A stretch of 64,000 nt of DNA from an uncultured Pelagibacteraceae bacterium. Lineage in GTDB: Bacteria; Pseudomonadota; Alphaproteobacteria; Pelagibacterales; Pelagibacteraceae. The notes under the pieces were generated by a model. That model searched no databases. It was not told the origin of the DNA and saw only the letters and a list, made by a program, of their open reading frames with translations. The position numbers and the translations under genes are program-made. The stretch covers positions 54,068 to 118,067 of the forward strand of contig CACAWY010000004.1 in assembly GCA_902536385.1 (NCBI GenBank), given 5' to 3'. This document shows, one piece after another, positions 1 through 64,000 of the stretch (the stretch's first letter is position 1; every line of letters starts with the position of its first letter).

Positions 1-1
1 G

Positions 2-190
2 AGTATTTACAAAGAATCATTTTCTAAGAAAAGCGAAAAAGAAATAATTATAACTAAAAATCTTAATATCGAGGAGATCTACGAAAGCGCATATCAACTC
101 GTTCAATATGGGTGGAAAAAGGAAGCGGTTCCCATAGTTAAAGAAAAAAAGTCATTAATTGCAAGATTTTTCGACCTTTTTTTTAATTAA
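2..190 (+). CDS. 3' end of a CDS that begins before the window; product not identified
   Basis: Frame 2 is open from the window edge (SIYKESFSKKSEKEIIITKNLNIEEIYESAYQLVQYGWKKEAVPIVKEKKSLIARFFDLFFN) to TAA at 188-190. Confidence 0.5.
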   Translation, partial: SIYKESFSKKSEKEIIITKNLNIEEIYESAYQLVQYGWKKEAVPIVKEKKSLIARFFDLFFN

Positions 191-259
191 TAAATACTTG
201 TTATTTTCAGAAACATTAGTTGTTTTAAAGACTCTCTAACATTTGGATATATATTAGCG

Positions 260-1186
260 ATGTTAAAAATTTTTCAACAAACAATTTCCAAACCTGTGAC
301 TTTTAAAGGCACAGGACTTCATACAGGCAAAAATTCCACTTTAACCATTTATCCAGGAAAATCTGATCAAGGAATTGTTTTTAAAAGAATTGATTTAAGT
401 GATAGAAATCAAATTCAAGCTAATTATAAAAATGTATCTTCAGCTACTTTATGTACAACTTTAGAAAATGAGTTTGGAACAAAAGTATCAACTGTAGAAC
501 ATCTTATGGCGGCTTTATACGTTGCTGATATAGACAATGCCGTTGTAGAAATTGATAGTGAAGAAGTTCCAATAATGGATGGTTCAGCTTCTAAATTTTT
601 AAATGATATTCAAAAGCAGGGTTTGAAAGAATTGTCTAAAAAAAGAAAATACTTGAATATTTCTAAAAAACTAGAATTGATTGATGGTGAAAGAAAAATA
701 TCAATAGAAAAAAGCAACTCAACATTTAATGTTGAATTTAAATTAAATTATAAAAATAATATAATTGGAAACCAATCTAATAAAGTAAATTTTAATGAAA
801 ATGATTTACACGATGTAATAAGTTCTAGAACTTTTTGCTTATTTGAGGATATCGAAAAAATAAAAAAAATGGGTTTAGCTAAAGGTGGTTCTCTTGATAA
901 TGCTTTAGTTATAGATAAAGATAAAATTTTGAATGAGGAAGGACTAAGAAATGAAAAAGAATTTGTTAATCATAAAATTTTAGATTTGGCAGGAGACTTT
1001 TTGCTATCTGGTTTTAGAATATTAGGTACAGTGAAATGTAACCAAGGCGGACATGAGTTAACTAATATGTTTCTTAGAAAATTATTAAAAATTAGCACAG
1101 CTTTTGAGATATCTGAATTAAAAGAAATAGTTGTTTCTCAAAAAATTAGGTCAAATCAATCAATTAAAATTGCAGTTAACGCTTAG
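260..1186 (+). CDS. lpxC: UDP-3-O-acyl-N-acetylglucosamine deacetylase
   Basis: KPVTFKGTGLHTGKNSTLTIYPG start, TVEHLMAAL and KILDLAGDFLLSG motifs typical of LpxC. Confidence 0.95.
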   Translation: MLKIFQQTISKPVTFKGTGLHTGKNSTLTIYPGKSDQGIVFKRIDLSDRNQIQANYKNVSSATLCTTLENEFGTKVSTVEHLMAALYVADIDNAVVEIDSEEVPIMDGSASKFLNDIQKQGLKELSKKRKYLNISKKLELIDGERKISIEKSNSTFNVEFKLNYKNNIIGNQSNKVNFNENDLHDVISSRTFCLFEDIEKIKKMGLAKGGSLDNALVIDKDKILNEEGLRNEKEFVNHKILDLAGDFLLSGFRILGTVKCNQGGHELTNMFLRKLLKISTAFEISELKEIVVSQKIRSNQSIKIAVNA

Positions 1187-1239
1187 ATCCCAAATATAAA
1201 TCTTATTTTTTATATTCTAATCTGTTATTAATCTATTGT

Positions 1240-2070
1240 ATGATAGTTAGACTAACATCTGCACTAATAATAACTTTAGTTTTGTTATCTTGCTCAAAAG
1301 ATGAACTAACTTATGAACCTTCTGAAAAGGTTGACCCTTATGTCATTTATAAAGAAGGTCTTGAAGCGTTTGAAAAAAACGACTTCTTTTTTGCCAGTAA
1401 AAAATTTTCTGAGGCTGAACTAAATTTTAGAGAAGTTGACTTATCTGCTAAATCAGCAATCATGTCGAGTTTTTCACTTTATGGTATAAATTTTTATTCA
1501 GAAGCTCTTGAGAACCTAGAAAGGTATTTGAAAAATTATCCCTCTGATAGATTTGTGATATATGCTCATTATTTAATTTCAATAATCTATTTTGAGCAAA
1601 TTGCTGATGAAAAAAAAGATTTAGATCCTTTAATTAAGGCAAATGATAAAATAAACTTTTTCTTGGCTAAATATCCGAACACAGAATATGCATTGGATTT
1701 AAAATTTAAAAAAGATTTAATACAAAATCAACTAGCAGCTAAAGAATTATTTGTAGCAAAATTTTATATTTCAACAAAAAAATGGATCCCTGCTATTAAT
1801 AGGTTAAAAGTGATTGTAAAAAAATATGATCAAACTATTTTTATAGAAGAAGCGCTCCATAGATTAGTGGAAATTAATTATTACTTAGGTCTAGAGGAAG
1901 AGGCTAAAAAATTTGCAAATATTTTAGGCTATAACTACAATACCAGCGAATGGTTTGAACAATCATATAAAATTCTAAATAAAAATTATGAAATTAAGAG
2001 CAGGGTTGATCCTAAAAAATTCAAAAATGAAAAAAGTTTTTTAAAAAATATTTTAAAAAAAATAAAATAA
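1240..2070 (+). CDS. bamD: Outer membrane assembly lipoprotein BamD
   Basis: Lipobox-like LLSC, TPR-like repeats, YPSDRFVIYAHYLISIIYFEQI typical of BamD/ComL. Confidence 0.85.
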   Translation: MIVRLTSALIITLVLLSCSKDELTYEPSEKVDPYVIYKEGLEAFEKNDFFFASKKFSEAELNFREVDLSAKSAIMSSFSLYGINFYSEALENLERYLKNYPSDRFVIYAHYLISIIYFEQIADEKKDLDPLIKANDKINFFLAKYPNTEYALDLKFKKDLIQNQLAAKELFVAKFYISTKKWIPAINRLKVIVKKYDQTIFIEEALHRLVEINYYLGLEEEAKKFANILGYNYNTSEWFEQSYKILNKNYEIKSRVDPKKFKNEKSFLKNILKKIK

Positions 2071-5804
<3,734 letters not shown>

Positions 5805-5817
<13 letters not shown>

Positions 5818-7847
5818 TTCAACATTTTCTTTTTATATCTATCCCATCCAGGACTTTTGTAGCCCTCATCAAAGTCAATTGAGTTATCTTGATTAAATTC
5901 AAATTCATCATTTTCAAAAGTGCTTGTTTCATTCTTTTCAACACTTTCTTCAGGTATTTCATTTATAAATCGAGAGGGTAGTGCATCCATCCAATCCCCG
6001 TGATATGCTCTTTTCATTGCAAAAGATAAATAAGCTTCTTTTTTCGCCCTAGTAATTCCAACATAAGCTAATCTTCTCTCCTCTTCTAAAGCAAAATCTC
6101 CTTTTTCTTCTAAAGATTTTTGGTGAGGAAATAGTCCTTCCTCCCATCCAGGAAGAAAAACAACATCAAATTCTAATCCTTTGGCGGCATGCATTGTCAT
6201 TAGATTAATTTTTGCCCCTTCCCAGTCCTGGTCAATTGAAGTTGCCAATGCTACGTGTTCTAAAAAACTCTGAAGGCTATCATAATCTTGCATTGCTCTG
6301 AGTAATTCTTTCAAATTTTCTAACCTATTTTCATTTTCTAAATCTTTTTTATTTTTCAATAATGATGAATATCCAGACTCATCTAAAACTAATTTAAGTA
6401 AGTCATAATGTTTCATTTTAGATGAGTCTTTTCTCCACTTATGTATCATATTTATGAATTGGTGAATTGTAGTTTTTATTTTTGGTTTGAAATCACCTTT
6501 TTCAATCATCTTGATAATAGAGTCTTCAAGACACAATTTATTCAATTTACCAAAAGAATAAATTTGATTGACAGTACTCTCCCCAATCCCTTTTTTCGGA
6601 GCACTAAGCGCTCTTTCTAAAGCTAAATCGTCAAATTTTTGATTAACAATTCTTAGATAAGAAATAGCATCTTTTATTTCAGTTCTTTCATAAAACTTAA
6701 TTCCTCCAAGCACTCTATAACTTATTCCTACCTGAAGAAATCGTTCTTCAAATTCTCTTGTTTGATATATAGCTCTTACCAAAATTGATACGTCATTTAA
6801 TGAGTATTTTTTTTTAATTTTTTGTTCAATAATATCACTTATACCTTGTGCTTCCTCTTTTCCAGATCTATAACAATTTAATTTTACTAATTCACCTTGA
6901 TTGGCCGAAGACCATAATTTTTTACCAACTCTATTAGAATTATTTGAAATTAAATGAGATGCTGTTTCTAATATATTTTTTGTAGATCTGTAGTTTTGTT
7001 CTAACTTAAATACTTTACAATTTTCATAAATTTTATCGAATGTTAGGAAGTTTTTTATTTCAGCGCCTCGCCAACTATAAATTGATTGGTCATCATCACC
7101 AACGCAACAAATATTTCTCTCTTCATTGACTAATAAATTTAGCCATTTATTTTGAATAAAATTTGTATCTTGGAATTCATCTACTAAAATATATTTGAAG
7201 TTACTTTGATATATTCCTCTTATGTCCTTATGTTCCTCAAAAAGTTTAACACAAAAAAGAATCAGATCACCAAAATCAAATGCATTCAAGTCTTTTGTTT
7301 TACTTTGGTATATCTCGTATACTTTCAAAATTGATTTTATAATAGATCCTTTTTTTTCTATTTTTACATCTTTTGGCAACAAACCTTTATTTTTCCATTG
7401 ATCAATATGATATAATATTAATTGAGGAGAAAATTTTTTTGCATCTAAGTCCTCTCCTTTGACAATACTTCTTAAAAGTTTTTTCTGATCATCTGTATCA
7501 AGAATTGTAAAATTACTTTTATAACCTAATGCCTCAGCGTGTCTCCGCAAAATTTTTACGCTTACTGAGTGAAATGTCCCTAACCAAGGAATTGCACTTG
7601 ATGTTCCTTTAACGTGGTGCATTACTCTATTTTGCATTTCTTTCGCAGCTTTATTTGTAAAAGTCACGCATAAAATTTGACTTGGAAAAGCTTTCTTTTG
7701 ATTAATAATGTGTATTAATCTCGTTGTTAAAACTCTAGTTTTACCAGAGCCAGCTCCAGCAACAATTAGGTTGGGACCCTCAGTGCTAAGAACCGCATCT
7801 TTTTGTTCCTTGTTTAGTTTTTGAATTAATTTATCTTTATTATTCAT
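5805..7847 (-). CDS. uvrD: UvrD/PcrA-type ATP-dependent DNA helicase
   Basis: AGAGSGKTRVLTTR Walker A, VDEFQDTN, GDDDQSIYSWRGAE, LTMHAAKGLEFDVVFLPG motifs. Confidence 0.95.
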
Positions 7848-7891
7848 AAGCTAGAATTTTCATTTATATACTAGTTACAAATATAAAAAAA

Positions 7892-9292
7892 ATGATAAAT
7901 AAAATTTATAAAACAATTAACAACAAATTTTCTAGATTATTTAAATTTATATTTTTCCTAAGATATCTTTTTTCAATTTTTTTTGTCGCATTATTAATAA
8001 TTTTATTAATTCCCCAAGTTTTTGATTACAAAAAGAAAGAGCAAATTATCAAGCAGTATCTCTTTAATAACTATGGCTTAAAGATAATAAAAATGGATAA
8101 TATAGATTTTAATTCTTTTCCAGTTCCAAATTTACAAATAAACAACGCAATCATAAATCCTTCCTCAGATAATTTAAGCCTATCATCTCAAAAATTGATT
8201 ATATATCCAGAGATATTTAGTATTTACAACTATAATAATTTCCATGCTAGAAAAATTAAACTCATTAATTCTGTTATAACAACTGATGTAAAATTTATTC
8301 AAAATTTTATTAAGGATATTTTTAGTATAGAAAAAAAGTTTTTTTTTGAGAATTTGAAATTTAATATTTCAGATAACAACAATAATATAATAAATCTTAA
8401 TAAAATAAGATTTACAAATTATGGCTACAAAAAAAATGTTATAATAGGTGAGCTCTTTAATAGAAAATTTGAAGTTAATTTAAAAGATAAATATAAAAAT
8501 ATAAGTTTTAAACTTTTAGGGACAGGAATATCCGCAAAACTAATTTTTTTCGATAATAAGAATTTAAATTATAATGGAAATTTAAAAGGAAAAGTTTTAA
8601 GATCAAATTTCAAACTTGACTTCTCGTACGAGAATAACTCCTTAAAAATCAGTAATTTTATTTTTAGAGATAAAAAACTTTCATTTAGTAGCAACGGAAC
8701 CCTTAAATATAAACCTTTTTTTAAAATAGATCTTAACTCTGAAGTAAAAAATATTGACCCTAAAATTTTAAAAGATTTAGATATTGAACACATACTTAAT
8801 TCAAAAGAATTAATTAAAAGGTTCAACAGTCAAATTAGTATTTCTTTTTTACCCAAAAGATTTTATAATAATTTAATAGATAACTTAGATATCAAAACTC
8901 AATTAGCATTCGGTAGACTAAATATTTATAAAAATTTCTCAATAGATAAAAGTAAGTTTAATTGTAAAAACAAAATAAATTTATTAGAAGATTACCCAGT
9001 ACTTCATTTCGACTGTAATCTTTCTACTATGGATAAAAGAGAATTATATGAAAAATTTGGAATTAAATATCAAAACAAAAATGAAAAATTAAAATTAGTA
9101 ATTCGGGGTAACTTAAATATCCTGAATAATACGATAAATTTTGACAGTATAGAAATGAACGAAAACTATAACGCTACAATTGAAGACATAAAATATTTTA
9201 AGTCATCTTTTGAAAATATCCTGTTCGATAAAAATTTCCAAAATATATTTGATTTATCAAAATTAAGAAAATTTATTTTAGAAATTTCTTAA
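7892..9292 (+). CDS. AsmA-like membrane-anchored protein
   Basis: N-terminal TM helix followed by a long beta-rich AsmA-like region ([45 protein letters not shown]). Confidence 0.5.
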
Positions 9293-10680
9293 TTTTTAGG
9301 TTTAGTCATATTAATGGGACTCATTATTTTATTATATTCTTTTTCTTTGATTAATCCTGATTTAATGACCTCATGTTTTAAAGTAGTTCCATTTTTATAA
9401 GCAGTTTTTGCAATACTTGCAGCTTTATCATATCCAATTTTCGGTGCTAAGGCTGTAACTAGCATTAATGAATTATCTAAAAGATATTTTATTCTTTTTT
9501 TATCAGCTTTAATTCCTTTTACACAATAAAGTGCAAAAGTTTTTGCAGAATCACTCATTATCTCAATAGATTGTAAAATATTATGAATTATTAAAGGTTT
9601 AAAAACATTTAGTTCAAAGTGTCCATGAGAACCTGCCATGGTAATTCCGTTATGATTTCCAATTACTTTCACACAAACCATTGTAACGGCTTCAGACTGA
9701 GTTGGATTAACCTTACCTGGCATAATAGAGGATCCTGGTTCATTTGATGGCAAAATTAGTTCTCCATAACCAGCTCTTGGGCCTGAACCTAAAAACCTAA
9801 TATCATTAGCAATTTTCATTAGACATACTGCTGTGGTATTGAGTGTTCCTGAGAAATTTACAATCTCATCATGGGCTGCTAAAGCCGCAAATTTATTTGA
9901 AGTAGGTTTGAATGGGAGTTTTGTAATTTTACTAATTTCTTTAATAATTTTTTTATCAAAATTTTTTCTAGTATTTAATCCTGTTCCGACCGCAGTTCCT
10001 CCTTGCGCTAAATAATAGATTTCTTTAAGAGCAGACTCTATTCTTGATATACATTTTCTTAATTGAGTATGATAGCCAGAAAATTCTTGTCCTAAAGTTA
10101 AAGGTGTTGCATCTTGTAAATGTGTTCTTCCAACTTTAACAATTTTTTTAAATTCTCTTGATTTTCTAGCTAATTCTTTTTCTAAAATTTTTAAAGATGG
10201 AAGAAGCTTCTCTTTTGATTTTAAAGCAATCGCAATATGCATTGCAGTAGGAAATACATCATTTGTAGATTGGGATTTGTTTACATGGTCATTAGGATGA
10301 ACAGGTTTTTTTGTACCCATTTTACCACCAATCATTTGTATCGCTCTATTAGCAATTACCTCGTTTACATTCATATTTGTTTGTGTACCCGATCCAGTTT
10401 GCCAAACTTTTAAAGGAAAATGATCATCTAATCTGCCTTTGATCACTTCATCTGCTGCCCTGATAATATATTTGCTTAGTCTAACATCTAAATCTTTGTT
10501 TCTAGCATTAACTATAGCTGCTGCTTTTTTAATAATCGCTATAGAGTGGATAACTAAAGGTCTTACTAAAAAATCTCCAATATTAAAATATTTATTAGAT
10601 CTCTCAGTCGAGGCACCCCAATACTTATCACCAGGCACTTTAATCTTTCCGATACTGTCGAATTCTATTCTGTATTTCAT
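9289..10680 (-). CDS. fumC: Class II fumarate hydratase; start placed at internal Met ([28 protein letters not shown]) rather than the ORF-track start at 10728
   Basis: [16 protein letters not shown] signature, [19 protein letters not shown]. Confidence 0.95.
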
Positions 10681-10740
10681 TGTTGATTCTTTGTTATAAT
10701 ACACCTTTATTGATAAATTATGAAACACAAAGGATAAAAA

Positions 10741-11112
10741 ATGAGCAATTTTAAAAGTGTTAAAATATTTATGAAAACTTTTGGTCAGGAAGTAAAAGAA
10801 AAAGCTGAGTTTCCAAACGATAAAATTACCATCCTAAGATATGACCTTATTAAAGAGGAACTTGAAGAGTTGAAAGATGCAATAGATAAAAGAGACATCA
10901 AAGAAGTTGCAGATGCTTTAACTGATATACTTTATGTAACCTATGGTGCTGGTCATGCTTTTGGAATAGATTTAGACAAATGTTTCGAAGAGGTACAAAG
11001 TTCAAATATGAGCAAATTAGATAATAATGGAAAACCAATTTACAATGATAAAGGTAAAGTGATGAAAGGTCCAAATTATTTTAAACCAAACTTAAACAAG
11101 TTTGTAGCTTAA
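10741..11112 (+). CDS. MazG-like / phosphoribosyl-ATP pyrophosphohydrolase-superfamily NTP pyrophosphohydrolase
   Basis: [43 protein letters not shown] matches the all-alpha NTP-PPase EExx(12-28)ExxD pattern. Confidence 0.75.
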
Positions 11113-11192
11113 TGAAAAAAAATTATCACTGGATACTTTTAGGAATATCAGTTGGGATTATAATTTATATGTTAGATAAATATATTTTTTAG
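11112..11192 (+). CDS. 26-aa single-TM small protein [26 protein letters not shown]
   Basis: ATG overlaps the TAA of the preceding CDS (TAATGA); hydrophobic; below the ORF-track length cutoff. Confidence 0.4.
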   Translation: MKKNYHWILLGISVGIIIYMLDKYIF

Positions 11193-11208
11193 TTCTAATA
11201 TTTGAAAA

Positions 11209-11832
11209 CTATTTTGAATTTTTACTTCTAAATTTAATAGACAAAGGGTGTAAATCTCTAGAAGAATTAATTGGTCTTGGCACTGGCAGTTTGAAAGAAT
11301 TTCCATTTGCATTTTTTTTTGATCTCGAACTGATTTTCGAAGGCAATCCTTTAAAATCTTTAAAGTTCATGTCCACAACCTTTTGTCGTCTCATTTTTAT
11401 TGGATAATCTTCTAACCAAACTTTCTCATTCCATTTAGGTATCATTATTTTTAAAAAAGGTTTTAAAATTTTTCTCCAACCATTTAAAAAAAATTTGTAA
11501 TTCATAATTATTTCACAAGAGGAATTTGTTTTAGAGTTGACAGTAATAGTTGTTTTAGATATCACGCCCATTTGTACCGCATATGTGAACAATGTATTTT
11601 CATCATGTTGAACCATAAAGACAGGAGTAAGAAATTTTAAAAATGGAAATGGGACTTTAATATTATCGACTCTAAACATGAAATTATTTTTATCATATAG
11701 AATATCTGATTTTTTATATCCTTCGTGAACAACATCTAAGTGTTCATGATCCCAATAATTCCATAAAGCAACCTCTTTAGAGCAATTGATTTCTTTAATT
11801 ATTTCAACTTCTAATATGTCACTCTCTCTCAT
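11209..11832 (-). CDS. SRPBCC/START-like protein resembling a Rieske oxygenase catalytic domain
   Basis: NYWDHEHLDVVHEGYKK resembles the mononuclear iron Asp/His motif; starts within the upstream Rieske gene. Confidence 0.5.
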   Translation of the reverse strand: MRESDILEVEIIKEINCSKEVALWNYWDHEHLDVVHEGYKKSDILYDKNNFMFRVDNIKVPFPFLKFLTPVFMVQHDENTLFTYAVQMGVISKTTITVNSKTNSSCEIIMNYKFFLNGWRKILKPFLKIMIPKWNEKVWLEDYPIKMRRQKVVDMNFKDFKGLPSKISSRSKKNANGNSFKLPVPRPINSSRDLHPLSIKFRSKNSK

Positions 11833-12190
11833 AAATTAAAAATATCTTATCGTTTTCTAAATTAATATTATATTCTTTTAGTTTATCCGGTTTAACCTCA
11901 AACTCATAAGGGTTTAATCCTAATTTTAATGGATAACTAAGACACTTTCCGGTTTTATTACAAAACTTCCAATTATGCCACTTACATCTCAATAAATCCT
12001 TTTTTTGATCATAAAAAATTTCACCACCAAAATGAGGACAGATAGATGAAAAAACTTTTATATTTTCTTCTTTATCTAAAAAACAAATTATTTCATCTTT
12101 CAGTTCATCAAAAAATTTAATTATATATTTTTTTTTTTTTAATACTCCTAATTTGCATATGAAAATGGAGAACTGTTTATTATTAATCAT
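11819..12190 (-). CDS. Rieske [2Fe-2S] domain protein
   Basis: CPHFGGEIFYDQKKDLLRCKWHNWKF contains CxH...CxxH Rieske ligands. Confidence 0.85.
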   Translation of the reverse strand: MINNKQFSIFICKLGVLKKKKYIIKFFDELKDEIICFLDKEENIKVFSSICPHFGGEIFYDQKKDLLRCKWHNWKFCNKTGKCLSYPLKLGLNPYEFEVKPDKLKEYNINLENDKIFLIYERE

Positions 12191-12198
12191 ATATTTTC

Positions 12199-12223
12199 AG
12201 GGGCGTTTTGTTGCCAGGTACCC
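12199..12223 (+). repeat. Degenerate copy (A) of the ssrA 3'-end sequence: aggggcgttttgttgccaggtaccc
   Basis: Near identity to 13763-13787 (aggggcgttctgttgccaggtgccc). Confidence 0.85.
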
Positions 12224-12377
12224 TTAACCTTTTAACGTTATATAACAATTCAAGATCATAAAAAACGGCTATTTCTTTGCTGGGTGAGACCGTATTGTGC
12301 CCACCAGTGAGTCCGGATAAGATAAGTCCTGTGAAATTAGAATTCAAATACGAACTATCATTTAAATTAATTAGATA

Positions 12378-12764
12378 ATGTACGAATTGTTAGCAAATCT
12401 GACTTTAGTTACTCATTTAATATTTATTTTATTTGTTATTTTTGGTGGAATGTTCTTTTTTATTTTTTCAAAAATTATCTATATTCATATCCCATCATTA
12501 TTATGGGGAATTTATATAGAATTCACTAATTCTGTTTGTCCGTTAACTTATCTAGAGAATTGGTTTTTATATAAAGGTGAGCTGTCAACTTATTCTAATG
12601 ATTTTATTAACAACTATCTTTTTCCAATAATTTATCCTGAGGACTTGACTGCTGAAATTCAAATTTATATTGGTATATCGCTTATACTTATTAATATTTT
12701 AATTTACGGATTAATTTTAAAAAATCTAAAGAATGAAAAAAATTTTAGCGATCATAATTTTTAG
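12378..12764 (+). CDS. DUF2784-like small membrane protein
   Basis: LLWGIYIEFTNSVCPLTYLENWFLYKGE...YLFPIIYPEDLTAEIQI resembles the DUF2784 pattern. Confidence 0.65.
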   Translation: MYELLANLTLVTHLIFILFVIFGGMFFFIFSKIIYIHIPSLLWGIYIEFTNSVCPLTYLENWFLYKGELSTYSNDFINNYLFPIIYPEDLTAEIQIYIGISLILINILIYGLILKNLKNEKNFSDHNF

Positions 12765-13095
12765 TCTCTCAATTTTTGGCAGTTATAATTCAGTTTTAGC
12801 AAATGATTTGATTTGTAGCGATGATAAGAATAGTGAAGTTATAAATATATTTTATAATCAAGACAGAATAGAGATATTAGGCAAAACTTTCACAAATGTC
12901 TTAATTTTTGGAAATGGTGTTTCAGCAGAATACTTTAAATGGAAAACTTCGTTTTTAGGACTCAGGAAGTTATTAGATGAGAGTTGGAAAATAAATTTGG
13001 AATTTTCAAAACCAAAATCAGCCTCAATAATTAAATATAAATATGAAAATGGTGAGCTTAAAAAACTAAGTGAAAGTTCATATTCATGTGAATAA
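12733..13095 (+). CDS. Small secreted protein, unknown function
   Basis: Signal peptide MKKILAIIIFSLSIFGSYNSVLA; stop lies 3 nt before repeat copy B. Confidence 0.6.
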   Translation: MKKILAIIIFSLSIFGSYNSVLANDLICSDDKNSEVINIFYNQDRIEILGKTFTNVLIFGNGVSAEYFKWKTSFLGLRKLLDESWKINLEFSKPKSASIIKYKYENGELKKLSESSYSCE

Positions 13096-13098
13096 TTA

Positions 13099-13120
13099 AG
13101 GGGCGTTCTGTTGCCCGGCA
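13099..13120 (+). repeat. Degenerate copy (B) of the ssrA 3'-end sequence: aggggcgttctgttgcccggca
   Basis: First 17 nt identical to copy C at 13763. Confidence 0.85.
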
Positions 13121-13256
13121 TTAGATTAGAAATTAGCATATTTGCTTACTTTATCAAAATACTTCATTGCAAACTTCATTGCTCGAAGCACTTATTTTCT
13201 TTCTACTTGCTTTTTTGGATATAGCACTTCATTGTAAATTTGATTAAAATTATCAA

Positions 13257-13760
13257 ATGAGAGATTTTGTCCAAAAATATTGGTATTTAGTATTAATATT
13301 TTTTTTATTCTCATATCACTCTTGGTTAATGCAAATGTTTCCTTGGGAAAAACAATTATTAAAATGTAAATTAAAATTCGATAATATCAAAATTTACAAT
13401 GTACCAAAAAATATTGATTTAGAGATAAACGGTTGGGGTACAGGGAAATTTGTTAACAATCAGTATTTTGGATCAAATTCATTTGGAGTAAACACTAATG
13501 GAAGTAATCGTTCAGATTTTTTAGTGAGAGTTTTAGGTTCTTATCAATATGATTTTGAAATACATGTAAAAAAAGATAACTGGGGTTACGAGTTTGGTTA
13601 TACACATTTGTTTTTAATTCCAAAAAAAAGAGAAACCTTTGTAGATAAAAATGGAAATAAAATTAAATTAAAATCTAGGTCTTTATATCTTATGGACATC
13701 TCGTACGATGGTAATGAGAATCCTGAAGCATTATGGGATTGTTTTGATGAATCAATGTAA
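13257..13760 (+). CDS. Membrane-anchored protein, unknown function
   Basis: N-terminal TM helix; intact 167-aa ORF; stop lies 2 nt before repeat copy C. Confidence 0.6.
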   Translation: MRDFVQKYWYLVLIFFLFSYHSWLMQMFPWEKQLLKCKLKFDNIKIYNVPKNIDLEINGWGTGKFVNNQYFGSNSFGVNTNGSNRSDFLVRVLGSYQYDFEIHVKKDNWGYEFGYTHLFLIPKKRETFVDKNGNKIKLKSRSLYLMDISYDGNENPEALWDCFDESM

Positions 13761-13762
13761 GT

Positions 13763-14015
13763 AGGGGCGTTCTGTTGCCAGGTGCCCCGGACCCCGTGAC
13801 TTAATTAACTAGGTTAATTAAGCTGCAAGTGCAAATTTTTGATTTGCATTTATAATTTAGCCCGTTACGTCGGAACTATCTCGAACGAAAAAGCAGCTTT
13901 TAGACACCCGTCGATCCTAATTCACCCCCCTCGAGAAATATTTGGTGGAGGTGGTGGGTACTGCCCCCACGTCCGTGATGTTTATTACGAAACTCGTTTA
14001 TCGTTATAGTTGGTA
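13763..14015 (-). ncRNA. ssrA: Circularly permuted two-piece tmRNA (alphaproteobacterial type): acceptor piece first (3' end CCA at 13943), then ITS 13930-13942, then coding piece (13929 to about 13763)
   Basis: Minus strand: cggacgtgggggcagtacccaccacctccACCA, then about 13 nt, then gggggtgaattaggatcgacgggtg. 7-bp acceptor stem GGGGGTG/CACCTCC. Tag ORF 13847-13818 reads GCA AAT CAA AAA TTT GCA CTT GCA GCT TAA = ANQKFALAA*. The 5' boundary near 14015 is approximate. Confidence 0.93.
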
Positions 14016-14111
14016 AACCAACAATTTATATTATCAAAAATAAGAGAAATTAAAAATAGTTATTCAATTTAATATAATTAAATTTGATTTGGGTATTGGT
14101 TGAAAATTAAA

Positions 14112-14978
14112 TTATTTTAATTGAACAGTGTTTTTAACAAATCTATTAAAATAAATTGCGTCTTTTTGTGTTTTTATCAAATATAAATTCATACAATTAA
14201 GAATAGCAAATAAAACTATTACAAAATATAAAATATCGGTTTCTTTAAAAAAAACGAAAAACGCAAAAATAAAAAATAATGATCTTAAGAAAAATATAAA
14301 GCTAAAAACATTAATAATATTCAATGAGTGCATTATTAAAAATTTGAAATTAGCCTTAGATTTACCTTGATACCGAATTTCTTTTTTTACAGGGATCTTT
14401 ATTATTTCCGAAAATTTTGTAACACTAGAACAAAAAGCAGAGTAGGTTTCTTTTTGATTAATAATTTTTTTTAAATTACTGAAATTAAAGCAACTAAAGT
14501 TACCATAATCAATATATTTTCCGGTCATCATAAATGTAAAAATTAATCTTAAATTATTTAAAAATTTTAATATAAAATTTTCTTTTCTTGAGGCTCTGGA
14601 TGCAAACACAAATTTTTCTTTATTTTTATCTAAAGTTTCTAACATTTTGTTTAAAGCAAAAGGGCTATCTTCACCGTCAGAGTCCATAACAATTATTTTT
14701 GAGATATTTTTCTTTTTTGACAAGAATCTAAGACCTAAAGCTATAGCTATTTGATTTCCGCAATTTTGTTTAAGGTTCAAAATTTCAATTTTTTTAATTT
14801 TTTTTAAATTTTTAATGTCCAAACGACTTTTCTTTGAAGAATTATCGTTCACTATTAAAGCATTAAAATTAATCGACATTTTTTTCGCTTGGTTGTCAAT
14901 ATATCTAAAAAGTTTATTGAGCGATGCCCAATCATTATAAACTGGTAGTAAAATAATAATTTTTTTCTTAGAATTCAT
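14112..14978 (-). CDS. Family 2 glycosyltransferase (polyprenyl-phosphate glycosyltransferase-like) with C-terminal TM segments
   Basis: IIILLPVYNDWASL, ALIVNDNSS, IIVMDSDGEDSP motifs. Confidence 0.85.
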   Translation of the reverse strand: MNSKKKIIILLPVYNDWASLNKLFRYIDNQAKKMSINFNALIVNDNSSKKSRLDIKNLKKIKKIEILNLKQNCGNQIAIALGLRFLSKKKNISKIIVMDSDGEDSPFALNKMLETLDKNKEKFVFASRASRKENFILKFLNNLRLIFTFMMTGKYIDYGNFSCFNFSNLKKIINQKETYSAFCSSVTKFSEIIKIPVKKEIRYQGKSKANFKFLIMHSLNIINVFSFIFFLRSLFFIFAFFVFFKETDILYFVIVLFAILNCMNLYLIKTQKDAIYFNRFVKNTVQLK

Positions 14979-15073
14979 TTTTTGTATGATCTGATTATCT
15001 TATAGAAATTGTTGATAACGTAAAGAATCTTATTGTTCAAAATTTTTTATCTGAAATAATGATTTTATTTCAT

Positions 15074-16021
15074 ATGAAATTATCAAATTCTCAAAAGCAA
15101 GAAATTGCAGAGCAACAATCACAAAAAAACTCTACAAAGAGAGTTACTTCTCCAGAATTAGAAAAAATTCTTTATGAAGCTTTACCAGTTTTAGATCATG
15201 GTTTTGTAAGAGTAGTAGATTATATGGGCGATGATAGTTCGATTGTTCAATCTGCAAGAGTTTCATATGGAAAAGGAACTAAGAAAGTTTCAACAGATGA
15301 GGGATTAATAAAATATCTAATGAGACATTGGCACTCAACCCCCTTTGAAATGTGTGAAATAAAATATCATGTCAAACTGCCAATATTTATTGCTCGTCAA
15401 TGGATTAGACATAGAACTGCTAATGTAAATGAGTATTCAGCAAGGTATTCTATCTTAGATAAAGAATTTTATATTCCATCAAAAGATCAATTATCAGCAC
15501 AATCTATTTCTAATCGCCAAGGAAGGGGAGATTTAATAACAGGTGAACAGGCTGATGAGGTATTACAAATTTTAAAAGATGACGCAACAAGAACTTACAA
15601 CAATTATGAGAAGATGTTAAATGAGAGATATGATGGGACTAAAATTGATGAGCGCAAAGCTGGTTTAGCAAGGGAACTTGCTAGAATGAATTTAACATTA
15701 AATTCCTACACACAATGGTATTGGAAAACTGACTTATTAAATTTATTGAATTTTTTATTTCTTAGAGCAGATAGTCATGCACAATATGAAATAAGAGTTT
15801 ATGCTGAGGTAATGTTAGACACAGTAAAAAGATGGGTGCCAATTACCCATGCAGCTTTTTTAGATTATAGAGTAGGCGCTGTACATGTTTCAGCTAAAGG
15901 AAAAAAAGTTATTCAACAAATGGTTAAAGGCGAAAAAATTTCATATGAAAACTCAGGATTATCAAAAAGAGAGTGGAATGAGCTGATGACATCGTTTGGG
16001 TTTAACAACAAAATTATCTAA
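15074..16021 (+). CDS. thyX: FAD-dependent thymidylate synthase; start likely the internal ATG at 15074
   Basis: [43 protein letters not shown] contains the ThyX RHRxxSxNExSxRY-like motif. Confidence 0.93.
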
Positions 16022-17185
16022 ATGAATTTGATATTTAAGTTTAAAAATGCTTTCAAAGAAAAGCGTTTAATTAAAACTTTAAAAAAAAAAGTATATCCTT
16101 ATTTCAAGGGATTTTTCCATTTTTTCTCTTATAAAAAAATTCGAATTGAAATTATAATATCGCAACAAAAACCTATTGATAAATCAGATTTACCTTTAGC
16201 AAAAAGAATTTTTAATTCTTTTAAGCTAATGAAGGATGAGCAAAATCATAGATCACAATTATATAAGCCTTCATCACTATGGCAATCCCAAATAGATGAA
16301 AGTTATCACTTTTTAATCGATAGTTATAAAAGAGATGATCTTGAACAATTTTTATACTTTCTCCAGAATTTTGGAAATTGGAATAAATTTTTAGGGGTTG
16401 AAAGCCAAGGTTTAATCAAAAAGTATAATAAGAACTTTTTATTAAATAATTTTCTTAAATATGAAATTTTTAAGGGACAATTAAACTTATGGAAATACTT
16501 TAATAAAGACAGAGATGTAAAAGATGCAGCATTACCAAAATACGGAAATCAGATTGGTGCTTTAGTTGAAAATAACTTCGTTGTTATTGGAAGTTTTTCA
16601 AATCACATTTACTCTGACATTTTAAAAAATTATCTTGAAGAAAATAGAACAATTATGGAATTAGGAGGGGGTTATGGAAAATTTGCATATTATATTTTAA
16701 AAAAAATAAAAAATTTCACCTACATCGATTTAGATATACCTGAAACCCTTACGCTTGCTTCATACTTTTTGTCAAAATGTTTTCCTGAAAATAGAAATTT
16801 TTTTTATGGTGAGGCTGAATTTAATAAAGACATTGAGACGAATTACGATTTAATATTTCTACCCCCTTGGGAAATAGAAAAAATAAATGAAAATACAATT
16901 AATTTGTCCATAAATAAAAACAGTTTAGGTGAGATGGATCCTTTGGCAGCAAAAAATTATTTAGAACATATTCACAGAACATCTAAATATTTTTTTTCAA
17001 TGAATCATGAGTATTTCAGAAATCATTTTTCTGATGGAAAAAAGTCTTTAATTAATAAAGAATATAATTTAGATGGTAAATATATTGAATTGATAAGATA
17101 TCCAGATTTGGGCCATCTGATTTATGAAAATAATAAAATTGATTATGATAACAATATTTTTTTCTATTTATTTAAAAAAAGATAG
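16022..17185 (+). CDS. Putative sugar O-methyltransferase
   Basis: IMELGGGYGKFAYYILKKIKNFTYIDLDIPETL SAM-binding motif and KPSSLWQSQID. Confidence 0.7.
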   Translation: MNLIFKFKNAFKEKRLIKTLKKKVYPYFKGFFHFFSYKKIRIEIIISQQKPIDKSDLPLAKRIFNSFKLMKDEQNHRSQLYKPSSLWQSQIDESYHFLIDSYKRDDLEQFLYFLQNFGNWNKFLGVESQGLIKKYNKNFLLNNFLKYEIFKGQLNLWKYFNKDRDVKDAALPKYGNQIGALVENNFVVIGSFSNHIYSDILKNYLEENRTIMELGGGYGKFAYYILKKIKNFTYIDLDIPETLTLASYFLSKCFPENRNFFYGEAEFNKDIETNYDLIFLPPWEIEKINENTINLSINKNSLGEMDPLAAKNYLEHIHRTSKYFFSMNHEYFRNHFSDGKKSLINKEYNLDGKYIELIRYPDLGHLIYENNKIDYDNNIFFYLFKKR

Positions 17186-17192
17186 TTTTCTT

Positions 17193-17987
17193 TTAAACAA
17201 AAGAATTTTTCACTTTACTTGCAATATTTTTAAATATTTTTGAAACTTCATGATCAACTTGTGAAATTGTAAGGGGTATGCCTTGATCTGCAGAATTTCG
17301 TAAATCCGAATGTAAAGGTATTTGCCCTAAAAATTCTTTATTAAATTCCTTTGCGGTTTTTTCTACCCCTCCTTCTCCAAATATTTTATATTCTCTTCCA
17401 TCTTCCCCCTTAAAAAAACTCATGTTATCGATTAGTCCTAAAATTTTAACGCCTGTTTTTTCAAACATTTGAATTCCTCTTTTTACATCTAATAAAGCTA
17501 AATCTTGAGGAGTTGATACAATTATTGCTCCGTCTACTTTTATTTCTTGGGCGAAAGTTAATTGGGTATCCCCAGTGCCTGGAGGCATGTCTATTATTAT
17601 TACGTCTCTATTTTTCCATAAAACCTTTTGGGTCATTGTTCTTAAAGCACTAATTACCATTGGACCTCTCCAAATCATTGGAGTCTGTTCATCTACTAAT
17701 AGTCCCATTGACATACACTGAGCGTTTAATTTTTCTACTGGAGTTAAAGCTTTTCCATCTTCACTTTTCGGTTTTTCATTTAAATCTAGTAATTTAGGTA
17801 GAGACGGACCGTAAACATCGGCATCGAGAATTCCAATTTTTAATCCCAGGTTTTGAAGTGCAAATGCTAAATTTACAGCAACTGTAGATTTTCCAACACC
17901 ACCTTTGGCACTAGAAATCAAAATTGTATACTTTGTTCCATTAATTGGTTTTTTTATAAACTGCTTTGGAGGGGGTTTTTGGCTCAT
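17193..17987 (-). CDS. mrp: Mrp/NBP35-family Fe-S cluster carrier ATPase
   Basis: SSAKGGVGKSTVAVNLA Walker A, DADVYGPSLPKLL, IIDMPPGTGDTQLT. Confidence 0.93.
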   Translation of the reverse strand: MSQKPPPKQFIKKPINGTKYTILISSAKGGVGKSTVAVNLAFALQNLGLKIGILDADVYGPSLPKLLDLNEKPKSEDGKALTPVEKLNAQCMSMGLLVDEQTPMIWRGPMVISALRTMTQKVLWKNRDVIIIDMPPGTGDTQLTFAQEIKVDGAIIVSTPQDLALLDVKRGIQMFEKTGVKILGLIDNMSFFKGEDGREYKIFGEGGVEKTAKEFNKEFLGQIPLHSDLRNSADQGIPLTISQVDHEVSKIFKNIASKVKNSFV

Positions 17988-18060
17988 AATTTTATTTAAA
18001 GGTCATAATAGCGCTCTTACTTAACTTGTTTTTGAGATAAAAGTCACTATATAAAGTGTC

Positions 18061-19176
18061 ATGAGTTTTAAAGACAAGATTTTAAAAAATCAATCGCCTT
18101 GGGGAACACCTCCAGGTGGAGACGGAGGGCGAGGTTCGCCTGGTGGCAACGGTTCAGGTTCCAGACAAGACCCCCCAAGCTTAGATGACATAATTAAGAA
18201 TTTCCAAAAAACAGTGAATAAATTTTCGGGTGGAAAGTCCGGAGGCTCTAAACCAATTATAATAGGTTTAATAATTATAGCCTTACTATATGTAGCTAGT
18301 GGTCTTTACAGGGTTTTACCTGATGAACAAGGAGTTGTTTTAAGATTTGGTAAATATGTGAATACAACACAACCAGGATTACATTATCACTTCCCAACAC
18401 CTTTTGAGAGAGTGTTGACACCCAAAGTAACTAAAGTTAATCGAGTTGATGTTGGTTTTAGACCAGCGAGTGATAGCGGAAGATCTTCAGGGGTAGGAAA
18501 TGTTCCTGAGGAAAGTTTAATGTTAACAGGGGACGAAAACATTGTAGATATAAACTATTCCGTATTTTGGGTAATTAAGGATGCGCAAAAATTCTTATTC
18601 AACATACAAAGTCCAGTGGAAACAGTTAAAGCTGCATCAGAAACAGCTATGAGAGAAGTAATAGCAAAAAACAGAATTCAAAACATTTTAACCGAGGGAA
18701 GATCTAAAATAGAGGTTGAGGTTCAAGAAATAGCACAGTTAATTTTAGATGAATACGGATCTGGAATACAATTAACTCAGGTTCAAACTCAACAGGCTGA
18801 TCCACCCGAACAGGTAATAGATGCTTTCCGAGATGTTCAGGCTGCTAGAGCGGACAGAGAAAGATCAAAAAACGAAGCTGAGGCCTACGCAAACGATGTG
18901 ATACCAAGAGCACGAGGAGAAGCAGAACAAGTTCTACAACAAGCCGAAGCATATAAAAAAGAGGTAGTGGCAAAAGCTGAGGGTGAGGCAAGTAGATTTT
19001 TAGCGATTTATAATGAATACAAAAATGCAAAACAAGTTACTCAGGAAAGAATGTACTTAGAGACAATGGAAAAAGTTTTAGCTGATATAGATAAAGTAAT
19101 AATAGATAAAGAGTCTGGTTCGGGAGTTGTGCCTTATTTACCATTACCGGAACTGAAAAAAGGGAGCAATAATTAA
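18061..19176 (+). CDS. hflK: FtsH protease modulator HflK
   Basis: Gly-rich N-terminus, TM helix, SPFH domain, VLRFGKYVNTTQPGLHYHFPTPFE. Confidence 0.93.
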   Translation: MSFKDKILKNQSPWGTPPGGDGGRGSPGGNGSGSRQDPPSLDDIIKNFQKTVNKFSGGKSGGSKPIIIGLIIIALLYVASGLYRVLPDEQGVVLRFGKYVNTTQPGLHYHFPTPFERVLTPKVTKVNRVDVGFRPASDSGRSSGVGNVPEESLMLTGDENIVDINYSVFWVIKDAQKFLFNIQSPVETVKAASETAMREVIAKNRIQNILTEGRSKIEVEVQEIAQLILDEYGSGIQLTQVQTQQADPPEQVIDAFRDVQAARADRERSKNEAEAYANDVIPRARGEAEQVLQQAEAYKKEVVAKAEGEASRFLAIYNEYKNAKQVTQERMYLETMEKVLADIDKVIIDKESGSGVVPYLPLPELKKGSNN

Positions 19177-20051
19177 TGAGAGGAGCTAAACTTATAATTC
19201 CAGCAATATTATTAATTGGTGTAATAGTTTTTCAATCTTTATTTATCGTGCAAGAAATTAGCCAAGCAATTGTTCTTCAATTTGGTGATCCAAAAAAAAT
19301 TGTCACTAAAGCCGGTTTGAACTTTAAATTACCTTTTATTCAAAACGTTGTTTATTTAGATAAAAGAATTTTAAATTTAGATAATGATCCTGAAGAAGTA
19401 ATAGCTGCTGACCAAAAAAGATTGATTGTTGATGCTTTTGCAAGATTTAAAATAGTAGATCCTCTAAAGTTTTATATTTCAGTTGGTAATGAGAGAGTTG
19501 CAAGATCAAGGTTATCTACAATTATAAATTCAAGAATTAGAGGTGTGTTGGGTACTCAGGAATTAGCTACCTTACTATCCACTGACAGAGCAAGGCAAAT
19601 GCAAATTATACAATCACAAGTAAACGATGAAGCAAAAAACTTTGGAATTAACATTGTAGATGTTCGAATAAAGAGAGCTGATTTACCTCCTGCTAATAGT
19701 GAAGCTATCTATAAAAGAATGCAAACTGAAAGGGAAAGAGAGGCAAAAGAGTTTAGAGCACAAGGTGCAGAAATAGCTCAAAAAATTAGATCAACTGCTG
19801 ATAAAGATGTAACAGTGATACTCGCTCAAGCTAATAAAAAATCTGAAATTATGAAGGGTGAGGGAGATGGCCAAAGAAATAAAATATTTGCCAACGCATT
19901 TGGAAGAGACCCACAATTTTTTGCTTTTTACAGAGCTATGCAAGCATACGAAAAAGCTTTAATTGGTGGCGAAACATCTTTAGTTTTGTCTCCCGATAGC
20001 GAATTCTTTAAATTTTTTGGTAAATCAATCAAGCCATCTTTAAAGAAGTAA
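19176..20051 (+). CDS. hflC: FtsH protease modulator HflC
   Basis: SPFH domain; VLQFGDPKKIVTKAGLNFKLPFIQNVVYLDKRIL; follows hflK. Confidence 0.93.
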   Translation: MRGAKLIIPAILLIGVIVFQSLFIVQEISQAIVLQFGDPKKIVTKAGLNFKLPFIQNVVYLDKRILNLDNDPEEVIAADQKRLIVDAFARFKIVDPLKFYISVGNERVARSRLSTIINSRIRGVLGTQELATLLSTDRARQMQIIQSQVNDEAKNFGINIVDVRIKRADLPPANSEAIYKRMQTEREREAKEFRAQGAEIAQKIRSTADKDVTVILAQANKKSEIMKGEGDGQRNKIFANAFGRDPQFFAFYRAMQAYEKALIGGETSLVLSPDSEFFKFFGKSIKPSLKK

Positions 20052-20064
20052 ATTTTAAGTACTT

Positions 20065-20250
20065 GTGAACGAGTTCATTATTGCAATCGGGTTGATTTTT
20101 TTTGTGGAAGGTCTGTTTTTAGCCATTTTCCCGACAAGAATTAAAAGCATATTTAAATTAATTAAAGATACATCAGAGAATAAACTAAGATTATTGGGAA
20201 TTATTTTTTTAGTTATCGGTTTTTTAATAATTTGGTATATAAAAAGTTAA
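20065..20250 (+). CDS. DUF2065-like small membrane protein
   Basis: GTG start; EGLFLAIFPTRIKSIFKLI; position between hflC and degQ. Confidence 0.75.
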   Translation: MNEFIIAIGLIFFVEGLFLAIFPTRIKSIFKLIKDTSENKLRLLGIIFLVIGFLIIWYIKS

Positions 20251-21654
20251 ATGAAATTTGTAGGTAAAATATTAATTTTTCTAATTATTCTAAGTTATTC
20301 CGCAGCTAACTCTAAACCTGTTCCAGAATCTTTTGCAGATTTAGCAGATAAACTGATGCCTTCTGTTGTTAATATTTCAACAACTCAAACAGTAAGAACA
20401 ACCACAAATCAATTCCCTTTTCAATTTCCTCCAGGATCACCCTTTGGCGAAATGTTTAAAGATTTTGAAAGGCCCACAGAAAGAAAAGCTTCTTCATTAG
20501 GATCAGGATTTATAATTGAATCAGATGGAACAGTTGTAACCAATAATCATGTAATTGCAGGTGCTGACGATATTTTAGTGAAGGTTGGTGATAAAGAATA
20601 TAAAGCGAAAGTAATAGGAGCTGATCCATATATGGATATTGCGGTTTTAAAAATGGAAACAAGAGATCAATTTAAACCAGTAAATTTTGGAGATTCAGAT
20701 AATGCTAGGGTCGGCGATTGGGCAGTAGCAATTGGTAACCCTTTTGGTTTAGGAGGGACCGTTACCGCAGGAATTATTTCAGCAAGAAATAGAGATATTA
20801 ACCTCACAAGGTACGATGACTTTATTCAAACTGATGCTTCTATAAACCAAGGTAACTCAGGAGGACCTTTATTTAATTTAAAAGGTGAAGTGATTGGAAT
20901 TAATACCGCAATAATTGCTCCTGGTCAGTCTGGTTCTATTGGTATCGGATTCGCAATCCCAGCAAATGCAGCTTCTAACGTGATTGATCAGCTAATTAAG
21001 TTTGGTGAAACTAAAAGAGGATGGTTAGGTGTAAGAATTCAAGAAGTTACTAAAGAAATAGCTGATGTTGAAAAATTAAAAAAACCTCAAGGTGCACTTG
21101 TAGCGAGCGTTGGAAAAAATAGCCCTGCTGACAAATCAGGCATAAAAGCTGGAGATATAATTTTAAACTTTGATGGAAAAAAAATTGATACAATGAGAAC
21201 TTTACCAAAAATTGTTGCCGCAACAGAGGTTGGTAAGAGTGTTGAATTAAAAATATGGCGAAATAAAAAATTAATCTCAAAAAGATTAACACTTGGTAGA
21301 CTCGAGTCTTCAGAAGAATTTAGAGATAAAAAAACAAGAGCGGTGAATAAGGAAGAAGATATTGATAGACTAAAAATAACTGTTAGAGAAATTAATGAAG
21401 AAGATCTAAAATCAAGAAATTTAGATAAAAAAATGACAGGTGTTGTTATTACTGAAATTTCTAATCGTAGCCCCCTTGCAAATCTTTTGAGTGTTAATGA
21501 TATAATAATTGAGATTCAAAAAACTCCAATAAAATCTATCACGGATCTTAAAAGAAAAGTTGATAGTTTTTTCAATAAAGGAGAAAAAACTTTACTTCTC
21601 ACGGTTATTAATAAAAATAACCAAAGACGATATTTAGGTGTAAAAATAAACTAG
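20251..21654 (+). CDS. degQ: Do/DegQ-family periplasmic serine endoprotease with two PDZ domains
   Basis: GSGFIIESDGTVVTNNHVI, DIAVLK, TDASINQGNSGGPLFN catalytic triad regions. Confidence 0.92.
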   Translation: MKFVGKILIFLIILSYSAANSKPVPESFADLADKLMPSVVNISTTQTVRTTTNQFPFQFPPGSPFGEMFKDFERPTERKASSLGSGFIIESDGTVVTNNHVIAGADDILVKVGDKEYKAKVIGADPYMDIAVLKMETRDQFKPVNFGDSDNARVGDWAVAIGNPFGLGGTVTAGIISARNRDINLTRYDDFIQTDASINQGNSGGPLFNLKGEVIGINTAIIAPGQSGSIGIGFAIPANAASNVIDQLIKFGETKRGWLGVRIQEVTKEIADVEKLKKPQGALVASVGKNSPADKSGIKAGDIILNFDGKKIDTMRTLPKIVAATEVGKSVELKIWRNKKLISKRLTLGRLESSEEFRDKKTRAVNKEEDIDRLKITVREINEEDLKSRNLDKKMTGVVITEISNRSPLANLLSVNDIIIEIQKTPIKSITDLKRKVDSFFNKGEKTLLLTVINKNNQRRYLGVKIN

Positions 21655-21655
21655 T

Positions 21656-22573
21656 TTGTTGAAAAAAATTATTCTTCTCGCGGGTCCCACAGCATCTGGT
21701 AAATCAAAATTAGCTTTAAGTTTAGCAAAAAAAATTAACGGTGAAATTATTAATGCTGATAGTATGCAAGTATATAAAGAATTTTCTATTTTATCTTCAC
21801 GACCAAAAACCTCTGAAATGAAAAAAATTAAACACCATCTTTATGGGAAAATATCAGTCAAAAAATATTTTTCGGCTGGCGACTGGATTAAGGAGGCAAA
21901 AAAAAAGATTAATTTATGCATTAAAAACAAAAAAGTTCCTATTATTGTGGGTGGAACAGGTCTATACTTTAATACAATTACAAAAGGAATAAGCAAGATT
22001 CCTGATATAGACCAACACACAAGAAAAAAAGTTAGAAATCTTTTTCAAAATCTTGGGCCTAAAAAATTTTATAATCAATTATTAAAAATTGATCCTAAAG
22101 TAAAAAATAAAATTTTAGTAACTGACTCCCAGCGAATACAAAGAGCCTATGAGGTAAAAATTAAGACAAATAAATCTCTTTTTGATTGGATAGAAAACAC
22201 TAAATCAGATTTCTTAGATTACAACCTTATAAAAATATTTATAAATACTCCAAGAGAGGAACTATTATCAAGGATATCAGCAAGAACAAATAAAATGTTC
22301 CTAGAAAACTGTATTAATGAAGTCAAAAAATTTAATATTTTAAGAGTCAATAAAAGTTTGTCCTCAAATAAATTGATAGGTATAGAGGAAATAAACAAAT
22401 ATCTGAATGGGCTCATCGATTTAGACCAATGTAAAGAGCTCATCAACATAAAGACTAGACAATATGCTAAAAGACAAAATACATGGGCTCGAGGTCATAT
22501 GAAGAATTGGAACAAGATTTATTCGAAAAATTTCTCAAAACTTTTAAAAAAAACATCAAAAGTTGTAAGCTAG
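21656..22573 (+). CDS. miaA: tRNA dimethylallyltransferase
   Basis: LAGPTASGKSKLALSLA, INADSMQVYKEFSILSSRP, TTG start. Confidence 0.93.
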   Translation: MLKKIILLAGPTASGKSKLALSLAKKINGEIINADSMQVYKEFSILSSRPKTSEMKKIKHHLYGKISVKKYFSAGDWIKEAKKKINLCIKNKKVPIIVGGTGLYFNTITKGISKIPDIDQHTRKKVRNLFQNLGPKKFYNQLLKIDPKVKNKILVTDSQRIQRAYEVKIKTNKSLFDWIENTKSDFLDYNLIKIFINTPREELLSRISARTNKMFLENCINEVKKFNILRVNKSLSSNKLIGIEEINKYLNGLIDLDQCKELINIKTRQYAKRQNTWARGHMKNWNKIYSKNFSKLLKKTSKVVS

Positions 22574-22610
22574 AACTTGACGCAAAATATTTCTAGGCTA
22601 GATTGTATGA

Positions 22611-24376
22611 ATGCCAAATTTATTAAGCGGAGCAGAAATTGTATTTAAAGCACTTGAAGACCAAAAGGTAGAATATATTTTTGGTTATCCAGGAGGTGCA
22701 GTGCTTCCGATTTATGATGAATTAAAAAATCATAAATCAATAAAACACATTCTTGCTAGGCATGAGCAAGGAGCAGGTCACTCAGCAGAAGGTTATGCTC
22801 GTTCAAGCGGTAAGCCAGGAGTTTTATTAGTTACTTCTGGACCAGGAGCCACTAACGCCGTTACAGCTTTAACAGATGCTTACATGGACTCAGTTCCTCT
22901 AGTTTGTATTTCTGGTCAAGTACCTACACATTTAATTGGAACCGATGCTTTTCAAGAATGTGACACTACTGGAATAACGCGACCATGCACTAAACATAAT
23001 TGGTTAGTAAAAAATGTTAATGATCTTTCAAGAGTTTTACATTTAGCATTTGAAGTTGCGACCACAGGAAGACCTGGTCCAGTTTTAGTTGATATACCAA
23101 AAGATATTCAATTTAAAAAAGGTAAATATAAATTTTTTAAAAATACTCTTAAAAAAAAACTTAATGGTAAAGTAACTCGCAAAATATCTAATTCAGAATT
23201 AGATAAATTCATCGAACTGATTAAAAAATCATCAAAACCTATTTTTTACACTGGCGGAGGAGTAATAAATTCAGGACCTGAAGCTAGTAAATATTTAAGA
23301 GAACTTGTCTCATTAACTGGCTTCCCAATAACCTCAACGCTACAAGGTTTAGGAGCATATCCAGGAGATGATCCACAATTTTTGGGTATGCTTGGAATGC
23401 ACGGAACTTATGAAGCCAACAATGCAATGCATGACTGCGACCTTATGATAAATATTGGCGCAAGGTTTGACGATAGAATTACAGGTAAAGTGGACGAATT
23501 TTCACCCGGTTCAAAAAAAATTCATGTTGATATTGATCCATCTTCAATTGGAAAAAATATTAAAGTTGATCTTGCTATAGTAAGTGATGTTACGGATCTT
23601 TTGAAATCTTTAATAAAAAGATTCAAAGAAAAAAATAAAAACTTTGCTAGTTCAAATAAGCAAAAAACATCGAAATGGTGGGAACAAATCGCAAAATGGA
23701 GAGATAAAAAGTCTTTAAATTTTATTAACAGTAATAAAGTTATTAAACCCCAGCATGCAGTACAAAGACTTTATGAATTAACAAAAAACCAAGATACTTT
23801 TATTACTACTGAGGTTGGCCAACATCAAATGTGGGCAGCCCAACATTATAAGTTTAATAAACCTAACAGATGGATGACGTCTGGAGGACTTGGAACAATG
23901 GGATATGGTCTTCCTGCTGCAATTGGTGTTCAAATTGCAAATCCTGAAAAATTAGTTATTGATATTGCTGGTGAGGCATCTGTTCTTATGACAATGCAAG
24001 AAATGTCAACAGCTGTACAATATAGACTTCCGATAAAAATATTTATTTTAAATAATGAGTACATGGGCATGGTAAGACAGTGGCAAGAACTTTTGCATGA
24101 GAAAAATTATTCCGAAAGTTATACAGCTGCATTGCCAGATTTTGTAAAGCTAGCAGAGTCATATGGTTGTGTTGGTATTAGAGCAAAAACACCAAACGAA
24201 TTGGATGAAAAAATTAAAGAAATGATTAATATTGATAAACCGGTAATATTTGATTGTGTTGTAGATAAAGCTGAAAACTGTTTTCCAATGATACCTTCAG
24301 GCAAACCACACAATCAAATGATTCTAGGCCCCGAAGAAGAGGAAGAGATTTCTGATGAAGGGAAAATTTTAGTTTA

Positions 24377-24377
<1 letters not shown>
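22611..24377 (+). CDS. ilvB: Acetolactate synthase large subunit
   Basis: FGYPGGAVLPIYDEL, ThDP-binding IDIAGEASVLMTMQEMSTA region. Confidence 0.96.
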
Positions 24378-25947
<1,570 letters not shown>

Positions 25948-26049
25948 CCCAATCTGAGTCCAAAAAACTATCTTTAATTACATAATTATTTGCAAATTCT
26001 AGCTTTGATTGTAATATAAAAAGGATTATATTTTTACAATTATTAAATA

Positions 26050-28657
<2,608 letters not shown>

Positions 28658-28675
28658 TTTATTTTTAATGAATAG

Positions 28676-29521
28676 ATGTCTGTTATTAGAGATGATTTTA
28701 GCATAGCTTTTCGATCTGCTCTTCTTCAAAGAGGAGGAGCACAAAAATTTTCAGTTCTCTCCTTAATATTTTTAGCATTAGTAATTTTCTTTTTAGACGT
28801 ATATGGGATAAAATTTACCAAACCTGTTAGAGGATTAATAAATGATGTAGTTTATCGAGTTACTTATTTAGCTTCAACACCTACAAGATTTTTTCCTCAA
28901 GTAAATGAGGATCTTTCTAGCTTTTTCAACGTTAAAGCAGAAAACGAACGACTAAAAGCAGAAATAGAAAAATATAAATCTCTTGAATTAAATGTAGAAT
29001 TTTTAACAGATGAAAACAAAAATTTACAAAAAATTTTAGAAACAGAATATTTTAACAAAAATCTCAGCAATATAGTTCTTGCAAAAGTTTTGGTTGATAA
29101 AAATAGTCCTTTTTTAAAATCTATTATAATAAATAAAGGAACTAGAGCCGGTATTCTTAAAGGTATGCCAGTTACAAAAGATAATTACTTGGTAGGAAGA
29201 GTTGTAGAAACTAACTATTTATCCTCAAGAGTTTTGCTTCTTAACGATCTAAATAGCAGAATTCCTGTTACACTTGATGAAGGTGCACAGGCAATATTAT
29301 CAGGCAGTGGATTAAATAAGCCGATTTTAGAGTATCTTCCAGAAGATTATGAAATTTTGGAAGAAATAAATGTTTTTGCTTCAGGCAAGGACGGAATATT
29401 TTCACCTGGAACACCAATTGGTAAAACTAATGGTGCTGGGGAAGTTATGCTATTTGTTGATCCGAACCAACTTTCATTCGTAACAGTAAACTTAAGTGTT
29501 CAAACAAAAGGAAATTTGTAA
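28676..29521 (+). CDS. mreC: Rod shape-determining protein MreC
   Basis: Single TM plus coiled coil, position after mreB, IINKGTRAGILKGMPV. Confidence 0.92.
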   Translation: MSVIRDDFSIAFRSALLQRGGAQKFSVLSLIFLALVIFFLDVYGIKFTKPVRGLINDVVYRVTYLASTPTRFFPQVNEDLSSFFNVKAENERLKAEIEKYKSLELNVEFLTDENKNLQKILETEYFNKNLSNIVLAKVLVDKNSPFLKSIIINKGTRAGILKGMPVTKDNYLVGRVVETNYLSSRVLLLNDLNSRIPVTLDEGAQAILSGSGLNKPILEYLPEDYEILEEINVFASGKDGIFSPGTPIGKTNGAGEVMLFVDPNQLSFVTVNLSVQTKGNL

Positions 29522-30033
29522 TGGCCAAAAGTTCTTTTATAAGTAAAATTTATAATTCTGGTCCTTTACTTTTACTTTATTATCTTTGTATAAGTGAAGT
29601 TGACAGTAATTTAGAAAAAATGTTTGAAATATTTACTCTCAATTTTCAAATTATCTTAATTTACTTTTGGGTATTAAAAAGACCAGAAATAATGGCAAAC
29701 GGCCACGTATTTATAGCTGGATTAATAAATGATGTTGTAATGGGTTTCCCTCTTGGAATAAGTTCTCTATCTTATCTGATAATTATATTTGTTGGAACCT
29801 ATGTGAGAAATAAAAGTGTAAATACTACTATTGCTTCAGACTGGTTTACATTTTTTATGGCAATGGTTTTTTCAAATATTTTGTTTTTTTCTTTACTAAA
29901 TAATTTTTCAGAATTGTCATTTACTTTAAACAAAATAGGATACAACATGTTTTTTACTCTGTTTATGTTCCCTATTTTTTGGTTACTGTTTAATATTTAT
30001 CAAATGACATTCATAGGTAACCGAGATGCTTAG
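29521..30033 (+). CDS. mreD: Rod shape-determining protein MreD
   Basis: Multi-TM protein between mreC and PBP2, FIAGLINDVVMGFPLGIS. Confidence 0.88.
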   Translation: MAKSSFISKIYNSGPLLLLYYLCISEVDSNLEKMFEIFTLNFQIILIYFWVLKRPEIMANGHVFIAGLINDVVMGFPLGISSLSYLIIIFVGTYVRNKSVNTTIASDWFTFFMAMVFSNILFFSLLNNFSELSFTLNKIGYNMFFTLFMFPIFWLLFNIYQMTFIGNRDA

Positions 30034-31960
30034 CCCAAGTTCAGGAAATACAGTTATTAAATCTAAATTAATTGGTAGAAGAATGTTTTTATTAACAGCT
30101 GCTAAAGCAGCAGTTATGGCAGGTATTATAGGAAGACTAGTATCTTTGCAAATTAATGAAAGGTCAAAATATAAAACCTTATCTGATAAAAACAGGTTTA
30201 GAGAGTGGAAGCTGGCACCCGAGAGAGGAATAATCAAAGATTTTTTTGATAAAGAAATTGCGTCAAATGAACAAGTTTATCAAGTTCATTTAATTCCAGA
30301 AAATTCAAAAGATATTGAAAAACTTTTTGTAAGATTAAAAACAATTTTAAATATTACTGATAAAAAATTATCTTACCTAAGAAGAGTGATCGCAAAACAA
30401 AAACCATGGGAGCCTATCATTGTTTCTGATAATATTTCCTGGTCTGAGTTTTCAAGATTAAATCTATTTCTTCATGAACTAGAGGGAGTTAAACCAGTAG
30501 TCTCTGTTGCAAGAATGTACCCTGATAATTCATCAGCTCATATATTAGGGTATGTTTCTCAAGTAAGTGCAAAAGATCTTAAGACAAAAAAATATTTGAA
30601 AGAATTACATGTTCCGGGCATGAGTGTAGGAAAAACTGGGTTAGAAAGAAAATTAGACCAAGAAATTATAGGTAAAATAGGTTTTCAAAGATATGAAGTA
30701 AATGCATTTGGAAAAAGAATTAAACAAATACTTATAGACGAAGGTCAAGCAGGCAAAAGTTTTAAAACGACTTTAGATTTTGAAATACAGAAATTTACCA
30801 GCAAACTTTTAAAAGATAAGGCAGCTGCAGTTTGTGTAATGGATATATTTAATGGAGATATTGTCTCTTTAGTTTCGTCTCCAAGTTTTGAACCGAATGA
30901 ATTTGTCCATGGATTAGATAAAGATTATTGGAACAGTTTAATAAAAAATGGAATGAGACCTTTAACCAATAAGACTATTTCTGGTTTGTATCCCCCCGGA
31001 TCAACTATAAAAACTTTAGTGGCATTAAGTGCTTTAGAAAATGGGATAATTAAACCTTTAGATACTTTTAGATGCAAAGGAAAAATAGAGTTATATGGTG
31101 AGAAATATCACTGTTGGGAAAAAGATGGTCATGGAATTGTAAATTTAAGAAAAGGAATTCAAAGATCTTGCGATGTATATTTTTACGAAGTGGCAAGAAA
31201 GTTAGGAGTAGATAGATTATCAGAAACTGCAAAAAAATTTGGTCTTGGAAAAAAAATTCTCGATGGTTTTATTGAGGAAAGATCTGGGGTTGTGCCAAAT
31301 ACAAAGTGGAAGAAAAAATTTATAGGACAAAACTGGTACTTAGGGGAGACATTACACTCAGGTATAGGTCAAGGTTACTTTCAAAGTACACCACTCCAAT
31401 TGTGTTTAATGACCGCCCAAATTGCTAATGGTGGTTTTGAAATCAAACCAAGATTAATTTTTGATACGGAAAATAACAACTTAAAAAATTATTTAAAACA
31501 TAAAAATGAAAATCCTAATGACCCGTTACCAACAGATTTATTAGTTTCAAATTTTAATTTAAAACCTCTATTTAAAAACCAAGAACATATTAATCTAATA
31601 AAAGATGCCATGTATTCATCTTCAAACGAACCAGGCGGAACATCTTATAGACATAGGTTGGAAAATAGAAAATTCACTTTTGCTGGAAAAACCGGATCAT
31701 CTCAAATTAAAAGATTTACTGAAGAACAGCGAGCTGCTGAAGTAAAACAAGAGAGTTTACCTTACAAGGATAGAGATCATGCGCTATTCGTTGCTTTTGC
31801 TCCTTACGATGATCCTAAATATGCCATAAGTGTTTTAGTAGAGCATGGAGGTTCAGGAGGAAAAGCTGCAGCACCAATCGCAAAAAAAGTGATTAAAAAA
31901 GTTCTTGAAAGACATGATCTTAGACAAAAAGTTAACAGTTTATTGGGGGAAACAGTTTAA
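30026..31960 (+). CDS. mrdA: Penicillin-binding protein 2
   Basis: LYPPGSTIKTLVAL (SxxK), AGKTGSSQ (KTG) motifs, TM anchor. Confidence 0.95.
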   Translation: MLSPSSGNTVIKSKLIGRRMFLLTAAKAAVMAGIIGRLVSLQINERSKYKTLSDKNRFREWKLAPERGIIKDFFDKEIASNEQVYQVHLIPENSKDIEKLFVRLKTILNITDKKLSYLRRVIAKQKPWEPIIVSDNISWSEFSRLNLFLHELEGVKPVVSVARMYPDNSSAHILGYVSQVSAKDLKTKKYLKELHVPGMSVGKTGLERKLDQEIIGKIGFQRYEVNAFGKRIKQILIDEGQAGKSFKTTLDFEIQKFTSKLLKDKAAAVCVMDIFNGDIVSLVSSPSFEPNEFVHGLDKDYWNSLIKNGMRPLTNKTISGLYPPGSTIKTLVALSALENGIIKPLDTFRCKGKIELYGEKYHCWEKDGHGIVNLRKGIQRSCDVYFYEVARKLGVDRLSETAKKFGLGKKILDGFIEERSGVVPNTKWKKKFIGQNWYLGETLHSGIGQGYFQSTPLQLCLMTAQIANGGFEIKPRLIFDTENNNLKNYLKHKNENPNDPLPTDLLVSNFNLKPLFKNQEHINLIKDAMYSSSNEPGGTSYRHRLENRKFTFAGKTGSSQIKRFTEEQRAAEVKQESLPYKDRDHALFVAFAPYDDPKYAISVLVEHGGSGGKAAAPIAKKVIKKVLERHDLRQKVNSLLGETV

Positions 31961-33084
31961 TGTTTAGAGCAAGATCAATCCAGTCATCACTTACATTAAA
32001 AGATAAAATTTTGTCAGTAGATTATATTTTAGTTTTTTCAGTTTTCATTCTCGGTCTTGTAAGTATTCTTGCGATGTATTCTACTGACGGTGGAGAATTT
32101 AAATATCATACTAATAGTCATATACTTAGATTTTTTGTTTTCTTTGGAATGTTCATCACTTTGTCTTTCATTCAAATTAGATTTTGGCACAGTCAAAGCT
32201 ACATAATATATGTTTTATTTTTTATTTTATTACTGGGAGTAAAATATTTCGGTTTAACTTCCTCTGGGTCCAAAAGGTGGTTAGATCTTTATTTTATGAA
32301 TCTACAACCTTCTGAACTTATGAAAATTGGTTTAATATTGTTTCTTGCTAAATATTTTCACCGAATTTCTATCGAAAACATTAATCAAATAAGATTTTTG
32401 TTTTTACCAATTGTAGTATTAGTAGCCCCTGTAATATTAGTCGCTACTCAGCCTGATCTAGGAACAGCTTTATTAATAGCAGCTGGCGGTATAACAGTAG
32501 CTTGGTTAGCAGGAGTAAGGGTAAAATTTTTTGCTATTTCAGCTTTAGCCTTTCTAGCATTACTACCAATAGCTATTTCTTTTTTAAAGCCTTACCAAAA
32601 ATCTAGAATACTCACTTTTTTAAATCCTGAGAGAGATCCTTTAGGAGCAGGCTATCAGATCATTCAATCTAAAATAGCAATTGGTTCAGGCGGGCTATTT
32701 GGCAAAGGTTTTTTACAAGGTTCTCAAAGTTATTTAGATTACTTACCAGAGAAACATACTGACTTTATTTTTACCCTGTTTTCAGAGGAATTTGGTTTCT
32801 TTGGTTCATTATTTATCCTAGTTTTATATGCAATAATTGTATGGAGAATAGTTAAAATAGGAAACGTTACAAGAAGTAACTTTGGAAAACTGTTTTGTTA
32901 CAGTTTTGCCACTGCATTTTTTATATATGTTGTCGTAAATATGATGATGGTATTAGGGTTACTACCCATCGTTGGATCTCCACTGCCAATTATGTCTTAT
33001 GGAGGTTCCTCAATGATGGCAATTATGCTTGGTTTAGGAATAACTATGTCTTGCAAAGTATATAAAGACACCCCGGTAAATTAA
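31960..33084 (+). CDS. rodA: Rod shape-determining SEDS glycosyltransferase RodA
   Basis: SEDS motifs SGSKRWLDLYFMNLQPSELMKIGLILFLAKYFH, PEKHTDFIFTLFSEEFG. Confidence 0.95.
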   Translation: MFRARSIQSSLTLKDKILSVDYILVFSVFILGLVSILAMYSTDGGEFKYHTNSHILRFFVFFGMFITLSFIQIRFWHSQSYIIYVLFFILLLGVKYFGLTSSGSKRWLDLYFMNLQPSELMKIGLILFLAKYFHRISIENINQIRFLFLPIVVLVAPVILVATQPDLGTALLIAAGGITVAWLAGVRVKFFAISALAFLALLPIAISFLKPYQKSRILTFLNPERDPLGAGYQIIQSKIAIGSGGLFGKGFLQGSQSYLDYLPEKHTDFIFTLFSEEFGFFGSLFILVLYAIIVWRIVKIGNVTRSNFGKLFCYSFATAFFIYVVVNMMMVLGLLPIVGSPLPIMSYGGSSMMAIMLGLGITMSCKVYKDTPVN

Positions 33085-33157
33085 AAAAATTAGACCTAAT
33101 TTGGTCAAATTTGATTTTATTAAATACTTGTATATTATAGAAATAGGTGGTTAGTTT

Positions 33158-33622
33158 ATGAAAAAAATTATGTTTGGTGATAAGAAAAAAAAACTTACAG
33201 ATTCAGAAAGATCTTTAATCAGTGAAACAGTGAGCATTGAAGGAACTATTAATAGTTCCGGCGCGATTGATGTTGCAGGATTAATCAAAGGTCCAGTCTT
33301 CTCTAAAGAGATTATAATTAGAGAAACAGGTTCAATTACAGGTTCAATAGAGGGAGATCATGTAGAAATTCACGGTCATTTAGATGGTAAAGTTTCTGGA
33401 CAAGATATTGTTATAGGTGGAACTGGAACAGTAAAAGGCGATATTGAATTCGGAAATAATTTAAAAACTGAAAATGGCGCTGATATTGATGGTTACATTA
33501 AAAAGACAAATAAATCTAAATCAACTTTGACAGGTGATTTTTTATTTAAGAAAAAAGATAAAAAGGAAGCCTCAGAGACTGAGGAGCGACCAGAAGTTGT
33601 AAATAAAGAAGCATTAGCCTAA
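33158..33622 (+). CDS. Bactofilin-family (DUF583) cytoskeletal protein
   Basis: Repetitive beta-helix ISETVSIEGTINSSGAIDVAGLIKGPVFSKEIIIRETGSITGSIEGDHVEIHGHLDGKV. Confidence 0.9.
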   Translation: MKKIMFGDKKKKLTDSERSLISETVSIEGTINSSGAIDVAGLIKGPVFSKEIIIRETGSITGSIEGDHVEIHGHLDGKVSGQDIVIGGTGTVKGDIEFGNNLKTENGADIDGYIKKTNKSKSTLTGDFLFKKKDKKEASETEERPEVVNKEALA

Positions 33623-33666
33623 TCTACCGCACTTTTAATTCTTTTACATTTTAATATAATTTTCTT

Positions 33667-34923
33667 ATGGGAAATAAATGTAAATCCGTTGGAATAGTTG
33701 GCTCAGGTATTCAAGGCGTTTGTATTGGATTACAATTAATTAAAAAAGGAATACCAGTTACTATTTTTGATAGACACGACCCACTTTCAAAAGAGTATAA
33801 ACCAGCATCTTATGGAAATGCTGGCCACTTTTCCCCATATGCAGTTTTACAATTTAATCGGCCAGATATTCTTTATGATGTTCCCAAAATGATTTTTAGT
33901 TCTTACGGACCACTCGCTCTTAAATGGAACTACATCCCAAAAATGTACAATTGGTTTTTAAATTATTTTAAAAATTGCAATGAGAAATCAATGCTACATA
34001 CTGCAAAATATATGCATCAAATTTTAAGTTTATCTAATGATGCATATGAAGAAATTTTTCAAGAAATAGACATATCAGGACTAGTTGAAAAAAAAGGTAT
34101 TATATACGTTTGGACAAATAAAAATCTTAAGAGCAGAAAATTAGAGATTAATATACGAAATAAACTCGGTATTAGACAGAAACTTTTAACTCAAAAAGAA
34201 ATTTTAGATCTCGAACCAAACTTAAACCCTGTATTTGACGCAGGTGTAATTTACGAGACAGCTATGCATGCAAGAGATCCCCATGGAATATTAAAAAAAA
34301 TCTTTAAATTATTTTTAAATAGAGGTGGAGCTTTTATCCAAACAAATATTGAGAGTATTAAACAAGTTAAACAAGATGAAACAATTTTAAAATCTGAAAA
34401 CGATGAGTATAAATTTGAAAAAACAGTAATAGCATCTGGTGCTTATTCTAAAAAATTAACAGATCAGCTTGGGGAAAAAATACCTTTAGATACAGAGAGA
34501 GGATATCATGTTCACTTTAAAAATAGTGATAGTTTAATAAGTAGGCCTGTAATTTTTTTGGATCGAGGGTTCGGGATGACACCAATGAACCAAGGGCTAA
34601 GAGCTGTCGGAACCGTTGAGCTAGGTGGTTTAGAAAATCCACCTTCTAAAAAAAGAATTGAATACATAATTAATTGTGCGAGGGAACTTTTACCTGAGCT
34701 TGGAAAGCATGATGACGAATGGTTAGGGTTTAGGCCTACTTTACCAGATTTTCTTCCAATACTCGGACCTTCTCTTAAAAATAAAAATATAATTTATGCT
34801 TTCGGCCATCAACATTTAGGCTGGACTTTAGGAGCAATAACCGGCAAAATTATTTCAGGAATTGTAGCGGAGGAAAAAACAAATTTAGATTTATCTCCTT
34901 ATAGCTCTAAAAGATTTAATTAG
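33667..34923 (+). CDS. FAD-dependent oxidoreductase, D-amino acid dehydrogenase (DadA)-like
   Basis: VGIVGSGIQGVCIGLQLIKKGIPVTIFDRHDP FAD-binding; GFRPTLPDFLPILGPS; GHQHLGWTLGAITGKII. Confidence 0.8.
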   Translation: MGNKCKSVGIVGSGIQGVCIGLQLIKKGIPVTIFDRHDPLSKEYKPASYGNAGHFSPYAVLQFNRPDILYDVPKMIFSSYGPLALKWNYIPKMYNWFLNYFKNCNEKSMLHTAKYMHQILSLSNDAYEEIFQEIDISGLVEKKGIIYVWTNKNLKSRKLEINIRNKLGIRQKLLTQKEILDLEPNLNPVFDAGVIYETAMHARDPHGILKKIFKLFLNRGGAFIQTNIESIKQVKQDETILKSENDEYKFEKTVIASGAYSKKLTDQLGEKIPLDTERGYHVHFKNSDSLISRPVIFLDRGFGMTPMNQGLRAVGTVELGGLENPPSKKRIEYIINCARELLPELGKHDDEWLGFRPTLPDFLPILGPSLKNKNIIYAFGHQHLGWTLGAITGKIISGIVAEEKTNLDLSPYSSKRFN

Positions 34924-34930
34924 GATTTAT

Positions 34931-35818
34931 TTGTCAAAAAATTATTTAGCTTATTCTTTTCTTACATTAGCGGCTTTATTTTGGTCGGGAAACTTTATTA
35001 TCGGTAAATTTGCAACTTTATTTGAAGTTCCACCTCTAACTTTAAATTTTTTAAGATGGGTCATGGTATGGTTAATATTAATCCCTTTTACAGTAAAAGA
35101 AATTTTAGCAAAGAAAAAATATATTAAAGCAAATTTTTTGGTAATTAGCTTTATGGGTATTTTAACCATTAGCACCTTTAACTCAGTTGTTTATTTTGCT
35201 TTAAACTATACGCAAGTTATAAACGCAGTTTTAATGTTAGCTGCTATACCTCCAATGATAATAATTTTTTCATCAATTATGAAAATTGAAAAAACTAATA
35301 TATTTCAAATATCTGGATTAATCTTATCAATTTTTGGAGTTGGAACAATTATTTCCAATGCCGACATCCAAAAAATAATTTCTTTAAGTTTTAATAAAGG
35401 TGATATATGGATGCTTGTTTGTGTTTTGAGCTGGTCATTATACTCAACTTTACTCAAAAAAAGTAAACTTGAATTGTCTCAATTTTCCTTAATACAATTA
35501 ATGGTTACTGTAGGACTAATATTTTTAGTTCCACAATTTTTATATGAACAATCAATTGGATTAGATTTAAAAATTAATAAACCTTTTATCTTTATTTTAA
35601 TTTATGTAGTTATTTTTCCCGCTATTGCAGCATATTATTGTTGGCAGAAAGCCATAGAACTTATAGGGCCCAATAGATCGTCTATGTTTATTCAGCTGAT
35701 GCCACTTTTTAGTGCAATAATGGCAATAATGATCTTTAAAGAAAAATTTCAATTATTTCATTTTATTGGAGCAACTTTAATAATTTCTGGTATTTATTTG
35801 TCGAATAGGAAAACTTAA
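34931..35818 (+). CDS. EamA/DMT-family transporter (TTG start)
   Basis: About 10 TM helices; FWSGNFIIGKFA and second half VCVLSWSLYSTLLKKSK. Confidence 0.85.
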   Translation: MSKNYLAYSFLTLAALFWSGNFIIGKFATLFEVPPLTLNFLRWVMVWLILIPFTVKEILAKKKYIKANFLVISFMGILTISTFNSVVYFALNYTQVINAVLMLAAIPPMIIIFSSIMKIEKTNIFQISGLILSIFGVGTIISNADIQKIISLSFNKGDIWMLVCVLSWSLYSTLLKKSKLELSQFSLIQLMVTVGLIFLVPQFLYEQSIGLDLKINKPFIFILIYVVIFPAIAAYYCWQKAIELIGPNRSSMFIQLMPLFSAIMAIMIFKEKFQLFHFIGATLIISGIYLSNRKT

Positions 35819-36768
35819 TGATTAAAGTTGCAGTTTTAGATGATTACCAGGATGCTTTTAGACAAATAGTCGATACACTAAAGTATAAAGATAAATATAA
35901 TTTTAAAATTTTTAATGACTCTTTTGTCGATGAAAATGAAGCAATTATTAAATTAGAGGAATTCGAAGCATTGTTTTTGATGCGAGAAAGAACTCCCTTG
36001 ACAAAAACTTTAATAGAAAATTTACCTAATCTTAAGTACATAATGACCTCAGGTATGCGAAATAATTCTATTAATTTAGAAATTACAAAAAAAAAAGGTA
36101 TTTTGGTTTGTGGAACTGAAATAAATTCAAATCCTGCTGCTGAGATCACTTGGGCCTTAATCTTAGGTCTTTTAAGAAACGTTAAACAAGAAATTGACAA
36201 TATGTTTCAAGGGTATTGGCAGACTACAATCGGCTCAGAATTAAAAGGTAAAATGTTGGGAGTTATAGGATTAGGAAAAATTGGAACTCAAGTTGCAAAA
36301 GTAGGAAAAGCTTTTGGAATGGAAGTCTGTGCTTGGAGTGAAAATCTAAATTTATCCCATGCAAATCAACTTGAAGTATTGCCAATGAGCAAAGAAGATT
36401 TACTTAAGAATTCAGATATCATATCTATTCATTTAGTATTGGGAGACAGATATAAAAATTTAATTACAAAAAAAGAGATTGATATGATGAAAAAAACAAG
36501 TTTCCTAATTAATACTTCTAGAGGACCGATTGTGAATGAAAATGATTTAGTCGAAGCTTTAAAAGAAGAAAAAATAGCTGGAGCTGGTTTAGATGTTTAC
36601 GATAGAGAACCTCTTCCACAAGATCATAAATTAAGATTTCTTCCCAACGCATTTTTATTGCCCCATATTGGTTACGTTACGGCTGAAAATTACTCAAAAT
36701 TTTACTTACAAATGATGGAAAATCTTGAAAGTTGTCTAAATAACAAACCTTTAAGATTAATCTCATAG
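35818..36768 (+). CDS. D-2-hydroxyacid dehydrogenase family protein
   Basis: GVIGLGKIGTQVAKVGKAFGMEV, NTSRGPIVNENDLVEAL, GLDVYDREPLP. Confidence 0.9.
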   Translation: MIKVAVLDDYQDAFRQIVDTLKYKDKYNFKIFNDSFVDENEAIIKLEEFEALFLMRERTPLTKTLIENLPNLKYIMTSGMRNNSINLEITKKKGILVCGTEINSNPAAEITWALILGLLRNVKQEIDNMFQGYWQTTIGSELKGKMLGVIGLGKIGTQVAKVGKAFGMEVCAWSENLNLSHANQLEVLPMSKEDLLKNSDIISIHLVLGDRYKNLITKKEIDMMKKTSFLINTSRGPIVNENDLVEALKEEKIAGAGLDVYDREPLPQDHKLRFLPNAFLLPHIGYVTAENYSKFYLQMMENLESCLNNKPLRLIS

Positions 36769-36878
36769 TTAACTCTTCCATTACAGGTTGTATTAGATAT
36801 AAACTCATTATGAGTGATTCGTTTGTTTTATAACGAACAAATCTCTGCTTAAAATAGTGAGAAATATAAAAAGGGAGT

Positions 36879-37280
36879 ATGAAAAAAATTTTAGGCTTAT
36901 TGCTCACACTTACTTTGCTAACTGGTTGTGCAGAGTCTTTAGCTTTACTAGGACCCTCCTCTACTGCAGTAACAGGAGGAAATATCGCTCAGTCAGCTTT
37001 CTCTTCAGCAGTTAATTACGGTGTAAAAAAACAAACTGGAAAAAGCCCAATGGAACATGCAATTGCATATGCCGAAGAAATAAATCCGCAGAAAAAAAAG
37101 GAACCTTGCTTATCATTTGTTCAAAAAACAAACTCAGAAATATGCGCTATTGTAAAAAAACAATTAAAAATAACTAAATCTAAGATCTTAAAGAAATCAA
37201 ACGAAAAATCTTTAAAAGACCTTACTTCATCTCTTCAGCCTAGTATAAATAAAAAATCTAAAATTAAGTATTTAGATTAA
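36879..37280 (+). CDS. Small lipoprotein, paralogue 1
   Basis: Lipobox LLTGC; AESLALLGP...YGVKKQTGKSPMEHAIAYAEEINPQKKKEPC. Confidence 0.7.
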   Translation: MKKILGLLLTLTLLTGCAESLALLGPSSTAVTGGNIAQSAFSSAVNYGVKKQTGKSPMEHAIAYAEEINPQKKKEPCLSFVQKTNSEICAIVKKQLKITKSKILKKSNEKSLKDLTSSLQPSINKKSKIKYLD

Positions 37281-37419
37281 TTTTCTTTAAAACAATCAGC
37301 ACTTTAAACTTAAGATTTTGACCACCTTGGGTTGTGTTAATAAAAATTAATACTTTAATAATTAACTTTTATTTAAAGTTGAAGCAGATATATGGGACCA
37401 ATCAAAACTGGTTTTAATC

Positions 37420-37827
37420 ATGAAAAAAATATTGCTTTTATTATCAACTATTTTCTTGCTAAGCGGTTGCGCTGAGTCTTTAGCATTACTTGGCCCAGGT
37501 GCCTCGAATGGAAGATTTGTTCAATCTAGTTTAAATTCTGCAATAAGTTATGGGGTTAAAAAACAAACAGGAAAAACTCCTTTGGAGCACGCTATTGCTT
37601 TCGCAGAAGAAAAAAATCCAGAGAGAAAAAAAGAAACCTGTATTTCTTCTTTTGAAATAACAAGGTCTGAATTTTGCACAATTTTTAAAAAACAAATTAA
37701 GTCTGAAAGCACTGCTATGGTAGAAAAGACTACAGACCTTGTGAAAGAATTTCCAAAAAATAAAATTAAAGAAATATCTAAAATTGAAAAGATAGCAAAG
37801 AAATCAATTATTTATAATAGAAGGTAG
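37420..37827 (+). CDS. Small lipoprotein, paralogue 2
   Basis: Lipobox LLSGC; AESLALLGPGAS...YGVKKQTGKTPLEHAIAFAEEKNPERKKETC; colinear with 36879-37280. Confidence 0.7.
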   Translation: MKKILLLLSTIFLLSGCAESLALLGPGASNGRFVQSSLNSAISYGVKKQTGKTPLEHAIAFAEEKNPERKKETCISSFEITRSEFCTIFKKQIKSESTAMVEKTTDLVKEFPKNKIKEISKIEKIAKKSIIYNRR

Positions 37828-37871
37828 TTTTTATGATGGCCCCAATAAAATTGGGACCACCTTTTAAATTT

Positions 37872-39164
37872 TTAAGCAGCTAAAGCTTGTTTAATATCAG
37901 CAATTATATCGTCTGGATGTTCTATACCAATTGATAATCTCACATAACCTGGCGTGACACCTGCTGCTGCTAACGCTGCATCATCTAATTGACTGTGCGT
38001 TGTAGTAGCCGGATGAATTGCTAAACTTCTAGCATCACCAATATTAGCAACATGATATAACATTTTTAAGTTATCGATGAATTTAGCACCAGCTTCTTTT
38101 GTGCCCAAATCCATTCCAACTAAAGAACCATATCCACCTTGCATATATTTTTTTGCTCTTTCTTTAATCTCGCCTTGGTGATTAGTAGGGTAGATTACAT
38201 TTTTAACTTTCTTTTGTGTTTCTAAGAAAGAGACAACTTTTTCCGCATTACTGCAATGTTGTTTCATTCTAAGAGCAACTGTTTCCAAACCTTGAATAAT
38301 TTGGAAAGCATTAAACGGACTTAAAGGAGCACCTAAGTCTCTCAATAAGACCACTCTCGCTCTAATTACAAAAGGAATGTTAGCTCCTGTTAATTGAGGA
38401 ACTGCATCTGCCCATATAGCACCACCATAACTTTGGTCAGGCTCATTTAATAATGGTTGTCTTTTTCTGTCTTTAATCCAGTCAAAGTTTCCACCATCAA
38501 CAATAATTCCACCAATTGAAGTCCCGTGACCACCAATATATTTAGTCAAAGAGTGCATTACGATTGCAGCACCATGAGCTAAAGGTTTACAAATTACTGG
38601 TGAAGCTGTGTTATCAATAATTAAAGGAATACCTTTTTTTCTACCTATATCTGAAACTTCCTTAATTGGGAACACACGAAGATAAGGATTTGGACAAGAC
38701 TCACCGTAGTAAGCTCTTGTTTTATCATCAGTTAACTTTTCAAAGTTTTTTGGATCTGCAGGATCCGCAAATCTAACTTCAATACCTTGTTGTCTTAAAG
38801 TATTTTTGAATAAGTTCACTGTACCTCCGTACAAGTCAGTTGAAGCAACTATATTATCTCCAGCCTGTGCCAAGTTTTGAATGCACATCGCTGATGCTGC
38901 TTGACCTGATCCAACTGCAAGTGCTGCTACACCACCCTCTAATGCTGCAACCCTTTTCTCAAGCACATCACATGTTGGGTTCATTATTCTTGTGTAAATA
39001 TTACCAAACTCCTTTAAGCCAAATAAATTTGCAGCAGTTTCTGCATTTTTAAATTGGTAAGAAGTTGTTTGGTAAATTGGAACTGCTACTGCTGTAGTAG
39101 CTGAGTCACTTCTGTAATCGCTACCATGCAAGCCAATAGTTTCCGGATGTTTAAAATCAGCCAT
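37872..39164 (-). CDS. metY: O-acetylhomoserine aminocarboxypropyltransferase/sulfhydrylase (PLP, Cys/Met metabolism family)
   Basis: HSLTKYIGGHGTSIGGIIVDGG PLP-Lys motif; downstream of SAM riboswitches. Confidence 0.93.
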   Translation of the reverse strand: MADFKHPETIGLHGSDYRSDSATTAVAVPIYQTTSYQFKNAETAANLFGLKEFGNIYTRIMNPTCDVLEKRVAALEGGVAALAVGSGQAASAMCIQNLAQAGDNIVASTDLYGGTVNLFKNTLRQQGIEVRFADPADPKNFEKLTDDKTRAYYGESCPNPYLRVFPIKEVSDIGRKKGIPLIIDNTASPVICKPLAHGAAIVMHSLTKYIGGHGTSIGGIIVDGGNFDWIKDRKRQPLLNEPDQSYGGAIWADAVPQLTGANIPFVIRARVVLLRDLGAPLSPFNAFQIIQGLETVALRMKQHCSNAEKVVSFLETQKKVKNVIYPTNHQGEIKERAKKYMQGGYGSLVGMDLGTKEAGAKFIDNLKMLYHVANIGDARSLAIHPATTTHSQLDDAALAAAGVTPGYVRLSIGIEHPDDIIADIKQALAA

Positions 39165-39204
39165 TGATTTTCCCCCTTACTGTTTCTCTTACTGTCTCGT
39201 TCAT
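39157..39204 (-). CDS. Candidate 15-codon leader ORF (uORF2) MNETVRETVRGKING, overlapping the metY start
   Basis: GGAG with 5-nt spacing to ATG; its TGA (39157-39159) overlaps metY ATG (ATGGCTGA). Confidence 0.5.
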   Translation of the reverse strand: MNETVRETVRGKING

Positions 39205-39261
39205 TTTTTCTCCGTTTTTCTGGAGAAGTATGAACGAAGTTAAATTCTGTTCATCTTCTCC
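39198..39261 (-). promoter_or_regulatory. Alternative-hairpin region: segment 1 GGAGAAGATGAAC (39261-39249), segment 2 CGTTCATACTTCTCC (39236-39222), segment 3 GGAGAAAAAATGAACG (39213-39198)
   Basis: Segment 2 is complementary to both segment 1 (13 bp, 1 bulge) and segment 3 (6+7 bp); each partner contains a GGAG and an ATG. Confidence 0.65.
39240..39254 (-). CDS. Candidate 4-codon leader ORF (uORF1) MNRI immediately after SAM-V
   Basis: AAAAAGGAGAAG ATG AAC AGA ATT TAA; SD spacing is short, about 3-4 nt. Confidence 0.3.
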   Translation of the reverse strand: MNRI

Positions 39262-39314
39262 TTTTTAGTACTTCGGCATATGCCAGGCGTACAATATGGT
39301 TCAAATGCCTGGTT
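39258..39314 (-). promoter_or_regulatory. SAM-V riboswitch aptamer
   Basis: ccaggcatttgaaccatattgtacgcctggcatatgccgaagtactaaaaaggag matches the remembered SAM-V consensus; upstream of metY. Confidence 0.85.
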
Positions 39315-39331
39315 TAATTTTAGATTTTTCC

Positions 39332-39360
39332 AAAAAAAAACCACCGACTAAAGCGGTGGT
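39332..39360 (-). terminator. Intrinsic terminator between SAM-II and SAM-V
   Basis: ACCACCGctttagtCGGTGGTTTTTTTTT; 5' arm and loop (CGCTTTAG) complementary to the SAM-II 3' strand CTAAAGCG. Confidence 0.9.
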
Positions 39361-39371
39361 CATTTGACTTG

Positions 39372-39426
39372 AACGCTTTAGCTGGATTTATATAGCGCCC
39401 GCAAGTTGTCTTAACTCAGCGCTTAA
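39372..39426 (-). promoter_or_regulatory. SAM-II riboswitch aptamer
   Basis: agcgctgagttaagacaacttgcgggcgctatataaatccagctaaagcg matches SAM-II (GCUGAUUUAAC...UUGCaAGCGC...AUAAAUnnAGCUAAA). Confidence 0.9.
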
Positions 39427-39429
39427 GAT

Positions 39430-39458
39430 TTATAACAAGAAATTTAGGATTTTGTCAA
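39430..39458 (-). promoter_or_regulatory. Sigma-70-like promoter for the metY leader
   Basis: TTGACA (39458-39453), 17-nt spacer, TTATAA (39435-39430), just upstream of SAM-II. Confidence 0.75.
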
Positions 39459-39465
39459 CTATCAA

Positions 39466-40383
39466 TTAAATATTATCCCAGAAGAATTTTGCAAGGTTTA
39501 CACCAGACAAATCTTTATATGCAGCAAGTCCAGTAGGGCTGGTAACGTTAATATCACCTATTAATTTTTCTTGCACGAAATCTACACCTGCAAAATATAT
39601 ATTATTTTTTAATAATAGTTTTCCGATAACTTTACTTGTACTAACCTCTTTACTTGTGAGCTTTGTTAACTTTGCTGTAGCCCCCTTACTCATATTAGAT
39701 AAAATACTACCTTTTTTAGGAATTCTAGAAATAGCACCTACAATCTTTCCTTTAATAATAAAAACTCTTTTATCACCCTTAGAAACCCCAGGTAAAAACT
39801 TTTGAAAAAATAAATGATTATAACTCTTTAATAATTTTTTAATTTTACTTGTGTTGAAAGTTTTCAATAAAATAACGTTATTACCACTAAATCCATTAAT
39901 AGGTTTAACCACAACCAGTTTGTGTCTTTTAAAAAAATTTCTGATTTCTGCGAGGTTTTCACTAATTAAAGTTGGAGGCATATATTTCATAAAATTTATG
40001 GAAAATAGTTTTTCAGATATATTCCTAACCGCAAAAGGGTGATTAATTATCTTAACCTTATTTGAAATATGGTTCAGCAAGAAAGTTGAATATAAATAGC
40101 GATTATCAAAAGGTGGGTCATTTCTTATTAGAATGACTTTGGACTTTTCTAAGTTTAAATTTATATTTTTTAATAGTGAGTAGAATTTCTTTTTATTTTC
40201 ATTAATTCTTATATGTTTACAATAGGCAATAACTTTTCCATTTAAAAAACTTAGATTTTCAGGTTCAAAATAATATATTTTATATCCTTTTTTTTGTGCT
40301 TCAGATGCTAAAAGAATAGTTGTATCTGTTTTGATATTTACTTTTTTAAGATCAGAACCCTGAATAGCTAAAATTTTCGTCAT
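39466..40383 (-). CDS. gshB: Glutathione synthetase
   Basis: NDPPFDNRYLYSTFLL, VVKPINGFSGNNVIL, DFVQEKLIGDINVTSPTGL. Confidence 0.9.
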   Translation of the reverse strand: MTKILAIQGSDLKKVNIKTDTTILLASEAQKKGYKIYYFEPENLSFLNGKVIAYCKHIRINENKKKFYSLLKNINLNLEKSKVILIRNDPPFDNRYLYSTFLLNHISNKVKIINHPFAVRNISEKLFSINFMKYMPPTLISENLAEIRNFFKRHKLVVVKPINGFSGNNVILLKTFNTSKIKKLLKSYNHLFFQKFLPGVSKGDKRVFIIKGKIVGAISRIPKKGSILSNMSKGATAKLTKLTSKEVSTSKVIGKLLLKNNIYFAGVDFVQEKLIGDINVTSPTGLAAYKDLSGVNLAKFFWDNI

Positions 40384-41695
40384 GATTTACTAAGAAGTTT
40401 AAGTTTTTTATTTTGTTAAATTGCTCAATCATCATTTCCGCTCTAGTTTTATTATTCTTAATAATTTCCTCTACATGTTTTAGGTAAATCGTTTCATTTT
40501 TCCCACTTTTATTTAGCTCATTTCTTTTTTTTAAACCTTCTTTAGATAGTTCTAAAAATATTTTTGCCCAATCGATTAGTTTTTTATTATTTAGCAAAGT
40601 ATTTAAACCTTGTTTAGGTGAATTTAAATATGCTTGCATAACTTCTTCTTTTTTCCAATTTTTGATTATTTCATAAGTCTCATCTAAAGATCCATAAATT
40701 AATCCTGTAAAGAAGGAAGGACCGTTACAAATACAACCAAAATTACATGTATCTAAAGATCTAAACTCTATAACCTGCTTTAATCTTATCTCAGTAAAAA
40801 TAGTACTTAAATGATTTTCAAAATCTTCTAAAGTTGGTTTTTCTCCTTTTAAAAAATTTAAATTACCATTTAAAAAATCCTTAAATGTTTGACCGTTTGG
40901 CGAGTAATATTTTCCACTTTTTTTAAGAAATAAAATTGGGTAATTAACTGCATGATCCATATATTTTTCAAAACTAACTTTCTCAAAAGCAATTGGCATT
41001 ATCCCTCCTCTGTAAGTTTCTTGCCAAACTTTTCCTCTGTAAGATAAATAACCTGAAAATTTATTTTCATTAAAAGGAGAATTTGCAAACAAAGCAATGG
41101 TTAATGGAGCTAAATAGTTCCCAACTTTAAATTTTTTTTCAAAATCTTCCTCAGATGTGTAATCATAATTTATCTGAATGCCTGCAGTCTTATACATCAT
41201 ATCTAAGCTATATTTACCGCCTTTAGGCATTTCAGCCGTCATAATTTTATAACGCTCTTTTGGGCTTTTGGGTATGTCAGTTATTTTGTTAAACGGATCA
41301 TATGCAATAGAGGATGTAGTTATACCAACTAATTTAAATATTTCTTCAAGTTCACTGAAGTGAGAGCTGTTTTCTGAACAAACGGAATGTATATTTTTTA
41401 AAGGCGCACCTGATAATTCGTATTGAAATCCAGGCTCGGTAGTAATTTTTTGACTTTCTCTTTTTAACCCAATTAATTTATCTTTCTCTAATTGAGGCTC
41501 CCAACCTTTTTCTTGCAAAATTTTAAATACTTTTTTAATTTTATCGTAATTAATCCTTTTTAAATCTGTTTTATTAAAAAGAAATTTTTCATGCTCAACA
41601 CCAATTCTAAGATTAGAATCTTTTTTTATCCCGTTATTAAAATATTGAATTAACTGGCTTTTATTTTCAATTAATGAAATTGATTTATTGGTCAA
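40352..41695 (-). CDS. gshA: Glutamate-cysteine ligase (GCS2/plant-type)
   Basis: RIGVEHEKFLF, TTEPGFQYELSGAPLKNIHS, TAEMPKGGKYSLDMMYKTAGIQINYDY. Confidence 0.9.
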   Translation of the reverse strand: MTNKSISLIENKSQLIQYFNNGIKKDSNLRIGVEHEKFLFNKTDLKRINYDKIKKVFKILQEKGWEPQLEKDKLIGLKRESQKITTEPGFQYELSGAPLKNIHSVCSENSSHFSELEEIFKLVGITTSSIAYDPFNKITDIPKSPKERYKIMTAEMPKGGKYSLDMMYKTAGIQINYDYTSEEDFEKKFKVGNYLAPLTIALFANSPFNENKFSGYLSYRGKVWQETYRGGIMPIAFEKVSFEKYMDHAVNYPILFLKKSGKYYSPNGQTFKDFLNGNLNFLKGEKPTLEDFENHLSTIFTEIRLKQVIEFRSLDTCNFGCICNGPSFFTGLIYGSLDETYEIIKNWKKEEVMQAYLNSPKQGLNTLLNNKKLIDWAKIFLELSKEGLKKRNELNKSGKNETIYLKHVEEIIKNNKTRAEMMIEQFNKIKNLNFLVNHDENFSYSGF

Positions 41696-42080
41696 ACGTT
41701 TTTAACTCTAATACATTTCCATTTGGATCTTCAATAAAAAACGTATTTTGTTCAAATTCAGTGCCTTCAAATCTAGTGTAAGGTTTATCGATGTAATTTA
41801 TTTTTTTTGCTTCAATATTTGCTTTAATTTTTTTAAAAACGTCTTTTTTTAAATGTACACCAAAGTGTGGGACTGGAACTTGACCCATATCGACATCATG
41901 TCTCTCTCTTGGAAGTTTCATTGATGTTTGGTGCAAAGTAAGTTCGTTACCCCAAAAATCGATATCTACCCATTTACCTTCTTCGCGATTTCCAGTTTTG
42001 CATCCTAAAATATCAGTGTAAAAAGCCTCCGCTTTTTTTAAATCTCCTGCTGGGATTGCTAAATGAAATGAACTGCTCAT
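41685..42080 (-). CDS. VOC-family (glyoxalase/dioxygenase superfamily) protein
   Basis: [26 protein letters not shown]...[16 protein letters not shown]. Confidence 0.88.
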
Positions 42081-42134
42081 GAGGGTGGTATATATTCTTC
42101 TTTAAATTTTTCAAGTAGTCATTATATACATTGT

Positions 42135-42710
42135 ATGAATGATTATTTAGAATCTATAAAAAAGAGAGATCCTGCGGCAAAATCTATACTGAGTATCATT
42201 CTCACGTATCCAGGAGTTAAGGCAGTTTTCTTTCATCAAATATCAAACTTTTTTTACAAAGCTGGATTTGACTTAATAGCTAGAATTATTTCACAAACAA
42301 TAAGATTTTTTACAGGAATTGAAATTCATCCTGGAGCCAAGATAGGTAAAAATTTATTTATTGATCATGGTATGGGTGTGGTAATAGGTGAAACTTCTGA
42401 AATAGGAGATGACGTTACTATTTATCATGCTGTCACTTTAGGCGGTAGTTCTCCAAGTATAGATAGTGAAAGACAACGACATGAAAAAAGACATCCTACG
42501 ATTGGCAATGATGTTGTGATTGGTTCGGGAGCCCAGATAATTGGGCCAATTAAAGTTGGCAACAACGCGAGAATTGCAGCTAACGCAGTAGTGGTAAAAG
42601 ATGTTCCGGAAAATGCAACGATGGTTGGTATCCCTGCTAAAGCAGTTAAGTTAGAAAACAAAGGCAGCTTTAGACCTTATGGCGTAGATGATAAAGTTAA
42701 AGATGAGTAA
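42135..42710 (+). CDS. cysE: Serine O-acetyltransferase
   Basis: Hexapeptide repeats; [44 protein letters not shown]. Confidence 0.93.
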
Positions 42711-43080
42711 AGATTGGGATCCAAATTTAACTCCAGAACAAAATTATGTTTTAAAACAAGAGGGAACAGAGTCTCCAGGCAGTAGTCCTTTAAATCAAGA
42801 AAAAAGAGAGGGTTCTTATCACTGTGTTGGGTGTGGAACAAAATTATTTGAGTCTAAAACTAAATATGAGAGTGGTTCAGGCTGGCCTTCTTTTTTCGAG
42901 TCTATTCCAGGGGTGTTCGAAGAAAAAAAAGATATGCACATTGGTTATCCAAGAACTGAGTATCATTGCAAAAAATGTGGAGGTCATCACGGTCATGTTT
43001 TTGATGACGGCCCAAAACCAACTGGAAAACGATATTGTAACAACGGTGTATGTTTAGTCTTTAAACCAAAAGGCGAGTAG
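42703..43080 (+). CDS. msrB: Peptide-methionine (R)-S-oxide reductase; start likely [13 protein letters not shown] at 42703
   Basis: [31 protein letters not shown]. Confidence 0.93.
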
Positions 43081-43132
43081 TTATACACAAACCAATTAAG
43101 TGTTTTAATACAACCTATCAAAAAATTATAAT

Positions 43133-43169
43133 CTTATTTGCCATGTCCTCTAGACCAAGGCAACATAAG
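43133..43169 (+). other. Interrupted stem-loop in the 5' intergenic region of the histidine phosphatase gene
   Basis: CTTATTTGCCatGTCctctaGACcaaGGCAAcATAAG, about 13 bp. Confidence 0.5.
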
Positions 43170-43195
43170 TTTGTTAGATTATCATTTCATCCACC

Positions 43196-43753
43196 ATGAA
43201 GAAGCAAATTATTTCCCTAATCATAATAATTTTCTCACTAATTTCATTTCATACAAATGCATCAGAACAAAATTGGAAACCAGCTCAGGATGGAGATAAA
43301 ATTATTTTAATTAGACATGCTAAAGCCCCTGGTGGTGGCGATCCAGAAGGATTTAAAATTGAAGATTGTAAAACCCAAAGAAATCTAGACATTGTGGGAA
43401 TTAATCAAGCAAAAAAAATTGGTAAATTATTTAGAGAAAAAAAAGTTAAAATTGATAAAATTTTATCAAGCCAGTGGTGTAGATGTAAAGATACTGCAAA
43501 ATATGCTTTTGGCAATTTCAAAGAATTTTCCGCGTTGAATTCTACTTATACTCCACCATACGACCAAAATGAAAAACAGCAGATTAAGGACTTAAAAAAA
43601 TATGTAAATAATTGGAATGGTAAAGGGGAAAACCTTGTTTTAGTTACGCATTATGTAATTATCTTAGCAATAACTGGAGAAACAACACGATCCGGTGAAC
43701 TAGTCATCACTGATAAAAATTTTAAAGTTTTATCTACAATTAATACTTTTTAA
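43196..43753 (+). CDS. Exported histidine phosphatase family protein
   Basis: Signal peptide; IILIRHAKAPGGGDPEG, LSSQWCRCKDTA, VLVTHYVII. Confidence 0.88.
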   Translation: MKKQIISLIIIIFSLISFHTNASEQNWKPAQDGDKIILIRHAKAPGGGDPEGFKIEDCKTQRNLDIVGINQAKKIGKLFREKKVKIDKILSSQWCRCKDTAKYAFGNFKEFSALNSTYTPPYDQNEKQQIKDLKKYVNNWNGKGENLVLVTHYVIILAITGETTRSGELVITDKNFKVLSTINTF

Positions 43754-44094
43754 AAAAATATAAGATATCCAACTGCTATTAAAATTAAATATTCAATAAA
43801 TGTTTTAATCTTAAAAAGAGTGTTTTTATCTTGAAATTTGGTATTGATGAATAAAGTTAATCTAGAAAAAGCTAAGTGAACCAAAACAATACTCAAAGCT
43901 ATACCAAGTAAAGCATGGTAAAAGCTAAAATTTTTAATGCCATAAAAGCAAGCTGCGATAAACGTGAACCAGGATATATTGGTTACAAATAAAGTAATTA
44001 AAATACCTGATCCTTTTTTAAAAATACTTTGAGACTTAATGAAAGTATATGACCACAAAAGAGTGAATAAAAAACCTGCGTATTTAATTATCAT
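43750..44094 (-). CDS. Small multi-TM protein, unknown function
   Basis: 114-aa ORF with 3-4 predicted TM helices. Confidence 0.5.
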   Translation of the reverse strand: MIIKYAGFLFTLLWSYTFIKSQSIFKKGSGILITLFVTNISWFTFIAACFYGIKNFSFYHALLGIALSIVLVHLAFSRLTLFINTKFQDKNTLFKIKTFIEYLILIAVGYLIFF

Positions 44095-44144
44095 GGGCCA
44101 ATATTGTAATTGCGGTAGAGTTCAAAGGCAAATATAAACGTAAT

Positions 44145-44861
44145 ATGATCATTAAACTTGCGTTCGCTTTCGGGGCTGGATTTATAAGTTTTCTCACTCC
44201 TTGCGTACTCCCAATTATCCCAGGTTATATTTCTTATATTACTGGAAAAGATTTAGGAGAAATAGATAAAGACAAATCAATAGTTCTTACAAAAACTATT
44301 CTTTTTTCGTTGGGTTTCTCATTTGTTTTTATAACGCTTGGAGCCGCAGCCTCTGCAATAGGGAACGTACTTCTTTTCTTTTCTAATGAATTACGAATTA
44401 TTGCAGGAATAATAATTATCATTTTTTCATTACAAATGTTAGGTTTTCTAAATTTTTCTTTTTTAAATACTGAGAAAAGAATTCAAACTAATTCAAATTA
44501 TAAAGATAATTATGCATTTCCTTTTATAGTTGGCGCAGCTTTTGCATTTGGTTGGACACCTTGCATTGGTCCGGTTTTAGGATCTATAATTGCCTTATCT
44601 GCTACTGAAGCCACAATTAGTAAAGGAATTTTATTGTTATCATTTTATTCTTTAGGATTAGCTATTCCCTTTATTTTATCTGGTTATTACATGAGTAGAT
44701 TTATAAATACTAAAAAAGGTTTTGGTAAATATTATGGAACAATTACAAAATCTGGCGGAACTATTCTTTTAATTACTGGAGTCTTGATTACTACAAATTA
44801 TATTCAAGTCATAAGTTATTATATTTTGACGACCTTCCCAATTCTCGCTAAAATCGGTTAA
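44145..44861 (+). CDS. ccdA: CcdA/DsbD-TM family thiol-disulfide electron transporter
   Basis: FGAGFISFLTPCVLPIIPGYISYITG, FAFGWTPCIGPVLGSI paired cysteine motifs. Confidence 0.92.
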   Translation: MIIKLAFAFGAGFISFLTPCVLPIIPGYISYITGKDLGEIDKDKSIVLTKTILFSLGFSFVFITLGAAASAIGNVLLFFSNELRIIAGIIIIIFSLQMLGFLNFSFLNTEKRIQTNSNYKDNYAFPFIVGAAFAFGWTPCIGPVLGSIIALSATEATISKGILLLSFYSLGLAIPFILSGYYMSRFINTKKGFGKYYGTITKSGGTILLITGVLITTNYIQVISYYILTTFPILAKIG

Positions 44862-45763
44862 TGAGCGAAATAACAGTCTTAGGAATTTTTGTTGCTGACA
44901 TAAGTTTTTCAGGACCTAAAATCCCATCAATAGGTGAAACTATTTTGGGAAAAAAATATAACGTAGGTCCAGGTGGAAAAGGTTGCAATCAAGCAATTGC
45001 TATCGCAAGACTAGGTGGAAGTACAAACTTTATTAGTAAAATTGGAAAAGATGCTTACGGAGAATTGGCTTTAAAAACTCTTGAAAAAAATAAAATTTCT
45101 ACAGAAAATTTAATACAAGATATTAATCAACAAACTGGTGTTGCTGGCATTTTAGTTGATCAAAATACCGGTAAAAATGCAATTAATGTTATTGTAGGTG
45201 CCCCTAATTCTTTAAAGATTAATGAAATTGAAAAACAAATTAACTTAATAAAAAGTTCTAAAATTTTCTTAACTCAACTTGAGGTACCAAAAGATGTTAC
45301 TTTACATTGTTTAAAAACTGCCAAAGCAAATGGATGTATTACTATTTTAAATCCTGCTCCGGCATCTGAAATCTCAAAAGAGTTTTATAATTACATCGAT
45401 TTTTTTACGCCTAATGAAAAAGAAGCAGAATTTTACACTGGTATTAAAATTACTAATGAAAAAGAAGCGAAGCAAGCAGCAGACAAACTCATTAATTTAG
45501 GAATAAAAAAAGCAATAATTACACTCGGAGAAAAAGGTTTATTTTACTCTGATGGAAAAGAGGAAATTTACTTAAAAGCCAATGCAGTTAAGGCCATTGA
45601 TACTACTGGAGCAGGAGATGCATTTAATGGAGGTTTAGCTTTTAGTTTATCTGAGGAGAAACCTATAAAAGAATGTTTAGAATTAGCAAATAAAGTCGCT
45701 GGAATATCTACAACTAAACTTGGAGCAGGAGATGCAATGCCCTTTATCCAGGATATAAAGTAA
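44861..45763 (+). CDS. rbsK: Ribokinase (PfkB family)
   Basis: GPGGKGCNQAIAIARLGG, DTTGAGDAFNGGLAFSL. Confidence 0.88.
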   Translation: MSEITVLGIFVADISFSGPKIPSIGETILGKKYNVGPGGKGCNQAIAIARLGGSTNFISKIGKDAYGELALKTLEKNKISTENLIQDINQQTGVAGILVDQNTGKNAINVIVGAPNSLKINEIEKQINLIKSSKIFLTQLEVPKDVTLHCLKTAKANGCITILNPAPASEISKEFYNYIDFFTPNEKEAEFYTGIKITNEKEAKQAADKLINLGIKKAIITLGEKGLFYSDGKEEIYLKANAVKAIDTTGAGDAFNGGLAFSLSEEKPIKECLELANKVAGISTTKLGAGDAMPFIQDIK

Positions 45764-45765
45764 TT

Positions 45766-46218
45766 TTATTCAGGTCTAAAAATTAAACAAAGACCATTAT
45801 TACAAAATCTTTTACCACTTTTAGTTGGTCCATCGTTAAAGACATGTCCATGATGCGCACCACATTTTGCACAATGATATTCTATTCTTTTCATACCAAA
45901 TTTATAATCTATCTTAGTTTTAAATGCTCCAGGCAAAGCCTCAGAAAATGATGGCCAACCAGTACCACTATCGAATTTATTAGTAGAAGCAAAAAGTTTA
46001 TTTCCACAATTAGCGCAATGATAAAAACCCTTTCTATTTTCCCTAAGTAAATCACTGGAAAAGGGCCTTTCTGTTCCCTCTTTAAACATTATTTCTTTTT
46101 GTTTTTTTGTAAGGTTTTTATTGATAATTTTTTTTGTATTAGCAAATAGCGAGCTAAAAGGAAAAAATAAAGATGAAAAGATTGATAGGCTTATAAATTT
46201 TAAAAAATTTCTTTTCAT
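45766..46218 (-). CDS. Exported peptide-methionine (R)-S-oxide reductase (MsrB-like)
   Basis: N-terminal signal sequence MKRNFLKFISLSIFSSLFFPFSSLFA; YHCANCGNKLFAS, GTGWPSF, RFCNNGLCLIF. Confidence 0.9.
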   Translation of the reverse strand: MKRNFLKFISLSIFSSLFFPFSSLFANTKKIINKNLTKKQKEIMFKEGTERPFSSDLLRENRKGFYHCANCGNKLFASTNKFDSGTGWPSFSEALPGAFKTKIDYKFGMKRIEYHCAKCGAHHGHVFNDGPTKSGKRFCNNGLCLIFRPE

Positions 46219-46475
46219 TCACCATTTATAATTTTGTCTAGATCACCATTTCTATTTGCTTCTTGGAGTTTATCATTTCCACCAATATAATGATCACCGA
46301 TAAAAATTTGAGGAATAGTTCTCGCACCATTTGTTCTTTGTAACATTTCTTTAGCATTTGCTGGATCTGCCCAAATATCAATTTCCTCTATTTCCACATT
46401 TTTTGTTTTTAATAGAGCTTTTGCTGCACTGCAGTAAGGGCAAGGATCTCCGGAATACATTGTTACTTTTTTCAT
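46215..46475 (-). CDS. grxC: Glutaredoxin 3
   Basis: MYSGDPCPYCSAAKALL, RTIPQIFIGDHYIGG. Confidence 0.93.
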   Translation of the reverse strand: MKKVTMYSGDPCPYCSAAKALLKTKNVEIEEIDIWADPANAKEMLQRTNGARTIPQIFIGDHYIGGNDKLQEANRNGDLDKIINGE

Positions 46476-46477
46476 AT

Positions 46478-46774
46478 TTAATATATATCAGATATTTTTA
46501 TTTTTTCTCTGAGCTTTTTTCGCTCAAGTTGGAATTTTTTTCTATGTTTGATACTTGTATTGTGAACTCTTTTTCTCCACAAACGAAACGAGCCTGGTTT
46601 TAAATTTTTTCTCATTATCTTAATAACTTGAGACTCATTTTTTCCAGTTTTTTCTTTTATTTCTTCAAATGTAATCCTATCAGCCCATGCAGCCCAAATA
46701 ATCCAATTATCATCCTTTTCTTTTGGTTCAGCATTTTTAACTCTTGTTTGAGGGATAAAACTTTTTTTCTTCAT
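46478..46774 (-). CDS. TIGR03643/DUF2805-like small basic protein; internal Met start preferred
   Basis: WIIWAAWADRITFEEIKEKTGKNESQVIKIMRKNLKPGSFRLWRKRVH. Confidence 0.75.
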   Translation of the reverse strand: MKKKSFIPQTRVKNAEPKEKDDNWIIWAAWADRITFEEIKEKTGKNESQVIKIMRKNLKPGSFRLWRKRVHNTSIKHRKKFQLERKKLREKIKISDIY

Positions 46775-46800
46775 AAAATTATATATAGTGACTTTATCAA

Positions 46801-47415
46801 ATGTTTCCAACAGACTATATAATATTTTTACAAATCATTTTATTTTTATTTATTTCTCCTGGTCCGCCTAGAGTGGTAATAGTTTCACACACGTTAAATT
46901 ATGGATTAAATAGATCTGTCTGGACTGCTTTTGGAGACATATCTGCAAATACTATCCAAGCTATTTTAGTAGTTTTTTTGATTGGTTCATTTTTAAGTGA
47001 TAACCCTCAAGTTCTTTATTATTTAAAATGGGCAGGGATATTCTATATTGTTTATTTAGCCTATGATACTTTTACTTCTAAAATTAGAAGTTTTAATTCT
47101 AAAGACCAAAATTTAAAATCACCACTCTCGTTTTATAAAGACGGATTATTAGTTGCAGGTTTAAGCCCAAAAGCAATTTTATTTTTTGGAACAATTTTTC
47201 CAACTTTCATAAATTTTGGTTCAAATATCATTTCACAGTTTTTAATATTATTGATTACATATGTAGTTTTAGATTTTTTAACATTAATGATTTATGGATT
47301 AGCAGCTGAAAAAATTTCAGTATGGTTAAGAACTAAACCAAAGCTATTAAATACAATTTCTGCGTGTGTTCTTCTAATTTTAGCAGTTTACATCGCTGCG
47401 ACACAGAATTTTTAA
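46801..47415 (+). CDS. LysE/RhtB-family translocator
   Basis: FISPGPPRVVIVSHTLNYGLNRSVWTAFGDI, multiple TM helices. Confidence 0.85.
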   Translation: MFPTDYIIFLQIILFLFISPGPPRVVIVSHTLNYGLNRSVWTAFGDISANTIQAILVVFLIGSFLSDNPQVLYYLKWAGIFYIVYLAYDTFTSKIRSFNSKDQNLKSPLSFYKDGLLVAGLSPKAILFFGTIFPTFINFGSNIISQFLILLITYVVLDFLTLMIYGLAAEKISVWLRTKPKLLNTISACVLLILAVYIAATQNF

Positions 47416-47500
47416 TCAATTCTAACTGTTGTCAAAATCTCTATTTCTTGTTTTAATTATTTAATTTTTAATTAATTAATTAATAACAAGAAGGGAAATA

Positions 47501-48742
47501 ATGAATAAAATAGCAAAACTATTTGTTACATTTATTTCAGCAATAACTTTAGCACTTGTATCTTTCACTTCTTCTTTTGCAAAAGTAGAAGGCGAGTACA
47601 TTGTGTTAGGTTCTGCAATATCTCTTACAGGCAAATACTCTTCAAATGGAGTTCATACTCAAAATGGTTATAACATGGCCGTTGACAGAATTAACAAAAT
47701 GGGTGGAGTAGAAGTACAAGGTAAGAAATATAAGTTTGAGATCATTTACTATGATGATGAGTCAAACCCAAAAAGAGCCGCTCAGTTAGCTGAAAGACTA
47801 ATTAAACAAGATGGCGTTCATTACATGCTTGGACCATACAGTTCAGGTTTAACGAAAGCCATTGCACCAGTAACCGAGAAATATAAAATTCCTATGGTTG
47901 AAGCGAATGGTGCATCTAGATCTTTATTTACAAAAGGATATAAATATTTGTTTGCGGTGTTATCACCAGCTAACCAATACCTTGAAGTAGCTATTGATTT
48001 AGCGGTAGAGAAAAACGGTGGCAAAGGAGTACGAATTGCTCAAGCATTTGAACAAGATGCTTTCTCACAAGACGTGAGACTTGGTATTTTAGATGCAGCG
48101 AAAAGAACTGGATCTGAAATCATCATCGATGACAAACTACCAAAAGAACTTAACGATATGGCAGCTACATTAGCAAAAGTAAAAGCTACTAAGCCAGATG
48201 TGCTTGTTGTATCAGGTCACACAAAAGGTGCATTAACTGCAATCAGACAAATATCTGAGATGAAAGTTGATGTTCCTATGCTAGCAATGACACACTGCGA
48301 TGCCGCAAAACTTTCTAAACAACATGGAAAGAAATCAGAGTACGCGTTATGCGCTTCTCAATGGCACAAAAATTTATCTTACAAAGATAAGTTTTTTGGC
48401 GGTGGTAAAAAATACGCTAGAGACTTCCAAAAAGAATTTGGATATGACCCGCCATATCAATCAGCAGAGTCTTCTGCAGCATTGTTAGTATTTAAAGATG
48501 CGTTCGAAAGAGCAAATTCTTTTGATAGAGATGCAGTTAGAGATGCGCTAGTTGATACAGAAATGCAAACTTTCTATGGAAATATTAAATTTGGACCTGG
48601 TGGCCAAAACGTTGCTAAGCCAATGATATTGTTCCAAGTAAGATGTAAAGGCGATGATTGTGAGAATAGAGTAGTAGCTCCTACAAAATGGGCTTCTGAT
48701 AAGTTCTATCATCCAATCCCGAAATGGTCTGAAAGAAGCTAA
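47501..48742 (+). CDS. Branched-chain amino-acid/amide-type ABC transporter substrate-binding protein
   Basis: Signal peptide; LGSAISLTGKYSSNGVHTQNGYNMAVDRINKMGG periplasmic binding fold type I. Confidence 0.88.
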   Translation: MNKIAKLFVTFISAITLALVSFTSSFAKVEGEYIVLGSAISLTGKYSSNGVHTQNGYNMAVDRINKMGGVEVQGKKYKFEIIYYDDESNPKRAAQLAERLIKQDGVHYMLGPYSSGLTKAIAPVTEKYKIPMVEANGASRSLFTKGYKYLFAVLSPANQYLEVAIDLAVEKNGGKGVRIAQAFEQDAFSQDVRLGILDAAKRTGSEIIIDDKLPKELNDMAATLAKVKATKPDVLVVSGHTKGALTAIRQISEMKVDVPMLAMTHCDAAKLSKQHGKKSEYALCASQWHKNLSYKDKFFGGGKKYARDFQKEFGYDPPYQSAESSAALLVFKDAFERANSFDRDAVRDALVDTEMQTFYGNIKFGPGGQNVAKPMILFQVRCKGDDCENRVVAPTKWASDKFYHPIPKWSERS

Positions 48743-48760
48743 TAACTTCTGAATAATTTG

Positions 48761-48793
48761 AAAAGCCCCTAGTTTTCTAGGGGCTTTTCTTTT
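48761..48793 (+). terminator. Strong hairpin with T-rich tail between the substrate-binding protein and permease genes
   Basis: AAAAGCCCCTAGttttCTAGGGGCTTTTCTTTT, 12-bp perfect stem. Confidence 0.9.
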
Positions 48794-48809
48794 ATAAGTT
48801 TTAAAATTT

Positions 48810-49703
48810 ATGGACTTTCTTATTTTTAAAGCTCCAATGTTAATGGTCCAAGCCTCTTTGGACGGAATTCTTTTAGGAATTTTATTTGCACTAATTGCTT
48901 ATGGTATGGCTCTTCAGTGGGGAGTGATGAATATAATCAATATTGCACAAGGTGATTTAGTTATTCTTGGAGGTTATATAGCATACACTATTTATCTTTG
49001 GGGAATTCATCCAGCATGGGGAGTTATCATTTCTCCAATTATAATGTTTTTTGTTGGATGGGGACTTTACAAACTCGTGATTAATAAAGTTGTGGACCGA
49101 GATTTATTTATTTCAATTTTAGCAACTTTTGGTATCGCCATTGTATTCCAGCAATTAATGAATTTTATTTTTGGTGCAGATGTAGTTGTTGCACAGTCTG
49201 AATACGGAACAACAATGTTATTTGATAATTCAGTAACCCTACCAAATTCAAAAATATTCTCAGCTTTTATAAGTGTTCTGTATGCTGTAGCTTTGGTCAT
49301 TTATATGAAAAAATCTAGGCTTGGACGAGCTATAAGAGCTACAGCACAAAATGCTAGGGCTGCAAAAATTTTAGGTGTAGATACAGAAAAAGTTTATGCT
49401 GCAACTTTTGGTATTAATGCTGCGCTATGTGGAATTGCAGGGGCTTTAATTTCAATAACTCTAACACTTCACCCTTATGTAGGGCTTCCATATACAGTAA
49501 GATCTTTTATGATAGTTATCGTTGCTGGACTTGGAAACTTACCTGCAGTAGCGGTTTCAGGTATGGGGCTAGGTCTTTTTGAGGAATTTGCTGATTACAT
49601 TTTAGGAACAGAATTTAGAATTGGAGCAGTATTTTTACTACTAGTCTTAATTTTAGTTTACAGAAGATTTAAACTCTCAAAAAAAAGGGAATATTTAAAA
49701 TAA
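48810..49703 (+). CDS. Branched-chain amino-acid type ABC permease (LivH family)
   Basis: ALIAYGMALQWGVMNIINIAQGDLVILGGYIAY. Confidence 0.88.
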   Translation: MDFLIFKAPMLMVQASLDGILLGILFALIAYGMALQWGVMNIINIAQGDLVILGGYIAYTIYLWGIHPAWGVIISPIIMFFVGWGLYKLVINKVVDRDLFISILATFGIAIVFQQLMNFIFGADVVVAQSEYGTTMLFDNSVTLPNSKIFSAFISVLYAVALVIYMKKSRLGRAIRATAQNARAAKILGVDTEKVYAATFGINAALCGIAGALISITLTLHPYVGLPYTVRSFMIVIVAGLGNLPAVAVSGMGLGLFEEFADYILGTEFRIGAVFLLLVLILVYRRFKLSKKREYLK

Positions 49704-50768
49704 ATGGAAAAAGTAAAACAAAAAGATTTAATACTATACTCTGGTTTAATCATTTTAGGTTTAGCCGCTCCTTATTTATTCTCTGCTTTTAAAGTTCAGC
49801 TTACGTATCTTTGCGTCTTGATTGTTCTAGCAATGACTTGGAACTTACAAGGTGGTGAAATGGGCTATAACACATTTGGAAATATTCTTTTCTATGGTCT
49901 TGGAATGTATTTAACCGCCTCAGTTCAAGTAGGTATGTTTTTCCCGTTAGCTGAGTGGACTGAAAGTGGTGGAGAAAAAACGTTTGTCCATACTACAGCG
50001 CAATATTTTCAAGGAATAGGAGTAGGATTATTAGTTTCAGCAATTATCCCTGCAATTATTGCAGGAGCTATAGGTTATGCTATTTTAGGATTGAGAGGTC
50101 ATTACTTTGCGATTTGTACTTTAGGTTTAGGTATCGCGGCAGGTGAAATAGCTGGAGGAATAGAAATAATTGGAGCTGGCCAAGGTTTCACCACACCACC
50201 TTTTCCTGCTGAAATAGTTGATACTGAAGCTAGAGGAAAATTTTTCTATTTTTTAAGTTTTGCATTACTAGTTGGAACATTTATTTTTGTTAAATACATT
50301 TACGGTTCTAGATTTAGATTAATTCTAAACGCAATAAGAGATAATGAGGATAAAGCAGAAGCAATGGGTATTCAAACTATGAAATATAAAATTGTAGGTT
50401 GGATGTGTTCAGCCTTCTTCTGTGGTCTTGCAGGTGGAATTATGGGTGGATTAATCGGATATATAGACTCAACTGATGTTGCATTTGATGGAAGAGAGAT
50501 GGGAGTATTTATGGTTCTCATGGCAATACTTGGCGGTAAAGGAACTTTATGGGGACCAGTAATTGGTGCAACTTTATTTCATTTTTTCAAAGAAGGACTA
50601 TGGACGTTAATATTAGGCTGGCAATATGTTGCGCTGGGAATTTTAATTGTTGTAATCGTAGTTTATTTCCCAGAAGGATTAATGGGTTGGTTGCGAGAAA
50701 AATATCCTGAAAGATTTGGTGAAGTGATAGATGAAAAAGATCGTAAAGCACAGGTGGAATTAAAATGA
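49704..50768 (+). CDS. Branched-chain amino-acid type ABC permease (LivM family)
   Basis: LRGHYFAICTLGLGIAAGEIAGG, FMVLMAILGGKGTLWGPVIGA. Confidence 0.88.
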   Translation: MEKVKQKDLILYSGLIILGLAAPYLFSAFKVQLTYLCVLIVLAMTWNLQGGEMGYNTFGNILFYGLGMYLTASVQVGMFFPLAEWTESGGEKTFVHTTAQYFQGIGVGLLVSAIIPAIIAGAIGYAILGLRGHYFAICTLGLGIAAGEIAGGIEIIGAGQGFTTPPFPAEIVDTEARGKFFYFLSFALLVGTFIFVKYIYGSRFRLILNAIRDNEDKAEAMGIQTMKYKIVGWMCSAFFCGLAGGIMGGLIGYIDSTDVAFDGREMGVFMVLMAILGGKGTLWGPVIGATLFHFFKEGLWTLILGWQYVALGILIVVIVVYFPEGLMGWLREKYPERFGEVIDEKDRKAQVELK

Positions 50769-51499
50769 GTATTTTACAAGTTAAAAATGTAAGTAAATCT
50801 TTTGGCGGTGTTCAAGCTAACGTAGATATTTCTGTTTCGGTAGAACAGGGTGCTATAGTTGGTTTAATAGGACCTAATGGTTCAGGTAAAACTACTCTAT
50901 TTAATTCTATTGTTGGAACTCATCCGATTGATAAAGGATCAATTGTTTTTGACAATACAGAAGTTTCCGAAATGCCTGTACCAGCAGTTGCCAAACTTGG
51001 TTTGTTAAGAACCTTTCAACAAACAAGAATTTATTCAAAACTTAATTGTGTAGAAAACATGCTTATAAGTCACAAAGCAAGTGACTCTGGTTTTATTTTT
51101 GCAAAAGTACCTGTTGAACTTACTGAGAAAGCAGAAAATATTTTAAACTTTGTAGGTCTTTATCAAAAAAGAAATTTGAGAGCAGGTGATTTATCCTTTG
51201 GGCAGCAAAAATTACTAGAATTAGCAATGGCTTTGATGAATGAGCCTAAAATGCTTTTATTAGACGAGCCTACAGCTGGAATTAATCCAACTTTAATTAA
51301 CGGAATTATAGATAGATTAATTAAAATAAATAAAGATTACGGAATTACTTTATTAGTAATAGAGCACAATATGAAAGTAATTATGAGTTTAGCACAAAGA
51401 ATCTTCTGTTTAGCACACGGTAAAATGTTAGCAGAGGGTTCTCCAGATCAAATTAAGAATGATAAGCGAGTTGTTGATGCTTATTTAGGGGCACAATAA
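50765..51499 (+). CDS. ABC transporter ATP-binding protein (LivG family)
   Basis: LIGPNGSGKTTLFNSIVG Walker A, LSFGQQKLLELAMAL signature, LLLDEPTAGINP. Confidence 0.92.
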   Translation: MSILQVKNVSKSFGGVQANVDISVSVEQGAIVGLIGPNGSGKTTLFNSIVGTHPIDKGSIVFDNTEVSEMPVPAVAKLGLLRTFQQTRIYSKLNCVENMLISHKASDSGFIFAKVPVELTEKAENILNFVGLYQKRNLRAGDLSFGQQKLLELAMALMNEPKMLLLDEPTAGINPTLINGIIDRLIKINKDYGITLLVIEHNMKVIMSLAQRIFCLAHGKMLAEGSPDQIKNDKRVVDAYLGAQ

Positions 51500-52284
51500 T
51501 GGCAAATCAATACGATGTTTTAGGTAAAGCACCTGGTCTAGAAGATTTAAATAAATTATCTCCTAATAATGTTCACCTAACCATAAGAGGCTTAAATGCT
51601 GGCTATGGAAAAATGGAGATACTACATAATTTTGATTTAACAGTCAGTAAGGCTCAATCGTTATGTTTAATAGGACCTAATGGTGCAGGAAAGTCTACAA
51701 TTCTTCATTCTATTTATGGTTTCACAAATATTTTTGATGGAAAAATTGAATTAGAAGGAAATGAAATTACCACATTAACGCCTGCACAGAAACTTAGTAA
51801 GGTGGGTATAGCTTATATCTTACAGGATAACTCAGTATTTCCTGATATGACAGTTGAGGAAAATCTTTTAATGGGTGGATACATTAAAGATAAACAGGAC
51901 GAAGCTTACGAGGAAGCTGAGAGAATTTTTCAAAAATATGAGAGATTAAGAAATAGAAGAAATCAACCTGCAAAAGTTTTATCAGGTGGTGAGAGAAGAT
52001 TATTAGAAATTTCAAGAGCGTTAGTTATGAAGCCATCAGTTTTATTAGTAGATGAACCATCAATAGGTTTAGAGCCAAAATATATAAATATGGTTTTTGA
52101 AATTTTAGAAGATCTTCAAAAAGCAGAGAAGAAAACAATTATATTAGTAGAGCAGAATGCTAAAAAAGGTTTAGAGTTTTCAGATATAGGTTATGTTTTA
52201 GTATCAGGGCAAACTGCAATTGCAGGAAAAGGAGATGATCTTTTAAAAAATCCAGACGTAGGAAGACTATTCCTTGGTGGATGA
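51499..52284 (+). CDS. ABC transporter ATP-binding protein (LivF family)
   Basis: LIGPNGAGKSTILHSIYG, LSGGERRLLEISRAL, LLVDEPSIGLEP. Confidence 0.92.
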   Translation: MANQYDVLGKAPGLEDLNKLSPNNVHLTIRGLNAGYGKMEILHNFDLTVSKAQSLCLIGPNGAGKSTILHSIYGFTNIFDGKIELEGNEITTLTPAQKLSKVGIAYILQDNSVFPDMTVEENLLMGGYIKDKQDEAYEEAERIFQKYERLRNRRNQPAKVLSGGERRLLEISRALVMKPSVLLVDEPSIGLEPKYINMVFEILEDLQKAEKKTIILVEQNAKKGLEFSDIGYVLVSGQTAIAGKGDDLLKNPDVGRLFLGG

Positions 52285-52985
52285 TTAATTCACAAGCTTT
52301 CTTTTCAGGTTTAAAATCTTTAAGAGGTGCAAGAAGTCCAGCTATACCACTTGCAGCATGTTTTATCGCTTTAGGAGCCCTGCTCAAGGACGCTGGGTTC
52401 AATATTCAACAAAGTGCTGCCTCTAGTTTTTTCACTTACGCGTTACCTGGCCAACTCGTAATGGCAGAGTCATTATTATTGGGTGCATCAATAGTAAATA
52501 TTTTTTTAGCAGTTTGGTTAGTTAATTTTAGACTTTATCCAATGACGGTTTCATTATTTCCATTGCTTGAACACAAATCCCAACCTAAATGGAAATATTA
52601 CCTATCTTGTCATTTTTTAGCAGTAACTTCTTGGTTAATTGCTAAGGAGAACTATAAAGAAATAAACAAAAAAAATAGAATAGATTTTTGGATTGGAATT
52701 GGATTAGGAACTTGGTCAACCGCAATTGTAATGACAATCATTGGCTATCTGGCAGCAGACTCTTTGAACAAAGAAATGTTGATTGGATTAGCTATTGTAA
52801 ATCCAATTTATTTTTTTTGCATGATGATCAGTGCTATGGAAGATATAGCTATTGCGACTTCTATTATACTTGGAACAACATTAGGTCCAGTTATATTTTT
52901 GTTTTCTGAGGAGTGGTCACTTCTATTTGCTGGATTAATTGCTGGCACTGTAGCTTTTTTAGTAGGAGAAAAGAATGGCAAGTAG
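52281..52985 (+). CDS. azlC: AzlC-family branched-chain amino acid exporter subunit
   Basis: SPAIPLAACFIALGALLKDAGFN...FFTYALPGQLVMAESLLLGAS. Confidence 0.85.
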   Translation: MINSQAFFSGLKSLRGARSPAIPLAACFIALGALLKDAGFNIQQSAASSFFTYALPGQLVMAESLLLGASIVNIFLAVWLVNFRLYPMTVSLFPLLEHKSQPKWKYYLSCHFLAVTSWLIAKENYKEINKKNRIDFWIGIGLGTWSTAIVMTIIGYLAADSLNKEMLIGLAIVNPIYFFCMMISAMEDIAIATSIILGTTLGPVIFLFSEEWSLLFAGLIAGTVAFLVGEKNGK

Positions 52986-53301
52986 TCAAATCATAATTTT
53001 TGCAATCATAGCAACTTCATTAGCTACTTACATATCTAGAATTATGGGAGCATTAACTTCAGAAAAAGTTAGCGTTAAATCTAAAATCTTTAAGTGGTTT
53101 AACTGCGTCGCTTATTCAACTCTAGCAGCATTATTGGGAAGAATGATTATATTTCCTGCAGGAGTTTTAGCAGACTCAGAACTTATAATGAGACTAATAG
53201 TATTCTTTACCTGCATTGCTATATTTATAATATCTAAAAAAAACTTAGTTGTTCCAACTATTTTGTCAGCGATAATGTTAAATTTTTTAATACAAATTTA
53301 A
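52975..53301 (+). CDS. azlD: AzlD-family branched-chain amino acid exporter subunit
   Basis: Small 4-TM protein overlapping azlC 3' end; SRIMGAL. Confidence 0.8.
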   Translation: MASSQIIIFAIIATSLATYISRIMGALTSEKVSVKSKIFKWFNCVAYSTLAALLGRMIIFPAGVLADSELIMRLIVFFTCIAIFIISKKNLVVPTILSAIMLNFLIQI

Positions 53302-53336
53302 CTTTTCATTTTTCTAAATTTTTAGTATAAAAATTA

Positions 53337-54206
53337 ATGATTAAAAAGCTTGGTAAAATAATTTTTATTATATTCTTTTTCTCTAATTCATCATCTGCCG
53401 ACATGAAAGATTTAACTCTTCAAGAAATATCAGAGAGGACATCTAACTTTATATCAAATTTAATTCCTGGAGAGGGAGATACTGAATTCAGTATAGATTT
53501 TAGAGAAAATGCCTCTCCAGATTATAGTATTTTAGCTGTTAGAGAAATAATGCCTATGGATGAAGGTAAATTATTTACGCAATTTTCATTTTTTAATAAT
53601 GAGCAGAATGGAGATGAGAGAGTCACAGGAAATCTGGGTTTTGGATTGAGAAAATTATCTGATGATAAAACTTGGCTGTTTGGTCTTAATAATTTTTATG
53701 ATCAAGATATTAGCGAGGGTCATAGCAGAACAAGTTTTGGAATAGAAGCAAGGTCAGCAGTTCTTGATTTTCATTTGAACAGATATTTAGCATTAGGTCA
53801 CGGTTTAGATGGAGAAAAAGTTTTAGACGGATGGGATGCACAATTTTCTTCACAAGTTCCTTACTACCATTGGGCAAATGTATTTTTAAATTCTTATAAA
53901 TGGGAGGGCGAAGATAGAACTGATATTGAGGGACTCAAATACGGATCAGAAATGATACTAAATCCAAATTTAATTTTAGAAGCTGCATATGATGATAAAG
54001 AGTTAAAAGGGTTAGAGGATCAGTGGTACGCTAAATTGAAATTTATTTATCCAGGAAGAGAAGGCCCAACTGCATTAGATGGTAAAAGCTCCAGTATGTG
54101 GAAGGAAGAAAAAAATATGTCTGGTCAAATGTTAACAAAAGTTAAAAGACAAAATAAAATAATGATAGAATTCAGAGGATCATCAACAGTTTCAAGGACA
54201 GATTAA
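53337..54206 (+). CDS. Inverse-autotransporter (intimin/invasin)-like beta-domain protein without a passenger
   Basis: Signal peptide; GNLGFGLRKLSDDKTWLFGLNNFYDQDISEGHSRTSFGIEARSAVLDFHLNRYLALG resembles the inverse autotransporter beta domain. Confidence 0.65.
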   Translation: MIKKLGKIIFIIFFFSNSSSADMKDLTLQEISERTSNFISNLIPGEGDTEFSIDFRENASPDYSILAVREIMPMDEGKLFTQFSFFNNEQNGDERVTGNLGFGLRKLSDDKTWLFGLNNFYDQDISEGHSRTSFGIEARSAVLDFHLNRYLALGHGLDGEKVLDGWDAQFSSQVPYYHWANVFLNSYKWEGEDRTDIEGLKYGSEMILNPNLILEAAYDDKELKGLEDQWYAKLKFIYPGREGPTALDGKSSSMWKEEKNMSGQMLTKVKRQNKIMIEFRGSSTVSRTD

Positions 54207-54974
54207 ATGACAAATATTTATAAAATATTAATTGCTATAATTTTTTTCTTTTGTTCAAGCAATTATTTGTATGCAGAATTAGGACAAGCAACTGTATATA
54301 AAGTAACAATGGAAAAAGTTGAGCTTTGTAAAAGTAGTTCAGGGGTAGATAGTTGTGAAGGTGCTGTAGTTTTGGCTGAAACAGATCAAACTATTGATAT
54401 TGCATCAGTTGACGCTGGAGCTGCTGCTGCCTCATATGGAGATGTTGCTTTATTACCTTTAGGTGAAACTTATAGTCATATGAGGGTTACAATAAGTAGA
54501 AAATTTACAATTCAAGCAGATATAGATGTATCAGGTATAGCCACACCGTGCAGAACTTATGCTGAGACCTCAGGATATCCTGGAGGACATGCTGCTGCTG
54601 GAAATGAAATTCATACACATAGGCCTGCGATGAGCCCAAATCAGACATTAGCAGATATGAATGTATATTTGCTAAATGATCAAGCTAAAATTTGCACAGC
54701 TGCTAATTGCGCCTCAACAACTGCCGCACAAACAATAACATATAGTCAAGGATCAGGCTCATCAACACATCAAACTCAACATGCAAATGGTTCTACAGAT
54801 ACCAGTCATGTTTTAGTCTATACTTTAACTTCACCTTATACAGTTGCTATGATAGCCCCAACAATAGATATATCATTCGGCACAAATAACGCTGTTAAAG
54901 CTACAGAGATAGGTGAGACAAATCTTTGTAATTTTGATGCTCAAGAGCCTATCGTAAATATAACTATCAAATAA
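54207..54974 (+). CDS. Secreted protein of unknown function, Ala/Thr-rich, six Cys after the signal region
   Basis: Signal peptide ending YLYAE; starts immediately after the TAA of 53337-54206. Confidence 0.65.
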   Translation: MTNIYKILIAIIFFFCSSNYLYAELGQATVYKVTMEKVELCKSSSGVDSCEGAVVLAETDQTIDIASVDAGAAAASYGDVALLPLGETYSHMRVTISRKFTIQADIDVSGIATPCRTYAETSGYPGGHAAAGNEIHTHRPAMSPNQTLADMNVYLLNDQAKICTAANCASTTAAQTITYSQGSGSSTHQTQHANGSTDTSHVLVYTLTSPYTVAMIAPTIDISFGTNNAVKATEIGETNLCNFDAQEPIVNITIK

Positions 54975-55109
54975 TTTAATCCTTTATAAATTTATGATAA
55001 ATTAATTTATGGAACTAATATTATTAGTTTTTATTACTTTATGAATCATGGGAACTATTGATTAAATGAGTTTTTCCATTAATTTCAATCATTTTAAATT
55101 AATTGTATA

Positions 55110-55138
55110 TTGACTCTCAACGGTATTTTGATTTTAAT
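55110..55138 (+). promoter_or_regulatory. Sigma-70-like promoter upstream of tctC
   Basis: TTGACT, 17 nt, TTTAAT. Confidence 0.5.
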
Positions 55139-55171
55139 AATCTTCTTTATTAATTAACAGAGGGAAATAAT

Positions 55172-56152
55172 ATGTTTAATAATTTGAAAAAATTAATTAG
55201 CTTAGTTTTCGCAACTGTTCTTTTAACTTCAATCTCATCAACAAGTTTTGCAATTGATAAGTTACATTTCATTATCGGTGGTGGTGCTGGTGGTGGTTGG
55301 GATGGAACTGCTAGAGGAACTGGTGAAGCTTTAACTAAAGCTGGTTTTTTAAAAAGTGCTTCGTTTGAAAATATGTCAGGCGGTGGTGGAGGAAAAGCCC
55401 TATCATATATAATTAATACTAAGCCAGAAGGCACTGTATTAGTTCAGTCTACACCTTTAGTGCTTAGATCAATCACTAGACACAAAGGATATGTTAAAGG
55501 CTCAGGCGTATTATCTTATAAAGATGTTAAACCAATTGCCGGTGTAATTGGTGACTATGGTGCGATTGCAGTTGCTAAAAATTCACCTTACAAAAATTTT
55601 AAAGATGTAGTGGACGCTTACAAAAAAGATCCTAAGTCAATTAAAATGGCTGGTGGTTCCGTAAGAGGAAGCATGGACCATTTAATTGGTGCGCTTGCAT
55701 TCCAAGAAGCTGGTGCAAACCCTAACAACGTGGTGTATGTACCTTACGATGCAGGTGGTAAAGCTCTAGCTGGACTTTTATCAGGAGAAACTCAAATTCT
55801 TTCAACAGGTTTGGGAGAAGTAATGGGCGCTAGAGACCAAGTAAGAATTATTGGTATTACAGCTCCAAAAAGAGTAGGCGATGCTCCAGAAGTTCCAACT
55901 TTAAAAGAACAAGGATACGATGTTCAGTTCGTCAACTGGAGAGGTTTCTTTGCTCCAAAGAGTATGCCAAGTGGAGATGTAAAGAAGATTGCTAAAATGT
56001 TAGGCGATGTTCAAAAAACTCCAGAGTGGGAAACAGTTAGAAAAAGAAATGCTTGGGTTAATATTTATAATCCAGGAAGTAAGTTCGACAGTTTCTTAAA
56101 AAAACAAACAAAAGAAATGACTAAGTTAATGAAAAAATTAGGCGTTATCTAA
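55172..56152 (+). CDS. tctC: Tripartite tricarboxylate transporter substrate-binding protein (TctC family)
   Basis: LHFIIGGGAGGGWDGTARGTGEALTKAGF; upstream of TctB/TctA. Confidence 0.88.
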   Translation: MFNNLKKLISLVFATVLLTSISSTSFAIDKLHFIIGGGAGGGWDGTARGTGEALTKAGFLKSASFENMSGGGGGKALSYIINTKPEGTVLVQSTPLVLRSITRHKGYVKGSGVLSYKDVKPIAGVIGDYGAIAVAKNSPYKNFKDVVDAYKKDPKSIKMAGGSVRGSMDHLIGALAFQEAGANPNNVVYVPYDAGGKALAGLLSGETQILSTGLGEVMGARDQVRIIGITAPKRVGDAPEVPTLKEQGYDVQFVNWRGFFAPKSMPSGDVKKIAKMLGDVQKTPEWETVRKRNAWVNIYNPGSKFDSFLKKQTKEMTKLMKKLGVI

Positions 56153-56177
56153 TTAATTAACTTTAAAAGGAAGAGCA

Positions 56178-56648
56178 GTGAAAATAAATTCAGTTAAAAT
56201 TATTTCGCTGCTCTTTTTTGTTTTATCAGCTTTTTATTTATATACAGCTCACCAAATACAAGTTTTTGCTTTTGATGAAGGTGCTCCTTTTAATGCTAAA
56301 ACTTTTCCAATTTATTTAGGTTACGCGGGAATGTTTTTTTCAGGCCTTAAAATTGTTTTACCAGATCAAAAACCAGTAGAAGTTGATCCAACCTATTTAG
56401 AATTTAAAAAAACAATTTTATTAGTACTTACGATGATTGTTTATGGAGCAACGATCCTAAAAGTTGGTTTCTTTTTGTCAACTTCACTTTTTTTAGTTTT
56501 CTCTTACTATTTTTTGGGAGAAAGAAGATGGAAATTTATTATAATTTTTTCTTTCCCTTTTGTTGCAGTTTTTATGTATCTTTTGCACGGTGTATTAGCT
56601 GTATATCTTAGAGATCCTCTATTAAAATACATAGGCATTATGGGATGA
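56178..56648 (+). CDS. tctB: Tripartite tricarboxylate transporter small TM subunit (TctB)
   Basis: 4-TM protein between tctC and tctA; GTG start. Confidence 0.85.
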   Translation: MKINSVKIISLLFFVLSAFYLYTAHQIQVFAFDEGAPFNAKTFPIYLGYAGMFFSGLKIVLPDQKPVEVDPTYLEFKKTILLVLTMIVYGATILKVGFFLSTSLFLVFSYYFLGERRWKFIIIFSFPFVAVFMYLLHGVLAVYLRDPLLKYIGIMG

Positions 56649-58144
56649 TAGAGGGAATATTAATTGGATTAAAAACGGCTTTATCCTTTCAAAACTTATT
56701 GATGGTAATGATTGGATGTTTTGCAGGGACTATTATTGGAATGCTTCCAGGCTTAGGTCCCATGACCGCGATAGCTTTAATGATACCAATTACATATGGT
56801 TTTGATCCAGCAACTGGTTTAATTTTAATGGCAGGAGTTTACTATGGCGCTGTATTTGGCGGCTCTACCTCTTCGATATTAATAAACGCTCCTGGTGTTC
56901 CAGGAACTGTCGCCACATCTTTTGATGGCTATCCAATGGCTCAACAAGGAAAAGCTGGCAAAGCACTAGCCATAGCTGCTTACAGCTCTTTTGCAGGAGG
57001 TACTATCTCAGCAATTTTTTTATTAATTGCAGCACCTAGCTTATCAAAAATAAGCTTGTCTTTTCGTTCTCCAGACTATTTTGGATTAATGATTTTAGGA
57101 TTAACTGCTGTTGCTGCTTTTTCCTCAAGGGGAAATTTCTTAAAAGCTATGATGATGTGTGTATTTGGTTTAATGCTAGCTTCTATAGGCCAAGATACAC
57201 TCTCTGATATTCCAAGATTTACGTTTAATAATATGAATTTATCTGATGGAATTAGTTTCGTTTTAGTAGTAATGGCTACTTTTGCTATGAGTGAAGCATT
57301 AACTATTGTTATTAAAGGTAATGATCCTTCTAAAGCTGCTAAACAAATTTCATTAACAGATTTAGGATCTATTAAGGTAAATAAAGAGGAAACAAAACAA
57401 ATGGCAGCCACTATTCCTCGCTCGTCTATTTTAGGATTTATTATTGGAGTATTACCTGGAGCCGGTGCAACTATTGCATCTTTTTTAGCGTATGGGATGG
57501 AAAGAAATTTTGTAAAAGATGAGGAAAAAGAAAAGTTTGGAAAGGGAAGTGTTCAAGGATTATCAGCACCAGAAACAGCCAATAACGCAGCTTGTTCAGG
57601 ATCTTTCGTACCATTACTTACGTTAGGAATACCAGGAAGCGGTACTACAGCAGTCATGCTTGGAGCGTTGCTAGGCTTTGGTATTCAACCTGGGCCTAGA
57701 TTGTATCAAACAAATCCAGATATTTTTTGGTCAGTAATAATGTCAATGTATATTGGAATGGTCGTTCTTTTAATTCTTAACCTCCCTTTAATTCCTTACA
57801 TTGCAAGGATACTAGCAGTACCAAGAACATTTTTAATACCTATGATTTTATTTTTTTCTGTCACAGGTATTTACTTAATGTCTTTTAATAATTTTGACAT
57901 TTTTTTAATGATTGGGATTGCAGTAGTTGCAACAATATTAAGATTGTATGATTTTCCAATGCCACCCTTAATTCTTGCTTTTGTTTTGGGAGGGTTAATG
58001 GAGGAAAATTTAAGAAGATCACTTTTAATTAGTGATGGTTCATGGTCTTTTCTTTGGGACCGCCCATTAACCTTAATTATTATGTTGATCATAATATTGA
58101 TTGTTGGATGGCAGATTTATAAGAGCTTTTCAAAAAAACAATAA
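56645..58144 (+). CDS. tctA: Tripartite tricarboxylate transporter large TM subunit (TctA)
   Basis: GCFAGTIIGMLPGLGPMTAIALMIP, YYGAVFGGSTSSILINAPGVPGTVATSFDGYPMA. Confidence 0.95.
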   Translation: MIEGILIGLKTALSFQNLLMVMIGCFAGTIIGMLPGLGPMTAIALMIPITYGFDPATGLILMAGVYYGAVFGGSTSSILINAPGVPGTVATSFDGYPMAQQGKAGKALAIAAYSSFAGGTISAIFLLIAAPSLSKISLSFRSPDYFGLMILGLTAVAAFSSRGNFLKAMMMCVFGLMLASIGQDTLSDIPRFTFNNMNLSDGISFVLVVMATFAMSEALTIVIKGNDPSKAAKQISLTDLGSIKVNKEETKQMAATIPRSSILGFIIGVLPGAGATIASFLAYGMERNFVKDEEKEKFGKGSVQGLSAPETANNAACSGSFVPLLTLGIPGSGTTAVMLGALLGFGIQPGPRLYQTNPDIFWSVIMSMYIGMVVLLILNLPLIPYIARILAVPRTFLIPMILFFSVTGIYLMSFNNFDIFLMIGIAVVATILRLYDFPMPPLILAFVLGGLMEENLRRSLLISDGSWSFLWDRPLTLIIMLIIILIVGWQIYKSFSKKQ

Positions 58145-58289
58145 TAATAAATTTACTTGTTGCTTATTTACCACACTAAAATCCTTGATTTTCATTATTT
58201 TTTAACATCTATCAGAATTTAAGAATTTGACCTCAGGAAAGTCTCTGTGTAAGTATGCAGTAACGTTAATTTATAAATTAAGGAAAAAT

Positions 58290-58949
58290 ATGAAGAAGTT
58301 ACATCAATTATTCATCGCATTTGTATTACTCTCGTTTACGAGCGTGTCTCATGCAGAGATGAAGTATGGTGTATCAGCTGCTTTAACATTTATCGAAGCA
58401 AGCGGTACTGAGACAGAGGGTGGAGAAAAAAATAGCAAAGATGTCGACAATCTTGTGGCTATACCTTCTATATTCGCAGAATATGCATACTCGGATACAG
58501 TATCTGTAGGTTTAGATTACATACCTTTTAAAGCAGACGTTAGCGATAAAACTCATAAAAGATCCGATACTGAAACTTCTGTAACTGGAACTGCGACTAC
58601 TACGTCGACTTCTAGAACTCAGTCTGCTCAGGCGGAACTAAAAGATCACGTTACATTATACGTAAATTATAATCTTGATAGCGGTCTTTATTTAAAGGGT
58701 GGTGTTGCAAATGTTACTCTTAACACAGAAGATTCTTTAGGAACTGGATCAAAATACGGTAACGTAGACATCATGGGTGTCGTACTTGGATTTGGTGTAG
58801 ACTCTGGAAATTGGAGAACTGAAATTCTTTACACAGATTATGAAGATATTAGTTTAACTTCATCTGTTGCTAGAACAGGAGTAACAACTAACAACAAAAT
58901 CGAAGCTGACTTAGATACACTAGCTTTGAAAGTATCTTACGCTTTTTAA
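58290..58949 (+). CDS. Outer-membrane beta-barrel protein; start likely MKKLHQLFIAF at 58290
   Basis: Signal peptide ending SHA; alternating beta strands; C-terminal aromatic residue (KVSYAF). Confidence 0.75.
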   Translation: MKKLHQLFIAFVLLSFTSVSHAEMKYGVSAALTFIEASGTETEGGEKNSKDVDNLVAIPSIFAEYAYSDTVSVGLDYIPFKADVSDKTHKRSDTETSVTGTATTTSTSRTQSAQAELKDHVTLYVNYNLDSGLYLKGGVANVTLNTEDSLGTGSKYGNVDIMGVVLGFGVDSGNWRTEILYTDYEDISLTSSVARTGVTTNNKIEADLDTLALKVSYAF

Positions 58950-58978
58950 GTTTAGGATTTTCAAATAACAAATTAAAA

Positions 58979-59008
58979 AACCCACCGTTAATCGGTGGGT
59001 TTTTTTTT
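58979..59008. terminator. Bidirectional intrinsic terminator between convergent genes
   Basis: AAAAAACCCACCGttaatCGGTGGGTTTTTTTTT. Confidence 0.93.
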
Positions 59009-59393
59009 AAAGTCTGACGTATTTTTTTTCTTTATCTATCGACCACTCTCTTGTTCCATTAGCAACAATAAATAAGAATCCACCTGCTAAGGCTATATTT
59101 TTAAGGAATGAAATAAATTGAGCTTGATCAGAGAAATCAAAATGAAACATAAAAGCAGTAGATATACAAAATATTGAGAGTAGACCAGCTGAAAGTCTCG
59201 CTTTATATCCTATAATAATGAATATTGGCAAAATAAACTCTAATGCTATCGCAGGATAAATTAAAAAACCTGGAATACCGAAACTTTCCATCCAGCCCAT
59301 GGACCCATCTAAATTAATTACTTTATTGAAGGCTGAGATTAAAAATAAAGCCGAAATTAAAATTCTTCCAATTAAATCTAAAATATTTGCCAT
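59007..59393 (-). CDS. DoxX-family membrane protein
   Basis: IGRILISALFLISAFNKVINLDGSMGWMESFGIPGFLIYPAIALEFI. Confidence 0.85.
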   Translation of the reverse strand: MANILDLIGRILISALFLISAFNKVINLDGSMGWMESFGIPGFLIYPAIALEFILPIFIIIGYKARLSAGLLSIFCISTAFMFHFDFSDQAQFISFLKNIALAGGFLFIVANGTREWSIDKEKKYVRL

Positions 59394-59444
59394 ATGAAAA
59401 AGTTAGATTGATTAAAGGTTAAAGTCAAAAAAAGGTTGTTTAAT

Positions 59445-60521
59445 TCAGGTTTTTTTAAAAAACTTCAATATTAAAGGCACAATAAACAATATCATCAATA
59501 ACCGTATGATATGATGAAAAGACACAAATTCTGGGTCTAAATTAAAAAAAATTGCTATTACTGCAACTTCATAAATTCCCCCAGGGCAATATGAAAGTAA
59601 TAAAGTAAAAAAGTTTTTATCAATTACTAGTCCTGCAACCATAGCTGCAGCTACTCCCAATATTACCAATAAGAACGTTGCAACAAAGCTATGCAAAGCA
59701 TTTCTTCCTATCTCACTAAATGTTTTGTCAGCAAATCTGCACCCCACTGATGATCCTAAAATTAATAAACAATAATCGATAATATTGGGAGATACTTGGT
59801 AGCTTGCAACTTCTGTAATTTGCAATAAACCGCTTGCAACCAAAGTGCCTGCCAATAAAGCAGCAGGAATTTTTATCTTTTCAAAAAACAAAATTAAAAT
59901 TACTGATAATATTATTAGAATTAGTAAGTGATAAAAATTTTGATTTGTAATTATTTCTTCAGAAATGTTTACACTATCTATATCGTAAAAACTATTAACG
60001 ACAAATGGAAACACTGTTATAATTATGATCAGTCTAATTAGATGAGATGTAGCTACTTGACTTAAATCAGTTTTTGCATCTTCAGCCAATATCATCAATG
60101 GCCCCAATGCACCTGGTGCAGCCGAAAAAATAGATGTTTTTTTCTCATATTTGGAAAATTTTTCTAAATATTTTGAAACTATTAAAACACTCAAGATAAT
60201 GTAAATTAACATAATTAAAGAAGTCCAGATCCAATCTTGCATTTGTTCGAACAGATCTTTATCTATGTAATTGCCAATATAAAGACCAAGAATAATCAAT
60301 ATTGAAGATAGCACTAATCTTGGCATTTTCGTTTTAAGACCCATTAAAGAAGCTAAAGCAGTTATTAGCATCGGTCCTAAGAACCAAGCCAAAGGAACAT
60401 TAAAATACTCAGCTATTATAGCACTTGGTATTGATATTATGATAACAGATACAAATGGTATTGAAAATATCTGTTTAAAATTTTCTTTATTAAAAGGAAT
60501 AGCTTGGTTATTCTGCATCAT
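59445..60521 (-). CDS. AbrB-family membrane transporter
   Basis: FNVPLAWFLGPMLITALASLMGLKTKMP, SYCPGGIYEVAVIAIFFNLDPEFVSFHHIIRLLMI. Confidence 0.85.
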   Translation of the reverse strand: MMQNNQAIPFNKENFKQIFSIPFVSVIIISIPSAIIAEYFNVPLAWFLGPMLITALASLMGLKTKMPRLVLSSILIILGLYIGNYIDKDLFEQMQDWIWTSLIMLIYIILSVLIVSKYLEKFSKYEKKTSIFSAAPGALGPLMILAEDAKTDLSQVATSHLIRLIIIITVFPFVVNSFYDIDSVNISEEIITNQNFYHLLILIILSVILILFFEKIKIPAALLAGTLVASGLLQITEVASYQVSPNIIDYCLLILGSSVGCRFADKTFSEIGRNALHSFVATFLLVILGVAAAMVAGLVIDKNFFTLLLSYCPGGIYEVAVIAIFFNLDPEFVSFHHIIRLLMILFIVPLILKFFKKT

Positions 60522-60523
60522 TC

Positions 60524-61288
60524 ATGATTTTAGGATTTATAGGAACTGGTAAAATTTCATCATCTGTTATTTTTGGTATTTTTAAATCAAAGCTAAAAAT
60601 TAAGAGAATTTATATATCTTCAAGAAACAGAAAAATAGCTAAAAAATTATCAAAAAGTTATGGAAAAATAAAAATATTAAAAGATAATCAAGAAATAATA
60701 GATAAATCTTCAATAATATTTTTGGGCATAACACCGAATATTGGTAATAAAATATTACCTAAATTAAAATTTTCAAAAAATAAAAAAATAATAAGTCTTA
60801 TTTCTACAATTAATTTGGATAAACTTAAAAGAATAACTAAGAATATAAATATAGTAAGAGCTATACCTTTACCTCCAATCGAAATTAAAAAAGGACCAAT
60901 TATTGTTTGTCCACCAAGTAAATTTGCTAAGAATATTTTTAAATATTTAGGGCAAGTTTTAGAAGTAAGAAATGAAAAACTTAGTTATAAATTTTGGTCT
61001 ACTGCCTCTTTAATGGCAACATACTATGAGATACTTAATACGAGTTCTAAATGGTTAAGCAAAAAAGGAATTAACAAAAAAATTGCTGATACTTACGTAG
61101 CTGAATTATTTTTAGCTTTAAGTCAAGATGCTTTAAATAAATCATCTCAAGGATTTAAAAAACTTGTAGCGGACTCACAGACCCCAAAAGGCCTAAATAT
61201 GCAGTTTCTTAATGAATTGAAAAAGGGAAAATTCTTTACTAAGTTCACCAAAGCTCTTGAAAATGTAAATAAAAGAGTAAGCAAGTAA
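60524..61288 (+). CDS. proC: Pyrroline-5-carboxylate reductase family protein
   Basis: MILGFIGTGKISSSVIFGIF Rossmann motif, IVRAIPLPPIEIKKGPIIVCPP. Confidence 0.75.
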   Translation: MILGFIGTGKISSSVIFGIFKSKLKIKRIYISSRNRKIAKKLSKSYGKIKILKDNQEIIDKSSIIFLGITPNIGNKILPKLKFSKNKKIISLISTINLDKLKRITKNINIVRAIPLPPIEIKKGPIIVCPPSKFAKNIFKYLGQVLEVRNEKLSYKFWSTASLMATYYEILNTSSKWLSKKGINKKIADTYVAELFLALSQDALNKSSQGFKKLVADSQTPKGLNMQFLNELKKGKFFTKFTKALENVNKRVSK

Positions 61289-61291
61289 ATC

Positions 61292-62203
61292 ATGGAATAT
61301 TTTGTACAACAATTAGTTAACGGGATTACTTTAGGTTCGATCTATGGACTAATCGCGATTGGTTACACTATGGTTTATGGAATTATTGGAATGATTAACT
61401 TTGCTCATGGAGATATTTTTATGATTGGAGCTTTTGTTGCTTTAATATCATTTATTATCTTCGGTCTAACCGGGGTTGCATTACCAATAATTTTACTTTT
61501 AGTTTTACTAATAGCTATGCTTTTCACGGCTTGCTATGGATGGACAGTTGAAAAATTAGCTTACAAACCGTTAAGGGGTTCTTTTAGATTAGCTCCGCTT
61601 ATATCTGCTTTAGGTATGTCGATTGTATTACAAAACTATGTCCAAGTTTCTCAAGGTGCAAGAGTAAAACCAATGCAGCCATTATTTTCGGGAGGATTAG
61701 AGTTTTTTAAGAATTCAGAATTTATTGTTACAGTTAGTTTTCTCCAAATTTTTATTGTTGTATTGACGATTATTTTGATGGGAATTTTTACATATTTAAT
61801 CACAAAAACTGATTTAGGTAGAGCACAAAGAGCCTGCGAACAAGATAGAACAATGACCGCTTTACTTGGGATTAATGTTGATAGAACAATTTCAATAACA
61901 TTTATAATTGGATCTTCTTTAGCTTCAGTAGCAGGAATGATGTTTGTACTTTATTATGGTGTTATTGATTTTTACATAGGATTTTTAGCTGGCATAAAGG
62001 CTTTTACTGCAGCAGTATTAGGCGGAATAGGATCGTTGCCTGGAGCAATGTTAGGTGGCTTGTTAATCGGACTTATAGAAACCTTCTGGGCTGGATATGT
62101 TTCACTTGAATATAAAGATGTTGCAGCTTTCAGTGTTTTAATTGTAGTTTTAATTTTCTTTCCAACTGGATTTCTTGGAAAACCTGATATCGAGAAAGTT
62201 TAA
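61292..62203 (+). CDS. livH: Branched-chain amino-acid ABC permease LivH
   Basis: GLIAIGYTMVYGIIGMINFAHGDIFMIGAFVAL. Confidence 0.92.
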   Translation: MEYFVQQLVNGITLGSIYGLIAIGYTMVYGIIGMINFAHGDIFMIGAFVALISFIIFGLTGVALPIILLLVLLIAMLFTACYGWTVEKLAYKPLRGSFRLAPLISALGMSIVLQNYVQVSQGARVKPMQPLFSGGLEFFKNSEFIVTVSFLQIFIVVLTIILMGIFTYLITKTDLGRAQRACEQDRTMTALLGINVDRTISITFIIGSSLASVAGMMFVLYYGVIDFYIGFLAGIKAFTAAVLGGIGSLPGAMLGGLLIGLIETFWAGYVSLEYKDVAAFSVLIVVLIFFPTGFLGKPDIEKV

Positions 62204-63471
62204 TGGAAAAGAAAGATATCATTCAGTCATTTAAAGATAGTTTATTTACAGGCTTAATTGCTTTAGCTTTGTTTGGTCCAATAGTAGGTTTAAGAACTGT
62301 ATCAAAAGGTGAAGGGTTATTCATAACTCCGCAATGGGGAGTAGTTTTTTTACTTGTTGGATTATGTATTTTAGGAAGATTTTTAATTAATATTAATTCT
62401 GCAAGAAGAACAGAATTTAAAATTTTTTCAACACTGTCATCTAAGTTTTCTAGTGTTACCGAGGATAAAGCTAAACATTTTGCAATTACTGGTATTTTGT
62501 TTGCAGTAGTATTTCCATTTCTACCCTTTACTGACAGATACTTTATGGATGTAGCAATAATGATTTTAACTTATATTATGTTAGGATGGGGTTTAAACAT
62601 TGTAGTTGGTTTAGCTGGTCTTCTTGATTTAGGTTATGTAGCTTTTTATGCAGTCGGTGCTTATTCTTATGCACTGATTGCTACAACTTTCGGTTGGTCT
62701 TTTTGGATTTGTTTACCTTTAGCTGGAGTGTTTGCAGCTTTTTTTGGAATTTTACTTGGCTTTCCTGTTTTAAGATTAAGAGGAGACTATCTTGCAATTG
62801 TTACTTTGGGGTTTGGAGAAATTATAAGAATTATCTTGATCAATTGGTATGAAGTAACAAATGGTCCTGACGGTATCACTGGAATACCGCGACCATCTTT
62901 TTTTGGATTACCTTTTAAAAGATCTCCAGATGAAGGGGAAACAAGTTTTCATTTATTTTTCAATCTTGAATACTCAACAATGCATCGAATAATATTTTTA
63001 TACTATTTAATTTTAGTATTAGCCTTAATAACTAATTACTTTACGCTAAAGATAAGAAAACTTCCTGTTGGTAGAGCATGGGAAGCTTTAAGAGAAGATG
63101 AGATAGCTTGTAAATCTTTGGGCGTTAATCCTACGAATACAAAGCTAACTGCTTTTGCAATTGGAGCTATGTTTGGTGGCTTCGCTGGTTCATTTTTTGC
63201 GACGCGACAGGCATTTATAAGTCCAGAAAGTTTTACATTTATTGAGTCTGCAATTATTGTTGCAATTGTTGTGTTAGGCGGCATGGGATCACAAACTGGA
63301 GTTGTTCTTGCATCAATTTTCTTAATTGGAATAACAGAAATGTTTAGAGATTTAGAGCAATATAGAATGATCGCTTTTGGTGGAGCGATGGTTTTAATTA
63401 TGGTGTTTAAACCAAAGGGGATATTAGCAAATAGGAAGCCAACTATTCTTATGCACGGAGATAAGAAATGA
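62203..63471 (+). CDS. livM: Branched-chain amino-acid ABC permease LivM
   Basis: LRGDYLAIVTLGFGEIIRIILINW, NGPDGITGIPRPS. Confidence 0.92.
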   Translation: MEKKDIIQSFKDSLFTGLIALALFGPIVGLRTVSKGEGLFITPQWGVVFLLVGLCILGRFLININSARRTEFKIFSTLSSKFSSVTEDKAKHFAITGILFAVVFPFLPFTDRYFMDVAIMILTYIMLGWGLNIVVGLAGLLDLGYVAFYAVGAYSYALIATTFGWSFWICLPLAGVFAAFFGILLGFPVLRLRGDYLAIVTLGFGEIIRIILINWYEVTNGPDGITGIPRPSFFGLPFKRSPDEGETSFHLFFNLEYSTMHRIIFLYYLILVLALITNYFTLKIRKLPVGRAWEALREDEIACKSLGVNPTNTKLTAFAIGAMFGGFAGSFFATRQAFISPESFTFIESAIIVAIVVLGGMGSQTGVVLASIFLIGITEMFRDLEQYRMIAFGGAMVLIMVFKPKGILANRKPTILMHGDKK

Positions 63472-64000
63472 GCAATTTATTATCAGTAGAAAATTTAACA
63501 ATGAAGTTCGGAGGATTGACAGCAATAGATGATTTAAGTTTTGATGCAAAAAACAATCAAATTACTTCCATTATTGGACCTAATGGCGCTGGAAAGACTA
63601 CAGTATTTAATTGCTTAACAGGATTTTATAAACCTACTAATGGTCAAATGTTTTTACACAAAGAGGATAGTAAAATTTCACTGAGAAAATACACAGATTT
63701 TAAAATAGCTTATGTTGCCAAAGTGGCTAGAACTTTTCAAAATATTAGACTGTTTCCAGCAATGTCCGTTCTTGAAAATTTATTAGTTGCTCAACACAAT
63801 GAATTAATGGTTGCTTCGGGTTATTCTTTATTTGGTTTACTTAATCTTAAAACATATAGGGATAAAGAACAGCTAGCAGTTAATAAAGCAAAATACTGGT
63901 TAGATATTATTGGTTTGACTCATAGAGCAGATGATAATGCAGGTGATCTACCTTATGGAGATCAAAGAAAATTAGAAATCGTTCGTGCAATGTGTATTGA
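63468..64000 (+). CDS. livG: Branched-chain amino-acid ABC transporter ATP-binding protein LivG, truncated by window end
   Basis: MSNLLSVENLTMKFGGLTAIDDLSF...IIGPNGAGKTTVFNCLTGFYKP; starts in ATGA overlap. Confidence 0.92.
   Translation, partial: MSNLLSVENLTMKFGGLTAIDDLSFDAKNNQITSIIGPNGAGKTTVFNCLTGFYKPTNGQMFLHKEDSKISLRKYTDFKIAYVAKVARTFQNIRLFPAMSVLENLLVAQHNELMVASGYSLFGLLNLKTYRDKEQLAVNKAKYWLDIIGLTHRADDNAGDLPYGDQRKLEIVRAMCI

Follow-up and report, generated by a model that had tools for sequence, protein, structure and literature searches.

How did the short gene-bearing units next to ssrA in SAR11 get there, and by which kind of enzyme? SAR11 are the most abundant bacteria of the ocean, and their cells are streamlined. 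The question arises from a stretch of 64,000 nt of an uncultured Pelagibacteraceae bacterium (GCA_902536385.1, contig CACAWY010000004.1, 54,068 to 118,067, forward strand), called the window here. According to the original prediction for this DNA, three direct repeats of the ssrA 3' end delimit two units without an integrase, which would be either mini-cassettes mobilised in trans or remnants. Our analyses indicate that they are probably mini-elements without an integrase of their own, which tyrosine integrases, mostly acting in trans, have inserted at ssrA.

The window contains three copies of the ssrA 3' end

The three copies (~24 nt) all lie on the same strand at spacings of 900 and 664 bp, which verifies the predicted repeats and the two units between them (Table 1). 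Their 16-nt core, GGGGCGTTYTGTTGCC, has three exact matches in the window, against 0.00 expected from shuffles, and no others in the 974-kb draft genome. The copy at 13763 is the physical 3' end of the gene. The last segment of the permuted ssrA is the pseudoknot of the coding piece and not the T-arm, as had been predicted, and the alpha_tmRNA match at 13760-14059 agrees with this. ssrA itself is intact and a direct repeat of its end is present at the distal border, as in islands located at the ends of tRNA or tmRNA genes.

Table 1. Features of the ssrA array and its surroundings in the window
Feature	Position	Strand	Remarks
PRA-PH domain gene	10741..11112	+	Left neighbour of array; Pfam PRA-PH
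Small hydrophobic ORF, 26 aa	11112..11192	+	Directly after PRA-PH, array begins beyond; sequence reading
207-aa gene and Rieske protein gene	11209..12190	-	Probably older cargo
Repeat 1	12199..12223	+	Displaced copy of ssrA 3' end; repeat comparison
Unit 1, 900 bp	12200..13099	+	Class A leader, DUF2784 gene, gene for small secreted protein
Class A arm-type repeats TGAGACC, TGTGCCC, TGAGTCC	12285..12314	+	Putative; +85, +96, +108 from core start
DUF2784 membrane protein gene	12378..12764	+	Cargo; E 1.5e-30
Gene for probable secreted protein, 120 aa	12733..13095	+	Cargo; stop 3 nt before repeat 2
Repeat 2	13099..13121	+	Displaced copy of ssrA 3' end, class C right half; repeat comparison
Unit 2, 664 bp	13100..13763	+	Class C leader and one gene
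Class C arm-type repeats ACTTCATTG	13161, 13173, 13226 (13161..13234)	+	Putative; +61, +73, +126
Gene for probable membrane-anchored protein, 167 aa	13257..13760	+	Cargo; stop 2 nt before ssrA repeat
ssrA, permuted two-piece tmRNA gene	13760..14059	-	Rfam alpha_tmRNA 213 bits, ARAGORN
Repeat 3	13763..13787	+	Genuine ssrA 3' end; proposed attachment site (attB), array anchor
thyX	15059..16021	+	Right neighbour of ssrA in relatives

The genes of the units run on the plus strand, and the stops of 12733-13095 and 13257-13760 fall 2-3 nt short of a repeat, in line with the original prediction. The 120-aa protein of unit 1 has a relative (65% identity) in the array of locus L062, and the 167-aa protein of unit 2 has no match in Pfam or NCBIfam. 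The proposal that excision of both units would restore an ancestral tract, with the Rieske gene next to ssrA, had to be given up: relatives have fumC and PRA-PH at this place and neither the Rieske nor the 207-aa gene. The Rieske and 207-aa genes therefore look like older cargo and not like the ancestral border; no recognisable core is left of them. The 26-aa hydrophobic ORF is also present in all three relatives inspected (L051, L059 and L072). On the other side, the window has a glycosyltransferase 2 gene (14112-14978) between ssrA and thyX, two genes that are almost contiguous in many relatives and separated by 1-2.5 kb in others. Further along the window, a SAM-V riboswitch is located at 39255-39319 on the minus strand.

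Polar arrays at ssrA are widespread in SAR11

The core is present in 137 of 169 genomes of the same genus, many of which contain several copies on one contig, and in 13 of the 14 Pelagibacteraceae genera sampled, with arrays in several of them. The surroundings of ssrA were extracted from about 60 genomes, mostly drafts in which assembly can break arrays. In relatives, the arrays stand in a constant frame in the order fumC, PRA-PH, array, ssrA and thyX, and PRA-PH is found at the same place in nearly all those whose contig reaches that far. At 63 ssrA-anchored SAR11 loci we counted 217 core copies, 1-8 per locus, of which one is on the opposite strand. The conserved block extends from -1 to about +22 and has a sharp boundary at the ssrA 3' end. 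Mismatches in the core increase with the distance from ssrA (Spearman 0.25, p 0.002), which fits the expectation that new units enter at ssrA.

The units range in length from 124 bp to about 7.6 kb, most of them having a few hundred bases to 3 kb. Small cassettes stacked at ssrA, whose content differs among close relatives, are what is expected of an additive flexible genomic island. The comparison of ssrA flanks that the original prediction had called for thus revealed other cargo and other repeat numbers; the close relatives do not all have the identical arrangement with vertically inherited cargo, which it had named as the case against itself. An excised circle was not observed, nor was a precise pair of an empty and an occupied site among the ssrA loci compared. 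Some of the shortest units (124-135 bp; L072 7415-7539, L040 6845-6980 and L050 5658-5782) seem, by eye, to have a single minus-strand ORF for a hydrophobic microprotein (~30 aa) and nothing else.

Units are shared between diverged genomes

Most units carry one to three genes. Clustering of the 159 ORFs predicted in units of the 40 loci extracted first gave 115 clusters, and array cargo includes HindIII-type and type III restriction-modification systems, DNA methylases, superoxide dismutase, trypsin-like peptidases, an FkbM methyltransferase and many unknowns. DUF2784 is the commonest cargo family; a median dN/dS of 0.18 over 20 copies indicates purifying selection.

Between genomes with 72-85% identity in fumC, PRA-PH and thyX, whole units reach 97-99.6% identity, their non-coding parts included; sequence comparison thus points clearly to horizontal sharing of entire units. 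One 272-bp unit recurs in four genomes, where its neighbours differ; in one of them it lies outside the ssrA locus, near a tRNA-Leu gene. Moreover, unrelated cargo genes have leader and tail modules in common.

Units carry arm-type repeats in an attP-like arrangement

Just inside their ends, many units contain short repeated motifs, which were picked out by inspection and which we consider putative integrase binding sites. The two units of the window have such motifs in their leaders (Table 1). The plus strand of the 64 kb contains only three copies of ACTTCATTG, all in the leader of unit 2; a 9-mer occurring three times was found in 4 of 5000 random 125-bp stretches. The distances to the core recur within classes. 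Counted over 42 units, class A has TGAGTCC-like arms at +85/+96/+108/+123 in the leader and at -64/-53 in the tail. Leader arms of classes C, D and E are located at +60/+72/+117-126, and tail arms of classes D and E at -80/-69/-57. The leader and the tail of the same unit have 9-mers in common in 30 of 126 units, compared with a mean of 8 and a maximum of 14 in shuffles. One unit of 149 bp consists of arms and core alone, without cargo.

Arms on both sides at fixed distances, as expected of a lambda-type attP site, were found in many units of classes A, B and D and in the large unit described below. Because such a unit has arms at both ends, it would, once circularised, have the layout of a lambda-type attP. 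The attachment-site logic of the original prediction is therefore retained, and the arm-type repeats that make the units attP-like modules are what it overlooked. No tail arms were found in units 1 and 2 of the window, which keep arms only on the leader side and may thus be fixed by now. Class C units generally lack tail arms, and many compact units have no arms at all; some of these one-armed or arm-less units may be dead, or may move by another route.

One unit at ssrA encodes a divergent tyrosine integrase

The arrays of 114 genomes gave no match to Phage_integrase (PF00589), and neither Pfam nor NCBIfam revealed an integrase gene in the units of the window. Its contig is also devoid of Phage_integrase matches, the two of this genome being on contigs C3 and C7. 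PF00589 misses divergent integrases, including the family described next, so the predicted absence of an integrase from the window holds at the sensitivity of this model.

Only one unit was found to carry an integrase gene of its own. In the single-cell genome AG-349-M05 (G034), a 7569-bp unit (L190) adjoins ssrA and encodes a 409-aa protein and a small serine resolvase. The leader of this unit contains two copies of the arm GGTACATAGT and the tail three, arranged in class D geometry. The 409-aa protein is not recognised by Pfam or PHROGs. Its relatives from other genera, at 32-36% identity, give weak matches to Phage_integrase and/or the SAM-like domain of the latter, and R235, Y342xxR345 and Y377 are invariant. 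A profile of the family has a Xer-type recombinase as its best PDB match, and the predicted fold is most similar to Tn1549 integrase, XerA, XerH, Cre and lambda integrase. Prediction from the single sequence gave a pLDDT of 39; in the model from a four-sequence alignment (58 overall) the catalytic part is usable with moderate confidence, and TM-scores are low because the domains are poorly placed. Judging from the Pfam matches of its relatives, the invariant residues and the modelled fold, the protein is a divergent tyrosine integrase.

Between a class E core and ssrA, genus g4 (L193) has a remnant of the same integrase (66% identity, with an in-frame stop), and the left end of that element is 73% identical to the AG-349-M05 element. 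An intact copy and a remnant, both at ssrA, imply that this integrase family entered ssrA at least twice. An intact integrase is found in one array only, and none was found for arm classes A to D in the arrays examined. PF00239 matches, present in 2 of 75 genomes, are both small resolvases, one of them that of the AG-349-M05 unit; a large serine integrase of the Dehalococcoides type (540 aa) was not found in the 75 genomes. The original prediction was largely right that an integrase is needed in trans, and it overlooked that an integrase-bearing unit exists at this very site. Contig C7 of the window's own genome (G000) contains, at a tRNA-Leu(caa) gene (L122 2455-5631), genes for an integrase (418 aa), a serine recombinase and a lipoprotein (148 aa), the latter two resembling those of the AG-349-M05 element.

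Searches for a helper elsewhere

The original prediction suggested looking in pelagiphages for integrases with this attachment core. Searches of IMG/VR and INPHARED with core, arm and attP sequences did not yield a helper phage; the matches were phages with a permuted ssrA gene of their own or chance matches. The 3' region of a permuted ssrA is also present on several AT-rich viral contigs (L105-L108, L111, L112, L114 and L117, one of 242 kb), which suggests that certain marine phages have a tmRNA gene of the alphaproteobacterial type. The TGTGATC-type tail-arm motif occurs 12 times in 247 genomes, each time on a contig with a mapped core (most checked against core coordinates), and gave no helper elsewhere in them.

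A single tyrosine recombinase, 304-327 aa long, is encoded in most of the SAR11 genomes tested (for example L081 1138-2091 and L089 1456-2370, the latter next to a gene resembling a glycosyltransferase). We considered it as the enzyme of the arrays and do not favour it: it has no arm-binding domain, and it scores far below the XerC/XerD cut-offs. Its score of 35-38 bits compares with an integron cut-off of 265. If it has a role, this would most plausibly be with the arm-less compact units.

Arrays away from ssrA

Core copies outside ssrA in the complete genome G214 were considered as a 34-kb prophage, an idea that was dropped when the region read as separate small units. In genome G109 (L135 5662-17543), a set of the same cassettes terminates not at ssrA but at the tRNA-Thr(tgt) 3' end. 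This tRNA gene is followed by GGGACGTTCTGTTGTC, which two other genomes lack next to the corresponding tRNA gene. A second type of array is located upstream of tRNA-Leu(taa) (L126 5644-8085 and L130 673-6130), with repeats of the 5' half of the tRNA and with arms GTCTCA on one side and ACTAGGAG on the other; no integrase was noticed among the intervening genes. Pelagiphages HTVC105P and S35C6 have the same tRNA-Leu segment beside an integrase gene, but with other arms.

Proposed mechanism and alternatives

In the mechanism that we propose, the repeats would be attachment sites, and a unit would comprise an ssrA-end core, arm-type sites just inside its ends, and cargo. Recombination between the ssrA 3' end and a circular unit would be catalysed by a tyrosine integrase. 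The tmRNA would remain intact because the unit brings its own copy of the ssrA end, and the old end would be displaced outward at each insertion, yielding a polar array. As nearly all units have no integrase gene, the enzyme would have to act in trans, provided by rare integrase-bearing elements of the same family, such as the one at ssrA in AG-349-M05, or by phages; this process is presumably active at present. The evidence thus supports the trans-mobilised mini-cassettes of the original prediction, its remnants being kept as a rival. We see an even chance that the arrays form part of a population-wide SAR11 pool of integrase-less cassettes, which would move in and out of ssrA and other sites such as the tRNA-Thr end with integrases borrowed in passing from rare elements or phages. 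This would be an integron-like exchange in which lambda-type attP modules of several arm specificities use one attachment site.

That the units are nothing but remnants seems rather unlikely. Integrase-bearing elements would have entered ssrA one after another and lost the integrase by deletion, leaving fossils that no longer move. Such a history would account for the integrase remnant in L193, with its left end related to the AG-349-M05 element, and for arms at one end only in the window and class C units. It does not readily explain why many units have arms at two ends in exact geometry and modules nearly identical across genera, and fossils would still need some mobility to appear as 97-99.6% identical units in diverged genomes. 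Homologous recombination via common leaders, tails and flanks, the ssrA repeats being traces of rare old insertions, is an improbable source of the arrays. The homology that units have in their leaders and tails (~100 bp each) would permit recombination, and the cargo-free 149-bp unit resembles the product of a recombination between leader and tail arms. However, the identical 272-bp unit has different neighbours and occurs also at a place other than ssrA, and the cores are kept precisely at the unit borders, almost all in one orientation.

We consider it very improbable that the locus is a true integron, with folded single-stranded attC sites and an integron integrase. Tandem cassettes, a single insertion point, a polar array and stops abutting the repeat would all fit an integron, but the three composite attachment sites show no unusual single-strand folding (z 0.26, -1.0 and -0.3), the units have double-strand arm repeats and in many cases a leader of their own, and the Phage_integrase matches of these genomes are all outside the arrays. 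Least probable of all is that the repeats are an RNA structure or terminator of unrelated genes and not attachment sites. The copy in ssrA does fold well (z -3.1); against this, the repeats are an exact ssrA end positioned at unit borders, lose the right arm of the stem away from ssrA, and with few exceptions share one locus and one orientation.

On our preferred reading, that of mini-elements moved mostly by integrases in trans, SAR11 cells appear to swap genes in an integron-like manner with an enzyme supplied from elsewhere. Through a fixed cassette array at ssrA, whose cargo includes restriction-modification and many unknown genes, SAR11 would have a concrete route of gene exchange, and the turnover of genes, their mobility and defence against phages could be measured directly at this site in metagenomic reads. 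The design of the modules, an attP without int and with many arm classes around one core, would be a clear case of elements living off the integrase of others.

Comparison with known systems

Integron signatures had been sought in four SAR11 hypervariable regions and none were found (PMC2217521). We found no published report of the ssrA array in SAR11, in a search that reached few subscription papers. Like integrons, the SAR11 arrays are polar, grow at one site and have the integrase apart from the cassettes; unlike them, they have double-strand lambda-type arms, no attC-like folding at the three composite sites, and no IntI-type or PF00589 match in the arrays. The attP architecture, the integration at a tRNA or tmRNA end and the tyrosine integrase of the AG-349-M05 unit are reminiscent of lambda-type elements and tycheposons, from which the arrays differ in that nearly all units have no integrase and carry small cargo only. 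Tycheposons, as characterised in the relevant passage of PMC10872708, have a tRNA border and a tyrosine recombinase and measure 4-200 kb, whereas the units of the window have 664-900 bp, lack a recombinase and end at a tmRNA gene.

In Dehalococcoides, tandem islands downstream of ssrA are likewise bounded by ssrA repeats (20 bp), and some have no integrase and are thought to be cis-mobilisable (PMC3146451). Those islands have the serine recombinase DsiB, insertion at a T-loop segment and multi-gene integration modules (PMC3146451), in contrast to the tyrosine-type arms of the SAR11 units and their size of mostly a few hundred bases to 3 kb. A further likeness is with 'Ca. Actinomarinales' and fGI-2 of 'Ca. 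Methylopumilus', streamlined aquatic bacteria in which, according to the passages concerned, small cassettes with direct repeats of a gene end also accumulate at that gene, the repeats being the end of a tRNA gene (PMC7771536, PMC10872708). In SAR11 the end used is that of the permuted ssrA coding piece, at a locus fixed across the group, and there are attP-like arm modules and an integrase-bearing unit, features that those passages of PMC7771536 and PMC10872708 do not describe. The SAR11 arrays belong with the additive islands seeded by tRNA and tmRNA genes, a known kind of which they are a distinct variant.
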